Positions 1-54,476 of a DNA stretch of 54,476 nt are shown here, in pieces (position 1 is the stretch's first letter; every line of letters begins with the position of its first letter). The notes below the pieces were generated by a model that was not told the origin of the DNA, did no database searches, and saw only the letters and a list, made by a program, of their open reading frames with translations. Location: NCBI GenBank assembly GCA_001899315.1, contig MOYA01000004.1:1-54476 (forward strand), in the 5' to 3' direction. A program made the position numbers and the translations under genes. Source of the stretch: Candidatus Obscuribacter phosphatis (GTDB lineage Bacteria; Cyanobacteriota; Vampirovibrionia; Obscuribacterales; Obscuribacteraceae).

Positions 1-26
1 TTCCTGTGTCATGTACCCAGGTATGA

Positions 27-90
27 AAAAAAAGAAAATGCCGGGGTCAACCGTCGAAAGCTTTCGCCTTCGAACAGTCAACCCCGGCAC
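27..90 (-). terminator. Rho-independent terminator of the AAA+ gene
   Basis: The arms TGCCGGGGT (39-47) and ACCCCGGCA (81-89) pair perfectly. Read on the minus strand they are followed by a T-rich tract opposite the A-run at 26-38. An inner palindrome, CGAAAGCTTTCG, sits in the loop. The hairpin lies about 20 bases past the stop codon at 108, so it ends the minus-strand AAA+ transcript. Confidence 0.8.
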
Positions 91-107
91 TATTCAGAGC
101 GGTGCGC

Positions 108-1787
108 TTACTTGTCGCCGTCCTTGACGCGCTTGATCAGCAGCTTGGGGAAGCGCAGCTTGGCGAGAGCCATGCTGTCTTCGAGAGCCTTGACCCGGAC
201 GGTGAACTTGAACGGCGCCGTGTGGGTCATGTGGCTTTCGACCACTTCCACCCCCATGAACCGCACCAGCTCTTCCACCAGCTTGTTGACCTGGTCGTTG
301 AGGCCCAGGTACGACTTCTCGTCCGACAGCTCCAGCACGAAGCCCGCCCGCAGTTCGGGGAAGCGCTCGGCCTGGAACTTGGCTTCCATCATCCGCTCCA
401 CCATGGTCATGGTGTGCAGACCGGTGAAGAGGCGCGAGACGTCCGGCAGCATGCCCAGCGAGGCCAGCTGGTCGACGACCAACTCACCCGTACGGGCTTC
501 GTAGGGACGACGCACCAAGAGCACGACGTTGGGAGCGACGCCGAGCAGGTTGCCCACGCGATGGAGGGAGGCCTGCAGGGCATCTTCGTCGCCGACGCTC
601 AGCCCCGTTTCGGGAGCCGCTTCCGCACCGGATTCCCCACCGTCAGCAGCGGTCGACAGGGTGGGCGCGCCGATCAGGCGAGCCGTCATGTCTTCCGCCT
701 CGAAGGTGAAGGTGGTGACGCCGTTGTCGGTGGCAACGCCGATCTCGACATAGTCGCCCATGCGGATCGTCTTCTTCATGGCTTCCACGCCGAGAGCGGT
801 CTCGATCTCCTTGGAGATGATGCTCTTGACGTTGGCCAGGTTGCCGTTGTTGGCCAGAGCCCGGTCGAGGATGTGCTTGCGGCACGCCTCGTTGGCGGAG
901 ACCGAGAAGTGGAAGCCGGTGGAGAGGATGCGCTTCTGCAGTTCGGCGATCTCACGCACCACCACCTGTTCCATCTGCTCGCGGCTGAGCTCTTCGTAGA
1001 TGGCGATGCCACCCAGCTCGTTCACCCGGTTGCGGAACTCCGGCGGCGCCTTGTGCTTGAGGGCACCGAGCACCACGTTGCGCACTTCCTCCTTGCTCAG
1101 CTTCTTCTTGCTGGCGTTGAAGCCGATGCCACCGGTCTCTTCCTGCTCGACCTCGGCCATGCCCATGTTGCAGGCGCAGACGAAGATGGTGTTGGTGAAG
1201 TCCACCACCTCGCCGTTGCCCAGGGTGAGCTTGCCGTGGTCCATGATGCCCAGGAGCATCAGGAAGACGTCGGCGTGGGCCTTGTCGAGCTCGTCGAGCA
1301 GGACGATGGACACCGGCGCCGTGGAGCCCTTCTTGCTCCATTCCAGGTTGTGGTTGGTGAACTCGGCGTAGTCGTGCTTCTGGTCCTTGGGGACGTTGTT
1401 GTAGCCTTCGTCCCGGGCGCTCTGGTTGTTGATGTAGCCGCGACCCGAACCCTTGAGGTTGGAGAGCGAGTAGCGGTCCATGTACTCGGCCATGTCGATG
1501 CGCAGGTAGGCCTTGGGGTTGCCATGGATGACCTGGGCGAGCATTTCGACCGAGTGGGTCTTGCCGGTGCGCGACTTGCCGGCGTTGATGATGAAGGCGA
1601 TCGGCTTGTTGCGGTTACGCAGCGGGTTGAAGGCCGCCGTGTAGCAGTAAGCGAGAAGCTCCTTACCTTCCTGCTGGCCGAAGAGGTTGGCGTTCATGAA
1701 CTCCTTGAATTCAAGAACGTTGTCCGGCAGAACGGCAGGGTTGAGCCGACGCCGAGAAGAAACACGTGCTGCAGCTTGAGCGCTCAT
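108..1787 (-). CDS. AAA+ ATPase, ClpB/ClpA D2-like, with unknown C-terminal domain
   Basis: A 559-residue protein with a single AAA_2-type module like the second ring of ClpA/ClpB. Visible motifs are Walker A GKSRTGKT (about 70-77), a pore-loop-like GRGYIN (about 116-120), Walker B IVLLDE (161-166), sensor 1 at CACN (about 208) and an arginine finger in PPEFRNRV (about 254). The Clp N-domain and first ATPase ring are absent. The usual sensor-2 GAR is not seen; the matching helix reads NGNLANVKS. Residues from about 380 onward form a separate domain after a Gly/Ala/Glu-rich linker and match no family I know. The start has a good ribosome site (TAGGAG, minus strand). By family it should be a hexameric protein-remodelling motor. 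No ClpP-binding IGF/IGL loop was recognised, so the substrate and partner are unknown. Codons are strongly C/G-ending, suggesting high expression. Confidence 0.85.
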   Translation of the reverse strand: MSAQAAARVSSRRRLNPAVLPDNVLEFKEFMNANLFGQQEGKELLAYCYTAAFNPLRNRNKPIAFIINAGKSRTGKTHSVEMLAQVIHGNPKAYLRIDMAEYMDRYSLSNLKGSGRGYINNQSARDEGYNNVPKDQKHDYAEFTNHNLEWSKKGSTAPVSIVLLDELDKAHADVFLMLLGIMDHGKLTLGNGEVVDFTNTIFVCACNMGMAEVEQEETGGIGFNASKKKLSKEEVRNVVLGALKHKAPPEFRNRVNELGGIAIYEELSREQMEQVVVREIAELQKRILSTGFHFSVSANEACRKHILDRALANNGNLANVKSIISKEIETALGVEAMKKTIRMGDYVEIGVATDNGVTTFTFEAEDMTARLIGAPTLSTAADGGESGAEAAPETGLSVGDEDALQASLHRVGNLLGVAPNVVLLVRRPYEARTGELVVDQLASLGMLPDVSRLFTGLHTMTMVERMMEAKFQAERFPELRAGFVLELSDEKSYLGLNDQVNKLVEELVRFMGVEVVESHMTHTAPFKFTVRVKALEDSMALAKLRFPKLLIKRVKDGDK

Positions 1788-1800
1788 GGCAAACTCCTAA

Positions 1801-2250
1801 GATACGGTTGAGATAAAGATTCGAATGAGCGACTTTGCAAACGTCACTCACTCACGATGCTCTCGTCATCACTAGCCCGGCTCGCCAAGTACATGGAGGG
1901 TCGAGAGTGCCACTTGCCAGCGCCTGAAGAAGCCTTGTCCTAAAGTCCATCAGCTCCAACATCACCGAAGTGACGAGGGAAAAACTGTACTGACTGAAGA
2001 CTAGGATTGTTTGGCTTCTTTTTGGCTCTGAAAAGATGAAACGGGAGATAAATAACCACTACAGGTTTCAAAGACCAAAAATAAAGGAAATATTTAGCGC
2101 CAGTTCTGAGAAGCATAGGGGAAACCCCCATTAAGCCGACGTAAGAATTCGCGCAGCTAGGAAAAGAACCAAAGACCTAGACCAAAAAAAGACAAAGAGC
2201 TGTTTGCCCGCTTTCGATAGACCGGTCTATTAGTTTTACTCAAAAGAAGA
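1801..2250. other. Gene-free leader/promoter region of the AAA+ gene
   Basis: About 450 bases with no convincing reading frame; the only ORF (63 codons, minus strand) has no ribosome site and ordinary non-coding composition. The region is upstream of the AAA+ gene and probably holds its promoter and a long 5' leader. A 14-bp palindrome (2217-2230) is the only ordered feature I see. Confidence 0.5.
2217..2230. promoter_or_regulatory. 14-bp palindrome, possible operator
   Basis: ATAGACCGGTCTAT is a perfect inverted repeat between the AAA+ gene and the terminator of the next minus-strand gene. A related palindrome, ATAGACGTCTAT, lies upstream of the diiron operon at 11293. The shared half-site ATAGAC could be a repressor site, but the spacing differs and this is inference. 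Confidence 0.3.
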
Positions 2251-2281
2251 AAAGGCAGGGAATCTCTGGTTTGAGATTCCC
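2245..2281 (-). terminator. Rho-independent terminator of the small membrane protein gene
   Basis: GGGAATCTC (2258-2266) pairs with GAGATTCCC (2273-2281) around a six-base loop. On the minus strand it is followed by CTGCCTTTTCTTCTTTTG. It lies about 50 bases past the stop of the gene ending at 2328. Confidence 0.75.
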
Positions 2282-2327
2282 CACCTCCCTTCAATGCAAA
2301 CCTAGGCTAGCTAGGCGAGCACGTCAT

Positions 2328-2591
2328 TCAACGGCGCGAACGGATCAGGTTGAAGACGAAGTCGATGCCGGTGAAGAGCACCAGCCAGTTCAGGAAGGGC
2401 ACCGGCATGCCGATGAGCAGGCCGAGCACCAGACCGGTGAGCGAGGCCGAGAGACCCCAGACGAGGGCTTCGACGAACGCGCGCAGGACGGTGGACTGGA
2501 TGGTGGCGGTGTGAGCGGCAGTCTTGCTGCGGGCAAATTCGGCGGCGAAATACATGCCGACGAAGATGACGATGAGGAAGAGCATTCCCAT
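2328..2591 (-). CDS. Small two-helix membrane protein, unknown
   Basis: An 87-residue hydrophobic protein not assigned to a family. An N-terminal membrane segment (about 2-17) starts right at the initiator. A second hydrophobic stretch (about 45-62, rich in Gly/Leu) carries a GLVLGLLIGMP pattern, and a third short one follows (about 66-80). The C-terminus is basic (RSRR), which favours a cytoplasmic tail. The start is set by GGAGAA placed six bases upstream; a longer reading in another frame over the same bases lacks this. It sits about 80 bases downstream of the MBL-fold nuclease gene on the same strand and could be co-transcribed with it. Codons are C/G-ending like its neighbours. Confidence 0.7.
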   Translation of the reverse strand: MGMLFLIVIFVGMYFAAEFARSKTAAHTATIQSTVLRAFVEALVWGLSASLTGLVLGLLIGMPVPFLNWLVLFTGIDFVFNLIRSRR

Positions 2592-2673
2592 ATTGATTCT
2601 CCACTTGGGTTAGAGAGACGAGGAAGAGCGCGACGCTCTTCCCCGCCCAGTTGGTTCGCAGAAAGCGACCCTC

Positions 2674-4347
2674 TTACAGTTCGAAAACCTCACGAGGGCC
2701 GGGGATGACCACACCCTTCCAGTTCAGCGAACGTTCGATGTGGTCCTTCAGCCCGTCAAGCGCGCCGTCATCGCCGTGAACGATGAAGGTCTGCTTGGGG
2801 CGGCGCTTGAACTTACGCAGCCAGGCAAGCTGGTCTTCGTAGTCGGCATGGGCCGAATAGTCGGGCAGGAACTCGACGGCAGCCTGCACACGCACGTCCT
2901 TGCCCTTGATGCGCACGCTCTTGGCGCAGTCAGGGCAAGCCGTGACGCTGTCCGGACGGTCACCGCGGGTGCGCACGATCGTCTGACCGAGCGTGCCGGT
3001 GCCCTGGAAGCCGACGAACATGACGGTGTTCTGCTTGTGGGGCAGCCAGTGCGCCAGGTGGTCGACGATGCGACCGCCGGCAGCCATGCCGCTCGAACCG
3101 ACGATGATGCACGGCTCTTCATGGATACGCCGCAGAGCAGCCGACTGCGGATACTCGGTGACGGTGAAGTGCTTGGGCGTGGTGTACGGGTCGCGGCCCT
3201 CGGCGAACACGCTCTGCGTCTCGGCATTGAGAATGCCGACATGCTTGCGATAGACGTCGGTAGCCTTGTTGGTCATGCGACCATCGACATAGACCGGCAT
3301 GACCGGAACCTTGCCACTCTCCATGAGGGCGCGGATGTCGCTGAGTACGGTCTGAGCACGCCCCACCGCGAAGGCAGGGATGACGATGACGCCACAGCCG
3401 AAACGCGGATGGCGCGGCTTGGCACGGGTATGCGCCTGATTGAGCATCACCGAGAGCGCCTCGAGGCGGTCGCGCTTCTGGTGCAGGCGGTCACCATAGG
3501 TGGCTTCCAGCATCAGATAGTCGGCCTGCTCGACCGGTTCGAGGTCGCGCAGAAGCGGCATGTTGCGACGACCGACGTTGCCGGTGAAGCAGAAGGTGCG
3601 CTTCTGGCTGCCCTTGCCGACTTCGAGATTGACCACGGCGGCGCCCAGGATGTGCCCAGCATCGGTGAAAGTGAAAGCCACCGAGTCGGTCACCTGGAAG
3701 CGCTCGTGATAGTCCACCGACTGGCAGTACTTGAGGCTCTCCACCGCATCTTCCTGCGTATAGAGAGGCTTGAACTTCCAGGAGTCTTCCACCTTGACCG
3801 GAGCGGGAGCAGCATTGCGACCAGCCGCCTTGCCGCGCGCCTGGTTCTTGGCGAGGCTCTTGTCCTTGCCGGCGTTCTTGTCCTTGGCACCAGCGCCGCG
3901 ACCACCTTCCTGAACAGCCTGCTTTTCAGCCAGCTGCTGGCGGTTATGCCGGTTCAGCCGGGCCTTCGCCTGCTCTTCCTGCAGATAGCCGGAATCGGGC
4001 AGGATGACGGTCATCAGGTCGTAAGTGGCCGGCGTGACATACACCTTGCCGCGGAAGCCGTCCTTGACCAGCTTGGGCAGATAGCCGCAGTGGTCAACGT
4101 GGGCGTGGCTGAGGATGATGAAGTCGATGTTGCTGGGCGATACTTCAGCCGGCAGGCGCTTCTTGTAGTCTGCCTGCGGGCTCTCGACCGTCAGACCGGC
4201 ATCGACCAGAAAGCGGGTCGTGCGGTCCTTCTCGAACAGTTCATAGAGGAAAAGAGAGCCGGTAACCGACTTGGCGGCGCCAAGAATGTGCATCTTGAAC
4301 ACCGACTTGCCGGTCCGGGCCACTTCTTTGAGCTGACGTTTATTCAT
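2674..4347 (-). CDS. Beta-CASP metallo-beta-lactamase-fold RNA nuclease (CPSF73-like)
   Basis: A 557-residue protein with the full beta-CASP layout: the MBL metal motif SHAHVDHCG (about 80-88), a TDAGHILGA histidine motif, LMLEATYGDR, the CASP segment VIPAFAVGRAQ, IVGSSGMAAGGR, DYSAHADYEDQ and a C-terminal FIVHGDDGAL. Family members are zinc-dependent RNA endonuclease/5' exonucleases resembling eukaryotic CPSF73 and Thermus TTHA0252, acting in RNA processing in the cytoplasm. A Lys/Ala/Gly-rich insert of about 45 residues (around 165-205) splits the MBL domain and looks like a flexible, nucleic-acid-friendly linker. The start at 4347 is chosen because GGAGAAAAAC precedes it; an upstream in-frame extension lacks a ribosome site. 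Whether it cuts RNA here is inferred from the family. Confidence 0.9.
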   Translation of the reverse strand: MNKRQLKEVARTGKSVFKMHILGAAKSVTGSLFLYELFEKDRTTRFLVDAGLTVESPQADYKKRLPAEVSPSNIDFIILSHAHVDHCGYLPKLVKDGFRGKVYVTPATYDLMTVILPDSGYLQEEQAKARLNRHNRQQLAEKQAVQEGGRGAGAKDKNAGKDKSLAKNQARGKAAGRNAAPAPVKVEDSWKFKPLYTQEDAVESLKYCQSVDYHERFQVTDSVAFTFTDAGHILGAAVVNLEVGKGSQKRTFCFTGNVGRRNMPLLRDLEPVEQADYLMLEATYGDRLHQKRDRLEALSVMLNQAHTRAKPRHPRFGCGVIVIPAFAVGRAQTVLSDIRALMESGKVPVMPVYVDGRMTNKATDVYRKHVGILNAETQSVFAEGRDPYTTPKHFTVTEYPQSAALRRIHEEPCIIVGSSGMAAGGRIVDHLAHWLPHKQNTVMFVGFQGTGTLGQTIVRTRGDRPDSVTACPDCAKSVRIKGKDVRVQAAVEFLPDYSAHADYEDQLAWLRKFKRRPKQTFIVHGDDGALDGLKDHIERSLNWKGVVIPGPREVFEL

Positions 4348-4958
4348 GTTTTTCTCCATGTGAACTGGCGCCCTTCTAGACTGAAAGGCGCGCATCCCGC
4401 GAATACTATTGACTGAGGACGGACTTCGAACTGAAGACCAATCCCTGAAGGCACGGGCGCCTCCAAATCGGACTGAGAAGGTAAAGACTGGTTGGTTAGA
4501 AGGTTTTGGTTCTGAGAAAAGGGAAGAAAATACGACCAGAGACTAACAATCAAAGTTCTCTATCTGCAACTGAAACCCCGGCTATTTCACTAATTCTAGG
4601 TTTTATCTTATGGTTCGCCCGACTGACAAATAGCGAGTATCGCGCCACCGCCTGACATCCACCTTGTCAACATGTACCACCTGCGCCATCGGTCATGCTC
4701 TGAGAAGACCGCAAAATATATATCTCCTCTTGTCTTGAGAGACCAGTAAAAGCTAGTTCTAGATTGTCTATTTTCTTTCATTTTCTTAGAGCCTAACTAA
4801 AAGCAAGAACCATCCGTGCATCTTTTGCGAGCTAAACCCGAGCGCCCATCGCGCTGCTGGTACTGTCCGTCTCGCAATCAGACACTTTGGCCTTTTGCTT
4901 GCAGCGGCTCTTTTACCAACTCCAGCCTGTTTGAAACGACTGGACAAAGGAGCAAACT
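4348..4958. other. Gene-free divergent region between MBL nuclease and rhomboid
   Basis: About 610 bases between two divergent genes with no supported coding frame. Short AT-rich stretches (4560-4620, 4715-4800) could hold the two promoters. I found no clear hairpin with a tail and no recognisable riboswitch. The length suggests long 5' leaders on both transcripts. Confidence 0.5.
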
Positions 4959-5741
4959 ATGTTTCCTCTCAAGGACAATCTGCGTTGCTCGAGCCCCGCA
5001 ACGATCACAAAGTGGCTCATCCTGGCTAACGTCGTCGCTTTCATCTGGGAAGTCACCATGCTTCTCTCTGGGCGCGCCGAGCAGCTCTTTGGCACCTACC
5101 TCATGGTCCCCGCCAAGCTCACCGAGGCTTTCGCGGCCGGCGACCCGACCCTGATGTTCTGGGCCACCGCTTCCATCTTCTCGTCCATGTTCCTGCATGG
5201 CAGTTTCGGTCACATCTTCGGCAATATGGTCTTCCTCTTTGTCTTCGGCAAGGGCATGGAAAACCGTATCGGCAAGTGGAACTATCTGGCGTTCTACCTC
5301 CTGAGCGGCATCTTCGCCTCGCTCGCCCACTGGGGTAGCGATCCGATGAGCACGGTTCCGACCCTCGGCGCCTCTGGTGCCATCGCTGGCGTTCTGGGCG
5401 GCTACCTGCTGTTCTGGTACAACGCCACCATCTCGGGCTTCTATGTCCTCCCCGCTCCCGCCTACGTGCATACCAAAGCCTACTGGTTCCTGATCGGTTG
5501 GTTCGTGATGCAGTTCTCGGGCGTGCTCAGCTCTGTCGGTCCCATCGACGGTGCTGGCCTGGGCGAGTTCATCGACTTCAACAAGATGGTGCGCTTCGGT
5601 GACGGTATCGCCTACTGGGCGCATATCGGCGGCTTCATCGCCGGTTTCATCATGGCCGGTTTGGCCAAGATTCTCATCCCGAAGACCGACGTGTGCATGA
5701 TTCCCAAGCCGGAATGCGACACACCCACGGATACGAAGTAA
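4959..5741 (+). CDS. Rhomboid-family intramembrane serine protease
   Basis: A 260-residue polytopic membrane protein. The rhomboid signatures are present: HGSFGHIFGNM in an early helix (80-90), the catalytic serine in GASGAIAG (about S139) and the catalytic histidine in AYWAHIGGFIAG (about H222). These two residues form the Ser-His dyad that cleaves membrane segments of substrate proteins. The length and six-helix pattern fit bacterial rhomboids. The C-terminal tail carries two cysteines (about 246 and 254) and is rich in Pro/Thr/Lys. The start is set by CAAAGGAGCAAACT just upstream. The gene is monocistronic, flanked by a long leader and a hairpin terminator. Its substrate cannot be read from the sequence. 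Confidence 0.9.
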   Translation: MFPLKDNLRCSSPATITKWLILANVVAFIWEVTMLLSGRAEQLFGTYLMVPAKLTEAFAAGDPTLMFWATASIFSSMFLHGSFGHIFGNMVFLFVFGKGMENRIGKWNYLAFYLLSGIFASLAHWGSDPMSTVPTLGASGAIAGVLGGYLLFWYNATISGFYVLPAPAYVHTKAYWFLIGWFVMQFSGVLSSVGPIDGAGLGEFIDFNKMVRFGDGIAYWAHIGGFIAGFIMAGLAKILIPKTDVCMIPKPECDTPTDTK

Positions 5742-5757
5742 ACCACTGTTCTGGTGA

Positions 5758-5791
5758 GAACCGGGCGAATTCACAAGAATTCGTCCGGTTC
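5758..5791 (+). terminator. Hairpin terminator after the rhomboid gene
   Basis: GAACCGGGCGAATTC (5758-5772) pairs with GAATTCGTCCGGTTC (5777-5791) around an ACAA loop, giving a 15-bp stem with one G-U pair. The U-tract is weak (CTTTTTG about 20 bases later), so termination may be partial. Confidence 0.6.
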
Positions 5792-5836
5792 CTCACTCAT
5801 CTATCTTCATGCGCTTTTTGACCTTTAAGGCAAGAT

Positions 5837-6664
5837 ATGAAGACCAACTACTGCGCTTTCACCAAACGCAAGCGTGCCTCTCTAGCAACTATAATCGGGC
5901 ACCGCGGCATCCCAACCCTGGCTCCCGAAAACACCCTTGAGTCATTCAAGCTGGCTTTCGACCAGGGTGCCGATATCGTCGAAATGGATGTCAGACTGAG
6001 CCGCGACAACCAAGTTGTGGTCATTCACGACCGCGACTTGAAACGCACAACTGGCGTCGAAAACCGGGTAAGCGAGCTGACCCTCAAGCAATTGCAAGAG
6101 CTGAACGCTGCGCACAACCATCCAAAGTGGCATCAGGGCAATTGCAAAATTCCTTCTCTGCGGGAGGTTTTTGAGCTTTTCCCAGACAAACTGCTGGCAA
6201 TTGAAATCAAAGAAAACAGCAGCCTGCTGGTGAAAAAGGTGATGAGCCTAATCGCCGAATTTGGACGCAATCAGCTGACCCTGGTACAGATCTTTCGACT
6301 GGGCAAGAAAGAAGCCAGGCTTGCTCGACAACTAGCCCATAGCTGCTCCCCGCCGATACATACCGGACATTCGAAACAAGAGCAGTGGCAATGGGGAATT
6401 CTCGCCAACCTGCCGCGCCCAAGCTGGAAATTCGCTTGCGAAAGCAAGGTCCTCGATTTTCCACAGAAGCGCCTGGGGTTGCCGGTGATTACCCGCGCTC
6501 TCGTCGAAAACGCTCACGCAAACGGCGTTTCAGTCTTCGCCTGGACGGTGAACAAACCAAAAGACATCGCCAGACTCTACAAACTAGGCGTAGACGCCAT
6601 CTACACCGACGACGTCGGCCAAACTCTTTCTGTCTTGAGAGACCTCAGAGACAAGAGAGTTTGA
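5837..6664 (+). CDS. Glycerophosphodiester phosphodiesterase
   Basis: A 275-residue GDPD-family TIM-barrel enzyme. It hydrolyses glycerophosphodiesters to sn-glycerol 3-phosphate and an alcohol, feeding phospholipid turnover and phosphate recovery. The active-site pattern is intact: GHRG (21-24, His22/Arg23), APENT (Glu31), VEMDVRLSRD (Glu49, Asp51) and VIHD (His64). The C-terminal half keeps the FAWTVN and GVDAIYTDD elements typical of the fold. No signal peptide is seen, so it should act in the cytoplasm. AAGGCAAGAT precedes the start. The middle region (about 150-200) is less conserved in appearance than the ends. Confidence 0.9.
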   Translation: MKTNYCAFTKRKRASLATIIGHRGIPTLAPENTLESFKLAFDQGADIVEMDVRLSRDNQVVVIHDRDLKRTTGVENRVSELTLKQLQELNAAHNHPKWHQGNCKIPSLREVFELFPDKLLAIEIKENSSLLVKKVMSLIAEFGRNQLTLVQIFRLGKKEARLARQLAHSCSPPIHTGHSKQEQWQWGILANLPRPSWKFACESKVLDFPQKRLGLPVITRALVENAHANGVSVFAWTVNKPKDIARLYKLGVDAIYTDDVGQTLSVLRDLRDKRV

Positions 6665-7080
6665 CAGAATGATCTTGACGAGGCAGCCAACACTGCCCCG
6701 CCATGGTTCATTCTGTTTTCTCCTGTTCTACTCTATTTTATAGTTTCAAACACAAACGACAGTGCGCGAACCGCGTCAGGCAATCTTTATTGGCAGACCA
6801 ATAGCCAAATGGCGAACTTTGACAAAATCGCCTATTTGGACGGTTTCAGAGCCAAATAAATAAACTCCGGCACATATAAGCACTTTGAGCTTTTTCAATA
6901 TCCAGCTTGTTCTTACTAGTCTTGAGAATATTACTTTCGATTTTTCACCAGGAGAAACAGCCAACAGAGATCAAACAAGCATCGCGAAAACCGACCAAGG
7001 ACAAAGATGCACCGAACAAGCCCTGAAACATGAGGCTGTTCAGGCATCAACCTTGCAGACAAACCGCAACCAAACCGCCC
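6665..7080. other. Gene-free region
   Basis: About 415 bases with no supported coding frame. It is AT-rich between 6710 and 6960 and probably holds the promoter of the two small genes that follow. I see no strong hairpin or repeat in it. Confidence 0.45.
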
Positions 7081-7359
7081 ATGAAGAACATGAACATCAT
7101 CGAGAGCGCCCACTTTTCTGCAGCCATCGCCAGCGCCATGACCGGACTGGTGGAATCCCACGCTGTGCTATTGCGGCAACTGCTCAAGACCGCCCTCACC
7201 CTCCCCCGCCCCGTGCGCTATGTCCTCTCGGACGACCACCGCATGGAACCGGTCGCCCGTGACCTGGCGGCTCGCCTGCGCGCCGACGGCTTCAACGCCC
7301 GCGGCTTTTACAGCGCGCTGCCCGACCAGACCTACTACGCGGTCGACATCCACCCTTGA
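7081..7359 (+). CDS. Small protein, unknown
   Basis: A protein of about 92 residues that I do not recognise. It has an amphipathic, Ala/Leu-rich N-terminal half and a compact basic/acidic C-terminal half (RMEPVARDLAARLRADGFNARG) that looks like a helix followed by a strand. Codons are strongly C/G-ending from about 7130 on, which supports it being a real, well-expressed gene. The start is uncertain: ATG codons at 7081 and 7090 are both plausible, neither with a clear ribosome site. It lies 24 bases upstream of the next small gene and is probably co-transcribed with it. Confidence 0.5.
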   Translation: MKNMNIIESAHFSAAIASAMTGLVESHAVLLRQLLKTALTLPRPVRYVLSDDHRMEPVARDLAARLRADGFNARGFYSALPDQTYYAVDIHP

Positions 7360-7383
7360 ACAGCCAAACCAAGACCAAACACT

Positions 7384-7629
7384 ATGTGCGACATCTTCTG
7401 GCCCCCTCCCGAAACCTTCCATGTTCGCTGGGTTGCCTTTGACAATCAGGTCTTCCAGGACAAGCTCGCCACCCGCTCCCACGGCATGTGGTGGAGCCAC
7501 AGCCTGGGCAGAATGCTCGGCGAAGGCGTGGAAGTCTTCGAAAATCGCGAAGACGCCGTCAAGGCCGCTCGCGCCCAGACCGAGAAGCAGATCAGGCAAC
7601 TGATGGAGAAGCTCGAACGCCTGGTCTGA
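7384..7629 (+). CDS. Small protein, unknown, Trp-rich N-terminus
   Basis: An 81-residue protein with no recognised family. The N-terminal half is rich in aromatic residues (FWPPPETFHVRWVAF, then HGMWWSHSLG); the C-terminal half is a predicted amphipathic helix with many Lys/Arg/Glu (about 52-80). No signal peptide or membrane segment is visible. Codons are C/G-ending, as in the preceding small gene, and the two are only 24 bases apart, so they probably form a two-gene operon. No good ribosome site precedes the ATG, which may be translated by coupling. Confidence 0.55.
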   Translation: MCDIFWPPPETFHVRWVAFDNQVFQDKLATRSHGMWWSHSLGRMLGEGVEVFENREDAVKAARAQTEKQIRQLMEKLERLV

Positions 7630-8007
7630 GGACCCTGCGATTGCTGCGCCGGTGACTGCGCAAAGAACAACTAAAGTTAGCGCTAGCGTTAACATCTGTT
7701 AGCAGACAACCGGCGCCAGTTGGTAAATGGCTCTAATGTTTCGGCTACGCGGTTGAATTAACTTTCCGCTCCATGAAAGGCTAAAGTTGCCCTTTTCCTT
7801 TCTTCTTCGACCAGAAAAACCCTCAACAAAAACACTAACCGCCCTCAACCGCCCAGTCTTGCAGAGAAACTCACTTGAGCTCTTCTCTGTGGTTGCGACT
7901 GTTGGCTGGTTGGCAGCAAAGTTCATTCGGTTTGGAAGAAAGACAGGCAATTTTGATTTTCGAATTCAAAGACCGGTTTCAGAAACCGGCTGGAAAAGAG
8001 AACTGTC
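7630..8007. other. Intergenic region with two palindromes before the YdcF-like gene
   Basis: About 380 bases without a gene. An 18-bp near-perfect palindrome, GTTAGCGCTAGCGTTAAC, lies at 7676-7693 with one mismatched pair. A second inverted repeat, CCGGTTTC-A-GAAACCGG, lies at 7973-7989. The second is only 18 bases from the ATG at 8008 and abuts the GGAAAAGAG ribosome site, so it could fold in the mRNA and affect translation. Both assignments are structural readings, not known motifs. Confidence 0.45.
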
Positions 8008-8598
8008 ATGGAGAACAAGAAGAAGTTTGCCGTCGTTCTGGGGAGCGGACTGAACCCTGACGGCACCGCAACACCGGTCACCGAGATTCGAGCCCGAGCC
8101 GCCGCCGAGCTGGCTCGCCGCGTCAAGCTCGACGAGCTTATCTGTTCGGGATTCCGCGCTCCGCAGGACAACGAAACCGAGCACACCGAAGCGTCTAGGA
8201 TGGCTGAAATCATCAAGGCCGAATTCACCAAGAGTGCCCCCAAGGACACCGGCACCCCTGTACTTCGCATCGAAGACAAGTCGATGGATACGATCGGCAA
8301 CGCCGTTTTCACCATCGAACTCTTTCTCGAGAAGGAGCAGCCCGGTCATCTGATCGTGGTCACTTCGCCCTTCCACATGGAACGCTCGATCTTTCTGTTT
8401 AGCCGACTGCTCAAAGGCGGCTGGACGATCGAAGGCTCACCGTGCCAGGAATGGAGCGGCGAGACTCGTCAGAGCGGCGCACAGGCAGCGATGGAACGAG
8501 CCAAAGACTTCTTTAGCGACATCGAACAGGGCGACCTGAAGACAGCGCGAAAGAAGCTCATGCAGCGCAAGCCCTACAGCAACCAAAAGGCTGCCTAA
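8008..8598 (+). CDS. YdcF/ElyC-like DUF218 protein
   Basis: A 196-residue protein of the DUF218 (YdcF/SanA/ElyC) family. It opens with FAVVLGSGLNPDG, followed by EIRARAAAELARR, the acidic EASRMAEII helix, a DKSMDTIGNAVF segment and VVTSPFHMERSIFLF, which is the usual order. Some family members act in envelope or peptidoglycan-lipid metabolism, and E. coli YdcF binds S-adenosylmethionine; the precise reaction here is unknown. Unlike SanA/ElyC there is no N-terminal membrane anchor, so it is likely cytoplasmic like YdcF. The gene is flanked by a palindrome-containing leader and a strong terminator and stands alone. Confidence 0.75.
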   Translation: MENKKKFAVVLGSGLNPDGTATPVTEIRARAAAELARRVKLDELICSGFRAPQDNETEHTEASRMAEIIKAEFTKSAPKDTGTPVLRIEDKSMDTIGNAVFTIELFLEKEQPGHLIVVTSPFHMERSIFLFSRLLKGGWTIEGSPCQEWSGETRQSGAQAAMERAKDFFSDIEQGDLKTARKKLMQRKPYSNQKAA

Positions 8599-8632
8599 AG
8601 CAAGCCCGACTGAAGCCTAGAGCATGCCTGAA

Positions 8633-8679
8633 AGAACCGGGTCGATCTCTTTATCGAGATTCTTCCCGGTTCTCTTTTT
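8633..8679 (+). terminator. Rho-independent terminator of the YdcF-like gene
   Basis: AGAACCGGG (8633-8641) pairs with CCCGGTTCT (8665-8673), with a smaller inner stem TCGAT/ATCGA. It is followed directly by CTTTTTG. Confidence 0.8.
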
Positions 8680-8793
8680 GCCCCTTGCCACTATATCTTT
8701 TAGTATTCAAGTTTTCAAAAAAAATACCATCTAGTAAACGATCCGAGCGAGCAACTCTATTTCAGTAGTTGCTCGCCCGGTAATCGCAAAAGA

Positions 8794-9501
8794 TTAACCG
8801 CCGACGAAAGGCTGCGGCGAAAAGCTCTCTTTCACCGCAGCTTTGGTGACACAAAGCAAAGCACGACGCAGATAGTCGCGAGAACGCGACGGACTGGCAG
8901 CCACTTTACCAAGCCCAGCGGCTTTAGCCAGAGTTTCCGGGTGCGGCACATGCACAAAGAGCACAGACTGTACCTTACCAAGCCGGCTGCAATAGTCGAG
9001 AGCCTTGAAATAAAGCTCGTTGCAGAGAAAAGTACCGGCGTGATTGGAAATCTGACAAGGGAAGCCAGCCTCGTTAACAGCCCTCTCGACCGCATCGAGA
9101 GGCACTCGGGTGCGCCGAATCATGGTATCTGGCTGCAACTCATCGACAAAAGCGTCCCGGAACTGGTTGCCTTCGTTGTCTTTGATTGGATAGTCGCGCA
9201 TGTTCATGGCGAAACGTTCGAGACTGATATGACTGCGACCGGCAGAAAGACCAGTCATTACCAAAACCAGCGAGCCATCGCTGGCGGCAACAGCTTCATC
9301 GATACTGCGCTTCAGCGCCTGCCAGCCGCCACGAGAGGCAGTGGGCAATACTCGCCCTGAAAGAGGAACTCTTCCGACGGCAGGCAAGACCAGACTGCGC
9401 GGCAGCGACTCAACAAAAGACTGGGTAGGATTTGCTTCGACTGCCCCGGTGGGACCGAAGGCGTCGAAGCCGGTAATCAGGCATTTCACTTGCTTTCTCA
9501 T
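8794..9501 (-). CDS. pcp: Pyroglutamyl peptidase I (pyrrolidone-carboxylate peptidase)
   Basis: A 235-residue cysteine peptidase of family C15, which removes N-terminal pyroglutamate from peptides in the cytoplasm. The family motifs are visible: ITGFDAFGP (9-17), GLSAGRSHISLERFAMN with the catalytic Glu95, SNHAGTFLCN with the nucleophile Cys160, and FVHVPHP with His184. The length is close to the family norm of about 215. The start at 9501 follows AAAGGCAAGAG; an in-frame extension further upstream has no ribosome site. It is divergent from the FAD oxidase gene, with a copy of the dispersed palindrome between them. Confidence 0.88.
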   Translation of the reverse strand: MRKQVKCLITGFDAFGPTGAVEANPTQSFVESLPRSLVLPAVGRVPLSGRVLPTASRGGWQALKRSIDEAVAASDGSLVLVMTGLSAGRSHISLERFAMNMRDYPIKDNEGNQFRDAFVDELQPDTMIRRTRVPLDAVERAVNEAGFPCQISNHAGTFLCNELYFKALDYCSRLGKVQSVLFVHVPHPETLAKAAGLGKVAASPSRSRDYLRRALLCVTKAAVKESFSPQPFVGG

Positions 9502-9627
9502 CTCTTGCCTTTCTAAGCCAGCGGATTCAGAACCAGTACTGCCCAATCTCATGACCGATCAAGGATGGTGAGTGGGAGACAAAGAAGTGGTCTGAAAATT
9601 TGGCTTTTGGTGATTGGGGTGGCTTTA

Positions 9628-9651
9628 AGAGAAAAATTGAAGAATTTCTCT
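9628..9651. repeat. Dispersed 24-bp palindrome, copy 1
   Basis: AGAGAAAAATTG followed by AAGAATTTCTCT. It is a slightly degenerate copy of the element also found at 15022, 45253 and 53299. It lies in the divergent region between pcp and the FAD oxidase gene. Confidence 0.65.
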
Positions 9652-9758
9652 ATTCCTAACAGGGCAAAATCTGCCGATTCAACAAATGACAACTGCAAAG
9701 CTTTCAATAAGCCAACTATGAGCCACTCATAACAATTAAGAATGCTAGACTTTTGTGC

Positions 9759-11114
9759 ATGTTGCCAATCGAAAAGTCGTGCTACTGGCTAGCAAACAGG
9801 CAAGGGCACTTGCCAACCCCAAAGCTGAGCGGACCTACGCAAGCTGAGATAGCTATCGTCGGTGCAGGCTTTACAGGGCTCTGGGCAGCCCATTTTCTGA
9901 AAGAGCTCGATCCTGCAGTTGATATTGCCATATTAGAACAGGGCGTCACCGGCTATGGAGCCAGTGGCCGCAATGCCGGCATGATTAGCAACTGCATAGA
10001 CCACACCCACAGCCTGGCCATCAGTCACTTTGGTCAAGAAGAGGCAGCAAAACTAGCGAAACTCGGCCTTAAGAATATCGATGAATTGGAGGCTTTCGCC
10101 ACCGATTGCGACCTAGAGCGCACCGGACAGCTCTTTGTGGCGCTGACCGAAAAACATTTGGAAGACCTGAAAAGTCTAATAGCGGCAGCAGAGAGCCTGG
10201 GTATCAAGGGCTATGAACTCTTCAACCGGCAAGAAATCAGGCAAAAGCTCAACTCAGAACTCTATGCAGGCGGTGCTTTCGTACCAGGCGGCGGCATCTT
10301 AGACCCAATCAAACTTGTGGACCGGCTTGCCGAACAACTGAAAGCCAAGGGTGTAAGGATTTTTGAGAATACCAAGGTAACACACCTAGCCACCGGAGAA
10401 GCCACTACCGATAGTGGCAGCATTAAAGCAAAGAAGATCATCCTTGCCACTGATGCTTACACACACCATTTGCTGCCCGGCTTGCTCTGGCGCTTTATTC
10501 CGCTCTACGACTATATATTAGTGTCTGAGCCTCTTAGCGCTGAAGACCTAGAAAAAATCGGCTGGCGCGGCAGAGAAGGGATTGTAGATGGACGCACCTT
10601 TTTCAACTATTACAGACTGACAAAAGACAACAGAGTTTTGTGGGGTACAAGCGAGGCGGTCTATTACCCACCGAACCAAGTTGGACCTCAATATGACCAT
10701 TCAGATCACCACTATCACAGCCTCAAGGTTAGCTTTGAGCGCCACTTTCCCCAGCTTCGCAAGTTAGAGTGGCCCTTCGCTTGGGGCGGACCAATCGCCT
10801 CAACCACAAGACTGACACCATTTTTCGGCTCTGCATTTGATGACTCGGTGCTCTATGCACTCGGATACACCGGACATGGCATTGGTTCAACCAGGGTCGC
10901 CGGCAAGGTTTTGGCACATATGGCACTTGCCAAACAGAGTGAGCTGCTTCAGCTCAAAATGGTGAAAGAAAAGCCAATGCCCTATCCTCCTGAGCCATTC
11001 AGATCTATTTCGGTAAATATGGTCAAAGATTCCTTAAGAGCAGTTGATAGAGGTGAAAAACCAAACCAACTGTTGCGGCTTTTAGACTTAATGGGTATCG
11101 GATTCTCGAGCTAA
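9759..11114 (+). CDS. DadA/PuuB-like FAD-dependent amine or amino-acid oxidase
   Basis: About 451 residues of the FAD-dependent oxidoreductase (DAO) superfamily. A Rossmann dinucleotide motif AIVGAGFTGLWAAHFL lies near residue 30, preceded by the YWLANRQG segment seen in glycine/D-amino-acid oxidases and gamma-glutamylputrescine oxidases. YGASGRNAGM is the family's second FAD contact, and GYTGHGIGSTRVAGK is the C-terminal FAD motif. It should oxidise a primary or secondary amine to an imine with FAD, but the substrate is not readable. ATG at 9759 is taken as the start; the ribosome site is weak. A possible hairpin (AGTCCTG/CAGGACT) follows the stop. It precedes the diiron operon by about 220 bases, so a link is possible but not shown. 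Confidence 0.8.
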   Translation: MLPIEKSCYWLANRQGHLPTPKLSGPTQAEIAIVGAGFTGLWAAHFLKELDPAVDIAILEQGVTGYGASGRNAGMISNCIDHTHSLAISHFGQEEAAKLAKLGLKNIDELEAFATDCDLERTGQLFVALTEKHLEDLKSLIAAAESLGIKGYELFNRQEIRQKLNSELYAGGAFVPGGGILDPIKLVDRLAEQLKAKGVRIFENTKVTHLATGEATTDSGSIKAKKIILATDAYTHHLLPGLLWRFIPLYDYILVSEPLSAEDLEKIGWRGREGIVDGRTFFNYYRLTKDNRVLWGTSEAVYYPPNQVGPQYDHSDHHYHSLKVSFERHFPQLRKLEWPFAWGGPIASTTRLTPFFGSAFDDSVLYALGYTGHGIGSTRVAGKVLAHMALAKQSELLQLKMVKEKPMPYPPEPFRSISVNMVKDSLRAVDRGEKPNQLLRLLDLMGIGFSS

Positions 11115-11292
11115 AAGTCCTGCTTTTTTAGGCCGCGGCAAAACCCAGGACTGGCTGAAGTTTTTACTAAATGACTCCATCTAGAGAATTACTGATGTTT
11201 TTCTCTTTCAGCCCCATGGACGATGCCGACTCCTATTCATACGGCGGATACGCAAAACTAGCATACCTGCCACCATTTCAAGATAGTTAGCA

Positions 11293-11304
11293 ATAGACGT
11301 CTAT
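11293..11304. promoter_or_regulatory. 12-bp palindrome upstream of the diiron operon
   Basis: ATAGACGTCTAT is a perfect palindrome about 30 bases before the ATG of the PaaA-like gene. The half-site ATAGAC also forms the palindrome at 2217-2230. The position would suit a repressor operator; this is inference. Confidence 0.3.
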
Positions 11305-11334
11305 AACCTTTTAAATATTGAGGCAGATTCAGTC

Positions 11335-12132
11335 ATGAAAAAATACGACCAAAACGACACGCTCCCCGAAGACTACAAAGCAGCACTAATAGACCTTTTG
11401 GCCTTTCAAGCCGACTCCGAGTTTGCCGGCGGTCAACGCGTCGAAGAGAACATGAAATTTGCCACTCGCCCGGAAGAAGCTTATCGCCTGGCAAAGAAGG
11501 TTATGGAAGAAATGGGGCATGGCTGGTATTGCTGGGAAATACTGGCTCCCCTGGGTGTGGATGTGAACGCAAGAGTGCAACACCTAGTGCAGAACAGAGA
11601 CAATCCAGACCCTAAAAAAGTAAGGGTAATCAACGGCTTCCGCAAAGAAAACTGGTCCACACTTTTTGAATGCTGGGCAGATGTTGCCATGTTCTCAACT
11701 GCCGTCACTCCCGCTGCCGTAGCCTTTCTAGGACAGTATCGTGAATCGAGCTATCTGCCCTGGGCAAAAGTATCAGAGCGCATCTGGGCTGAAGAGAAAG
11801 GTCATTTGGCTTTTGGAGTGTGGGCTGCTAAGCGAGTGATGGAACTGGATGGCGAAAAGGGCAGAGAGCAATTGCAAGCGGCAGTGCCAAAGTTTATGCA
11901 AATAGGTCTTGGTTTTGCAGGACGCCCTGCCGATGACAGCGAGCATTTCGCCAAGTACTTCGAATATGGTCTAAAGGTGAGAACAGCTCAGCAGATTCAA
12001 GATGAGTATATGGAGATCGTTTCCAAAAGACTAAAAGAAATCGGTCTGGAAATGCCAGCAAAAATCGAAGCAAACTATGACATGAGAGTAGGTTACGCTG
12101 CTTCCCAACCCCTGACCATGGCAGGAAAGTAA
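11335..12132 (+). CDS. PaaA-like diiron oxygenase subunit
   Basis: A 265-residue ferritin-like protein resembling PaaA, the catalytic subunit of phenylacetyl-CoA epoxidase. It carries a likely full set of diiron ligands: Glu29 in FQADSEF, Glu59 and His62 in MEEMGHGWY, Asp116 in CWADVAM, and Glu154 and His157 in AEEKGHLAF. The spacing between these positions follows the PaaA pattern. It is about 45 residues shorter than typical PaaA because the C-terminal part is reduced. The protein should activate O2 on an organic, perhaps CoA-bound, substrate; the substrate is unknown. It heads a tightly packed operon with a PaaC-like partner (1 base between stop and start) and a ferredoxin. No paaB, paaE, paaG, paaZ or paaK is nearby, so this is not a standard phenylacetate pathway. 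Confidence 0.82.
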   Translation: MKKYDQNDTLPEDYKAALIDLLAFQADSEFAGGQRVEENMKFATRPEEAYRLAKKVMEEMGHGWYCWEILAPLGVDVNARVQHLVQNRDNPDPKKVRVINGFRKENWSTLFECWADVAMFSTAVTPAAVAFLGQYRESSYLPWAKVSERIWAEEKGHLAFGVWAAKRVMELDGEKGREQLQAAVPKFMQIGLGFAGRPADDSEHFAKYFEYGLKVRTAQQIQDEYMEIVSKRLKEIGLEMPAKIEANYDMRVGYAASQPLTMAGK

Positions 12133-12133
12133 G

Positions 12134-12916
12134 ATGACACCGTCTCATTTGGACACACAGATAAGCGATGAAGACGCTCGCCTGCTCAGCAAAATTGCAG
12201 CAGGCGGCGTCATAGCCGACTGGCAAGAAACAGGCGGGCGCTTCAAAGAACTTGCCACCAGCATAATCTTGCAGTTTGCAGACTCTCAAATGGCTGGCGC
12301 TGCAGGTTTCGCAGACTTCATCAACCAAGGCACTTCGATAAACGACCGCTTACAGATAAGCAAGATGGTTGCAGAAAAGATGAGCATGGCTAAGCTCACT
12401 TACGATCTTTTAGCCGGACTCAACTTTAATAGCGATAGATATATCGCCAATCATTCCTTTCAAGCCAGGGTGCTGCGAGATACTTTCTTTGGCTTCAGCC
12501 GGTCATCGGCTGACAAAAGGCTGAATGCATTGCTTTATCCACTGGAAAGCTTCGATGATATGTTGATTTTCACCTATCTATTGGCTGTTATGGCTAAGTT
12601 GCTTGTCGGTGAGTTTGCCGACAGCAGATTTGCCCCTCTAAAGAACCTAGCCGAACACTGCCTACCAATTGAAAGCAGCCATGCCGATTTAGCTCTAGAA
12701 ATGCTAAAGAAGAGAATTCCACAGCAAAGAGAAAAACTACAAGTTTCTCTCACTTATTGGTACCCTCGCGTCGAAACCTCGGCAGGGCCGCCCGATTCAT
12801 TGCGCAATCAATGGCACCGAAAGTTTGGTCTCAAGCAATCTCAAAACGTTGAAATCAAAGAAACCTGGAGAAAAGAAGTGACTACTCAACTCAGCGCCCT
12901 TGAAATTCTTGCATGA
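12134..12916 (+). CDS. PaaC-like structural subunit, degenerate metal site
   Basis: A 260-residue helical protein that I read as a ferritin-like partner of the PaaA-like subunit, comparable to PaaC. The helix that should supply EExxH reads AEKMSMAK, with the histidine lost, and the first-helix glutamate is replaced by Gln in FADSQMAG. A later ExxH (PIESSHADLAL, about 176-186) is kept. Such decay of ligands is normal in PaaC, which has a structural role. It begins one base after the PaaA-like stop (GTAAGATG) and its end overlaps the ferredoxin start by four bases (ATGA), so all three are translationally coupled. Sequence similarity is weak to the eye, so the family call rests mainly on context and fold pattern. 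Confidence 0.6.
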   Translation: MTPSHLDTQISDEDARLLSKIAAGGVIADWQETGGRFKELATSIILQFADSQMAGAAGFADFINQGTSINDRLQISKMVAEKMSMAKLTYDLLAGLNFNSDRYIANHSFQARVLRDTFFGFSRSSADKRLNALLYPLESFDDMLIFTYLLAVMAKLLVGEFADSRFAPLKNLAEHCLPIESSHADLALEMLKKRIPQQREKLQVSLTYWYPRVETSAGPPDSLRNQWHRKFGLKQSQNVEIKETWRKEVTTQLSALEILA

Positions 12917-13149
12917 AACAGCACGTTACCGACCCGGAAATTTGCATAGGCTGTTCAGCCTGTGAGCTTGCCTGCCCGCAAAAGGCAATTAAGTCGCTAT
13001 TAGGTCGGTATTGCGTAGATGCAGAAATATGCCAAAACTGCGGCAATTGTATCGAAGAATGCCCAACCGGAGCCGCGGACTGCTTTATTGAAGTAAGCAC
13101 CTACTACAGCCAGGAAAGTCAGTCTGAGTGGACCAGCCTGCCCACTTGA
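12913..13149 (+). CDS. 2[4Fe-4S] ferredoxin
   Basis: A 78-residue bacterial-type ferredoxin. Two complete cluster motifs are seen: CIGCSACELACP (Cys11, 14, 17, 21) and CQNCGNCIEECP (Cys40, 43, 46, 50). The opening HVTDPEICIGC is reminiscent of the ferredoxin domain of BoxA, the reductase of the benzoyl-CoA epoxidase BoxAB. It most likely passes electrons to the diiron site of the PaaA-like protein, replacing the PaaE reductase (2Fe-2S plus flavin) of the classical system. It overlaps the end of the PaaC-like gene by four bases. No ferredoxin reductase is encoded next to it. Two extra cysteines (34, 57) lie outside the motifs. Confidence 0.9.
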   Translation: MKQHVTDPEICIGCSACELACPQKAIKSLLGRYCVDAEICQNCGNCIEECPTGAADCFIEVSTYYSQESQSEWTSLPT

Positions 13150-13221
13150 GCAGCTTAGTCAGTTTGAGTGTTATCATAGCCCACTAAGACTATTGAGATT
13201 TAGTAGGTCGAGGCGACTGCC

Positions 13222-13677
13222 ATGGTAATGAAGCGCATACTGCAACAGCTCAAAGCAGGAATGGTGGGCGAAGTAATTCGAGATTACTCAGACCTCACAG
13301 CAGAGCAAGACGGCATCGCAGTCAAACTCAAAAGGCAAGGCAAAGCCGTAATCTATATTTTGACTTTCTCAAACAAAGAAAATGGCAAGTCTAGCTTTGA
13401 AGCTCCAGCCTCAGTCGAATTCCTACAGGCTCTCAAAGGCATCACCAACGATATCAAGAGCATCAGAGAAAACGGCGGCAACAAAGAACTGCGCCTAAGA
13501 TTTAGAAGCGGACAGATAGACCTGGTAACCACCTATTCATTTCAAAAAGCGGGAACTGAACCCGGTCAAAGAACAGCCCCATTGAATGCCAGAACTTTTC
13601 GCTTACTGGAAGAAATGTGCGGAGACTGCGAGGTGTTTGCCAGTTCTAGCTTTGCTGAAGATGAGAATTGGAGCTAA
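13222..13677 (+). CDS. Hypothetical protein
   Basis: A 151-residue protein of no family known to me. It looks like a small soluble alpha/beta protein: a basic N-terminal helix, then strands (GIAVKLKRQGKAVIYILTF), a helix around EFLQALKGITNDIKSI, a strand pair ELRLRFRSGQIDLVTTY, and a C-terminal segment with Cys-Gly-Asp-Cys (MCGDCEVF). GGTCGAGGCG precedes the ATG and supports the start. It is 72 bases after the ferredoxin and 12 bases before the DUF3592-like gene, so it could be the last part of the diiron operon or the first gene of a new pair. Confidence 0.6.
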   Translation: MVMKRILQQLKAGMVGEVIRDYSDLTAEQDGIAVKLKRQGKAVIYILTFSNKENGKSSFEAPASVEFLQALKGITNDIKSIRENGGNKELRLRFRSGQIDLVTTYSFQKAGTEPGQRTAPLNARTFRLLEEMCGDCEVFASSSFAEDENWS

Positions 13678-13689
13678 GACAGAGAAAAA

Positions 13690-14184
13690 ATGCTGAATTT
13701 CAAAGAAAGAGCTGAAAAGAAGAAGATCCTGTCAAAGCAGTTTCTAGGCGGCTTTCTTATCATTCTTTCCCTCGGTATAGTCTTCGTAGCCATTCAAATG
13801 TTTAGAGAAACCGCCTGGCAGCAAACCGCAGCCACACTCAGTAAGGCGACTATTGAAGAACCAAATAATAGTGAGAAAAACTATCGCTTATTTCTCACAT
13901 ATTCATATCAGATTGCTGGCAAGCGCTACACAGCTCGCTCTTGCAAGAGCCAGAGCGCAGATAAAGCGCATCTAGAAGCAGAGATTAAAGATCTCTATCA
14001 ACCGGGTGCCCAGCTCAATGTATATTTCGACCCGTCAGAGCCGGAAAACTCAAGCGTCAATAAGTCCAGTTCGCCACTTGCCCTGGCCTATCTTGTACTC
14101 GCCGGATTAGCCGGCTCAAGAGGCATTAGATTGATTAAGTTGAAGTACAAGCCGAAAGACGAAATACCGCCAGAAGACTATTGA
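13690..14184 (+). CDS. DUF3592-like membrane protein
   Basis: A 164-residue protein with two membrane helices (about 19-38 and 132-146) enclosing an extracytoplasmic domain. The domain follows the DUF3592 pattern: W-x-x-T-A early, a YSYQIAGKRYTA strand pair, and YQPGAQLNVYFDPSEPENS. The function of DUF3592 is not established. GAGAAAAA precedes the start. Its last seven bases overlap the end of the convergent AbiEi-like gene. Confidence 0.65.
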   Translation: MLNFKERAEKKKILSKQFLGGFLIILSLGIVFVAIQMFRETAWQQTAATLSKATIEEPNNSEKNYRLFLTYSYQIAGKRYTARSCKSQSADKAHLEAEIKDLYQPGAQLNVYFDPSEPENSSVNKSSSPLALAYLVLAGLAGSRGIRLIKLKYKPKDEIPPEDY

Positions 14185-14771
14185 GTTATTGAATTTGATG
14201 CTGGACTCGATTGAGCCGCCAACAGAGAACGGCTAGCACAGAGATGACAATCGGCAGCAAAGTCAGTAAGCCACTGAGGAAGAAGCCCGACATATTTTGC
14301 AAAAGGTAGATTTCTGCAAGCCTTGAGCAGCTTTTCATCATTGTTGACCGCTTTCTTGCCCAAAATCCAAATGTCGAGCATCGCTCTTCCTTCACTCGAG
14401 CTAGCCAATTTGAGCTTTCTAGCCGAAACTCGCTTCATCACCAGTCTTCCATGTATAGAGTCAAAAGAGGTACTGCAAGAATTAGTTATGTAGTCGCTCT
14501 CACTCTCGTTATGCTGCTTCAAGACTTTGCGACAAAAGCCTTTCGCTTTAGCCTCAGCTATCTTTTCAGCCGTAAAGGCTTGGGGCGGAGCGTCAGACCG
14601 CACAAAAACGCCTCTTGCCACCCGCAAAATAATGCCGAGTTTGACAAGACGATAGAGAGCGTTATCGACAGCTGCTCTGCTGCCACAGTCTAGAAGCTCG
14701 CGAGTAACGAGCAATCCTAATAAGGGCAGCTCGACAAATCTAGCTGCCACAAGCGCTACGGTGCTAGGCAT
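14178..14771 (-). CDS. AbiEi/DUF6088-type antitoxin-like regulator, orphan
   Basis: A 197-residue protein with an N-terminal winged-helix segment (AVDNALYRLVKLGIILRVARGVFVRSD) typical of AbiEi-family antitoxins of type IV toxin-antitoxin systems and the related DUF6088 proteins. Such proteins bind their own promoter and counter an AbiEii nucleotidyltransferase toxin. No toxin gene lies beside it: downstream is a convergent gene and upstream is about 280 bases of non-coding DNA. The C-terminal half (MKRVSARKLKLA..., then DIWILGKKAVNND) fits the DUF6088-like partner domain. ATG 14771 is chosen because GGAGG lies eight bases upstream; a GTG six bases earlier is too close. It may be a solitary regulator or a relic. 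Confidence 0.7.
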   Translation of the reverse strand: MPSTVALVAARFVELPLLGLLVTRELLDCGSRAAVDNALYRLVKLGIILRVARGVFVRSDAPPQAFTAEKIAEAKAKGFCRKVLKQHNESESDYITNSCSTSFDSIHGRLVMKRVSARKLKLASSSEGRAMLDIWILGKKAVNNDEKLLKACRNLPFAKYVGLLPQWLTDFAADCHLCASRSLLAAQSSPASNSITQ

Positions 14772-15021
14772 AAGCACTTCCTCCGCCTCGAATTATGCAG
14801 TACAAGAACAAGCCCAAAGAACTCTGGACCTGCCTGAGCTACCTTCAGAATTCTTCTTGTTGAAAGTGAAATTTATGCTGCGGCAAACCTCGCATCTAGC
14901 TTGACCATGCGAGTCGAGACGTCGGAAAAATTCTGTTTTTAGTATAGGCTAAATTTTGATTTTGGCACTAGCAAAGAAAAACTTTTCTTTTTCTCTGCCC
15001 AAAGTCCAAAGAAGTATCATG

Positions 15022-15045
15022 AGAGAAAAACTTCAGTTTTTCTCT
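15022..15045. repeat. Dispersed 24-bp palindrome, copy 2
   Basis: AGAGAAAAACTT followed by CAGTTTTTCTCT, with outer G and C extending the symmetry to 26 bp. It starts 11 bases past the stop of the YbjQ-domain operon, where a terminator would be expected. A decayed A/T-rich relative lies just beyond at about 14975-15000. Confidence 0.75.
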
Positions 15046-15056
15046 CCCTCACTCAA

Positions 15057-15875
15057 TCAATCGTTAACCGACAAGACAAGCTGCGGGGCTGGAATATGAT
15101 GATCCGCCCGCATTGCTACTATGGCAGTACCGACTGAGAAAAACTCGATAATGTGATCCGACCAGGCATAACTGCCTTCGTGTATGTCAACACCAACTAT
15201 GCCCTCGGCGTGAAGATTTACCGCTTCAGTCTGCATTCGTTCCATAGCTAGTTCTCTGGCGTCATACAACGCCTGAGTGAAGTTGGTCATCTCAACGTTC
15301 TGACCAATATTTTTAAACCATTGCCCAAAAGTTTGGTGCGCAACGTGATAAACACAGTTGCCCATAACCATGCCCACTGGGCGATAACCCGCTTTGAGCA
15401 GGGTCCAAAAATCTTGCCCAGACAGATCAGAAGTAAATGGTTTATTTGTATTGGTGCGCCAATTTGTGCTGCGATCGTTGGCCACAACAGCGGTTCCTAT
15501 GGCGACAAATTCAGCCAAACTCTCGCCCCAGCCCAAGTGCTTCACCCGCAAGCGCACAGCAACCACACCATCGGCGCCTAATTCATCAGCCTCTTCTTCC
15601 ATACGGCTCATCGCCAACTCTCTAGCATGGTACATAGCCTGAGTCAGCACCTGCATTTCTTCATTCTTGGTCCAACGAGATTGCTGAAAACCAATATGGT
15701 AAATGGAAGAGCCAACCACCATGCCAACCGGCTCAAAGCCTGCTTCTTTAACAAGCAAAAATTCATTCACCGAAAGATCTGAGGTAAAGAGAGTGCGCTT
15801 GCCGCCTTCGCCTCGCATCTGCGATAACCGCTCGTGGGCATGAGATGGTAGGTCATCGTGGTTCGAATCAGGCAT
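15057..15875 (-). CDS. Tandem YbjQ (DUF74) domain protein
   Basis: A 272-residue protein made of two copies of a YbjQ-like domain, about residues 25-135 and 140-260. Each copy has the same order of elements: FTSDLS, EAGFEPVGMVVGS or KAGYRPVGMVMGN, ARELAMSRMEEEA or ARELAMERMQTEA, LGADGVVAVRL or LHAEGIVGVDI, and a final VGTAIV strand. YbjQ proteins form beta-barrel pentamers and are often annotated as heavy-metal-binding, but no biochemical role is settled. Single-domain YbjQ is about 105 residues, so this is an internal duplication. The start follows GAGGAG that overlaps the stop of the upstream gene, so translation is coupled. It is the last gene of a three-gene operon. Confidence 0.78.
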   Translation of the reverse strand: MPDSNHDDLPSHAHERLSQMRGEGGKRTLFTSDLSVNEFLLVKEAGFEPVGMVVGSSIYHIGFQQSRWTKNEEMQVLTQAMYHARELAMSRMEEEADELGADGVVAVRLRVKHLGWGESLAEFVAIGTAVVANDRSTNWRTNTNKPFTSDLSGQDFWTLLKAGYRPVGMVMGNCVYHVAHQTFGQWFKNIGQNVEMTNFTQALYDARELAMERMQTEAVNLHAEGIVGVDIHEGSYAWSDHIIEFFSVGTAIVAMRADHHIPAPQLVLSVND

Positions 15876-15878
15876 TTT

Positions 15879-16892
15879 CTACTCCTCTAATTCCGTTACA
15901 TCATAAGGTGACAAGTCTTCTAAAGGGTCTTCGAAATCGACGGCTTTCTCTGCGCGCTTAGACAGATCAATAAACATCAAAGGTGAATGTGATATTCGCT
16001 TTTGCCCATCAGGTCTTGTAATTACAGCGGTGCCCATGGCAGAGAAATTGACCAACATATCTATGTATCTTATGTTATTGATTTCGTACTCTATGCGCTC
16101 CAGCTTATACTCGACATCCATGTCCACCGCACCGTCTCCACCGTGCAAGCCGATATCGATCCAAAGCCTCTGATTAGCTTCACGCCTGGCAAAGGCAAAG
16201 CCGTCATTGAATACCGTTAACTCTTGATTGTTGCGACTGGCGAACCATCCCAGTTGGGCTTGGGTAGTGCTTCTATCACCCTTAATATAGTAAGAGCAAT
16301 TACCCATGACCAAGGCAGTCGGCCAATAGCCGGCTTCAAATAATTGCCAAAACTCTTGCCCGCTCAATGTAGATGTAAACGGCTTGGTTCCAGGCTTTAT
16401 CCAACTAGCCGCCCCAGGAATACGCACCGCCGTGCCGATGGCAGTAAACTCGGTGATGCCTTCAGTCCAGCGAAAATTAGATTGTTTGACTTTGACGCCG
16501 ATAACACCATGGGCGCCCAATAGCTCAGCTTCTTGCCTGAGTCGACTGACTGCTAAATTGCGCGCATCGCGATGAGCAGCAGTGAGAGGCTTGATTTCGT
16601 CGGTGGAGCTGAAATATCCTCGGCAAAAATTGCGCCAGCCCACCTTCATAAAGGCGCTACCCATCACCTGACCAATCGGCTCATAGCCGGCTTCTCTGGC
16701 AAGCAGATATTCTTTGGCGCTGAGATTACTAGAAAAGAACTTCGAGCCCATCTCAGCCTGGGCTTTCAACCGGTGTTGGGCTCCCAATGGTAAGCGCCCA
16801 CTATTCAACTCAGCTATGCTGGCTTGTTGAGCCTCTCGCTTAGCTTTGTCATCGTCTTTCTCTTTAAAAATCCAGAATGGCAAAGTCTTCAA
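15879..16892 (-). CDS. Tandem YbjQ (DUF74) domain protein, longer paralogue
   Basis: A 337-residue paralogue of the downstream gene, with the same two YbjQ-like domains (about 55-165 and 170-290). Matching elements are FFSSNLSAKEYLLAREAGYEPIGQVMGS, ARNLAVSRLRQEAELLGAHGVIGVKV, then FTSTLSGQEFWQLFEAGYWPTALVMGN and FSAMGTAVI. It adds a charged N-terminus (KEKDDDKAKREAQQ) and an acidic C-terminal tail rich in Asp/Glu. No signal peptide is seen. The ATG overlaps the stop of the upstream gene by four bases. The pair of paralogues probably assembles into a mixed oligomer; this is inference. Confidence 0.75.
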   Translation of the reverse strand: MKTLPFWIFKEKDDDKAKREAQQASIAELNSGRLPLGAQHRLKAQAEMGSKFFSSNLSAKEYLLAREAGYEPIGQVMGSAFMKVGWRNFCRGYFSSTDEIKPLTAAHRDARNLAVSRLRQEAELLGAHGVIGVKVKQSNFRWTEGITEFTAIGTAVRIPGAASWIKPGTKPFTSTLSGQEFWQLFEAGYWPTALVMGNCSYYIKGDRSTTQAQLGWFASRNNQELTVFNDGFAFARREANQRLWIDIGLHGGDGAVDMDVEYKLERIEYEINNIRYIDMLVNFSAMGTAVITRPDGQKRISHSPLMFIDLSKRAEKAVDFEDPLEDLSPYDVTELEE

Positions 16893-17317
16893 CCTATGAC
16901 AAATTTGGTAAGCGCATCACGCGTGCGAGCGTTTTTCTCAGCCACTTTAGCCAGTTGCGCCGCCAGCTCATCAATAAGCGATTCAACTGCGACTTCTTCC
17001 GACTTGAGCACCACGCCGCGCACAATTTTTTGACGCATGGCAGTAATGACGCCGCGTTTGTCGCGCCTAAACTGAAAACCTATCTCGCCAAGCTTGATAT
17101 TTAGTTCTTCCACCGGCTTCTTGGAAGAGAACAACCAACCACGGCGACTAACCTGTACCTCTTCAGGCAGTGCCTGAGACAATTTGCCGGCTAGATGCTC
17201 CAACAAATCACCAGCGGCATCTTTGTCAGATCTGAGACTGACAGCCAGAATATCAACTTCTAAGGCGCGTTCAGAATCGTCCATTTCGGTACATCCCGGA
17301 CAAGTAGAAACGCCCAT
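16889..17317 (-). CDS. Hypothetical protein heading the YbjQ operon
   Basis: A 142-residue protein with no clear family. It starts with a CPGC pair (Cys6, Cys9), then a strand-helix pattern (EVDILAVSLRSDKDAAGDLLEHLAGKL), a Trp-containing segment (SRRGWLFSSKKP), and an alternating strand and long C-terminal helix. GAGAGC precedes the start. It overlaps the next gene (ATGA), which ties it to the tandem-YbjQ pair. It lies divergent to mutL, about 110 bases away. The function is unknown, and the N-terminal CPGC could be a metal site or a redox site. Confidence 0.65.
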   Translation of the reverse strand: MGVSTCPGCTEMDDSERALEVDILAVSLRSDKDAAGDLLEHLAGKLSQALPEEVQVSRRGWLFSSKKPVEELNIKLGEIGFQFRRDKRGVITAMRQKIVRGVVLKSEEVAVESLIDELAAQLAKVAEKNARTRDALTKFVIG

Positions 17318-17429
17318 TATATAGCTCTCAGAAGAGATGCGGCCCTTGACTGCCCAAACCGCCCACAGTAAAAAAATTATAGAGAAACAAGGAAGCTTGG
17401 ATGGGCAAGGTGGATGTTAAGATGCCTGC

Positions 17430-19403
17430 ATGCCTAAAGTCTTTGTATTACCCGACCACATAGCCAGTCAAATCGCCGCCGGAGAGGTGGTGGAAAGACC
17501 GGCATCGGTAGTTAAGGAATTAGTCGAAAACTCTATTGATGCAGGCGCCACCCAAATAGAGATCTCGGTTTCAGCCGATTGCAGAGATCTAACTATCGCC
17601 GACAACGGTGCGGGGATGAACCCGGAAGACGCCATACTAGCCTTTCAAAGACATGCCACATCTAAACTGAAAAGCGCCGACGACCTTTTCAACCTGAACA
17701 CGCTAGGCTTCAGGGGCGAAGCTTTGCCATCTATCGCTTCTATTTCAAAATTCACTTGCTATACCCGCACGCAGGATGCCCCCCACGGCTCGAAAGTTGA
17801 AAGCGCCGAAGGCAAGATAACAGCACAAGAAGCTGGCTGCGCCCCCGGCACGATTATGGAAATTCGAGAGCTCTTTTACAATACGCCGGCAAGGCTAAAG
17901 TTCATGAAGAAAGCCGCCACCGAATTTGGACATATACACGAAACAGTACAGAGCCTCGCCATCAGCTATCCCCACGTTTCTTTCAATCTTTTGCGCGATT
18001 CAGACTCAGTGATGCGCACTACCGGCAGTGGCAGCCTACAAGAAGCGGTGATTCAGTCCGGTTTCTTATCAGGCAAAGAAAACCTCGTACCAGTGGAACA
18101 CACAAGCGAGATCATCTCAACCGGCTCCCAAACAAAAGGCAACTTGAAATTAGTCGGGTTGATCGCTCGCCCCCTTCATTTTAGAGGCGACAGAAAGGGC
18201 ATTCTCACCATCGTCAACGGTCGCACGGTGCGCTGTCCTCTGACATTGAAAGCCCTCGATTATGTTTATTCCGATCTTATTCCGCGCGGTCGCTATCCTC
18301 TTGCCGTGCTCAAGCTTGAACTAGACCCCAGTGTCATCGACGTCAATATTCATCCCACCAAAAAAGAGCTGAAATATCAAAGCGGCAACGAGATCTATAT
18401 CAATATTCAGCGCGCCCTCGCTAAAACTCTGCGCGAAAACAGCATGCAAGAAGCAGCTGCTTACCACGCCGCCAGACGAGACATGGTGGTGGAAGAGAAC
18501 TTCAGCCCAAGCCAAGATCAGCCGCTGGAAATAGCAAATAGATTTGAAGAAAGAACAGCGCCAAGGCGAGATGCGGCCATGCGAGTAAGCCAAATAGACT
18601 TCAGAGACAGACTGGCCTTCGCACCGCAAGAAAGCGAAGAAGTTGTTATGAGAGATGAGGCTCCTCGTCATGAGCCCGCCCTTAGAGAAAGCACAATCGA
18701 AAGAGAACACAGCTTTGCCAGCCACTCTTCCCCATCTAGATTGAGCGAGGAAGATCCCGACACTTTGCCCCAAGCAGGCGATGTCTACAAACCCTTCGAC
18801 CAAAACCAGAGCACTTACGAATTGCCTCTTGGTTGGCGTCTCTGCGGTTATTTGCACAACACCTATATATTTTTTGAGACACCGGAAGGTCTAGAAATCG
18901 TAGAGCAACATATCGCCCACGAAAGAACCCTCTATGAAAGATTGCTGGCTATGCAGCAAATACCAGGGCGCCTCAATGAATTTACACAAGAACTCTTCAC
19001 TTCCATCCCTCTAAAGCTATCGCTTGCCCAAGCTGAGACCTTGAAACAATCACAAGAAGCTCTCTCTGGTTTAGGTTTTGCCTTTAAGCAAGACGAAGCA
19101 ACCAAAGACTGGGAAGTAAGCAGATTGCCGATACAACTAGCCGGCGTCAACTATCGACCGGTGATTCAAAAGATGCTCGATGACCTATTGGAAGTAGATG
19201 CCGCACATTTCGACCTAGAAGCGACCAAGTCTATCGCCTGCCAGAGCGCTATCAAAAACGGCATGCCACTGTCACAAGCAAGCATTTTCAAGCTCGTCTC
19301 AGAATGGCTTGACACCGAGAGAAACGACACCTGTCCGCATGGCAGACCAGTGAGACTGAAATTCTCAAAAGAGAAATTGTTTGAGATGTTTCACCCAGCC
19401 TAA
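17430..19403 (+). CDS. mutL: DNA mismatch repair protein MutL
   Basis: A 657-residue MutL. The N-terminal GHKL ATPase motifs are complete: KELVENSIDAGA, DNGAGM, LGFRGEALPSIA and the GT/NTPARLKF segment. A low-complexity linker rich in Glu/Arg/Ser (about 345-465) leads to the dimerisation/endonuclease domain. There the metal motif reads EQHIAHERTLYE, close to the DQHA(x)2E(x)4E nicking motif, and ACQSAI plus CPHGRP are also present. It should therefore be a nicking-type MutL, as expected for bacteria without MutH. It couples MutS mismatch recognition to strand incision. The ribosome site is poor. The gene converges on msrA with 11 bases between them. Confidence 0.95.
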   Translation: MPKVFVLPDHIASQIAAGEVVERPASVVKELVENSIDAGATQIEISVSADCRDLTIADNGAGMNPEDAILAFQRHATSKLKSADDLFNLNTLGFRGEALPSIASISKFTCYTRTQDAPHGSKVESAEGKITAQEAGCAPGTIMEIRELFYNTPARLKFMKKAATEFGHIHETVQSLAISYPHVSFNLLRDSDSVMRTTGSGSLQEAVIQSGFLSGKENLVPVEHTSEIISTGSQTKGNLKLVGLIARPLHFRGDRKGILTIVNGRTVRCPLTLKALDYVYSDLIPRGRYPLAVLKLELDPSVIDVNIHPTKKELKYQSGNEIYINIQRALAKTLRENSMQEAAAYHAARRDMVVEENFSPSQDQPLEIANRFEERTAPRRDAAMRVSQIDFRDRLAFAPQESEEVVMRDEAPRHEPALRESTIEREHSFASHSSPSRLSEEDPDTLPQAGDVYKPFDQNQSTYELPLGWRLCGYLHNTYIFFETPEGLEIVEQHIAHERTLYERLLAMQQIPGRLNEFTQELFTSIPLKLSLAQAETLKQSQEALSGLGFAFKQDEATKDWEVSRLPIQLAGVNYRPVIQKMLDDLLEVDAAHFDLEATKSIACQSAIKNGMPLSQASIFKLVSEWLDTERNDTCPHGRPVRLKFSKEKLFEMFHPA

Positions 19404-19414
19404 GCAAGTTGTCT

Positions 19415-19882
19415 TCAGGAGCAGACTGCTCCATGCTTCTTGTAATAGTCTTGATGATATTCTTCGGCAGTCCAGAAAGTAGCAGCCGGCACAATCTCAG
19501 TAACAATCAGTCGTCCTTTGAAGGCGCCCTCTTGCGAGGCCCTTTCTTTAGCCGCTTCGGCGATTTGCCTCTGCCCTTCATCGACATAAAAGATAGCTGA
19601 GCGGTATTGACTGCCGTGATCAGGCCCCTGTCGATTGAGAGTAGTGGGATCATGCCAAGAAAAGAAACGCTTGACCAACTCTTCATAGCTGATCTTGCTT
19701 TCATCGTATTCAACTAGTACCGCTTCGGCATGCCCGGTTGTATCGGTGCAAACCTGCCTGTAGTGCGGATTATCAACATTACCACCACAGTAACCCACCG
19801 CCGTCTTCACAACGCCCGGCAGTTGACTATAAAGAAACTGTGGCTTCCAAAAGCAACCAAGAGCAAATATTGCGCGCTCCAA
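19415..19882 (-). CDS. msrA: Peptide methionine sulfoxide reductase MsrA
   Basis: A 155-residue MsrA, which reduces methionine-S-sulfoxide in proteins using thioredoxin. The active-site GCFW (9-12) carries the nucleophilic Cys10. GHAEAVLVEYD and FFSWHDPTTLNRQGPDHGSQYRSAIF are the typical core motifs, and a C-terminal resolving cysteine is present at Cys154. The start is a TTG codon, supported by a strong AGGAGG eight bases upstream, with no ATG alternative. It is 29 bases downstream of the 1064-residue protein gene on the same strand and may be co-transcribed with it. Confidence 0.95.
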   Translation of the reverse strand: MERAIFALGCFWKPQFLYSQLPGVVKTAVGYCGGNVDNPHYRQVCTDTTGHAEAVLVEYDESKISYEELVKRFFSWHDPTTLNRQGPDHGSQYRSAIFYVDEGQRQIAEAAKERASQEGAFKGRLIVTEIVPAATFWTAEEYHQDYYKKHGAVCS

Positions 19883-19911
19883 CAGTTTTACCTCCTATTA
19901 GAACCAAGCTT

Positions 19912-22900
19912 TCACTCGCCTGAAGCGATGCCGTCATTAAAAGTTATACCAGGTCTGAAGCGCCCTTCTACTATTTCTGAAAGTCGTCTCGATGCCACTC
20001 GATCGTCGGCATAACGATTCTTTAGTATGCGCCCGAAGTGCTTGACCATATTGGGGCTGTAGTTGGTCAAAGCATCATAAGCAAACTGGGCTTGCTGCGG
20101 ACTGCCGGTCACCGCCAACTCCAACAAAGGCTGTATAGCCGATTGATCTTTGGCTCTGGCAAGATTTGCCAAAGCTTCCTGCCTCTCAAACGACTCTCTG
20201 GAACCAGGCGACATATTTCGATCGCTTTTGCCCAAAAGAGCATAATTGCGAGCTTTGTCAGCTAAGGCATCGATATTTGGTTTGTCTTGAGGACCAAGCG
20301 CGCTTGAGAGCCTGCCCAGCGACTGCATTAGAGCATCTTGCTGGGTAGGATTCAAACCGGCTTTCACTAGTGCATCGAGATGAGAAAGCACCTTCCCTCT
20401 TAGCTCAGGCGACTGCCTCATGAGCTTTTCAGATGTTTCTATCTGCATCATCTTGTTGTTTTCGAGAGCCTTCATCATCTGTCCAAATGCTATTTCAGCA
20501 CCTGTTTTGTCACCGCGCCCTATGGTGGCAAGCATGCGGGTCATTTCGGGTACCTCGGCGGCAGTACCGTCAAAGCGCAAAATTCTTGCATAAAAAGGCG
20601 CTCTTGCATGGCGCTGGCGTTGCACAAAGTCGTGTGCGGCAGCTCTCAATTCCGGATGCGCCAAACCTTGCTCAAGGGCGAAAACCAGCTGTCCGTCTTT
20701 GTTTAGTCCAGACATTCCCACCATAGCTTCGAAAGCAGCCTGCTGCAAGGTCTTTTGTCGAACAGGAGCAGAAGCGACGCCCTCTGGTTGAGGCATTAGT
20801 TCGGTGGCGCTGCTTGGCGATAGCGCCAATTGCTTTATTTTGTCAAAACCATTGGGTGTTCCGAAATGGGACAAAAGCTCTAGAGAATCAAACTTTTGCT
20901 GGGTAGTGCCGGTCAATGCTCTTTCTACCAAGACTCTGTTGGCTGCTTCCGAACTGCTTGCGGCCATGTAGCGGGCTCGCTGCAAGAGATTACCGGCAAA
21001 TGTGTCAGGCTTTAGAGACAGCCCGGAAGAATTGACAATATGCTCCATAGCCGAAGCTAAGACCCTTGAGCGCACCGGCGCCCCTTGGGCAAAGATTGCC
21101 ATTTGCGAGACATCGGGACTCATGATGCCGTTACCCATAGGAACGGCCCAAGCCTCATCAAGATTGCGTGAGGCATGCTCAGAAGGATGGAAGATGCCCT
21201 CTTCTTCTACAAAAGGCGCATCAGGATTGTCCGCTCTAGAAAGTCTGCTGGCCTTATGATTGACGTTGAGCTCGGTAAGATCTAAAGCGTGAGCCTTATC
21301 AAAGAGCTTGCTATGCAAAGGGAAGTTCCATTTATACAGGTGAGAAAGCTCATGACCATTGGTTTCCCAGAAACCATAGAATGAATCGCCCGGATTAATG
21401 GTCATCTTGCCGCTTTCACCAACAGTAGCGGCAGAAGCAAAGTCAGGATTCTCATATCTTGCTGCTCTCAGCTTATCTATAGGGTCTGGTCTGTCTTGCA
21501 AATAGACTTCTTTTACCAGGTTACTGTGGGGCATTTTTTCGAGAAACTCAATCATGTCCTCAGGCAAGACTCTATCTTTCAACGGGTGGGCTGCCAAATC
21601 TACTCTCGCCTTGAGCATTGACTCAACCGCTTTGACATCGGCACCGGGCATAAGCTCTAGAGCACTTTTGCGGTCGCCTTGAGCCAAAAAAGAGTCAACC
21701 TTTTGTTTGGCACTGGCAGGCAATTTGGCATAAGCTAAAGGCTCTTCCGCCGCCTGTCTAAGCCCTCTCACCTCATTGAGCTGGGCAGCATATTCTTCCG
21801 GTACCAGTATGCGAGTATCTTTGCCTGCCGCCTTGAAGACAGCATAAGACCTCTGAACAGGCTGTAAATGCTCGAAAAACTCGTGAATCTGATCTTCGCT
21901 CGACCTATTGGCGATAACGTTCTTTCTTAAGGTCTCATAGTCAGGAAAGTCTGGCTTCTCTACAAAACTGGTCTGTTCTTCGGTACCGACCTGCCTTACT
22001 TTTCCTTTGGTCTCAGAAATAACGGCGCGCTCTCTAGGCACATAGGTCAAAAGGTCGAGATTGGTATCATCCACCACCACCTTGTTTCTCCAGGTCGGCG
22101 GTTTATCATTTCTCACAGTCCTATCACGAAGTGACGTTGGAGCAACATTTTCAGAAGTGGCAGCCATTTCTAAATGCCGAGAAGCTAAAGAGGTTAAATC
22201 ATCGCCTGCTTGAGCCGGACGAATCGGACCCTTAAATCTCTCGGCACCGCCCATGACAGCGCCGGTTGTAAGGCCGATCAAAGTACCTTCCAGAGCACCT
22301 TTGGCAATATGCGCCGCATCAAGTTTCTCTCTAGCGGCCTCAACACCACCAAAGACCATGCCGCTGGCTCCGCCGCCGGTTGCGCCCGAGACCGTATTGC
22401 GCACAACCGAGCGCAATACGCTGCTTTCAGCGGCACTGCCGCCAGTGAGATTGGCTGCCGCTCGACCGGCTCTTAGACCGATGAAACCGGACGGCACACT
22501 AAGAGCACCGCCGACACCGATGCCCAAACCAAAATTCTGAGCGGCTGCCAGGCTTGAAAAATTACCCTGTGCATCTTTGTAAGTGGCTGGATTGAAGGCA
22601 GTCTTGACTCCGCCAAAGGCCATGCCGGTAACCAGATGTGTGCGCAGTTCGGTAGCCAGAGGAATAGTGCCGTCGAGAGCGGCAGCCTTAGAGAAAGCCC
22701 CGGCCGAATACTTACCGACCCGATTGAGGGCTGCCCCCTGACCGAAATCGGAGACAAACTTGAAGGCAGCACTCGATGCAGACCTGTCGCCCGACAAATC
22801 AGAGAGCAATACTCCCCTGGTCAAACCACCGGCTATTGTTCCTACCCGAGGAATAGCGGCAATGGTATCGGCAGCAATTTCAGCATACTGATCAGACTTA

Positions 22901-23106
22901 CGAGCCCGATGTGCTTTGTCCTCAATACTCTTGGCTTCTCCCGACAAACTAGTCCAGCCAAAATCAATCACCCTACCAAGCGATGTATGGGCGGCATCAT
23001 CTGGCTTCTTCTCAGTCGGTTTGATTTCAGGCAAAAGCCAGCCGTCAAAATTGACGAAAGTAGTCTCAGCCTTTTTATCGCTTTCTTTCTCGACTCGATC
23101 TGCCAC
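19912..23106 (-). CDS. Large multidomain protein with HELSH zincin-like motif
   Basis: A 1064-residue protein of no single known family. Residues 1-70 are charged. About 70-290 is a Gly/Ala-rich stretch with repeated small-residue motifs (GLGIGVGGALS, SGATGGGASGMVFGG, GTLIGLTTGAVMGG), like the linker or translocation regions of large secreted or polymorphic proteins. The centre carries HELSH (about 584-588), an HExxH zinc-peptidase motif, within GDSFYGFWETNGHELSH; a glutamate in NLDEAWAVPMG downstream could be the third ligand. The C-terminal third (about 720-1060) is helical with HEAT-like repeats (ALSPSSATELMP, AFDALTNYSP). The start is a GTG with a weak ribosome site. A secreted or surface role is inferred. 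No signal peptide is seen, so any export would need another route. Confidence 0.7.
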   Translation of the reverse strand: MADRVEKESDKKAETTFVNFDGWLLPEIKPTEKKPDDAAHTSLGRVIDFGWTSLSGEAKSIEDKAHRARKSDQYAEIAADTIAAIPRVGTIAGGLTRGVLLSDLSGDRSASSAAFKFVSDFGQGAALNRVGKYSAGAFSKAAALDGTIPLATELRTHLVTGMAFGGVKTAFNPATYKDAQGNFSSLAAAQNFGLGIGVGGALSVPSGFIGLRAGRAAANLTGGSAAESSVLRSVVRNTVSGATGGGASGMVFGGVEAAREKLDAAHIAKGALEGTLIGLTTGAVMGGAERFKGPIRPAQAGDDLTSLASRHLEMAATSENVAPTSLRDRTVRNDKPPTWRNKVVVDDTNLDLLTYVPRERAVISETKGKVRQVGTEEQTSFVEKPDFPDYETLRKNVIANRSSEDQIHEFFEHLQPVQRSYAVFKAAGKDTRILVPEEYAAQLNEVRGLRQAAEEPLAYAKLPASAKQKVDSFLAQGDRKSALELMPGADVKAVESMLKARVDLAAHPLKDRVLPEDMIEFLEKMPHSNLVKEVYLQDRPDPIDKLRAARYENPDFASAATVGESGKMTINPGDSFYGFWETNGHELSHLYKWNFPLHSKLFDKAHALDLTELNVNHKASRLSRADNPDAPFVEEEGIFHPSEHASRNLDEAWAVPMGNGIMSPDVSQMAIFAQGAPVRSRVLASAMEHIVNSSGLSLKPDTFAGNLLQRARYMAASSSEAANRVLVERALTGTTQQKFDSLELLSHFGTPNGFDKIKQLALSPSSATELMPQPEGVASAPVRQKTLQQAAFEAMVGMSGLNKDGQLVFALEQGLAHPELRAAAHDFVQRQRHARAPFYARILRFDGTAAEVPEMTRMLATIGRGDKTGAEIAFGQMMKALENNKMMQIETSEKLMRQSPELRGKVLSHLDALVKAGLNPTQQDALMQSLGRLSSALGPQDKPNIDALADKARNYALLGKSDRNMSPGSRESFERQEALANLARAKDQSAIQPLLELAVTGSPQQAQFAYDALTNYSPNMVKHFGRILKNRYADDRVASRRLSEIVEGRFRPGITFNDGIASGE

Positions 23107-23175
23107 TGATTCGAACCATAGGAGGGTTGCCAGGTGCTTATATACATACCTGATATCTTTTTACCCAAGTTCTAG

Positions 23176-23212
23176 ATTAAAAAAACCGGGACCGCCCATG
23201 TGGACGGTCCCG
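23176..23212 (-). terminator. Rho-independent terminator of the secreted protein gene
   Basis: CGGGACCG (23187-23194) pairs with CGGTCCCG (23205-23212), and the inner bases extend the stem around a short ACAT loop. On the minus strand it is followed by seven T residues. It lies about 30 bases past the stop at 23244. Confidence 0.85.
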
Positions 23213-23243
23213 ATTAGCAAATTGCCCTTAGCTTTCGGTGCTT

Positions 23244-23972
23244 TTAGTGATAGGTGCCGTTGCTTGAGACATTAGCCGATAGAGACATCGGTTGGTCTAA
23301 AGCAAATTGCAGTCTTGTACCGCTGGGGATTTTCACATCCTTACCCTTGCGCCAGAGGTTGCTGCCGAGACCGACAGCTCCGCCAGTGGCCACACCGGCC
23401 ACCGCTCCAGCTCCGACAGAGCCGGCCACGATGGGAGCAAAGATAATTCCGAGAAGAGTGCCACCGGCTGTCCAGGCAGCCGTGCGAGCCACACCGGAAG
23501 TGACAGTAGACTTGGTGCTACGACCCTTGAGGTTGCCTTGAGCATCTTGAGCCACTTTTGCATTGGGCTGCTGAGCAGTGACAATGGCTGAAAGGGGATA
23601 TCTGATGCCGTCTGGTGTAACTGCGGAAGTAAGATGCAAGCTCATGGCTCCGTTCTTACCGCCAAGACCACTCTTATCAGCAGAGATAACCGCACCTTCT
23701 AGATTGGTATTGGCCGGCAAAACCAGGTCAGAACCAAGATAAAGGGGCGAATAGAGCCTAGCGTTGAAAACATCGCCGGGCTTAGCCACTCCGCTGTCGA
23801 TCGGGCTTGTTAGTGTGGCATCAAGGTTGGTGCCAACCGGTACATAAGTAACTCGACCTTGCAAGGTCTGACCATTATAGGTCTGGGCAAACGCGGGCAG
23901 CATTGCGCTCATCGCGACCAGGCTTGAAGCCAGGGCACCAGCGACGATACTGTTCAACGTAAATCGTTTCAT
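23244..23972 (-). CDS. Secreted or envelope protein, Gly-rich
   Basis: A 242-residue protein with a clear Sec signal peptide: basic MKRF, a hydrophobic core of about 20 residues, then AFAQ as the likely cleavage site near residue 30. The mature part begins with strands (YVPVGTNLDATLTSPIDSGVAKPGD) that look like a beta-barrel fragment seen in secreted stress or glycine-zipper proteins. A long Gly/Ala zipper (about 175-215) could insert in a membrane. It ends with another strand pair (PSGTRLQFALDQPMSL). The first and last segments resemble each other, suggesting an ancient duplication. The start at 23972 follows AGAAGGAGCG; a longer reading has no ribosome site. The function is unknown. Confidence 0.75.
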   Translation of the reverse strand: MKRFTLNSIVAGALASSLVAMSAMLPAFAQTYNGQTLQGRVTYVPVGTNLDATLTSPIDSGVAKPGDVFNARLYSPLYLGSDLVLPANTNLEGAVISADKSGLGGKNGAMSLHLTSAVTPDGIRYPLSAIVTAQQPNAKVAQDAQGNLKGRSTKSTVTSGVARTAAWTAGGTLLGIIFAPIVAGSVGAGAVAGVATGGAVGLGSNLWRKGKDVKIPSGTRLQFALDQPMSLSANVSSNGTYH

Positions 23973-24011
23973 TAAATCGCTCCTTCTAGCGAAGCCTCCA
24001 ACTCTATGGAG

Positions 24012-24039
24012 AGAATAACACATACAGCCGATAAGGCAA
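24012..24039 (-). promoter_or_regulatory. Candidate sigma-70-type promoter
   Basis: On the minus strand, TTGCCT (24039-24034) is followed after 16 bases by TATTCT (24017-24012). It lies 40 bases upstream of the start of the secreted protein gene. Found by eye. Confidence 0.4.
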
Positions 24040-24669
24040 CTATTTTAATGCAAGGAATAATATCACTAGTGGTGCCAAATGCAACAGTCAGATAATTTAC
24101 AGTCACCATCCCTGGTATTAATCCGCCCGCCCTGGAGTCGAAGGGGAACTTCCGACTCCGGCAGCGAGCAGATAGTTTGACGCCGATAGTCTTTCCTTGT
24201 TCCCATATCTGGTCGAGGAAAGAAGAACTCTTCCAGGCAGATCTTCTCATGACAACCAACCTGTATCTAAACAACATGTTTTGGCAAGCCCGCGCGAACC
24301 GCGCCAGAGACAAAGAGAGACAGCCCTTAGCAAACTAGGTCCAAAACAAGAAACATGAGCGGCAATTAATACCCCTAACCGCCCGGCCGCCTTCGATGCA
24401 TTGCGAGAGACAGTTCCCTGCACTACCTTTTAGACACTTATACCTGTTTTCTGAATCAAGTTCCGAGCCAAAAACATTTTCTAAAAACAACAAAAGCCAC
24501 TAGATTGTCTGCGCCATCATGCCCCAGAGCGTGATGCGTGGTGAAGTGGCTTACAGCCGGAACAAAACAGAGACAGTTTTGCAGCCCAACTCTCAAACCG
24601 ATGCCTTTGCACCAGGCAAGCACATGGCAGACAGCCTTAAGGCAGTCGTCCATGTCAATCGAGGTAGCT
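24040..24669. other. Gene-free region with one hairpin
   Basis: About 630 bases between two divergent genes with no supported coding frame. A hairpin, GGAGTCG...CGACTCC, lies at 24133-24158. Two longer open frames overlapping the next gene are rejected because only its own ATG has a ribosome site. The remainder may be the leader of the small membrane protein gene. Confidence 0.45.
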
Positions 24670-24984
24670 ATGGAAAACAAACCCGACCCGAAGAAAGACA
24701 AGAGCGGCCGCATTCTCGGCTCAGCCCTCTTCGCGCTTTACTTCACCCTCTTCTCTTTCGCCTTCAACGTACTGAGCACCATCACCGATGGCGTTTCAAT
24801 CGGACAGGCCTTGTTGAACACCGTCATCGGTTACTTCTTCTTCTGGTATTTCTGCTACGCAGTTGCCGGAATCTTCGATGGCTTGAAGGACCTGGCTAAT
24901 CAGCCTCGCTCCGAGGACAAGCACGACCAGGACCACAAGTCGAAGAAAGACGACAAGAACGACACCGACGCTCCCCGCAACTGA
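24670..24984 (+). CDS. Small membrane protein with charged tail
   Basis: A 104-residue protein of no known family. Two membrane helices (about 15-33 and 45-67, rich in Phe/Tyr/Leu) are separated by a short loop containing a TDGVSIG segment. The C-terminal third is very hydrophilic, with alternating Lys/Asp/His (SEDKHDQDHKSKKDDKND), and is likely cytosolic and disordered. The N-terminus is also highly charged. GAGGT lies close upstream of the ATG. Codons are C/G-ending. It is followed 35 bases later by another single-helix membrane protein, and the two share a downstream terminator, so they likely form an operon. Confidence 0.65.
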   Translation: MENKPDPKKDKSGRILGSALFALYFTLFSFAFNVLSTITDGVSIGQALLNTVIGYFFFWYFCYAVAGIFDGLKDLANQPRSEDKHDQDHKSKKDDKNDTDAPRN

Positions 24985-25019
24985 TTTTCTTGCGGCGGAC
25001 AAATTCTAGAGAATCTCAA

Positions 25020-25400
25020 ATGAATACCGCCAATACCATGCCACTGGCAATGGTGCTTTTGACACTGCTGGCACTTCTCTTTGTGTCGGTGATGCTCTTC
25101 GTCAAACAGCGCCGTGCCGATATAACTTCTGCTTCAAAGGCAGAAGATTACGACCTCACCGAGACTATTCAGGTCAATCTGAATATTCTCAAGGGCGAGA
25201 TAGTCGAGTTGCGCCAGATCGAAAGCGCAACTGCGCCCGCGCTCGCCCTGGTTGGTCATGCCGAACGAGAAGCTGAAGAAATTACCCGTCTTTTGCCCAA
25301 CTGTCCTGCCTCACAAATGGTAGACCTCTTGGCCAGAACTTTCCGGGCGATGGACCAGACCACTCGCGCTCGAGCATTGCTCAAAATCACCAAGGCGTGA
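25020..25400 (+). CDS. Single-pass membrane protein with helical cytosolic domain
   Basis: A 126-residue protein of unknown function. An N-terminal membrane anchor (about 6-27, LAMVLLTLLALLFVSVMLFV) is followed by basic residues, placing the rest in the cytoplasm. That domain (about 40-126) is mainly helical, with a stretch of TETIQVNLNILKGEIVEL that resembles a short coiled coil, then several Ala/Arg-rich helices. The ribosome site is weak. It follows the small charged-tail membrane protein and ends at a strong terminator. Confidence 0.6.
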   Translation: MNTANTMPLAMVLLTLLALLFVSVMLFVKQRRADITSASKAEDYDLTETIQVNLNILKGEIVELRQIESATAPALALVGHAEREAEEITRLLPNCPASQMVDLLARTFRAMDQTTRARALLKITKA

Positions 25401-25416
25401 AAACGAGCCACTACCA

Positions 25417-25455
25417 AAGAGAGAGGGGACCAATCTCCTCTCTCTCTTTTTTTGC
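25417..25455 (+). terminator. Rho-independent terminator of the small membrane protein pair
   Basis: AAGAGAGAGG pairs with CCTCTCTCTCTT around a GGACCAATCT loop region, followed immediately by a T-run. It lies 17 bases past the stop at 25400. Confidence 0.85.
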
Positions 25456-25503
25456 TTTAAGTTGTCAAGACCACTTTCGTTAATGCATTTCGATACTGCT
25501 AAG

Positions 25504-25521
25504 ATAAGGGCGGTCCCTTAT
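25504..25521 (+). promoter_or_regulatory. Hairpin directly upstream of the amidohydrolase start
   Basis: ATAAGGG and CCCTTAT form a perfect 7-bp inverted repeat around a CGGT loop. It ends eight bases before the ATG at 25529, where a ribosome site should be, and no other Shine-Dalgarno sequence is visible. It could modulate translation, or simply be an operator near the promoter. Confidence 0.35.
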
Positions 25522-25528
25522 TTAGCCA

Positions 25529-26782
25529 ATGAATGAAAGCATGTCTAGCCAAAAGCATTTGATAGAAGAGCTTCCCCTCAGGGAACTAGCAGACAAACAT
25601 TTTGCCGCCATGAGAGAGCTCAGGCGAACTATTCACAAAAACCCCGAACTGAGTTTTGGCGAGAACAAAACAATGGCTCTAGTGGCTGACGAAATGAGAC
25701 GACTAGGCTATGCAGTCAAGGAAGGAATTGGCAAGACCGGTCTGACGGCGGATTTTGTCGGAGCGAGCCAGACAAGCTCAGAAACGCCAAAGGTGGGAAT
25801 AAGAGCCGATATGGACGCTCTGCCCATTACCGAGGAAAATGCGCACGATTACTGTTCTACTAATACAGGTGTAATGCATGCCTGCGGGCACGATGCCCAT
25901 ACCGCCTGCGCCCTAGGCGCCGCCATGATCTTAGCCGACCTGAATGATGCTGGGCTTTTGCCCGACTATGGCAAACAAATACGTTTTCTCTTTCAACCAG
26001 CCGAAGAAAGCACCAATGCCGATGGCAAAAGCGGAGCTTCACTAATGATGGAAGACGGCGCCCTAGAAGGCATTGAAGCCTTAGTAGGTCTGCATGTTTT
26101 TCCCAACCTACCCTTAGGCATGATCGGTCTGAAAGAGGGCGCTCTGTTAGCCGCCTGCGATACCTTCGAAATAAAGATTTTAGGCAAAGGTGGACACGGC
26201 GCCTATCCAGAAGACGGCATAGATGCCATCGTACTAGCCGCCCAAGCAGTGCAGGCAATACAAACGATTGTTTCAAGGCGCAAATCGGCTCTCAGCCCCT
26301 GCGTTCTAACACTAGGCGGCATGCGCTCCACCACCTATGCGCCCAATATTATTGCCGAAGCTGTTGAAATTACCGGCACGGCAAGATACTTCGAACCCAA
26401 TTTGCATGAGCTTATTTGCAGAGAGCTTGAAAGATCGCTCGAAATTGTCAGAGCCTTGGGCGGCGACTTTCAACTGCACTACAAAAACGAAAATCCGCCC
26501 CTCATTAACGATGCTCTTATGACTGATGCTGTGCGTCAGACAGCCTCAGTATTGGTTGGCAAAGAGAATATTGTCGAACCTACACTGCAGCTTGGTTCGG
26601 AAGACTTTAGCTTTTATTGCCAGAGAACAAAGGCTTGTTTTGCTGTACTGGGTGCGCAGATCGAAGGAGATACTAGAAACCTGCACACACCAAGATTTGA
26701 TATTGCCGAAGATTGCTTGAAAACTGGAGCAGCCTTGCTGGCCGGTTCGGCCCTGCATTTCCTCAACAAAGACAAAAAATAG
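25529..26782 (+). CDS. M20-family amidohydrolase (aminoacylase/hippuricase-like)
   Basis: A 417-residue M20D-type metallo-amidohydrolase of the N-acyl-amino-acid/IAA-amino-acid hydrolase group, cleaving an acyl group from an amino acid. The metal ligands are recognisable: HACGHDAHTA (Cys119, His121), FQPAEES (Glu159/160), GLHVFPNLPLG (His189) and NLHTPRFD near the C-terminus. Other core motifs are RRTIHKNPELSF, RADMDALPI and GKGGHGAYP in the dimerisation domain. The length matches the family. No signal peptide is seen. A second ATG at 25541 is possible. The acyl group cannot be determined. Confidence 0.9.
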   Translation: MNESMSSQKHLIEELPLRELADKHFAAMRELRRTIHKNPELSFGENKTMALVADEMRRLGYAVKEGIGKTGLTADFVGASQTSSETPKVGIRADMDALPITEENAHDYCSTNTGVMHACGHDAHTACALGAAMILADLNDAGLLPDYGKQIRFLFQPAEESTNADGKSGASLMMEDGALEGIEALVGLHVFPNLPLGMIGLKEGALLAACDTFEIKILGKGGHGAYPEDGIDAIVLAAQAVQAIQTIVSRRKSALSPCVLTLGGMRSTTYAPNIIAEAVEITGTARYFEPNLHELICRELERSLEIVRALGGDFQLHYKNENPPLINDALMTDAVRQTASVLVGKENIVEPTLQLGSEDFSFYCQRTKACFAVLGAQIEGDTRNLHTPRFDIAEDCLKTGAALLAGSALHFLNKDKK

Positions 26783-27021
26783 TTTTCAGGATGTACGAGC
26801 TAGGCCAAGTTCGAAGCCTAGTTGGTCAAAGTTACTGATGAGCGACACTTCAACTGGCCGCCGGGCATCTAGTAGGCTGCTGTAAATACTTTTCTTTTCT
26901 ATCTGGTCTCAGAGAGCTTCTTTTTTATCTAGTCCTCAATTCAAGCCTTCAAAAAGAGCGCGCAAGCCCTCAATAGAAGGCCGACAGGGACAGCAACAAT
27001 AACAAGAAAATGAGGAACGTC

Positions 27022-27972
27022 ATGGCCGGGAAACCTGTTCTCGTCTTCGATTCCGCCTATGTATCCGACCTGCAAAAGCTAGGTACGAAAGTTTCATTTG
27101 CTCAAGACCGCGGCGCCAAAGTGCTCGCCGAGCTCGGTCGAGAGTTCGGTGAGAACAACAAGGGCTGGGTGACAAAACCCAAACCGGTCAGGTTCAAAGA
27201 GCTAGCGCTGGTGCATAGCCAAGATTATCTGCGCAGTCTTTTCAAGCCGGCAGCCTGGGCCAAGATTTTTGGCACAAAAGCGCTTGCGGATACCGCCGAA
27301 AATCGCAAACTCTTGCGTCGCCTTTACCGCGAATACCGCCTCAAGACCGGAGGTTCACTGGCAGCAGCCCAGCTTGCCCTGAAAAACGGTCTTGCCGCCA
27401 ACCTCGGTGCAGGCTTTCATCACGCCTATGCCGACCACGGCGACGGCTTCTGCCTGCTCAATGATATCGCTGTGACGGTGAGGGTCTTGCAAAGCTGCAG
27501 CAAGGTAAAGCAAGTGCTCATCATCGACACCGACTTTCACCAGGGCAATGGCACCAGCAAGATCTTCGAGGGCGACGACTCGGTCTTCACCCTTGATGTG
27601 CACAGCAAAGAGGGCTGGCCCTTTCACAAAGAAAAGAGCCGACTGGACCTGGCTGTGAAGAAGGACATCACGCCGCAGGCTTATATGGAGGGCTTACGTC
27701 AGGCTATTGCCAAGGCTCTCTCCGGCTTCAAGCCCGATCTGGTCATTTTCGTACAGGGCGCCGATGCCTACGAATATGGACAGCTCAACCCAGGCGAAGG
27801 CTTCAGCCTGCCCCTCGCCACCATGAAGGAGCGCGATGAGACCATCATCGACACCTTTGTGGAACGCGAGATACCGCTGGTGATGCTGTTTGCAGGCGGC
27901 TACGGACCAAGAGCCTGGGAAGCGCACCATCAGGCCGTCCGGCACCTGCTTTACCGAGCCGGTGCCATCTAG
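27022..27972 (+). CDS. Histone-deacetylase-fold amidohydrolase (AcuC/APAH-like)
   Basis: A 316-residue protein of the arginase/deacetylase superfamily, HDAC branch. Members remove acetyl groups from lysines, polyamines or other amines with a catalytic zinc. Conserved sites are GFHHAYADHGDGFCLLND (His133, His134), IIDTDFHQGNGT (Asp171, His173), QGADAYEYGQLNPGEGFSL (Asp248) and LFAGGYG near the C-terminus. Compared with the usual DWDVHHGNGT, two positions are changed (Thr for Trp, Gln for the second His), while the zinc ligands remain. The start at 27022 has GAGGA upstream; ATG 27010 has none. Codons are C/G-ending. The substrate is unknown. Confidence 0.85.
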   Translation: MAGKPVLVFDSAYVSDLQKLGTKVSFAQDRGAKVLAELGREFGENNKGWVTKPKPVRFKELALVHSQDYLRSLFKPAAWAKIFGTKALADTAENRKLLRRLYREYRLKTGGSLAAAQLALKNGLAANLGAGFHHAYADHGDGFCLLNDIAVTVRVLQSCSKVKQVLIIDTDFHQGNGTSKIFEGDDSVFTLDVHSKEGWPFHKEKSRLDLAVKKDITPQAYMEGLRQAIAKALSGFKPDLVIFVQGADAYEYGQLNPGEGFSLPLATMKERDETIIDTFVEREIPLVMLFAGGYGPRAWEAHHQAVRHLLYRAGAI

Positions 27973-27989
27973 TGCATAACTGCAACGAT

Positions 27990-28026
27990 GGAGGCGCAAG
28001 TCGAGCTTTTGGCTGACTTGCGCCTC
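27990..28026 (+). terminator. Strong hairpin after the deacetylase gene
   Basis: GGAGGCGCAAGTC (27990-28002) pairs perfectly with GACTTGCGCCTCC (28014-28026). There is no U-tract after it, so it may stabilise the mRNA end rather than terminate on its own. Confidence 0.6.
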
Positions 28027-28077
28027 CTATCGGCTCAAAGTAAGCGAAAAACCTACCTAAACTGAAACCGAAAAATT

Positions 28078-28106
28078 TTGCCGAGTTATACTATTTTCTT
28101 TAGTAT
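28078..28106 (+). promoter_or_regulatory. Candidate promoter of the ABC/GH operon
   Basis: TTGCCG is followed after 17 bases by TAGTAT. The segment also contains the inverted repeat TTATACTA/TAGTATAA (28086-28108), which would overlap the -10 element and could be an operator. It lies about 265 bases upstream of the ABC transporter start. Found by eye. Confidence 0.4.
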
Positions 28107-28369
28107 AAAATCAAAAGCTTGCCAAGAAAGCCGCAGACAGAAACTTAGAAAACATTAGAAATTACCGCACTCTTAGCTTATAGAGATGCTAAGTGTTGGA
28201 AAAAGCATCTGAAGATCTTGTAGGAAAATAGAGACAACTTTTCTTTCTAAGCAAATCGACCTACTAACGACCGAAAGCCAGACCATTTAGAACAAACATA
28301 AACCATTCGCCGCGAGCGAAAGAGTTTGTGCTGCCTGAGCCGCTAGCGTCGACATAGAAAGTATCTGTT

Positions 28370-30145
28370 ATGAATACTCAAGCCCTCGTGCGTCTCAAGT
28401 TGAGACGCCTCATGCGTATAGGCAAGCCTTTCTGGACCTCCAACCTAAAGTGGAAAGGTCTGATTCTGCTGGCCTCTGTACTGGCACTCCTCTCTCTAAC
28501 GGCAGGAGTGAATGTCTTTGTCAGCTACATCGCCAGCAAGTTCACCACAGCCTTGCAGGCTAAAGATGCAGCCGGCTTTCAGTTTTATTTGTTTGCCTAT
28601 GCCCTGACCATGATAGGCGGCTCACCTGTGGTAGTTTTCTATCAGTATCTGCGCACCAAGCTAGCACTCACCTGGCGCAAATGGCTGACCGAGCATTTCT
28701 TAGAGCGTTATTTCAAAAACAAGCTCTATTATCGCCTCACCACCCACCCCGAAATCGACAACCCTGACGAACGCATGTCGCAGGACGTTGAGACTTTCTG
28801 CAACTCAGCAGTGGGGCTTTTCATCGCCTGCTTAGATGCCTTGGTGACAGTGGTAAGCTTTCTAGGTGTTCTCTGGTTTATCTCGGCGCCACTGACTGTG
28901 GTGGCGATTCTCTATTCGCTTATCGGCTGCCTACTGACGATTTTTATTGGCAAACGTCTTGTCGGCTTGCAGTTTCAACATACCAAAAGAGAAGCCGACC
29001 TGCGTTACACCCTTGCCGAGGTGAGAAGAGACGCTGAGACAATCGCCTTTTACCGAGGCGAAAGAAGTTCGTCGCGAGTGGTTCTGAAAAGGCTGGCTGA
29101 AGCGATCATCAACCTAGAGTCGATGATGATCTTGCAGCGGAACATCACAATCTTCACCCAAAATTTCAACAGCCTAATCGTGCTCATTCCTGCGGCGGTG
29201 ATTGCACCGCTTTATTTTGCCGGCAGCATGCAATTTGGAGAGCTGACCCAAGCTGCCATAGCCTTTGGCCAAGTCTTTGGCGGCATGACCCTATTGATTG
29301 GTCAATTTACAGGCATTTCAGCCTTTATATCAAATATCGACCGCCTCGGCTCTTTCGTCGAGACCCTCGATGAAATGGACGCCAGCCGCCTGAAGAGCAG
29401 CAAGATAGAACGCAGCCATTCAGACGACGGGCGCCTGAGCTTGCAAGACTTGACTGTGATTGTGCCCGACAGCGGTCGCCTTTTGGTGGACAAGCTCAAC
29501 TTGACCATCAAGCCTGGCGAAAACCTGCTCATCATGGGCAAGAGCGGCAGCGGCAAGTCATCGATATTGCGTGCCATCGCCGGCATCTGGGAAAGCGGTC
29601 AGGGCAAAGTCGAACTGCCTCGCGAAGAACAGACTCTATTCCTGCCTCAGCGCCCTTATGTGCCACGCAGTACTTTGCGCGAGGCACTGCTCTATCCGCT
29701 CATGCCCCATGAGTATCGACAGCGCTTTGCCAGCGACCAGGCAGCAGAGGACAAGCTGAAAGAGGTGCTCAAACTCGTCAATCTGTCAGGGCTGGACGAG
29801 CGAGCCGCTGGTCTGGATAAAGAAGTAGAATGGCGCGAAATGCTCTCCATCGGCGAACAGCAACGCCTGACCATAGCGCGAGCCCTGCTGTCGCAAGCGA
29901 CCATGATCTTCCTTGATGAAGCCACCAGCGCGCTGGACGCAGAAAACGAGAAGCTGATGCTCGATCTCTTGCAAGAGAAAGGCACCACCCTTATTTCCGT
30001 CGGTCACAAAGAAAGCCTGAAAGACTATCACAGCCTACTGCTCGAACTTATGCCCGAGAATCAGACCTCAGCCAGCTACAAAATTTCTTACTTGCCAGCG
30101 AATAAGACTCGGGGATTAACCGATGAAAACAGCCAAAGCAAATAA
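28370..30145 (+). CDS. ABC transporter, fused permease-ATPase (ABC_membrane_2 type)
   Basis: A 591-residue half-transporter with an N-terminal membrane domain (about 25-340) and a C-terminal ATPase. The membrane part has the ABC_membrane_2/SbmA-BacA look: FVSYIASKFTTALQ, YLRTKLALTWRKWLTEHFLERYFKN and the NPDERMSQDVETF element typical of ABCD-like and YddA transporters. The ATPase has Walker A GKSGSGKSS (about 390-398), signature LSIGEQQR (about 492) and Walker B MIFLDEATSALD. It functions as a homodimer; family members move peptides, fatty acyl-CoA or cobalamin. Its 3' end overlaps the glucanase-like gene by 23 bases, so the three genes are a coupled operon. The substrate is therefore possibly a glycan or oligosaccharide, but that is inference. 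Confidence 0.85.
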   Translation: MNTQALVRLKLRRLMRIGKPFWTSNLKWKGLILLASVLALLSLTAGVNVFVSYIASKFTTALQAKDAAGFQFYLFAYALTMIGGSPVVVFYQYLRTKLALTWRKWLTEHFLERYFKNKLYYRLTTHPEIDNPDERMSQDVETFCNSAVGLFIACLDALVTVVSFLGVLWFISAPLTVVAILYSLIGCLLTIFIGKRLVGLQFQHTKREADLRYTLAEVRRDAETIAFYRGERSSSRVVLKRLAEAIINLESMMILQRNITIFTQNFNSLIVLIPAAVIAPLYFAGSMQFGELTQAAIAFGQVFGGMTLLIGQFTGISAFISNIDRLGSFVETLDEMDASRLKSSKIERSHSDDGRLSLQDLTVIVPDSGRLLVDKLNLTIKPGENLLIMGKSGSGKSSILRAIAGIWESGQGKVELPREEQTLFLPQRPYVPRSTLREALLYPLMPHEYRQRFASDQAAEDKLKEVLKLVNLSGLDERAAGLDKEVEWREMLSIGEQQRLTIARALLSQATMIFLDEATSALDAENEKLMLDLLQEKGTTLISVGHKESLKDYHSLLLELMPENQTSASYKISYLPANKTRGLTDENSQSK

Positions 30146-31466
30146 CGAACTCTTGATGGAGAGCCTCAGCCGCGCTCACTTCCAGTATTTCGTGGACTAT
30201 CAGAACAAAAGCACCGGGCTGATCTTAGATCGCACCCGACCCGGTGCACCTGCCACCATCGCCGGTGTGGGTTTCGCCTTACCGGCCTATGCCGCTGCCA
30301 GCGAAAGAAACTGGATCTCAAGACAAGAAGCCCTGGACTATACCCTCAAGGTCTTGCGTCTCTTGCATGACAGTCCGCAGGGTGAAGCCGCCCAGGGAGT
30401 GAGCGGTTATCGCGGCTTCTTTTATCATTTCCTCGACCCCAATACAGGGCTGCGAGCCACAGCACCCCAGTTCTGGCACTCAGAATTGTCTTCGATAGAC
30501 ACTGCTCTGCTTATGGCCGGTGTGCGTTTTGCAGCCGCCTATTATCGAGGCAGAAGGGCAGAGGAAAGAGAGATTCGCCGCCTGGCGGAAGCTCTCTATG
30601 AGCGGGTGGAATGGAACTGGCTGCTGCGCGAAAACGGCGAAATAGGACATGGCTGGACCCCTGAAAATGGACTGATCAAGAGCGTCTACTCGGGCTATAG
30701 CGAAGCGCTTCTGCTTTATATTTTGGCGCTGGGCTCTAAGCGCTATGCCGTGCCCGCCCAAAGTTGGCAGGCGCTCTGCAGCCGCTATATCACAGCTGAC
30801 AAGCCAAAGAAGCATATCTCGATGCCGGGCATGCCCCTCTTTTGCTATCAGTACCCGCATTGCTTCATCGACTTTCGCGGCATCAAAGACGAAACCAATA
30901 GGCAGCTGGGCTTTGACTATTTTGAAAATAGCAAGCGCGCCGTGCTTGCCCACCATGCTTATGCAGTGGAAAATAAGAAGGGTTTTGTCGGCTATGGACC
31001 TCTGCAATGGGGTCTGACCGCCTGCGATGGACCGGGTCCAGTACCTAACTCTGACAGCAAGAAGGAAAGCCACGAATTTCGCCATTATAGCGAACGCGGC
31101 ATTACCGGCTTCGACGACGGCACCATCGCCCCCACAGCCGCCCTGGCCTCTCTGCCTTTCAAGCCGGCTTTGGTCTTGCGCACGGCGCGTCATTGGCTGA
31201 ACAAGCCTGGACTTTACTCGCTGCACGGCTTCGCCGATGCATTCAATGCCTCTTACGGAATTGCCTCCGGCCAAGAGAAAAACCAGCCTTGGATAGCCGA
31301 CGACAGACTGGCTATCGACCAAGGCCCGGTTGTCCTGATGTTCGAAAATCACCGCAGCGATTTCGTCTGGCGCCACACACGCCGAGACCCGGTGCTGCGC
31401 AAAGCCCTCACTAAAGCCGGCTTCAAGGGCGGCTGGCTCAAACACCAAACCTGGTACAAACAATGA
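30123..31466 (+). CDS. Glucoamylase-domain protein, GH144 endo-beta-1,2-glucanase-like
   Basis: A 447-residue protein with the PF10091 'glycoamylase' (alpha/alpha)6 fold, shared with GH144 endo-beta-1,2-glucanases. Characteristic elements are FVDYQNKSTGLILDRT near the N-terminus, SGYRGFFYHFLDPNTGLRA, SSIDTALLMAGV, GHGWTPENGLI followed by YSGYSEALLLYILALGS, CYQYPHCFIDFRG, YGPLQWGLTACDGPGP and FDDGTIAPTAALASLPF. The acidic residues near SSIDTALL and the GLTACDGP strand are likely catalytic region markers. Unlike many secreted GH144 enzymes there is no signal peptide, so it looks cytoplasmic. It overlaps both neighbours (ABC transporter and GH1), implying one pathway. True activity on beta-1,2-glucan is inferred from family only. 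Confidence 0.78.
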   Translation: MKTAKANNELLMESLSRAHFQYFVDYQNKSTGLILDRTRPGAPATIAGVGFALPAYAAASERNWISRQEALDYTLKVLRLLHDSPQGEAAQGVSGYRGFFYHFLDPNTGLRATAPQFWHSELSSIDTALLMAGVRFAAAYYRGRRAEEREIRRLAEALYERVEWNWLLRENGEIGHGWTPENGLIKSVYSGYSEALLLYILALGSKRYAVPAQSWQALCSRYITADKPKKHISMPGMPLFCYQYPHCFIDFRGIKDETNRQLGFDYFENSKRAVLAHHAYAVENKKGFVGYGPLQWGLTACDGPGPVPNSDSKKESHEFRHYSERGITGFDDGTIAPTAALASLPFKPALVLRTARHWLNKPGLYSLHGFADAFNASYGIASGQEKNQPWIADDRLAIDQGPVVLMFENHRSDFVWRHTRRDPVLRKALTKAGFKGGWLKHQTWYKQ

Positions 31467-32863
31467 CAAAAACAGATTCGAACAATACCGCTATTTTTCC
31501 AGTCTTCAAGCCACGCACTAGCCAGGTGCCAATCAGACACTTTGCCCTGCGGCCCGGTTTTGTCTGGGGCGCATCCACCTCGGCTTATCAAATCGAAGGT
31601 GGAATCGGCGCTGAAAGCGGACGCGGTCGCTCCATCTGGGAAGATTACTTCGACGCCCGCCCGCATCTCGATAATGGCGAAATCGCCTGCGATCACTACA
31701 ATCGCATGGTCGAAGACGTAGCCATGATCAAAAAGATGGGTCTCAAAGCCTATCGTTTCTCGGTGGCATGGCCGCGCATCATGCCTAACGGCAAGGGCGA
31801 AATCAACCAGGAAGGGCTGGAATTTTATTCGCGCCTTGTGGACGAGCTGCTCAAAAACGGCATCGAGCCTTACCTGACACTCTATCACTGGGACCTGCCC
31901 GCCGCTCTGGAAAAGGAAGGTGGCTGGGCCAGTCGTGAGACTTGTCGGCACTTTGCCGAATATACACAGGTAGTGGTCAACCGGCTCGGCGACCGGGTTA
32001 AGCATTGGTGCACTTTCAACGAACCGGAAGTGATTGTGGCCGGCTATATCGGTGAAGGACTGGCGCCTGGTCTGCGCAATCCAAGCCTGCGTGTTCAAGT
32101 CGGGCATAATCTCATGCTTGCCCATGGCATGGCAGTGAAAGCACTGCGCAGCTATTCCAAAGATTTGCAAGTCGGCATCGTTCTCAATCTGGTGCCGGCC
32201 GAAGCAAGCAACCGCAGCAAAGCCGCTCTTGATGCCGCCCGGCGCCACTGGCAGCGCAACTATGCCTGGTATCTGGATGGACTCTTCAAGGGACGCTACC
32301 CACGCGTGGTCAGCCTGGAGGCTCGTCGCCACGGAGTAGCTATCAGCCAAGAAGACATGGAGCTGATCAACCAGACCCTCGACTATCTTGGTATCAACTG
32401 GTATCTGCGCCAGGTCGTGAATAGTCGCGGCAAAGTACTGCGCGTGCCGGCAGCGCAGGAGACCCTTATGGGTTGGGAAATCAATGCCGCCGCGCTGACC
32501 CGCATGTTGATTCAGATGAAAGCAGACTACAAACTGCCGCCTATTTATATCACCGAAAACGGCGCCGCTCTCAAAGACGAAGTGGTTGAACAGGGCGGAC
32601 AGCCGGCGGTGCATGACCTCGAGCGCATGCACTATATCTATGACCATATCTGCGCTCTCGAAAAAGCCAGCCTAGCGGGAGTGGACATTCGAGGCTATTT
32701 CGCCTGGAGCCTCATGGACAATCTGGAATGGTCACTAGGCTTTTCTAAGACTTTCGGCATCGTCCATGTCGATCGCAAGACTATGCAGCGCACTGTCAAA
32801 GACTCCGGGCTCTGGTACGGTCTGGTGATCAAGGTCAACACCGTGGGCAGAGGACACGGATAA
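31463..32863 (+). CDS. GH1 beta-glucosidase
   Basis: A 466-residue glycoside hydrolase family 1 enzyme. It begins with the family entrance motif FVWGASTSAYQIEGG, and has the acid/base in TFNEPEV (Glu187) and the nucleophile in ITENGAA (Glu365). WDLPAALEKEGGW and WSLMDNLEWSLGF are also present. It hydrolyses beta-linked glucose or related sugars from non-reducing ends, with retention. It lacks a signal peptide. The ATG overlaps the stop of the glucanase-like gene by four bases. In context it should finish degradation of the oligosaccharides produced by that enzyme. Confidence 0.93.
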   Translation: MTKTDSNNTAIFPVFKPRTSQVPIRHFALRPGFVWGASTSAYQIEGGIGAESGRGRSIWEDYFDARPHLDNGEIACDHYNRMVEDVAMIKKMGLKAYRFSVAWPRIMPNGKGEINQEGLEFYSRLVDELLKNGIEPYLTLYHWDLPAALEKEGGWASRETCRHFAEYTQVVVNRLGDRVKHWCTFNEPEVIVAGYIGEGLAPGLRNPSLRVQVGHNLMLAHGMAVKALRSYSKDLQVGIVLNLVPAEASNRSKAALDAARRHWQRNYAWYLDGLFKGRYPRVVSLEARRHGVAISQEDMELINQTLDYLGINWYLRQVVNSRGKVLRVPAAQETLMGWEINAAALTRMLIQMKADYKLPPIYITENGAALKDEVVEQGGQPAVHDLERMHYIYDHICALEKASLAGVDIRGYFAWSLMDNLEWSLGFSKTFGIVHVDRKTMQRTVKDSGLWYGLVIKVNTVGRGHG

Positions 32864-32947
32864 AAGAAAACAGCTAAGCCAGGCGTCTTATCAATACTGA
32901 ATACTTACAGACCCCAAGGCGTCCTCAATAGCTAAATTAAAACCTCA

Positions 32948-32990
32948 AACTGGTCGGGACTTTACACCTCCCGACCAGTTTTCTTTTCTT
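32948..32990 (+). terminator. Rho-independent terminator of the GH operon
   Basis: AACTGGTCGGGA (32948-32959) pairs perfectly with TCCCGACCAGTT (32969-32980) around a nine-base loop, followed by TTCTTTTCTT. It lies 85 bases past the GH1 stop. Confidence 0.88.
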
Positions 32991-33014
32991 GCCTTTTTAT
33001 GGTAAAGTCAAAAA

Positions 33015-33043
33015 GAAAAAAATAGAGAGAAAAAAAATAGAGA
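33015..33043 (+). repeat. Short A-rich direct repeat before the recombinase gene
   Basis: GAAAAAAATAGAGA (33015-33028) is repeated at once as GAAAAAAAATAGAGA (33029-33043), and the surrounding bases are A-rich. It is in the leader of the tyrosine recombinase and contrasts sharply with the GC content of neighbours. It could be a recombination core or a slippage-prone tract; no matching inverted partner was found. Confidence 0.4.
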
Positions 33044-33087
33044 GAAGAAAAATTTTGATTAAACCAAATCGAAATGAGACCAAGGCG

Positions 33088-33696
33088 ATGAGTCAAGGAA
33101 AGCCTCCTCCTAAAACCTACAACAAAGACAAGAGAGAACGTGAATATCTCACACCAGTCGAGGTGGAAGCACTGGTGCAGGCGGCCGCAAACACCGGTCG
33201 GCATGGCTTTCGCGATGCGCTATTGATCTTTATGACTTACAAACATGCCCTTAGGGTCTCGGAAGTGACTGCCCTGAGTTGGAAGGACCTTACGATAAGC
33301 AGAGGCAAAGGCAAGGTCAAAATAAACCGCCTCAAGAATGGCATCCCCGGAGAACATCCGCTTTCGGAAGACGAAACCCAGGCTTTGAGCCGCTTACGCA
33401 AAGAATATCCCCAAAGCGAATTTGTTTTCTGCTCGGAAAGATTGGGCCCTTTGTCTGTCAATGCCGTGCACAAGATTGTTGCCAGGGCAGGGCAGGAAGC
33501 CGGACTAAAATTCAGTACCCATGCCCATATGCTTAGACATGGTCGGGGCTATGCCCTGGTGGCGCAAGGTCTTGCCGAAGGGCAAATTCAGACCTATCTT
33601 GGTCACAAAAAGCTGCAGAATACCAGTCTTTACTCAAGCATGGAAAAGCGCAAACTCAAGCAAATGAATCGCGAGATCATCTTCAAGACTCGCTAA
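33088..33696 (+). CDS. FimB/FimE-type tyrosine recombinase
   Basis: A 202-residue tyrosine recombinase containing only the catalytic domain, like the FimB/FimE invertases. The active-site set is complete: Arg56 in HALRVSEV, Lys83 in NRLKNGIPGEHPL, His147 and Arg150 in HAHMLRHGRGY, His173 in YLGHKKL and Tyr182 in TSLYSS. It lacks the N-terminal core-binding domain of phage integrases, which fits FimB-type enzymes that invert short promoter segments. The start at 33088 follows AAGGCG; an A-rich in-frame extension is not translated in my reading. It sits between two terminators and has no obvious att site. Stand-alone members may act on distant loci. Confidence 0.85.
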   Translation: MSQGKPPPKTYNKDKREREYLTPVEVEALVQAAANTGRHGFRDALLIFMTYKHALRVSEVTALSWKDLTISRGKGKVKINRLKNGIPGEHPLSEDETQALSRLRKEYPQSEFVFCSERLGPLSVNAVHKIVARAGQEAGLKFSTHAHMLRHGRGYALVAQGLAEGQIQTYLGHKKLQNTSLYSSMEKRKLKQMNREIIFKTR

Positions 33697-33781
33697 AAAG
33701 CTAGATCTCAACAAGACAACCAAGCAGCAAAATTGATTTTTTGATTGTCACGACACTTTATAGTATTTGATCTCAAAATAT

Positions 33782-33830
33782 AGAACGGAGGAGGGCTACT
33801 GTGAGCTCCCCTCCGTTCTATCGGTTTTTC
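33782..33830. terminator. Bidirectional terminator between recombinase and small gene
   Basis: AGAACGGAGG (33782-33791) pairs with CCTCCGTTCT (33810-33819). The plus-strand tail is ATCGGTTTTTC; the minus-strand side is ATATTTTGAG. It separates two convergent genes. Confidence 0.75.
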
Positions 33831-33841
33831 GCGTCGGCGAA

Positions 33842-34099
33842 TCAGACCGTCCCCGTACCGATGGCATGCGCCTGGCCGTTGGGGCAGACCGAAACGATCG
33901 AGCCGTGATTCAGGGGTGCCGAAGCGTGCCCGCTGAACATGTACTGACCACCGCCGATGTCGAAGGCACCGGGCGGATCGTCATAGGTGAAATTGGGAAG
34001 GCTCTTAGCCAGAGCTTCCGCATCTGCGACCGAAGCCGCATTGACAGTGACCAGCACCGAGCCGGTCACCGCACAGTTGGGTGAGCATTTGCAACTCAT
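33842..34099 (-). CDS. Small Cys-containing protein, unknown
   Basis: An 85-residue protein not matched to a family. The N-terminus reads MSCKCSPNC, with three cysteines in the first nine residues (3, 5, 9) and one more near residue 71 (SVCPNGQ), so a metal site is possible. The middle has a helix (ASVADAEALAKSLPN) and a Gly-rich turn (AFDIGGGQYMFSGHASAP), ending in a short strand. A strong GGAGAAAACC ribosome site and C/G-ending codons support a real, well-translated gene. It lies 27 bases downstream of the HNH endonuclease stop on the same strand, so it is probably in the same transcript. Confidence 0.65.
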   Translation of the reverse strand: MSCKCSPNCAVTGSVLVTVNAASVADAEALAKSLPNFTYDDPPGAFDIGGGQYMFSGHASAPLNHGSIVSVCPNGQAHAIGTGTV

Positions 34100-34126
34100 G
34101 GTTTTCTCCTTTGGAGTCCAGGTTGT

Positions 34127-34657
34127 CTAGGGAAGATATTTCTCCCAGGAGGGATGACTCATGCCCAGCTTCCGGAACATTGAAGCCCTGAAAGCCGCGA
34201 CATTGGTGGGATAGTGAGGGACGGGCGTGAGCAACATACCGGATTCCTCCAGGTTGCGACCGCCCTTTTTGTTGTTGCAGCGCGAGCAAGCCGTGACCAG
34301 GTTTTCCCAGCTGTTCTTGCCGCCCTGACAACGAGGGGTGACATGGTCAAGGGTGAGAGTCACCGCAGGACCGTGAGCCTTGCAGTAACGGCAAGTGTAG
34401 CCGTCACGGTGCAAGATGTTTCTGCGAGATGGAGCCAACCTCGGCGGCGGGCGCTTGTCCAATCCGGCATACAGTCCGGCAAGAGGATAGGGGCGCTTGA
34501 GCATTATCACTGCTGCTCGTTTGTCCGAACCATGCACATTAGCGTCATAGCTTTCGAGCACGGAGGCCTTGCCGGCAGTGATAAGCGAGAGGGCTCGTCT
34601 CCAGTCACAGATGTTGAGTGGCTCTTGCGAGCTATTCAGGACCAGAACTTTTGTCAT
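34127..34657 (-). CDS. HNH endonuclease, cyanobacterial-type
   Basis: A 176-residue HNH nuclease. It opens with VLVLNSSQEPLNICDWRRALSL, then PSRRNILHRDGYTCRYC with the first zinc cysteines (Cys89, Cys92), the catalytic LDHVTPR (Asp104, His105), WENLVTACSRCNNKKG with the second cysteine pair (Cys124, Cys127), and a conserved tail LEESGMLLTPVPHYP. This layout is common in single-copy chromosomal HNH proteins of cyanobacteria and relatives; the cellular role is not firmly known. No methyltransferase is nearby, so a restriction system is unlikely. The start follows AAGGTTGT. It lies downstream of the kinase gene on the same strand. Confidence 0.88.
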   Translation of the reverse strand: MTKVLVLNSSQEPLNICDWRRALSLITAGKASVLESYDANVHGSDKRAAVIMLKRPYPLAGLYAGLDKRPPPRLAPSRRNILHRDGYTCRYCKAHGPAVTLTLDHVTPRCQGGKNSWENLVTACSRCNNKKGGRNLEESGMLLTPVPHYPTNVAAFRASMFRKLGMSHPSWEKYLP

Positions 34658-34766
34658 ACAACCTTAGCGAAAGGCTCCGCCGACAAGCGTCGAACCAGTT
34701 CGCCCTCTCAGTTGGTTTCATTGAGCAAAACAAAATAAACTGCCTCTTGCCGCCGCCGAAGCAGAG

Positions 34767-35456
34767 CTACGCGCGAACGATCAAAGGCGCACGTGAGCGC
34801 TTTACGACAAATCGATTGCGATTGATCGATGCACCGTCCTGCGACTGGGCATTCGCCAGAACCAAAAGACGCCCCTCAGCCTGGCTGGGAAAGCCGGCTT
34901 TGAGTGTCATTGCATGCTGACGAATAACCGCCTCAGGCACTTGCCTGGCGCGCAACGCATTGCGTCGCACACATTCATCTACCGGCACATCGAGCACGAT
35001 ATTGGTGATATCGACATAGCCGCGCTCTCTGGCAGTGGCTATGGGCCCTTTGCGGTAGAACTGATTGAGATTGAGGTTATCGACCACAATCCGACGAGAC
35101 TGCCGGCAAGCCTCTTCCAGACGCTCGTAGAAAACCCGGTTCACCTCTTTGGGATCGCCGAGAATCGCTTCGTCGCCGTAGAGTTCCTTGCGAATGGAGT
35201 CCTTGTTGAGCCTCAACCAACCGCGGCTTTCGAAAGCCTCAGTGAGCGTGCTCTTGCCAGATGCAGGCAGACCGATGAGCATGACGAGCATGCCGGTGCC
35301 GACATTTCCAGCAGCAAAGCGCTTGCGCTTCGCCCAAGTCTGGTCGAAAGCATTCATGATCGACGAGAGCGCCACTTCCCTGCCGCGAAGACCGGCAAAG
35401 ACAGAGCCACCTCGATTGCCACGGATATCACCCTTGCGAACGCCGTTTTGGCGCAT
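34767..35456 (-). CDS. AAA_33-type P-loop kinase
   Basis: A 229-residue P-loop protein resembling polynucleotide-kinase/zeta-toxin-like AAA_33 enzymes. Walker A is GLPASGKST (about 62-70), followed by RLNKDSIRKELYGDE, the DNLNLNQFYRKGPIATARERG segment with a Walker-B-like acid, and a lid with RRNALRARQVPEAVI. The C-terminal AEGRLLVLANAQS... region is basic. It may phosphorylate a nucleic acid 5' end or a small molecule. The first 50 residues are basic and Gly-rich with no recognised domain. The start is set by GAGAGGAG, nine bases upstream of ATG 35456. A strong hairpin separates it from the paralogue pair upstream. Confidence 0.75.
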   Translation of the reverse strand: MRQNGVRKGDIRGNRGGSVFAGLRGREVALSSIMNAFDQTWAKRKRFAAGNVGTGMLVMLIGLPASGKSTLTEAFESRGWLRLNKDSIRKELYGDEAILGDPKEVNRVFYERLEEACRQSRRIVVDNLNLNQFYRKGPIATARERGYVDITNIVLDVPVDECVRRNALRARQVPEAVIRQHAMTLKAGFPSQAEGRLLVLANAQSQDGASINRNRFVVKRSRAPLIVRA

Positions 35457-35473
35457 GGGCACGTACTCCTCTC

Positions 35474-35530
35474 TGGAAAATGGCACCCTGCTTCCGCCCC
35501 GTTTTTTGACCGGAAGAGGAAGCAGGGTGC
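35474..35530 (-). terminator. Terminator after the shorter paralogue
   Basis: GCACCCTGCTTCC (35483-35495) pairs with GGAAGCAGGGTGC (35518-35530), a perfect 13-bp stem. On the minus strand it is followed by CATTTTCC. It lies 26 bases past the stop at 35556 and just upstream of the kinase gene. Confidence 0.75.
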
Positions 35531-35555
35531 GCTAGAACTAAAGGTGCCTCTCTGC

Positions 35556-36623
35556 TCAGCTCGAGCTCTTCGCGGCAGCGCTTGCGTGAGCAATGGCGCG
35601 GTCGGAAAGAGGCTTGTGCATCCAGAGATTGAAGGCGGAGATGTTGTCCTGCGGCCACTTGGGACCATGCAGGTTCAGCTCAGCGGGAATGAACTCATCC
35701 GGCAGACTCTGGATCACGCAGACCCAAGACTCTTGCTGGCGAGTCAGCTTCACCCCGCTCTCCTTGAGCTTCTTGATCCCCTTGTTGAACTCCTCCATGA
35801 GAGCAGCCATTTTCGGGTCGGAAACCCGATAACCCCACCACTCAGTGATTTTGTACACATGGTAGTGGCTGGAGCAGTTCTCGATGTAGTCGTAGCCGGT
35901 GCGTCGCGCCATGTCGTCGAAGACAGGCAAGAGCGCCTTGGCCACATCAGGGATGGGATTGCCGTACTGACCCGGTGAGCGACTCGACTTCCAAGCACGC
36001 TTGAAGAGTTCGAGGAACTTTTGGGGTTCTCCGACGAAACGGAAAGGATTCTCGACAAACCGGTCGAGTTCCTCATCACCGCAGGCATCCACCACCCGAG
36101 ATCCGGGCATGAATGAGTAGACCGACAGCTCCACCGAGCGGCTCTCTTCCGGCATGCCGGGCAGTGAGAGCGGGGCATTGATCGCCTCATCGTAGCCGAT
36201 GAAGTCGATAAGGGAGCAATCGTTTGCGGCACGGGTGCCGTCGTTACGCCTGTCGCGCAGCGCCACCTTGAAGATGAGCTGCGGCGATCGCAAGTCTCCG
36301 AACCAGCCGGAAACCTTGATCTTGAGGCGGTCGTATTTGATGGTCAGCGCGCCGTACTGAGTCTTGTAGAAACAGTTCACGTACGGGTAACGCACCTTCT
36401 TGGTGCTGCCGTCGATGACGTGCTGGTTGAGATTGGTCACCTCATCCCCAGCAAAATCGCCGATCACAGTATCACGGGTAGTGACTTTGACGGATTCCAC
36501 CGGACCGAGCATGGCCTTCACCTGAGGTGTGACCAGTTCGTTCCAGATTTCTTCCGGCGACAGACTGACAATCGGTGCGGGGCTGAGCATCTCGTGAATG
36601 TTCAGTTTCTTTTTGATTGTCAT
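35556..36623 (-). CDS. Unknown protein, member of a tandem paralogue pair
   Basis: A 355-residue protein that matches no family I can name. It is clearly homologous to the 369-residue product immediately upstream. Shared blocks, in order, are: GDEVTNLN, RYPYV, a central ALRDRR-DGT--ANDCSL-DF block, SVELS-Y--MPGSR-VD-CGDEELDRFV-NP--F, PGQ----PIPDV, GYD-IE---S-YHV, LTR-QQSWV---QSL and a C-terminal WPQDN-S---LWM-K-LS. No signal peptide or membrane helix is seen, so a soluble cytoplasmic protein is likely. The many acidic, Asn and Trp positions that are kept suggest a conserved fold. Start set by GGAG, seven bases upstream. Codons are C/G-ending, as in its partner. Confidence 0.75.
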   Translation of the reverse strand: MTIKKKLNIHEMLSPAPIVSLSPEEIWNELVTPQVKAMLGPVESVKVTTRDTVIGDFAGDEVTNLNQHVIDGSTKKVRYPYVNCFYKTQYGALTIKYDRLKIKVSGWFGDLRSPQLIFKVALRDRRNDGTRAANDCSLIDFIGYDEAINAPLSLPGMPEESRSVELSVYSFMPGSRVVDACGDEELDRFVENPFRFVGEPQKFLELFKRAWKSSRSPGQYGNPIPDVAKALLPVFDDMARRTGYDYIENCSSHYHVYKITEWWGYRVSDPKMAALMEEFNKGIKKLKESGVKLTRQQESWVCVIQSLPDEFIPAELNLHGPKWPQDNISAFNLWMHKPLSDRAIAHASAAAKSSS

Positions 36624-36697
36624 AACCAGACTCCAATCAGGAAGTCAGAAATGTTTAGGGAGGCTAAGCGAGAGCCCCCACAGAAGGTCAGCAGCCG

Positions 36698-36740
36698 AAT
36701 TAAACGAACTGGAGCGCTCGATGATGACCGAGCGCTCCAG
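36698..36740 (-). terminator. Terminator between the paralogues
   Basis: CTGGAGCGCTCG (36709-36720) pairs perfectly with CGAGCGCTCCAG (36729-36740) around an eight-base loop, with a minus-strand tail TTCGTTTAATT. It starts four bases past the stop at 36744. Each paralogue therefore has its own terminator, and the shorter gene may have its own promoter in the 120-base gap. Confidence 0.7.
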
Positions 36741-36743
36741 CTT

Positions 36744-37853
36744 TCACTTGCCAGCAGCGCCATCTGCGAAAACCATGTCGGGCTTGAAACCCTGGGCCTT
36801 CTCAGAGAGACACTTGTACATCCAGAGACAGCGGTCGCTGGTGTTATCCTGCGGCCACTGCAGAGTCTCCGAACTTTCACCCTTCTCGAAACGCAGAGCG
36901 GGGGGAATCTTCAAGACCGGGCGCAGGCTCTGCAAAGCCACAACCCAGGACTGCTGCGTGCGGGTGAGGGGATAGCCCGATTGACGGATATCATCCAACC
37001 CGCGACCCATGCGCGAGACCGCATCTTCCTGAGCAGAAGAGGCGAAGAGGTAACCGCCGGCGGTCGCCCAACGCGAGACATGGTAGTAACTGGCCGCCAT
37101 CTCGATGAGGTCGTACCCGTACTTGCGAGCCAGGTGTTCGAAACCAGGCAGAGCATGACGAGAGACATCGGGGATGGGAGCCATGGCTTGACCAGGAGCT
37201 CGCTTGGTCTGCATTGCCCTGTTGAACAGCGCCAGGTACCGATCCGGGTCGGACAGGAACTTGTTGGGGTTGGCCACGAAGCGATCGAGTTCTTCGTCGC
37301 CGCAGCCGTCCACGATGCGCGAACCAGGCATGTAACCGTAAATAGACAGTTCCACCGACTTGAGCGTGTTGCTCAGAGGCCTGTGGTAGTCGGGGTTGGA
37401 GTAAGAGAAGTCGAGGAGCGAACAATCGTTGGCCAGACTGGTGCCGTCGTGTCGACGGTCGCGCAGCGCAGCCTTGAAAATGAGCTCACCCTTGCCCTTC
37501 TCTACATCACCAAACCAGCAAGCCACCCATACCTTCTGGGGGTCTCGCTTGATGACGACCGCTCCATTCTCGGTACGGTACAAGTGATGAACATAGGGAT
37601 AGCGCAGCAAGTCATCACGCAAGACGCCGGCGGCGTCTCGGAGCTTGTGCCCGTTCAGATTGGTAACTTCATCGCCAGGGAAAACACCTTTGGTGGTTTC
37701 GATCCAGCGAGGGGTGTGGCTGCGCACGACTGGACCAAGGATGCCCTTGACCGTCGGAGTGAGCAGATGTTCCCAGATTTCGCGGTCGGTCACAGCAGTG
37801 ATGGCTGCTGGTTTCAACCGCTCAATTACAGAATCGTTTTCGATAAAGGACAT
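36744..37853 (-). CDS. Unknown protein, longer member of the tandem paralogue pair
   Basis: A 369-residue paralogue of the 355-residue protein downstream; the shared blocks are listed there. The N-terminal regions (about 1-45) and the stretch before the final WPQDN block differ most. It has no signal peptide or membrane segment. A strong AAAGGGGG ribosome site precedes the ATG. Codons are strongly C/G-ending, the transcript has a leader of several hundred bases, and each copy ends in its own hairpin, all signs of high expression. No enzyme signature is visible, so a structural or binding role is possible. The function is unknown. Confidence 0.75.
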   Translation of the reverse strand: MSFIENDSVIERLKPAAITAVTDREIWEHLLTPTVKGILGPVVRSHTPRWIETTKGVFPGDEVTNLNGHKLRDAAGVLRDDLLRYPYVHHLYRTENGAVVIKRDPQKVWVACWFGDVEKGKGELIFKAALRDRRHDGTSLANDCSLLDFSYSNPDYHRPLSNTLKSVELSIYGYMPGSRIVDGCGDEELDRFVANPNKFLSDPDRYLALFNRAMQTKRAPGQAMAPIPDVSRHALPGFEHLARKYGYDLIEMAASYYHVSRWATAGGYLFASSAQEDAVSRMGRGLDDIRQSGYPLTRTQQSWVVALQSLRPVLKIPPALRFEKGESSETLQWPQDNTSDRCLWMYKCLSEKAQGFKPDMVFADGAAGK

Positions 37854-38391
37854 AATTGCGTGCCCCCTTTAACTTTTTGGGTTTTGACACGCTGCTGTGC
37901 TTTTTATTGCGACGCAGCAAACCGAGCGCGGCGGCGACTTAGACAACGTCGCGGCCTGCGCCGGGCTCCATTCCTTTCCGAGGACCTCTCGGAGATAGAA
38001 AGCATCCTTAAGTTCTCGACTCCTGCGAGACGAGAGTACAGACGCAAAACTTCTCGCCCAGACTCACCGCGCTAAGTTCCCAAATGCAGCCCAAGGACGC
38101 CACCAAAGTGCACGTGCTTGAACGGTTTCCAAGCGGAAACATTAAGGGCAGGGATGAGAGCGGAGATTACTTGAGGAGAGCTTTCTATTTGTCGTTAGAG
38201 GAAATGGACCATAAAGCTAGAAAAAGGAGCTTATCTCTTTCAACAATCATGACAATTGATCTCGCTTGAATTATTAAAATTCAATCGAAAACCTTGAAAA
38301 CCGTGCCGCACAAGCCTCGAGAGCTGCGCAAGCTAGCGCTACCACTTGGCAACGCTCTGTTTAAGGGCCTTTCAGAATCTCAACTGGAGAG
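37854..38391. other. Gene-free region upstream of the paralogue pair
   Basis: About 540 bases with no supported coding frame; a 61-codon open frame on the plus strand lacks a ribosome site. It contains the promoter and leader of the longer paralogue and the end of the opine-dehydrogenase-like gene's transcript. No recognised motif or strong terminator is visible. Confidence 0.45.
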
Positions 38392-39795
38392 TTAGAAGCC
38401 AAGCCCGCGCGCGAGAGCCAGATCGGTGAGAGCTTCTCTGGGCAAACCGACCGTATTAGTGTCCAGCTGCCTAGTAGAACCAGCCAGCTCGCTGGCACCC
38501 ACCGAAGCAGCCATGACCACCATGGATTCTATGGACGGTACACGCACGCCCACCATCTGCCCAAGCTGGGTGAGAGGAACCAAAAACTCACCAACATAAC
38601 GGCTCAAGGTCTCCTGAGCAAAACTATAGGACCAATTTTTTTGAGCAGCAAACCAGGTGCCGCCTATCGATACTATTGCTTCAGCCAGGGTGACATCACA
38701 AACCGGACCCTGGGTCTCCCGCCCATCCACTTCCTCTCTCAGAGCAGCGGCAAAATCTACAGGACGACAACGAACAGCTTGAGCTAGAGCAGTCAACTCT
38801 TGTTCAATTTGCACAATCAAAGAAAGATTGGCTCTGTTCAAGAGTCTTGATAAATCTCCCAAGGACTCGACTCTACCACCGAGCAGGGCAGACAAGATAA
38901 AGACAGGGCGCAAAATCGAATGCACATCGAGCAAAGCGCGCTCAATCAAGCCGCTGGCAGGTATGACTTCACTACATAACTGGCTCGCCAACCAAAGCGA
39001 GCGCCTAGTCTCATTGAGAGAACCAGCCGCTACATTGGCTCGCAGACAAGAAACCGTCTTGATAGCCGTATCTATCTCACCGCTCACTGCAGCAAAAGGA
39101 AAATCCATTTCCAGTACATTGACTTGAATTTGCCGACCAGCCCTGAGAGCCAGTTGATGTTTAAATTCGAGGGCGGCAAAGAGTGGAGCACCAAGCAAAA
39201 TTACGGTACTACCTTCGGTGATATAGGGATACAACAAATCGAGAGAAGTAGCATAAGCACTGGAGCTGCAAGCAAAAACAAAAGACTGACTATAGTCACG
39301 ACCCGGATCATCATCAAATTCTTCCAGGTTTTGCACAAGCACATTCTCGCGCCGAAGAACCGATACAGCGTCGATAGATTGCTCAAGGTGCTCGTCTGCA
39401 GCAAGACCAGAAGCAGTTCTAGCAGCTTCAGCCAAGCTTGAAAGCACCCTAGCTGGATTATCCAAGCCGTCTGCTAAACCACCTAAACCAATTCTGCCTG
39501 TCCATGCTGAGAGACTGCGCGAGTGCCGTTTAGCATCTTCGAGAGCCTCTTCATTAAGCCTGGCAGCCAAGTGCCTCTTTACTGTTCGAAGAGAATTGAG
39601 CTTGTTCTGCCCCTCGAAAAGACCAGTAATAATGCGGGCTGTTATTCGATAAGAAGAATGTTCAGAAGCAAGCAGCTCTGCTAAAGCCAGCACACTAGGC
39701 TGGTCGCCCACGATTGTCACTTGGGCTGTTTTTGTTTCAGAGTTTGTGATCTCACTGACTGCACCTGCCGAAGCAGAGCCGGAGACCTTTTCCAT
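38392..39795 (-). CDS. Opine/octopine dehydrogenase-like protein
   Basis: About 467 residues. The central region reads like the NAD(P)-dependent opine dehydrogenase family: FACSSSAYATSLDLLYPYITEGSTVILLGAPLFAALEFKHQL corresponds to the segment after the Rossmann fold (this is an alignment by eye), and ERALLDVHSILRPVFILSALLGGR resembles the helical domain (PF02317) with its Asn/His-rich catalytic helix. The N-terminal nucleotide site is degenerate: QVTIVGDQPSVLALAELL lacks the GxGxxG pattern, so cofactor binding is doubtful. The start is uncertain; ATG 39795 has a GAGAA upstream, while a GTG at 39831 overlaps its own ribosome site. It is divergent from a reductoisomerase-like gene. The function is unknown. 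Confidence 0.5.
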   Translation of the reverse strand: MEKVSGSASAGAVSEITNSETKTAQVTIVGDQPSVLALAELLASEHSSYRITARIITGLFEGQNKLNSLRTVKRHLAARLNEEALEDAKRHSRSLSAWTGRIGLGGLADGLDNPARVLSSLAEAARTASGLAADEHLEQSIDAVSVLRRENVLVQNLEEFDDDPGRDYSQSFVFACSSSAYATSLDLLYPYITEGSTVILLGAPLFAALEFKHQLALRAGRQIQVNVLEMDFPFAAVSGEIDTAIKTVSCLRANVAAGSLNETRRSLWLASQLCSEVIPASGLIERALLDVHSILRPVFILSALLGGRVESLGDLSRLLNRANLSLIVQIEQELTALAQAVRCRPVDFAAALREEVDGRETQGPVCDVTLAEAIVSIGGTWFAAQKNWSYSFAQETLSRYVGEFLVPLTQLGQMVGVRVPSIESMVVMAASVGASELAGSTRQLDTNTVGLPREALTDLALARGLGF

Positions 39796-40123
39796 TTCTA
39801 TTGCGTTCTCAAGAAAACTCAGAACTGCCACCTCTTTGATAGAAGCAAAGCTTTATACAACCCGTAAAGCATAGAAAGAAACCATCGGGAAGACAAGACC
39901 AAACGAACAGGTTTAACCTGAAATTCTTCGGTCGCGAACTACCCTAAGTTTTAATGTTCTGCCAAGTAGTACTGCCTACTGCGTTTCATCATTTAATCTT
40001 GGCGAGGAGCCCGAGCAACATTTAGTGACACTACCACCACTACCAAAATCGGCCTGCTCGCCCTGCAAGTTTTCGGCCGCTACAATATGTAGATTGTCGC
40101 AAAAGCACTCGAAAGAAAATAAC

Positions 40124-41137
40124 ATGCACAAAGAAAGCAAACATGGCGCCCAAGTCTATTATGCAGAGCAAACCAATCTCGCCGCCCTTAAAGATAGAAC
40201 CGTGGCGGTGGTGGGATACGGCAATCAAGGCAGAGCACATGCTCTCAATTTGAAAGACAGCGGCATAAATGTCTGGGCGGCAGCAAGACGCGATGGCAAA
40301 GCCTGGCAGCAGGCAGAAAGCGACGGTATGCCGGTCGAGCCCATCGAAAAAGCTGTTGCCAGGGCAGATGTTATTGCTTTGCTTTTGCCCGACGAAGCTA
40401 TGCCGCCAGTGATGAACAAGGCGATCTTGCCTGTTCTTAAAGAACAGAAAGAACATAAGACCTTTGTTTTCGCCCACGGTTTTGCCATAAGCAATCGCAC
40501 CATAGACCTACCAGATCAAGCCGATATCGTGCTCGTCGCGCCAACCGGGCCAGGGCGACAGGTAAGATCGCTCTATTTGGAAGGCAAAGGACTGCCTGCT
40601 CTTGTAGCCGTAGACAAAGACAGCTCGGGGCAAGGACTAGCCACAGCCCTTTCTTACGCCCATGCTATAGGCTGCACCAGGGCCGGGGCGATCATGACCA
40701 GCTTCAGAGAAGAAACAGTCACCGACCTGTTTTGCGAGCAGGCGGTACTCTGCGGTGGCATGCCCGAGCTAATCAAAGCAAGCTTTCAAACCCTCATAGA
40801 TAAGGGCTATCAGCCTGAACTGGCTTATATTTCCTGTTTGAAAGAAGTAAAATTGATTGCCGATCTGCTCTTTAGCCAAGGCATAGACGGAATGCGCAGC
40901 GCTATTTCAAACACAGCAAAGTATGGCTCTGCCCTAGCCGGTCCCAGAATCATCAATGCAGACTCTGAAAGACGACTGGCCAAGCTTTTGAGCGATATAG
41001 AAGACGGCACTTTCGCCCGCGCCTTTGTCGAAGAAGCAAAAGAAGGCATGCCTGTGACAAAAGCCTTTGTCAAAAAAGAAGCCAATTCAAAACTGGCTAA
41101 AATGGGCAAGAAAATGAAGGAAACAGTGGTTTTTTAG
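40124..41137 (+). CDS. Ketol-acid reductoisomerase homologue with altered active site
   Basis: A 337-residue class I KARI (IlvC) homologue. The fold markers are clear: VVGYGNQGRAHALNLKDSG, LLLPDE, FAHGFAI (His118), REETVTDLFCEQAVLCGG (Asp201, Glu205), ELAYISCLKEVKLI (Glu241) and AISNTAKYG (Ser262). However, two residues of the usual active-site set differ: the lysine of VAPKGPG is Thr141 here (VAPTGPG), and the first glutamate of AYFExLHE is Ser237 (AYISCLKE). In normal KARI these help hold the two Mg ions and the substrate for valine/isoleucine synthesis. The enzyme may therefore have a different reaction or be a weak reductase. It is divergent from the opine-dehydrogenase-like gene and followed by a TPR gene. 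Start chosen at GAAAGAAAATAAC-ATG. Confidence 0.8.
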   Translation: MHKESKHGAQVYYAEQTNLAALKDRTVAVVGYGNQGRAHALNLKDSGINVWAAARRDGKAWQQAESDGMPVEPIEKAVARADVIALLLPDEAMPPVMNKAILPVLKEQKEHKTFVFAHGFAISNRTIDLPDQADIVLVAPTGPGRQVRSLYLEGKGLPALVAVDKDSSGQGLATALSYAHAIGCTRAGAIMTSFREETVTDLFCEQAVLCGGMPELIKASFQTLIDKGYQPELAYISCLKEVKLIADLLFSQGIDGMRSAISNTAKYGSALAGPRIINADSERRLAKLLSDIEDGTFARAFVEEAKEGMPVTKAFVKKEANSKLAKMGKKMKETVVF

Positions 41138-41230
41138 ACCAGCAGTCACAGATACTAATTCAAAAAGGGCAGAGAGATTAATCGAACAGAAGCCCAAAGA
41201 CTACTTTCTTGGTCCATATCAGGCAGCATA

Positions 41231-42079
41231 ATGCTGACTGGTAATTTCTCAGCTGCTCTAGGAAAGAGTGCTGACGTCAAGAATGCTGATAGTAAAACCG
41301 CCACTACAGGCAGTTCCACAGAGTATCAAGGACAGCTTGATCCTGAACTGCAGCGACTTTGGTATCTCTTTCACCAACGAGGAAAACGAGCCGCCGCACT
41401 GAATGAAACCGATTCTTTCATCAGAAGAGAACCGAACAAAATGTATCTGCACGCTTGGAAAGCCCGCATGCTAGCCGAGATATACGAAAGCGAAGCAGCC
41501 CTGCAGGAAGTGAATTTAGTTTTGCGCACTCTACCAAAAGACAGTCATGCCATAGCGATCAAGGCCAGAGTTTTGGCGCAGCTTTCACGCACCGAAGAAG
41601 CATGCCGAGATGCAAACACTGTTATTTCACTGGCTCCAGACAACGATTATGTTTTGGGCACCGCCTTGAGAGTGCTCAAGGACGCCGGTAGATTTACCGA
41701 AGCCCTTAAGGCCGCCGATTTGCTGGTCAAGATCAACCCGACAAACAATATCAACTTGAGTGACCGAGCCTTTTGCCTCAGTGAAATAGGTGGAAAGTCC
41801 AATTTAGAACAAGCAGTGAAAGATCTGACCAAAGTGGTCCAAACAACAGGTGTTCAGACTATTGGTTTTAAAAACGACATCAGATTGGCCAGCATTTATG
41901 TCCGCCTAGAAAAGTTCGCCTTGGCCGAAAAGGTCTTGATTGACTGCTGCAATCGATATCCAAATGCTCTTCAGCCTCTTCTCGAATTGATTAAACTGTA
42001 TGAGCATACCGGTCAAAAGGAAAAGGCCAAAGAGCAAAAGACGAAACTAGACCAATTGCAAAATGACCTTGGCATATGA
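41231..42079 (+). CDS. TPR-repeat protein
   Basis: A 282-residue protein with about five tetratricopeptide repeats between residues 35 and 275, for example LHAWKARMLAEIYESEAALQE and ALRVLKDAGRFTEALKAADLLVKINP. TPRs form helical scaffolds for protein-protein contact; no catalytic domain is seen. The first 35 residues are Ser/Thr/Ala-rich and have no clear signal peptide. The ribosome site is weak. It follows the reductoisomerase homologue by about 90 bases and converges on ppdK. Confidence 0.8.
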   Translation: MLTGNFSAALGKSADVKNADSKTATTGSSTEYQGQLDPELQRLWYLFHQRGKRAAALNETDSFIRREPNKMYLHAWKARMLAEIYESEAALQEVNLVLRTLPKDSHAIAIKARVLAQLSRTEEACRDANTVISLAPDNDYVLGTALRVLKDAGRFTEALKAADLLVKINPTNNINLSDRAFCLSEIGGKSNLEQAVKDLTKVVQTTGVQTIGFKNDIRLASIYVRLEKFALAEKVLIDCCNRYPNALQPLLELIKLYEHTGQKEKAKEQKTKLDQLQNDLGI

Positions 42080-42117
42080 TGCATCAAATAGCCGACGCCA
42101 GATGTCAAGAGGAAAAG

Positions 42118-42148
42118 ACAAAAAAGGGGATGGCTTTTGACCATCCCC
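42118..42148 (-). terminator. Terminator of ppdK, shared with the TPR gene
   Basis: GGGGATGG (42126-42133) pairs with CCATCCCC (42141-42148). On the minus strand a T-run follows; on the plus strand TCTCTTTC follows. It sits between convergent genes. Confidence 0.85.
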
Positions 42149-42163
42149 TCTCTTTCAAACTTG

Positions 42164-45028
42164 CTACTTGTCGCGCTGCGTTGCCTGCCCGCCGCGCTCA
42201 TCAGCCTCGATTTGAGCCTGAGCCGCCGCCAAGCGAGCAATCGGCACCCGATAGGGCGACGAGCTGACATAAGTGAGACCAAGCTCGTGGGCGAAAGCGA
42301 TGGAAGACGGATCGCCGCCGTGCTCACCGCAGATACCCAGCTTGATGTCCTGCCTTACCGAGCGACCCGAGTCGACAGCCATGCGCATGAGCTTGCCGAC
42401 GCCTTTGCGGTCGAGAACCACAAAGGGGTTTTCCTTGAAGATCTTGCGCTTCTGCCCCAGGACATCAACCCCCTCCAGATAGTGCTGCAGGAACTTGCCT
42501 TCGGCGTCATCGCGACTGAAAGCATAAGTCATCTGGGTGAGGTCATTGGTGCCGAAGCTAAAGAACTCAGCCACTTCAGCGATTTCATCGGCAGTGAGAG
42601 CGGCACGAGGCACCTCGATCATGGTCCCGAACTTGTAGTCGACCTCGAGACCGGCCTCCTGCATCACCTGTGCGGCGCAAGCATCGAAGACAGCGCGAGC
42701 AGCGTTCAGCTCTTGCACATCACCGATGAGCGGAATCATCACCTCGGGCTGGGCCTTGATGCCCCGGCGCGAGCAGTCGACGGCCGCCTCGAAAATTGCA
42801 CGCACCTGCATGACATTGATCTCGGGGAAGACCAAGCCAAGCCGGCAGCCGCGCAAGCCCATCATGGGGTTGACTTCGTGCAACTGCTCCACCTTGGCGA
42901 TCAAGGCGCGCTTTTCAGAAAGTGCGGTTTCAGCCCTTGCCACAGCATTGCGCACCTTGCGACGGCTATGCCTGTTCAAGTCGCTGAGACGAGCTTCCAA
43001 CGCCCGCACCTCTTCCACCAGCTCTTCCTTGCGCGGCAGGAATTCATGCAGCGGCGGATCGAGCAGACGAATGGTGACCGGCAGTCCGTCCATGGCTTCG
43101 AAAAGACCGATGAAGTCTTGCCTTTGCATAGGCAAAAGCTTGTCGAGAGCAGCCATGCGGCTGTCCAGACCATCGGCCAGAATCATCTCCTGCACAACAG
43201 GCAGTCGATCTTGACTCATGAACATGTGCTCGGTCCGGCACAGCCCGATGCCTTCCGCGCCGAAGCGACGAGCCACTTGAGCATCGTAGGGCGTATCGGC
43301 ATTGGCGCGAATACCGAGCTTGCGCACCGAATCTGCCATGTCGAGAAGCTGAGCAAGATGCTTGGTCAGCCCGGCCACCCTCGTCTCGATCGCACCAAGG
43401 AAGATCTCGCCGGTGGAACCATCGATAGAGATCACCTCGCCCTTGCGCACGATACGCGCCGGAGAGCCGTCTGGGGCAGGCACGGTGAAGGTCTGGGCGG
43501 AAGCGTCGATGCGCATGGTTTCGCAGCCGGCCACGCAAGGCTTGCCCATGCCTCGTGCCACCACAGCAGCATGACTGGTCATGCCGCCGCGACAGGTGAC
43601 CACCCCTTGGGCGGGCACAATGCCGTGAATGTCGTCGGGACAGGTCTCGACCCGCACCAGAATGACCTTCTCACCGTTTTTGCCGCGCTGCTCGGCTTCA
43701 TCGGGGTCGAAGACCACCTCACCGATGGCGGCACCAGGAGAGGCATTCAAGCCCACCGCCAGAAGACGCCCGCCCTTGGCCGCCGCCGACTTGGCAGAGG
43801 CATCAAAGCTGGGCAAGAGGATTGAGTTTATTTCGCGCGGGTCGACACGCATGAGAGCTTCGTTGCGACCGATGATACCCTCTTCGAACATCTCGACGGC
43901 GATACGCACGGCAGCCTCGGCGGTACGCTTGCCGGCGCGGGTCTGCAAGATGTAGAGCTTGCCTGATTCCACGGTGAACTCGATGTCTTGCACATCGCGG
44001 TAGTGGCTCTCAAGCATCTGCACGGTGGCAGAAAGCTGCGCCATGACATCGGGCATGGTCTGGGCCAGACTGGCGATCTTGTCGGGGGTGCGGATGCCCG
44101 CCACCACGTCTTCGCCCTGGGCGCGAATGAGATACTCGCCGAAAAGGGCTTTCTCGCCGGTGCTGGGATTGCGGGTGAAGCAGACACCGGTGGCCGACCG
44201 GTCGTCCAGATTGCCGAAGACCATGGACTGCACGGTGACGGCGGTGCCGATATTGTGGTCGATCTTGTTCAGATCGCGGTAATAGATGGCGCGCGGATTG
44301 TTCCAAGAGAGGAAGACCGCTTCGATCGCAGAAGCCAGTTGCTCCTGAACATTCTCGGGGAAAGGCTTGCCGGTGCGAGCCAGAACCACCTCTTTGTAGG
44401 AAGCGACCAGGCTCTTGAGGGCAGCGGCGGAGAGCTCCGAATCGAGCTTGACGCCTTCGCTCTGCTTGAGCTTGCTCAGGCAATGCTCGAACTCTTCCTT
44501 GTCGATACCGAGAACGACGTTTCCGTACATCTGGATGAAACGGCGATAACTGTCGAAGGCGAAGCGAGGATTGGCCGTGATTGCAGCCAGTCCATTCACC
44601 GTCTCGCTGTTGAGTCCCAGATTGAGGATGGTGTCCATCATGCCGGGCATCGAAAACTTGGCGCCCGAACGCACCGACACCAGAAGCGGTGCGCTGGGGT
44701 CGCCCAGTTTGCGGCCGACAGTTTCTTCCACCTTGGCGAGTTTTTCGAGCACCAGAGCCAAAAGACCCTCGGGCATCTTGCCCTGCTTGTAATAGTCGAG
44801 ACAGTTGGCGGTGGTGATGGTCAAGCCAGGCGGCACCTGCACGCCCGAAGCAGTCATCTCGGCAAGACCGGCACCTTTGCCGCCGAGTATGGCCTTCATC
44901 TCGTCACGGCGGCGCGCCAGGTTGGCGGCAGGATCGCCGTCACCGGCGGAGAAAAACTTGTGAGCCTCTTCGAAGAGGAAAAGGCGCGGCAAAGAGCCCT
45001 GCGGCATAGCTGCGGGAACTTTCTTCAT
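42164..45028 (-). CDS. ppdK: Pyruvate, phosphate dikinase
   Basis: A 954-residue PPDK, interconverting pyruvate, ATP and phosphate with phosphoenolpyruvate, AMP and pyrophosphate. The ATP-grasp domain begins with GGKGAGLAEM and has VSVRSGAKFSMPGMMDT; the phosphohistidine domain carries TCRGGMTSHAAVVARGMG with the swivelling His; the C-terminal PEP/pyruvate barrel has GLCRTEHMF, the acidic NPMMGLRGCRLG and the catalytic Cys in LGICGEHGGDP. About 50 residues longer than the typical 870-900, mainly at the N-terminus. GGAGTAGCAC precedes the start. It points to reversible glycolysis or gluconeogenesis using pyrophosphate energy. C/G-ending codons suggest strong expression. Confidence 0.96.
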   Translation of the reverse strand: MKKVPAAMPQGSLPRLFLFEEAHKFFSAGDGDPAANLARRRDEMKAILGGKGAGLAEMTASGVQVPPGLTITTANCLDYYKQGKMPEGLLALVLEKLAKVEETVGRKLGDPSAPLLVSVRSGAKFSMPGMMDTILNLGLNSETVNGLAAITANPRFAFDSYRRFIQMYGNVVLGIDKEEFEHCLSKLKQSEGVKLDSELSAAALKSLVASYKEVVLARTGKPFPENVQEQLASAIEAVFLSWNNPRAIYYRDLNKIDHNIGTAVTVQSMVFGNLDDRSATGVCFTRNPSTGEKALFGEYLIRAQGEDVVAGIRTPDKIASLAQTMPDVMAQLSATVQMLESHYRDVQDIEFTVESGKLYILQTRAGKRTAEAAVRIAVEMFEEGIIGRNEALMRVDPREINSILLPSFDASAKSAAAKGGRLLAVGLNASPGAAIGEVVFDPDEAEQRGKNGEKVILVRVETCPDDIHGIVPAQGVVTCRGGMTSHAAVVARGMGKPCVAGCETMRIDASAQTFTVPAPDGSPARIVRKGEVISIDGSTGEIFLGAIETRVAGLTKHLAQLLDMADSVRKLGIRANADTPYDAQVARRFGAEGIGLCRTEHMFMSQDRLPVVQEMILADGLDSRMAALDKLLPMQRQDFIGLFEAMDGLPVTIRLLDPPLHEFLPRKEELVEEVRALEARLSDLNRHSRRKVRNAVARAETALSEKRALIAKVEQLHEVNPMMGLRGCRLGLVFPEINVMQVRAIFEAAVDCSRRGIKAQPEVMIPLIGDVQELNAARAVFDACAAQVMQEAGLEVDYKFGTMIEVPRAALTADEIAEVAEFFSFGTNDLTQMTYAFSRDDAEGKFLQHYLEGVDVLGQKRKIFKENPFVVLDRKGVGKLMRMAVDSGRSVRQDIKLGICGEHGGDPSSIAFAHELGLTYVSSSPYRVPIARLAAAQAQIEADERGGQATQRDK

Positions 45029-45252
45029 GTGCTACTCCATTTGCAAAGTTGAGAAGTGAAGCCACTGGTCCAATCTTCTGCACGACTTGAAAGGCAAGTA
45101 CAGAATGAAGACGAAGGATGGATGAGTTCAGAGAATTTGGACTCGGATAGCTTCCTGGGTGTTTTAAAAGAAAAACGACCCCTATAGCCTAAGAAATAGA
45201 GAGGTGGAAAAACCTGAATTGATAAGCGCTGTAATACGATGAAAAGAAGATG

Positions 45253-45276
45253 AGAGAAAAACTGCAGAATTTCTCT
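45253..45276. repeat. Dispersed 24-bp palindrome, copy 3
   Basis: AGAGAAAAACTG followed by CAGAATTTCTCT; two positions in the right arm differ from the perfect copy at 53299. It lies between ppdK and the response regulator gene, 96 bases after the latter's stop and about 225 bases upstream of the ppdK start. The remaining bases of this roughly 340-base gap (45029-45371) contain no gene and presumably the ppdK promoter. Confidence 0.75.
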
Positions 45277-45371
45277 CTAGCCAAGCTCTGAGAGTCTTTT
45301 CGCCATATTAATAAAGACAATGTATATTTGAAAAAAATAGGCTTGAGTGAAATCAGCCGATCAAGCCAAAT

Positions 45372-46061
45372 TCAGCTATTTCCGTTTTCTTCCATCTTGT
45401 AACCAATGCCATAGACCGAAGTTATTAGAGAAGGCTTACCATCTTCGTCTATCTTCTTGCGCAACCGAGTTATGTAAGTACGCACAGCATTTTCAGAAGC
45501 ATCACTATCCGACTTCCAAATCCGCTCCAAAAGTTCGGAAGCATTGAAAACTCTGCCTTTGTTGCGCATAAAGAACTCCAGCAAGGCATATTCGGTGGGC
45601 AAAAGCTTTAGCTTCTGCCCCGACTTGAGCACCTCACACCTAGCTGTATCTAATTCGATATGGCCCATTCTAAGCAAATTAGATACGTTTTCAGCCACCA
45701 CCTGCCTGCGCAAAAGGCTGCGCACGCGGGCATTTAACTCGCGCACATCATAAGGCTTGGTCATATAGTCATCGGCACCAAGATCTAGACCGTGAATGCG
45801 CTGATTAACATCACTGCGCCCAGATAGTATGAGCACAGGCAACTTGCCGCCTCGGCCCCGATACTTATCGAGCACCTCAGTGCCGTCCATCTCAGGCAGA
45901 CCGAGATCCAAAATCAAGAGGTCATAGGGAAAACTGAGAACCAAGTCGAGGGCATCACGACCATTATGAGCCAACTCTACCGTGTGCTGCTCCTGCTCAA
46001 GCATGTCCTTGAGCATACCTGCAGCTAGCCTGTCATCTTCAGCGACCAATATTTTTGCCAT
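45372..46061 (-). CDS. OmpR/PhoB-type response regulator
   Basis: A 229-residue two-component response regulator. The receiver domain (1-120) has the acidic pair AEDD (8-10), phosphoacceptor Asp52 in LILDLGLPEMDG, and the switch lysine in DDYMTKPYDVREL. The C-terminal winged-helix DNA-binding domain (about 125-225) shows the family's KLLPTEYALLEFFMRN and ASENAVRTYITRLRKKID. It is the likely partner of the sensor kinase at 47828, with one secreted-protein gene on the opposite strand between them. The ribosome site is weak. Its target promoters are not known, but the palindromes nearby are candidates. Confidence 0.93.
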   Translation of the reverse strand: MAKILVAEDDRLAAGMLKDMLEQEQHTVELAHNGRDALDLVLSFPYDLLILDLGLPEMDGTEVLDKYRGRGGKLPVLILSGRSDVNQRIHGLDLGADDYMTKPYDVRELNARVRSLLRRQVVAENVSNLLRMGHIELDTARCEVLKSGQKLKLLPTEYALLEFFMRNKGRVFNASELLERIWKSDSDASENAVRTYITRLRKKIDEDGKPSLITSVYGIGYKMEENGNS

Positions 46062-46250
46062 GAAGTAAGACTAACAGATAGAAGTACGCTCGGTAAATCA
46101 ACCAGGCAGGCTGTTAGATATCAAGCGGGCTCAAGTACTTCTGATTTAATGCGCACCAGGCGCCCTCCACCTACAATGCCAAATTCCCAGCAAGATCGAA
46201 ATCTCTTTCTCTATCTGATTTTGTGGGCATCAAAAGACAAAGGAAACAAA

Positions 46251-47768
46251 ATGAAGAACAGACTCCTCTTTTCAACCCTTCTGACAGCATTCTCTTTAGC
46301 GGGCTTTTTTAACCAGGCGCAGGGCCGAGAAGTAGGAGAAAAGGTATTGGTCGACATTACCGGAGCCAGAAAGAACTGGGAAACAGCCACCATAAGGGCA
46401 AAAGATGCAGCCGGTTATAAAGTAGAAATGCTTGGTGTCGGAAAATATGTGGGCGAATTCTACGTTCCCGAAGCTTGGTTCTATGACGCTGCCAGCGGCG
46501 CGACAGTGCCACCCGGGGTAGCTTACGGCTCAACCGGCAGCGGACAGGTAAAGGAGTTCGCTAAAGTGGGAGACAGCGTACTGGTAGATGTTACCGGTGC
46601 AAAAAAGAATTGGGAAACAGGCAAGGTTATTGCCAAAAGCGGCAATATGTACACAATCCGAATGCTTGGCGTAGGCGATCATAAGGGTGAATATCAAGTG
46701 CCGGAGAACTGGCTCTTCGGTGCTCACAAGGAAGAGAAAGCAGTTGCCAGCGGCGGTTCTGCCCGTACAGCACCGGCTTCTACCTATGCCTCCGGCGCTG
46801 AAAACCAGACAAATGCCAAGCCCAGCATTTGGGCAAACAACAGCTCCAAAGCCTATTCAGACAATAGAACACATACAAGCTCGGGCGGCAGCTCAAGCGA
46901 CTCTTGGAAGTGGATGCAGGCTGATATTGATGCCCGCATAAAAGAGAGTCACATAAAAGAGAGTCAAAAGAATAGCGCCGGCCAAAGTAATACCACAGGT
47001 GGAGGCAGCGACGCCTGGAAGGCAATGCAAGCCGATATTGAAGCTAGGATAAAAGGCAGTCAAAATCAGGCTAAGGTCAATGCCGGACCAGCAAAACCAG
47101 TTGCCGGCAGCAAAGGGTTGAGCGGTCTTTACCTGAGACATGAGCAGACTTGGATGGGAACCTCTTTGAATTACAGGGAGGAACACTATTACTTTATGCC
47201 CGACGGTAGGTTCTATAAGGGCGTCCCACCGGAAGGCCCCTCAGCCTTTAATTGGGCGAAAGTACAAGCCGAACATCCAGAACTGTGCGGACAATATGGA
47301 ATAAACGGTGACAAAATCACTCTATCGTACGCCGGCAGCGCCCCCTATAGTTGGCTGCTCAAGATGAAGAACAGCGAAAATATGGAAATGAACTATGCAC
47401 CCACAAACAAAGTAGAAAAATTTGGCGGCAACGCCCGCATCAGCGGCTCTTTTGCCAGAGGCACTGTCTTTGCAGGCAATTATAGTTATGCCGGAGCACC
47501 TACTATAACAGCCGCCGGCACTTATACTTTCCACCCAGACGGCACCGTCACCACCGACAGTACCACAGGCATAGACGGCGATACCAAGGTCAGTGGCGTA
47601 ACCATAGGACTACAGGGCGGTAATCGCGGCACTTACACAATAAACGGCAACGATCTCACTCTCAATTTGGGTGGACAAAGCAAGCGCTGCACCATCTATC
47701 CAGTTAGCGATAATGGCAGAATATTGCGCATATCAATAGACGGCGCCCTCTATGAGAAGAAGAAATAA
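46251..47768 (+). CDS. Secreted protein with two Tudor-like repeats and beta-rich C-terminus
   Basis: A 505-residue exported protein. The start at 46251 follows AAAGGAAACAAA and gives a signal peptide (MKNRLLFSTLLTAFSLAGFF, then QAQG). Two homologous repeats of about 55 residues follow: GEKVLVDITGARKNWETATI and GDSVLVDVTGAKKNWETGKV, each ending in an EYQVPENW-like segment, resembling small beta-barrel (Tudor/Agenet-like) modules. A linker with a duplicated helix (WKWMQADIDARIKES, WKAMQADIEARIKGS) leads to a beta-rich C-terminal domain of about 230 residues (GLSGLYLRHEQTWMG..., GTYTFHPDGTVTTDS). It lies between the response regulator and sensor kinase, which may control or sense it. No known family. 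Confidence 0.7.
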   Translation: MKNRLLFSTLLTAFSLAGFFNQAQGREVGEKVLVDITGARKNWETATIRAKDAAGYKVEMLGVGKYVGEFYVPEAWFYDAASGATVPPGVAYGSTGSGQVKEFAKVGDSVLVDVTGAKKNWETGKVIAKSGNMYTIRMLGVGDHKGEYQVPENWLFGAHKEEKAVASGGSARTAPASTYASGAENQTNAKPSIWANNSSKAYSDNRTHTSSGGSSSDSWKWMQADIDARIKESHIKESQKNSAGQSNTTGGGSDAWKAMQADIEARIKGSQNQAKVNAGPAKPVAGSKGLSGLYLRHEQTWMGTSLNYREEHYYFMPDGRFYKGVPPEGPSAFNWAKVQAEHPELCGQYGINGDKITLSYAGSAPYSWLLKMKNSENMEMNYAPTNKVEKFGGNARISGSFARGTVFAGNYSYAGAPTITAAGTYTFHPDGTVTTDSTTGIDGDTKVSGVTIGLQGGNRGTYTINGNDLTLNLGGQSKRCTIYPVSDNGRILRISIDGALYEKKK

Positions 47769-47827
47769 GAGCAAGCCAATTTACTCTGGAATTAAGAACG
47801 ACTCAACAATCAAAACCAACTCAACAG

Positions 47828-49657
47828 TCAAGACCGAGCCACTTCAAACCAAAATTCACTGCCGCGGCCAGGTTGGCTTTCTACGCCAATCTTGCCCCCA
47901 TGTTTCTGGACGATCTCTTTACAGATTGCCAAACCCAAGCCTGTGCCAGGACGTTTCTTGCCGTCGCCACCTTCCACTTGGGTAAATCTTTCAAAGAGAC
48001 TACTTTGATACGCTTCCTTAATGCCTGGTCCTCGGTCTTTCACCGAGAACCTGACGCCCTCTCTGGTTAGTGACACCGAGACAGTAACAGCCTTCCCTTG
48101 CGGTGAAAACTTGACGGCATTTACCAAGAGATTCTGTAAGACCTGAACAATTCTATCTTCATCGACATTAACCATGACAGCCGGCAGGTCGGCGCTTTCG
48201 AGCTTGACGCCCTGCTGCTCGGCAAAACCCGAAACCAGTTCAATCGAACCTTCTACAATTTGATCAACCGGCACAGCCCTGAGCTTTAACACCAGATTGC
48301 CTGATTCCATCTTTTCTATGTCGAGCAGATCATTGACTAGCATAACTAAGCGAGCGGCAGCGCCCAAAACCAGTTTTGACTTTTCTCTACCGGCTGGGCT
48401 CAACTCGCCGTAAACGCCATGATCGACCATCTCAAGAAAAGTCTTCATGCTCGACAGAGGTGTGCGTATATCGTGCGAAACCATGTTGACAAAATCTTGC
48501 TTAGCTCGCTCCATTCGGCGTCTTTCCGTTACGTCATGGGCTACGCAAAAATAACTCTTCTTGCCCTCTGAATAATGCACGTTCCAAACAAAGTCTTTTG
48601 CCATGCCGTTTTGACAAAGCACCGGCACATCAAAACTCCGAGAACCACTTTCTTCACGCACCCGCATCAGAAAGTCGCTTGTCGCTTCCTGAGAAGCCTT
48701 CGGTATTAGGCTCATCAGTCTTTTGCCAAGCAATTCCTCACTTTCATAGCCCCACAAAGTAAGAGCAGCAGGCGACACAGAGGTAAACATCAGGTTGGCA
48801 TCAATACTAAAGATGACATCGGCAGCATTCTCAACCAGGGCGGTCTCACGCTTGACTGCATCGTCAAGTTCGCCGGCCATGCGATGAAAGACCCTGTCGA
48901 GTTTGCCAATCTCGTCTTTAGCCAGCATCGGTGCAGCCATCGGCTTACCCATAGTCAGCTTTTCGGTATTGGCAATAATTATTGAAATGCGTCTAGTCAG
49001 GTCGGCGGCAAAGACCACAGAACCAATCACCGCAGCCAGAGTATTCAAACCCAATCCAAAGAAGATCCAAAACCTGATTGGTCCACGCCGCTGATAAAGC
49101 TCTTTGTGTTCTATGCCAAGCCGCTCTTGCTCAAGGAATCTGATCTTGTACGACTTGTCTAGAAAAGATGCTCCGTAAAGCTGATCTCTCACTTTTTTAG
49201 CCAGAACAGCGGCATACATATTGTCGCCTTCGGCCAAGGCGTCTTGAATGCCCTTAACCGAAGTAAGAAAGTTGCTGACTGTTCTTTTATACTCAGCCAC
49301 ATTCTGTACTTGCTTAGGATCGTCCTTCACAAGAGCGTCTAGCCCGGTAAAGCTCTGCGGCAGCTCATTGCGCATACGGTCCATTTGGGCCATCGAGTCG
49401 GCGCGCCTAAAAGTAGTAAATACAACTATTTCCATGACAAGCTGATAGACCTTGCGCTCAATCATGCTAACTTCATACAAAATCTCGAACGAATGGCGCT
49501 GATCGCGCTCCGCCGCCTCCGCTTCCACTTCAAATACGGCAAGCACAATACTAAGCAAAAATTGGATGGAAAGCGGAATAAAGACCAGCAAAACACCCCT
49601 GGTCTTTAGAGAGAGGTTATTGATGCTGAATCTCGACTTGTTTGGTTTTAGCGCCAT
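47828..49657 (-). CDS. Membrane sensor histidine kinase with PAS domain
   Basis: A 609-residue sensor kinase. The N-terminus has a membrane helix (about 20-40), a periplasmic sensor region of about 140 residues, a second helix (about 190-210) and a HAMP-like segment (TRRISIIIANTEKLTMGKPM). A PAS domain follows (ENAADVIFSIDANLMFTSVSPAALTLWGYESEELLGK). The HisKA box reads MVSHDIRTPLSSMK, with phosphoacceptor His395, and the HATPase domain has VLQNLLVNAVKFSP, DRGPGI and GTGLGLAICKEIVQKHGG. The start follows AAGGG; a longer reading lacks a ribosome site. Together with the response regulator at 45372 it forms a likely two-component pair split by a divergent gene. Confidence 0.92.
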   Translation of the reverse strand: MALKPNKSRFSINNLSLKTRGVLLVFIPLSIQFLLSIVLAVFEVEAEAAERDQRHSFEILYEVSMIERKVYQLVMEIVVFTTFRRADSMAQMDRMRNELPQSFTGLDALVKDDPKQVQNVAEYKRTVSNFLTSVKGIQDALAEGDNMYAAVLAKKVRDQLYGASFLDKSYKIRFLEQERLGIEHKELYQRRGPIRFWIFFGLGLNTLAAVIGSVVFAADLTRRISIIIANTEKLTMGKPMAAPMLAKDEIGKLDRVFHRMAGELDDAVKRETALVENAADVIFSIDANLMFTSVSPAALTLWGYESEELLGKRLMSLIPKASQEATSDFLMRVREESGSRSFDVPVLCQNGMAKDFVWNVHYSEGKKSYFCVAHDVTERRRMERAKQDFVNMVSHDIRTPLSSMKTFLEMVDHGVYGELSPAGREKSKLVLGAAARLVMLVNDLLDIEKMESGNLVLKLRAVPVDQIVEGSIELVSGFAEQQGVKLESADLPAVMVNVDEDRIVQVLQNLLVNAVKFSPQGKAVTVSVSLTREGVRFSVKDRGPGIKEAYQSSLFERFTQVEGGDGKKRPGTGLGLAICKEIVQKHGGKIGVESQPGRGSEFWFEVARS

Positions 49658-49821
49658 AAAACCCTTGCTTTCATTATTGTGGTTATACCCGCCCCCTGCG
49701 CTCAAACCGAACTTTTATCTGCCACTGACAGAAAGTACTTCCAGTCTGCAACAACATTGCAACTTTTTTGTCTTAACTTGAGCCTACACCCCCTACAAAA
49801 TTGAAATACCGAGGTTCTACC

Positions 49822-52188
49822 ATGGGCTTGTTAGGCAGAATTTTTCGCGGCGGCTGCCGTGGGTCACACCAAGAATATCAGGGCAACGACTGCCAAGATG
49901 CGACAAACAATTGCCAGCCGAATTTTCAGCCCCAGGCCTATGGCTGCGATGGACGAGTCGTCAACAACAGACAGAACCAATGCCGTGAACTTGATTTCGG
50001 CTGTCAGCCCTCAATCTACAGAGGACAGGAACAGACTATAAGATCTAACTCGTCTTGCGACCAATCCTACGGTAAGCGCAGTTCGCTCGACTGCAATAGC
50101 GGCAGGGTAGAACACAGTCAGATAGTGAAAGGCGAAGTAGCACCGCAGACCAACTGGAACCAGAATAATTTTGCCGAGGCTGCCAATCAAGCCGCCCGCG
50201 AAGGCAAACCCTTGGTCATCGTCGTCGGCAGCGAAAAAAACCCAGAGACAGCAGCTCACTTATCAAAAGCATGGAGCATGCAAAACGGTCATTACGAAGT
50301 ACAAAACAGACCGGACACACGAAAATACTATAAAGACGAAGCTGTCTTTGTCAGGGTAGATCCAGAAAAAGTAAAACCTGGCACCGTTATAGCCGATCTT
50401 TTGCAAAGAGAAAAACTGCAGGGTGGAGACGCTGCCACCATTATCGCCACCGCCGGCGGCACCAATTCCAAGAACGACACCGGTAAGAACGGCGCGGAAA
50501 TGTTGACCACCAAAGCTCACTTTGGCGAGCCAACCGACCCTTTCAAACTGATCTCAGCCCACGAAAGTGCCCGCAATGGCTTAAGACCAAGCGAAGCGAA
50601 GTTCGAAGACAATGCAAAATTTGAAAACAAGCCGCCGAGTGAAATCGCTCCGCAAGGAGAAAATCAAAATTCACCAAGAGATGTAGAAGACCTTTATCCC
50701 GACAGTCGCAATGAAGTTCCCAAAGTAAATCAAGAAACCACCCCACCTACAAGAGATCTAAGAGACCTCTATCCTGATAGCCGCAACGAAATTCCTCAAA
50801 TAAATCCAGAGACTAACCCAGAGAAAACTCCACAGGCAAGAGACATTGAAGACCTCTATCCTGACAGCCGCAACGCTGAGCCAACGCCACTGAGACGTCG
50901 CGGCTATGAAGAGGAACTGCCACCTGAAGTCAAAAGCGAATCACCGGCTAAACCAATTGAGATCCCCGGAGACGCTCTATTAGAAACTCCTCAAGCTCCG
51001 GTAGAGACTCCTCAGGCTCCGGTAGAAACTCCTCAGGCTCCAGTAGAGACTCCTCAGGCTCCGGTAGAAACTCCTCAGGCTCCGGTAGAGACTCCTCAGG
51101 CTCCGGTAGAAACTCCTCAGGCTCCGGTAGAAACTCCTCAGGCTCATTTAGGACCTATTGATCAGACACCAGCGCAACTGGAAGAAGCCCAAAGCCAGAA
51201 AGAAACAGCTAGAGGCGAAGTCTCACCGCGTATGTTGCTTGAGCAAGCAGCACAATTGAACTCTATGCGCATGGAAAGCTTCGACCACTTCTTTAAGAGC
51301 GAAACTCTGCGCAACGATAAAGCCGGCAGATCTATTGAAGACGTGCAAGCAAGCGATGCTGGCGCTCGCAATCTGCTGACAGTCCCTGAATACAACCTTC
51401 TCGATTTCAATCAATTCAAAGCCGAAATCGATAATCAATATTCTTTTTTCAGCTCAAGGGATACCATTTTGAAGGGCGAGAATGGTGTTGCCGACAAACG
51501 GGATGCGCAATTTGAAGCCCTAAGAAATTCAGCCAAGAGCGAAGGTAGCGACTATCGCAACAAACAAGTTCTGCTGGCACAAATGGCTAAAGGTTTACAC
51601 CTACCCGCCAAGGAAGGTGAAAAGGTAAGCTATTATGCTGAATACCGCATGGAAAACGGTAACCAGATTGTCTCACCAAGAGAGAGCTGGCAAGAAGCCG
51701 CAGCACAATCGTTAGCAGATATAGCCGCAGACCCGAACAAAGACCACTCTGTCGTAGCAAGGGTTTTACCGGAAATCCTGAACAATCCGTTCATACCAGC
51801 TACAGTGCGCATTAAGGCTCTGGCAGGCATGACCGCGCTTGCAGGCGACAAAACAAGCAACTACATGGACAACCGGACAAGTGCTGAAAAACAGATCAAT
51901 GATCCTACTCAAGTTTTAGGTACCCCAAGAGAAGTAACGATCGCTGCCATAGTCAAAGCTATGCAAAGAGACAGCAATCACTTTTCAGTCAAGCCATCGA
52001 TTGAATTCCAAAAAGCTGCCCTAGATTCACTCCTAATGCTCAAAGCCGGTGAATCAGCGATGCAACTACAAATGCTTGCCAAAAGCACAACCAGTCAGGA
52101 ACTGCGAGAGCTGTACAGCCAGTACATAAAGCTGATCGGACAAGCCAGTCTTCAAGAGAGCATGGAAAATTTGAAGAAGCACCAATAG
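49822..52188 (+). CDS. Cys-rich repeat protein, unknown
   Basis: A 788-residue protein of unknown family. The first 105 residues contain at least ten cysteines (GGCRG, NDCQD, NNCQP, YGCDG, NQCREL, FGCQP, SSCDQ) with many Asn/Gln, like a disulfide-rich or metal-binding head. A thioredoxin-like segment follows (FAEAANQAAREGKPLVIVVGSEKN). Three copies of RD-x-x-DLYPDSRNE lie at about 290-360, then seven ETPQAPV heptads plus one variant (about 388-443). The C-terminal third is helical, perhaps HEAT-like (ILNNPFIPATVRIKALAGMTAL). No signal peptide is visible. The start follows GAGG. It is followed 32 bases later by a secreted TPR protein gene. Confidence 0.7.
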   Translation: MGLLGRIFRGGCRGSHQEYQGNDCQDATNNCQPNFQPQAYGCDGRVVNNRQNQCRELDFGCQPSIYRGQEQTIRSNSSCDQSYGKRSSLDCNSGRVEHSQIVKGEVAPQTNWNQNNFAEAANQAAREGKPLVIVVGSEKNPETAAHLSKAWSMQNGHYEVQNRPDTRKYYKDEAVFVRVDPEKVKPGTVIADLLQREKLQGGDAATIIATAGGTNSKNDTGKNGAEMLTTKAHFGEPTDPFKLISAHESARNGLRPSEAKFEDNAKFENKPPSEIAPQGENQNSPRDVEDLYPDSRNEVPKVNQETTPPTRDLRDLYPDSRNEIPQINPETNPEKTPQARDIEDLYPDSRNAEPTPLRRRGYEEELPPEVKSESPAKPIEIPGDALLETPQAPVETPQAPVETPQAPVETPQAPVETPQAPVETPQAPVETPQAPVETPQAHLGPIDQTPAQLEEAQSQKETARGEVSPRMLLEQAAQLNSMRMESFDHFFKSETLRNDKAGRSIEDVQASDAGARNLLTVPEYNLLDFNQFKAEIDNQYSFFSSRDTILKGENGVADKRDAQFEALRNSAKSEGSDYRNKQVLLAQMAKGLHLPAKEGEKVSYYAEYRMENGNQIVSPRESWQEAAAQSLADIAADPNKDHSVVARVLPEILNNPFIPATVRIKALAGMTALAGDKTSNYMDNRTSAEKQINDPTQVLGTPREVTIAAIVKAMQRDSNHFSVKPSIEFQKAALDSLLMLKAGESAMQLQMLAKSTTSQELRELYSQYIKLIGQASLQESMENLKKHQ
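50983..51150 (+). repeat. 21-bp in-frame minisatellite (ETPQAPV)
   Basis: Eight consecutive 21-bp units begin at 50983, 51004, 51025, 51046, 51067, 51088, 51109 and 51130. Units 1-7 encode ETPQAPV and the last encodes ETPQAHL. Single-base differences (GAA/GAG, CAA/CAG, CCA/CCG) alternate between units. Copy number is likely to vary between strains by slippage, changing the length of a Pro-rich stalk. Confidence 0.93.
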
Positions 52189-52220
52189 GTATACCGGTCT
52201 AGGCGGCTAGAATAGGTGAT

Positions 52221-53147
52221 ATGCAAAAAGTCATTCTCTATTCAGCCTTCTTGACCTTAGTCCTTACTCTAAGTTCATCCTTTGGTAACGTATGCAACAG
52301 CTGCTCGGCACAGTCCTCTTTCTTTGCCGACGAAGTGAGCGTGCGCAAGTTGGACAAAGCGACCTTCAAGAAAAAACTAAAAGAACTCAATGAAGCTGTA
52401 AACAAGCAACCCAAGTCGAGTGTCCCACTGCTTGCCCGAGCCAGCTTTTGGACTTCACAAGGGCGCTATGCCGATGCTGATGCCGATTTGAAGGAAGCCT
52501 TCCGACTGGAGCCATCAAACGCTGCAACCTTGAGAGCTATAGCCTTTAACCTGGCTGCTTCACACCATCAGATAGACAGCTACAAAGCCTACACAATAGC
52601 CCTTAAGAAAAGCCCAAAAGATTCCAGGCTCTATTTTGAAAGGGGCGTTGTGGCAGTGCACATTCCAGATTTGGAAAAAGCCCTGGCAGATTTCGAGCAA
52701 GCAGAGAAACTAGGCTTCAATGAACCACAACTCTTTTATGAAAAAGCAAGAATGCTCTGCAGCTATGGCAGAAACGAAGAAGCGCTGGCAGAGTTGGAGA
52801 AGTTGGATGGAAAGCAACTAAAGGAAAATAGACGCCTTTTAGAATGTCGCATCGAGATTTTGCTTGCCCTAGGCAAAACCAAAGAAGCACTGCCTGTGTG
52901 TGAAGACCTTATCGCTTTCAAGCCGGGTATTTCTTGTGGTTATGACAATAAAGGACTGGTGCTCTACAGAATGCATCGCTATCAGGAGGCTATTGAACAA
53001 TTCAACAAAGCAATTACACTGAGCCCCAGAGCAACAAGACTTTATATGCGTAGAGCAGCTGCATACAGAAAGCTAAACCGCAACAAAGAAGCTGATGCCG
53101 ATTTGGCAAAAGTAGAAGAGCTAAACAAACAAAAAAAAGATCTTTAG
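52221..53147 (+). CDS. Secreted TPR-repeat protein
   Basis: A 308-residue protein starting with a signal-like segment (MQKVILYSAFLTLVLTLSSSFG) that ends near Cys25/Cys28, so it is exported and possibly lipid-anchored, although the exact lipobox is not clear. The rest is about six tetratricopeptide repeats, for example LLARASFWTSQGRYADADADLKEAFRLEPSN and GYDNKGLVLYRMHRYQEAIEQFNKAITLSP. It should serve as a periplasmic scaffold. AGGTGAT precedes the start. It lies 32 bases after the Cys-rich repeat protein and is probably in the same operon. Confidence 0.82.
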   Translation: MQKVILYSAFLTLVLTLSSSFGNVCNSCSAQSSFFADEVSVRKLDKATFKKKLKELNEAVNKQPKSSVPLLARASFWTSQGRYADADADLKEAFRLEPSNAATLRAIAFNLAASHHQIDSYKAYTIALKKSPKDSRLYFERGVVAVHIPDLEKALADFEQAEKLGFNEPQLFYEKARMLCSYGRNEEALAELEKLDGKQLKENRRLLECRIEILLALGKTKEALPVCEDLIAFKPGISCGYDNKGLVLYRMHRYQEAIEQFNKAITLSPRATRLYMRRAAAYRKLNRNKEADADLAKVEELNKQKKDL

Positions 53148-53237
53148 CTTTGCAAGAATGTTGCAACAATCTCTTCCTAGAATGAAAGCATGAAAAAGGA
53201 AAGCAATCCGATTTCAGAAGATTTTCTGAGGGGGTAG

Positions 53238-53292
53238 CTGAAGGGGAGTGATACTTATCCGGTGCAAACCGCGATAGGCGCTCCTCTTTCAG
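53238..53292 (+). ncRNA. Structured RNA-like hairpin with GNRA tetraloop
   Basis: Three stems can be nested: CTGAA-GGGGAG pairs with CTCCTC-TTTCAG (one G-U and one bulge), then CTTATC with GATAGG, then CGGT with ACCG closed by a GCAA tetraloop. This is far more ordered than the other intergenic hairpins here and has no U-tract, so it is not an ordinary terminator. It lies 90 bases after the TPR gene and just before a palindrome copy. I do not recognise a named riboswitch in it. It could be a cis-regulatory leader of the yqhA-like gene or a small RNA. Confidence 0.4.
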
Positions 53293-53298
53293 TATTTG

Positions 53299-53322
53299 AG
53301 AGAAAAACTGCAGTTTTTCTCT
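53299..53322. repeat. Dispersed 24-bp palindrome, copy 4 (perfect)
   Basis: AGAGAAAAACTG followed by CAGTTTTTCTCT: a perfect inverted repeat centred on CTGCAG, extended by one G/C pair on each side. It follows the structured RNA element and precedes the leader of the YqhA-family gene. Confidence 0.85.
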
Positions 53323-53650
53323 CGGTATAAATTCCCACTCACACCATCCAAAAGTTCACGCAAAATTCCAACAAGCCCCGCCGGAAGGATAAAAACCAAG
53401 CACGACGGGGCTTTAGCTTGTCTATGTGCGCTAACTAGCGCACTCTGCGTTTACAAGACCCCCTTCATAAAGCCCTACATCTCTTTTTTAGCAAGCCAAA
53501 AGAGCCATAGGCTCCTTTATTGTCCTTCTTTTCTCAAAACAATTTTTCAGGAGCCTGCCAAAACATACATCCCCAACCAGCTCAACCTGCCGCCTGCGCT
53601 ATAGAAGAAATCTCTTCCTTAACTTTCAACGCACTCCAGAGGAGAGCACT
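53323..53650. other. Hairpin-rich leader before the YqhA-family gene
   Basis: About 330 bases with no supported gene. Three hairpins are seen: AAGCCCCG (53373-53380) with CGGGGCTT (53406-53413); GTGCGCTA-AC-TAGCGCAC (53426-53443); and GAGCC-ATA-GGCTC near 53502-53514, followed by CTTTATTG. An open frame of 102 codons crosses the region but has no ribosome site and odd composition. The region may be a structured 5' leader or carry small RNAs. Confidence 0.45.
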
Positions 53651-54283
53651 ATGACTCCACCGAATCAAAACAAGGACGATCCGAAGGACACGTCAGGGAA
53701 GCCGAATAAGCCGGAGCCTTGCATCGACAAGCACCGCCTGCTCGACCGCCTGGTGTTCGAGACCCGCTGGGCTCTCTACCCCATGAACGCCGGTCTGATG
53801 ATCGCACTGACCATCTACCTGCTCAAGTTTCTCTACCAGGTCGGCGCGCTGGTCATGCACGCACCCGACCTCATTACCGGCAGCGCCGAACACAGTCATG
53901 AACTGCTGGTCATAATCGTCGACTTGCTCGACCAAGCCATGATCTGCTCCCTCCTGATCATGACCATCGTCGGCGGTCACCAGATCTATGTTCGCCGCTT
54001 CCAGGACAGACTGGCTGCAGAAGGACCTTACTGGCTGCGGAGGGTCGACACCATCGTCCTCAAGGTCAAGCTCGGGCTAGCCTTTACCGGCGTCTCCAGC
54101 GTGGTCATCCTGAAGGACTGCATCAGCCTGAACGTGGTCCCCAAAGAAGTCTGGATCACCCATGTCGTCATCCACGCCGTCTTCCTGGGCACAACCCTGG
54201 TGACAGCCATCGTCTGGCGCATCATGCATCCCAACGGCGCCACCGACCACAGCACCGGCACAACCGGCAATACCAGCAACTAG
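53651..54283 (+). CDS. yqhA: YqhA/UPF0114-family membrane protein
   Basis: A 210-residue membrane protein of the UPF0114 (YqhA) family. Matching elements are ETRWALYPMNAGLMIALTIYLLKF (first helix), LVIIVDLLDQAMICSLLIMTIVGGHQIYVRRF (second), and VDTIVLKVKLGLAFTGVSSVVILKDCI (third), with a fourth helix at about 170-190. The role of this family is unknown. The N-terminus (1-30) is a hydrophilic Asn/Lys/Asp-rich extension not usual in the family, and the tail is Thr/Gly-rich. GAGGAGAG precedes the start. It is monocistronic, with C/G-ending codons and a long structured leader. Confidence 0.85.
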   Translation: MTPPNQNKDDPKDTSGKPNKPEPCIDKHRLLDRLVFETRWALYPMNAGLMIALTIYLLKFLYQVGALVMHAPDLITGSAEHSHELLVIIVDLLDQAMICSLLIMTIVGGHQIYVRRFQDRLAAEGPYWLRRVDTIVLKVKLGLAFTGVSSVVILKDCISLNVVPKEVWITHVVIHAVFLGTTLVTAIVWRIMHPNGATDHSTGTTGNTSN

Positions 54284-54304
54284 CGGTAGCCTCATCTTTA
54301 CCGC

Positions 54305-54337
54305 GGGTGATCTCCAACCGGAGGTCACCCCTTTTTT
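54305..54337 (+). terminator. Rho-independent terminator of the YqhA-family gene
   Basis: GGGTGATCTCC (54305-54315) pairs with GGAGGTCACCC (54320-54330) around an AACC loop, followed by CTTTTTTG. It lies 21 bases past the stop. Confidence 0.92.
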
Positions 54338-54476
54338 GCCTGTTATATTATATGCCATCGTATAACTCAAAACCAGAGACAAGCAAATACCAAGTAAGGG
54401 CGGCTCCATCAAAAGGTCCTTCAGCCTAATGCCTTGCCAGAGCTTTTCACATCGCTCTCAATACAGCGACAAGGAA
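54338..54476. other. Right end, no gene seen
   Basis: About 140 bases to the window edge with no coding frame of note. It is AT-rich near 54340-54370 and could include the promoter of a gene beyond the edge. Confidence 0.4.

Follow-up and report, generated by a model that had tools for sequence, protein, structure and literature searches.

A PaaA/BoxB-type dimetal protein with a threonine at one ligand position and a BoxA-like ferredoxin partner in Candidatus Obscuribacter phosphatis

We analysed a window of 54,476 nucleotides that forms the start of contig 4 in the genome of Candidatus Obscuribacter phosphatis (5.5 Mb, 95% complete), the nearest relatives of which are Candidatus Obscuribacterales/Melainabacteria genomes of non-photosynthetic Cyanobacteriota. 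Three genes, herein called A, B and F, follow each other closely in the window (Table 1), as had been claimed in the original prediction, with a gap of 1 base between A and B (12133) and an overlap of 4 bases between B and F (ATGA, 12913–12916). All three were found to be under strong purifying selection when compared with the nearest relative, having dN/dS values of 0.009 for A, 0.03 for B, which is faster-evolving than A, and 0.042 for F.

Table 1. Positions and nature of the genes and sequence features at the A-B-F locus
Feature	Position in window	Strand	Description
Operator-like dyad TCAGCC-CCAT-GGACGA	11208..11223	.	About 120 bp 5' of A start
Gene A	11335..12132	+	PaaA/BoxB-type dimetal protein, 265 aa; PF05138, fold, 21 orthologs
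Codon ACT (Thr125)	11707..11709	+	Aligned with PaaA iron ligand Asp126
Gene B	12134..12916	+	PaaC-like degenerate partner, 260 aa; PF05138
Gene F	12913..13149	+	2[4Fe-4S] ferredoxin, BoxA N-terminal-domain homolog, without reductase domain

In profile searches, A matched the PaaA_PaaC family (PF05138, E 4e-25) and scored 71.6 bits against the PaaA equivalog model TIGR02156, which is far below the curated cut-off of 280 bits, and no BoxB model matched it. Its structure was predicted from sequences of A and B, taken from the window as well as the fetched loci, giving a mean pLDDT of 88.6, as compared with a pLDDT of 68 when using A orthologs alone. The nearest solved structure to this predicted, metal-free model was that of PaaA (VIA-align, Z 24, rmsd 2.6 over 243 residues, 22–23% identity), followed by SSO1313 (Z 22.8), PaaC (21) and BoxB (19), and no closer relation to a non-oxygenase ferritin-like family, which the original prediction had named as evidence that would count against it, was thereby seen. 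The Z scores of 14–17 obtained by VIA-align against other ferritin-like proteins, namely ADO, R2lox and MMOH, reflect the bundle that they have in common. When we asked whether A could be a member of the CylC/AurF dimetal halogenases, its closest sequences and folds were again of the PaaA type. Orthologs of A, with 69–98% identity, were present in 23 of the 50 family genomes, and none were found elsewhere in the samples taken of the class or the phylum. A spread of the A clade into photosynthetic cyanobacteria could be dismissed, with a search at E 1e-15 giving only four remote proteins from beyond the class; these carry an Asp at the position discussed below and resemble X, a PaaA/C-like protein of related genomes.

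The third gene had been proposed to encode a BoxA-like ferredoxin instead of the PaaE reductase, and this was confirmed. The best family match of F was BoxA (TIGR03224, E 1.7e-18) over the whole length of F, the 78 residues of which cover positions 2–80 of the 411 in the model, with the C-terminal FAD/NADPH reductase domain missing. As seen by alignment, F also shares the C-terminal tail of BoxA, having the pattern Y-(S/T)-x3-Q-x2-W-x2-LP, and there is no PaaE gene within the A-B-F operon. Matches to F in plasmid records at E 1e-5 comprised only annotated BoxA genes and a few unannotated places, of which that in Cupriavidus KK10 encodes a full-length BoxA-like protein. F was located directly 3' of either A or B in all of the 21 loci, and the flanking genes varied between these loci, so that the conserved pairing of A with F does not come from shared surroundings. 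One annotated BoxA gene, located on a Rhizobium leguminosarum plasmid (NZ_CP030763; L111:7977-9215), has no BoxB or BoxC nearby and adjoins genes for glycosidases and an FAD-dependent oxidoreductase, so that partners other than these two may exist for reductases of the BoxA type.

B also matched PF05138 in the profile search (E 2e-11), with the locus having the make-up A-B-F in 12 of the 21 cases and A-F in the other nine, and at E 1e-5 no B was found in the genomes of those nine loci. The expected co-occurrence of three genes thereby held with regards to F, which always comes after A, and failed with regards to B, so there is no obligate trio. We consequently regard A and F as the core of the system and B as an optional partner. 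The tree of A requires at least five gains or losses of B as drawn, one of which is forced by well-supported branches, and it does not distinguish between loss and gain.

The diiron ligands of PaaA are Glu42, Glu72, His75, Asp126, Glu155 and His158 (PMC4498308). Alignment placed E29, E59, H62, T125, E154 and H157 of A at these positions, meaning that five of the ligands are kept while Asp126 is replaced by Thr125, and not that all six are retained, as had been presumed. The A–PaaA alignment is free of gaps from a W-A-D motif to the second ExxH motif, i.e. around the fourth ligand, and Asp116 of A, being the D of W-A-D, is aligned with the non-ligand residue Asp117 of PaaA. Six intact ligands in A are thus ruled out by the alignment with PaaA, and also by that with BoxB. 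Thr125 is invariant in 21 of 21 A orthologs, and the equivalent position holds Asp in PaaA, in BoxB and in each of the seven X-like relatives examined. In A, K55 corresponds to the bridge lysine K68 of PaaA, with the partners of the latter, Glu49 and Asp126, both changed. As for B, the residues at the six ligand positions are Q, K, M, A, E and H, with only E180 and H183 kept, for which reason B cannot hold a normal metal site; this loss of four out of six positions agrees with the PaaC-like second gene originally described as being without key ligands. Having threonine at the sixth position, A could bind metal less strongly or play a part other than catalysis.

A gene for an FAD amine oxidase (9753–11114) lies upstream of A and had been suggested to belong to the same pathway. 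Apart from the host, it was found beside A only in L088, which is near-identical to the host, and it did not adjoin A in the other 19 loci. As the dyad listed in Table 1 is furthermore located between the two genes, we consider the oxidase to be unlinked to A, and its candidacy as a pathway partner was rejected.

The dyad has the conserved form ATCATCC-N4-GGATGAT and is found 5' of A within otherwise dissimilar upstream sequences. Among 15 independent A loci, the best match to TCATCC-N4-GGATGA had a mean score of 10.4 out of 12, as compared with 7.5 ± 0.19 for shuffled sequences and 7.5 ± 0.21 for random windows; the consensus was derived from the same A loci that it scores, and independent tests of the dyad therefore carry more weight. 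The host copy is imperfect (10/12) and was recovered again in a scan of the host genome. Exact copies of ATCATCC-N4-GGATGAT occurred at 34 sites in the 50 family genomes, spread over 20 of them, with no sites for the reversed control, and 25 of the 32 sites that were fetched are upstream of genes, as compared with 18% of random positions (p = 1e-13). The exact dyad was present in 14 of the 23 genomes with A versus 6 of the 27 without A, with a p value of 0.009 that is only rough because the genomes are related. No FNR-type sites (TTGAN6TCAA) were found 5' of A in the 21 loci.

Among the other genes carrying the dyad are several associated with low oxygen or with nitrogen oxides. In the family genomes the dyad also precedes genes for NorB (qNOR), NnrS, UspA, HypF, PPDK and a rubredoxin-ScdA-hemerythrin repair protein (RIC, Fe-S repair), and in four genomes the gene of a NarL-family response regulator itself. 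It was also found at the gene of hydroxylamine reductase Hcp, which is oriented divergently from A, and at that of a cytochrome c (L107), as well as at a fatty-acid desaturase (L096), UspA (L098) and an ORF encoding Hsp20 (L103). In the host, the dyad lies between the gene of an Rrf2-family regulator with weak similarity to NsrR/IscR (~490.0 kb) and a divergently oriented operon for a cytochrome c and nitrate reductase (L214:5760-12999; contig 1, ~490–497 kb), and it is also present at a Rieske/cytochrome b/bd-like complex. The gene for the closest host relative of the NarL-type regulator (~994.7–995.5 kb) and that for a protoglobin histidine kinase are oriented divergently, with two UspA genes nearby (L212:3914-6535 for the pair; host contig 1, ~993–996 kb), and this host regulator has about 46 aa more than its relatives between the receiver and the HTH. 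On the basis of these gene arrangements we infer that A is under control of a low-oxygen/NO regulon, for which the protoglobin (heme-globin) histidine kinase together with the NarL-type response regulator is likely to be the candidate switch, while the Rrf2 protein could be an alternative regulator of A.

The interpretation that we favour, although with slightly less than even confidence, is that A and F, with or without B, form a redox enzyme of the PaaA/BoxB type that depends on ferredoxin, has a dimetal site (probably diiron) and is induced by low O2 or by nitrate/NO. F would then be reduced by a separate cellular reductase, dock on A via its BoxA-like tail and hand over two electrons, whereupon the reduced metal pair of A would activate O2 at low concentration for the oxidation of a small organic substrate. 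This substrate might be a CoA or acyl thioester, like those of the relatives of A. B would serve as a structural partner of A, like PaaC does for PaaA, and the missing carboxylate would open a coordination place on one of the metals, shifting the chemistry away from that of PaaA and BoxB. F is proposed as the donor because of the operon and its homology to BoxA, O2 as the oxidant because of the family, and NO as the main alternative oxidant because of the genes sharing the dyad. Considering the ligand swap together with a dyad common to nitrate/NO genes, A is probably a low-oxygen enzyme and not a standard oxygenase of aromatic degradation.

The claimed absence of further phenylacetate genes is true within the window and does not extend to the genome, where PaaK-, PaaF- and PaaG-like genes are found elsewhere. 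A paa-like operon of the host (L213:5789-10162; contig 1, ~2.996–3.000 Mb) encodes a PaaK-like ligase (TIGR02155, 596 bits versus a cut-off of 646), an EthD protein and three crotonases, among which are the PaaF- and PaaG-like proteins. PaaB is absent, with no match to PF06243 at E 0.1 in the whole host genome at its 95% completeness. In relatives, the PaaK-EthD-crotonase operon also holds X with all six ligands, while the host, like several relatives, has kept the operon but has no X. With A and B being the only PF05138 proteins of the host, A-B-F could in principle be the ring epoxidase of this pathway, standing in for the lost X, but we find this very improbable. Among genomes lacking X, A was present in 10 of 15 with the operon versus 9 of 18 without it (Fisher p = 0.48), and since A thus does not track the operon where X is absent, a replacement of X by A is not backed and was kept as a weak rival only. 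A and X also coexist in four genomes, no strong dyad was found 5' of the host paa-like operon, and the ligand set of A is unlike those of X and PaaA. No paa or box gene adjoined A in the 21 loci, and an aromatic-catabolic role of A is not supported by genomic context. A literature search for Obscuribacter together with phenylacetic metabolism gave no results.

Other explanations would do without an organic substrate altogether. The A-(B)-F system might be a reductase or scavenger of NO or O2, with F supplying the dimetal site of A with electrons for converting NO to N2O or O2 to water, which would be in line with the dyad being common to NorB, NnrS, Hcp and RIC and with the lack of dedicated metabolic neighbour genes of A, and the metal site could admit NO as a result of the lost carboxylate. 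By analogy with NO-responsive dimetal proteins (flavodiiron proteins, RIC), a non-oxygenase role of A would be plausible. We still consider such a reductase unlikely, as the nearest relatives PaaA and BoxB are epoxidases of organic substrates and the dyad is also found at genes unrelated to NO (PPDK, desaturase, UspA); moreover, carboxylate-rich ferritin-like sites are not known to reduce NO efficiently. Should A instead be a degenerate member of the family, serving for instance as a scaffold or in the sensing of iron, O2 or NO, with a metal site of structural importance only, then the clade-wide replacement of one ligand and the degeneracy of B would be in line with this. Five ligands are however kept in spite of only ~22% identity to PaaA, the dN/dS of A is very low and its ferredoxin partner is constant, and we therefore give little credence to a non-catalytic A.

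Compared with known systems, the favoured dimetal redox enzyme is similar to PaaA–PaaC of PaaABCE (TIGR02156/TIGR02158; PDB 3pvr/3pw8), sharing the fold across the whole of A, the pairing of a catalytic with a degenerate subunit where B is present, the bridge lysine and all but one of the six ligands. It differs from PaaA in the Thr125 substitution, in having no Glu49 and in lacking the C-terminal part of PaaA, and from PaaABCE in having no PaaB, F for PaaE in the operon, a dispensable B and no adjacent paa genes. The benzoyl-CoA 2,3-epoxidase BoxB–BoxA provides another parallel, as BoxB works without a PaaC-like subunit, like in the A-F genomes, and is similarly fed by a 2[4Fe-4S] ferredoxin, with F aligning to BoxA residues 2–80. 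BoxB is however about 475 aa, compared with 265 aa for A, and keeps the Asp ligand, whereas F, unlike BoxA, has no FAD/NADPH domain, and BoxC and BoxD are not nearby. SSO1313 (PDB 4mud) and X of Vampirovibrionia have a single-chain PaaA/C fold like A, with X being ~30% identical to A; in contrast to A, X has its full ligand set, sits with PaaK, EthD and crotonases and has no ferredoxin seen beside it. The relationships to PaaA, PaaC and BoxA, the reduced system and the different electron path put forward in the original prediction were thus judged right.

In mononuclear-iron halogenases, loss of an Asp opens a coordination place on the metal. Thr125 would match the predicted open place of CylC/NocO by chain order, which makes an exogenous ligand in A a real possibility, although nothing points to halide in particular. 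CylC/NocO halogenases have a ferritin-like dimetal site and are ferredoxin-driven, and an open place for halide is predicted in them at a carboxylate that is flanked by the two ExxH motifs (PMC12101540), which would topologically be Thr125; unlike A, they belong to another sequence family, have a site with 3 His and 3 Glu and are found in natural-product gene clusters. A bolder proposal, which we regard as doubtful, would be that A represents a new functional class of PaaA/BoxB proteins, in which the loss of the helix-E carboxylate admits NO, halide or some other exogenous ligand for a ferredoxin-driven reaction other than aryl-CoA epoxidation, as part of a low-oxygen/NO response controlled by the globin kinase and NarL-type regulator. 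Those diiron proteins of the PaaA/BoxB type that have been characterised act as aryl-CoA epoxidases in catabolism and have six fixed ligands. The A clade is a five-ligand version, and its combination with a stand-alone BoxA ferredoxin and a low-oxygen dyad suggests a different reaction within this family. A would also be a natural variant for probing the part of the sixth carboxylate in diiron chemistry.

The proposed regulation would tie the PaaA/BoxB family to the oxygen-limitation response of the non-photosynthetic cyanobacterial relatives, for which a dyad and a candidate regulator can now be proposed. It resembles the hypoxia regulons of DosR/NarL type, as in M. avium, in having a NarL-family regulator with a heme-sensor kinase, a palindromic operator, and UspA, fatty-acid desaturase and globin- or NO-related genes, with UspA and desaturase also included in the mycobacterial DosR regulon (PMC11876180). 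It differs in phylum and operator and in that nitrate reductase, NorB, NnrS, RIC and a PaaA-like operon would belong to it. Two further observations concern the dyad sites. A four-gene respiratory complex, encoding a membrane protein without Pfam match, a Rieske protein, cytochrome b and a bd-I-like subunit, the tail of which has a CxxCH haem motif, carries the dyad or adjoins A in several genomes (L102:4546-8746, L215:3951-8145). Within the host genome, the copy closest to the consensus of the dyad (13/14) is located 66 bp 5' of a gene for a 333-aa protein without Pfam match (L216:6413-7414; contig 1, ~894 kb).
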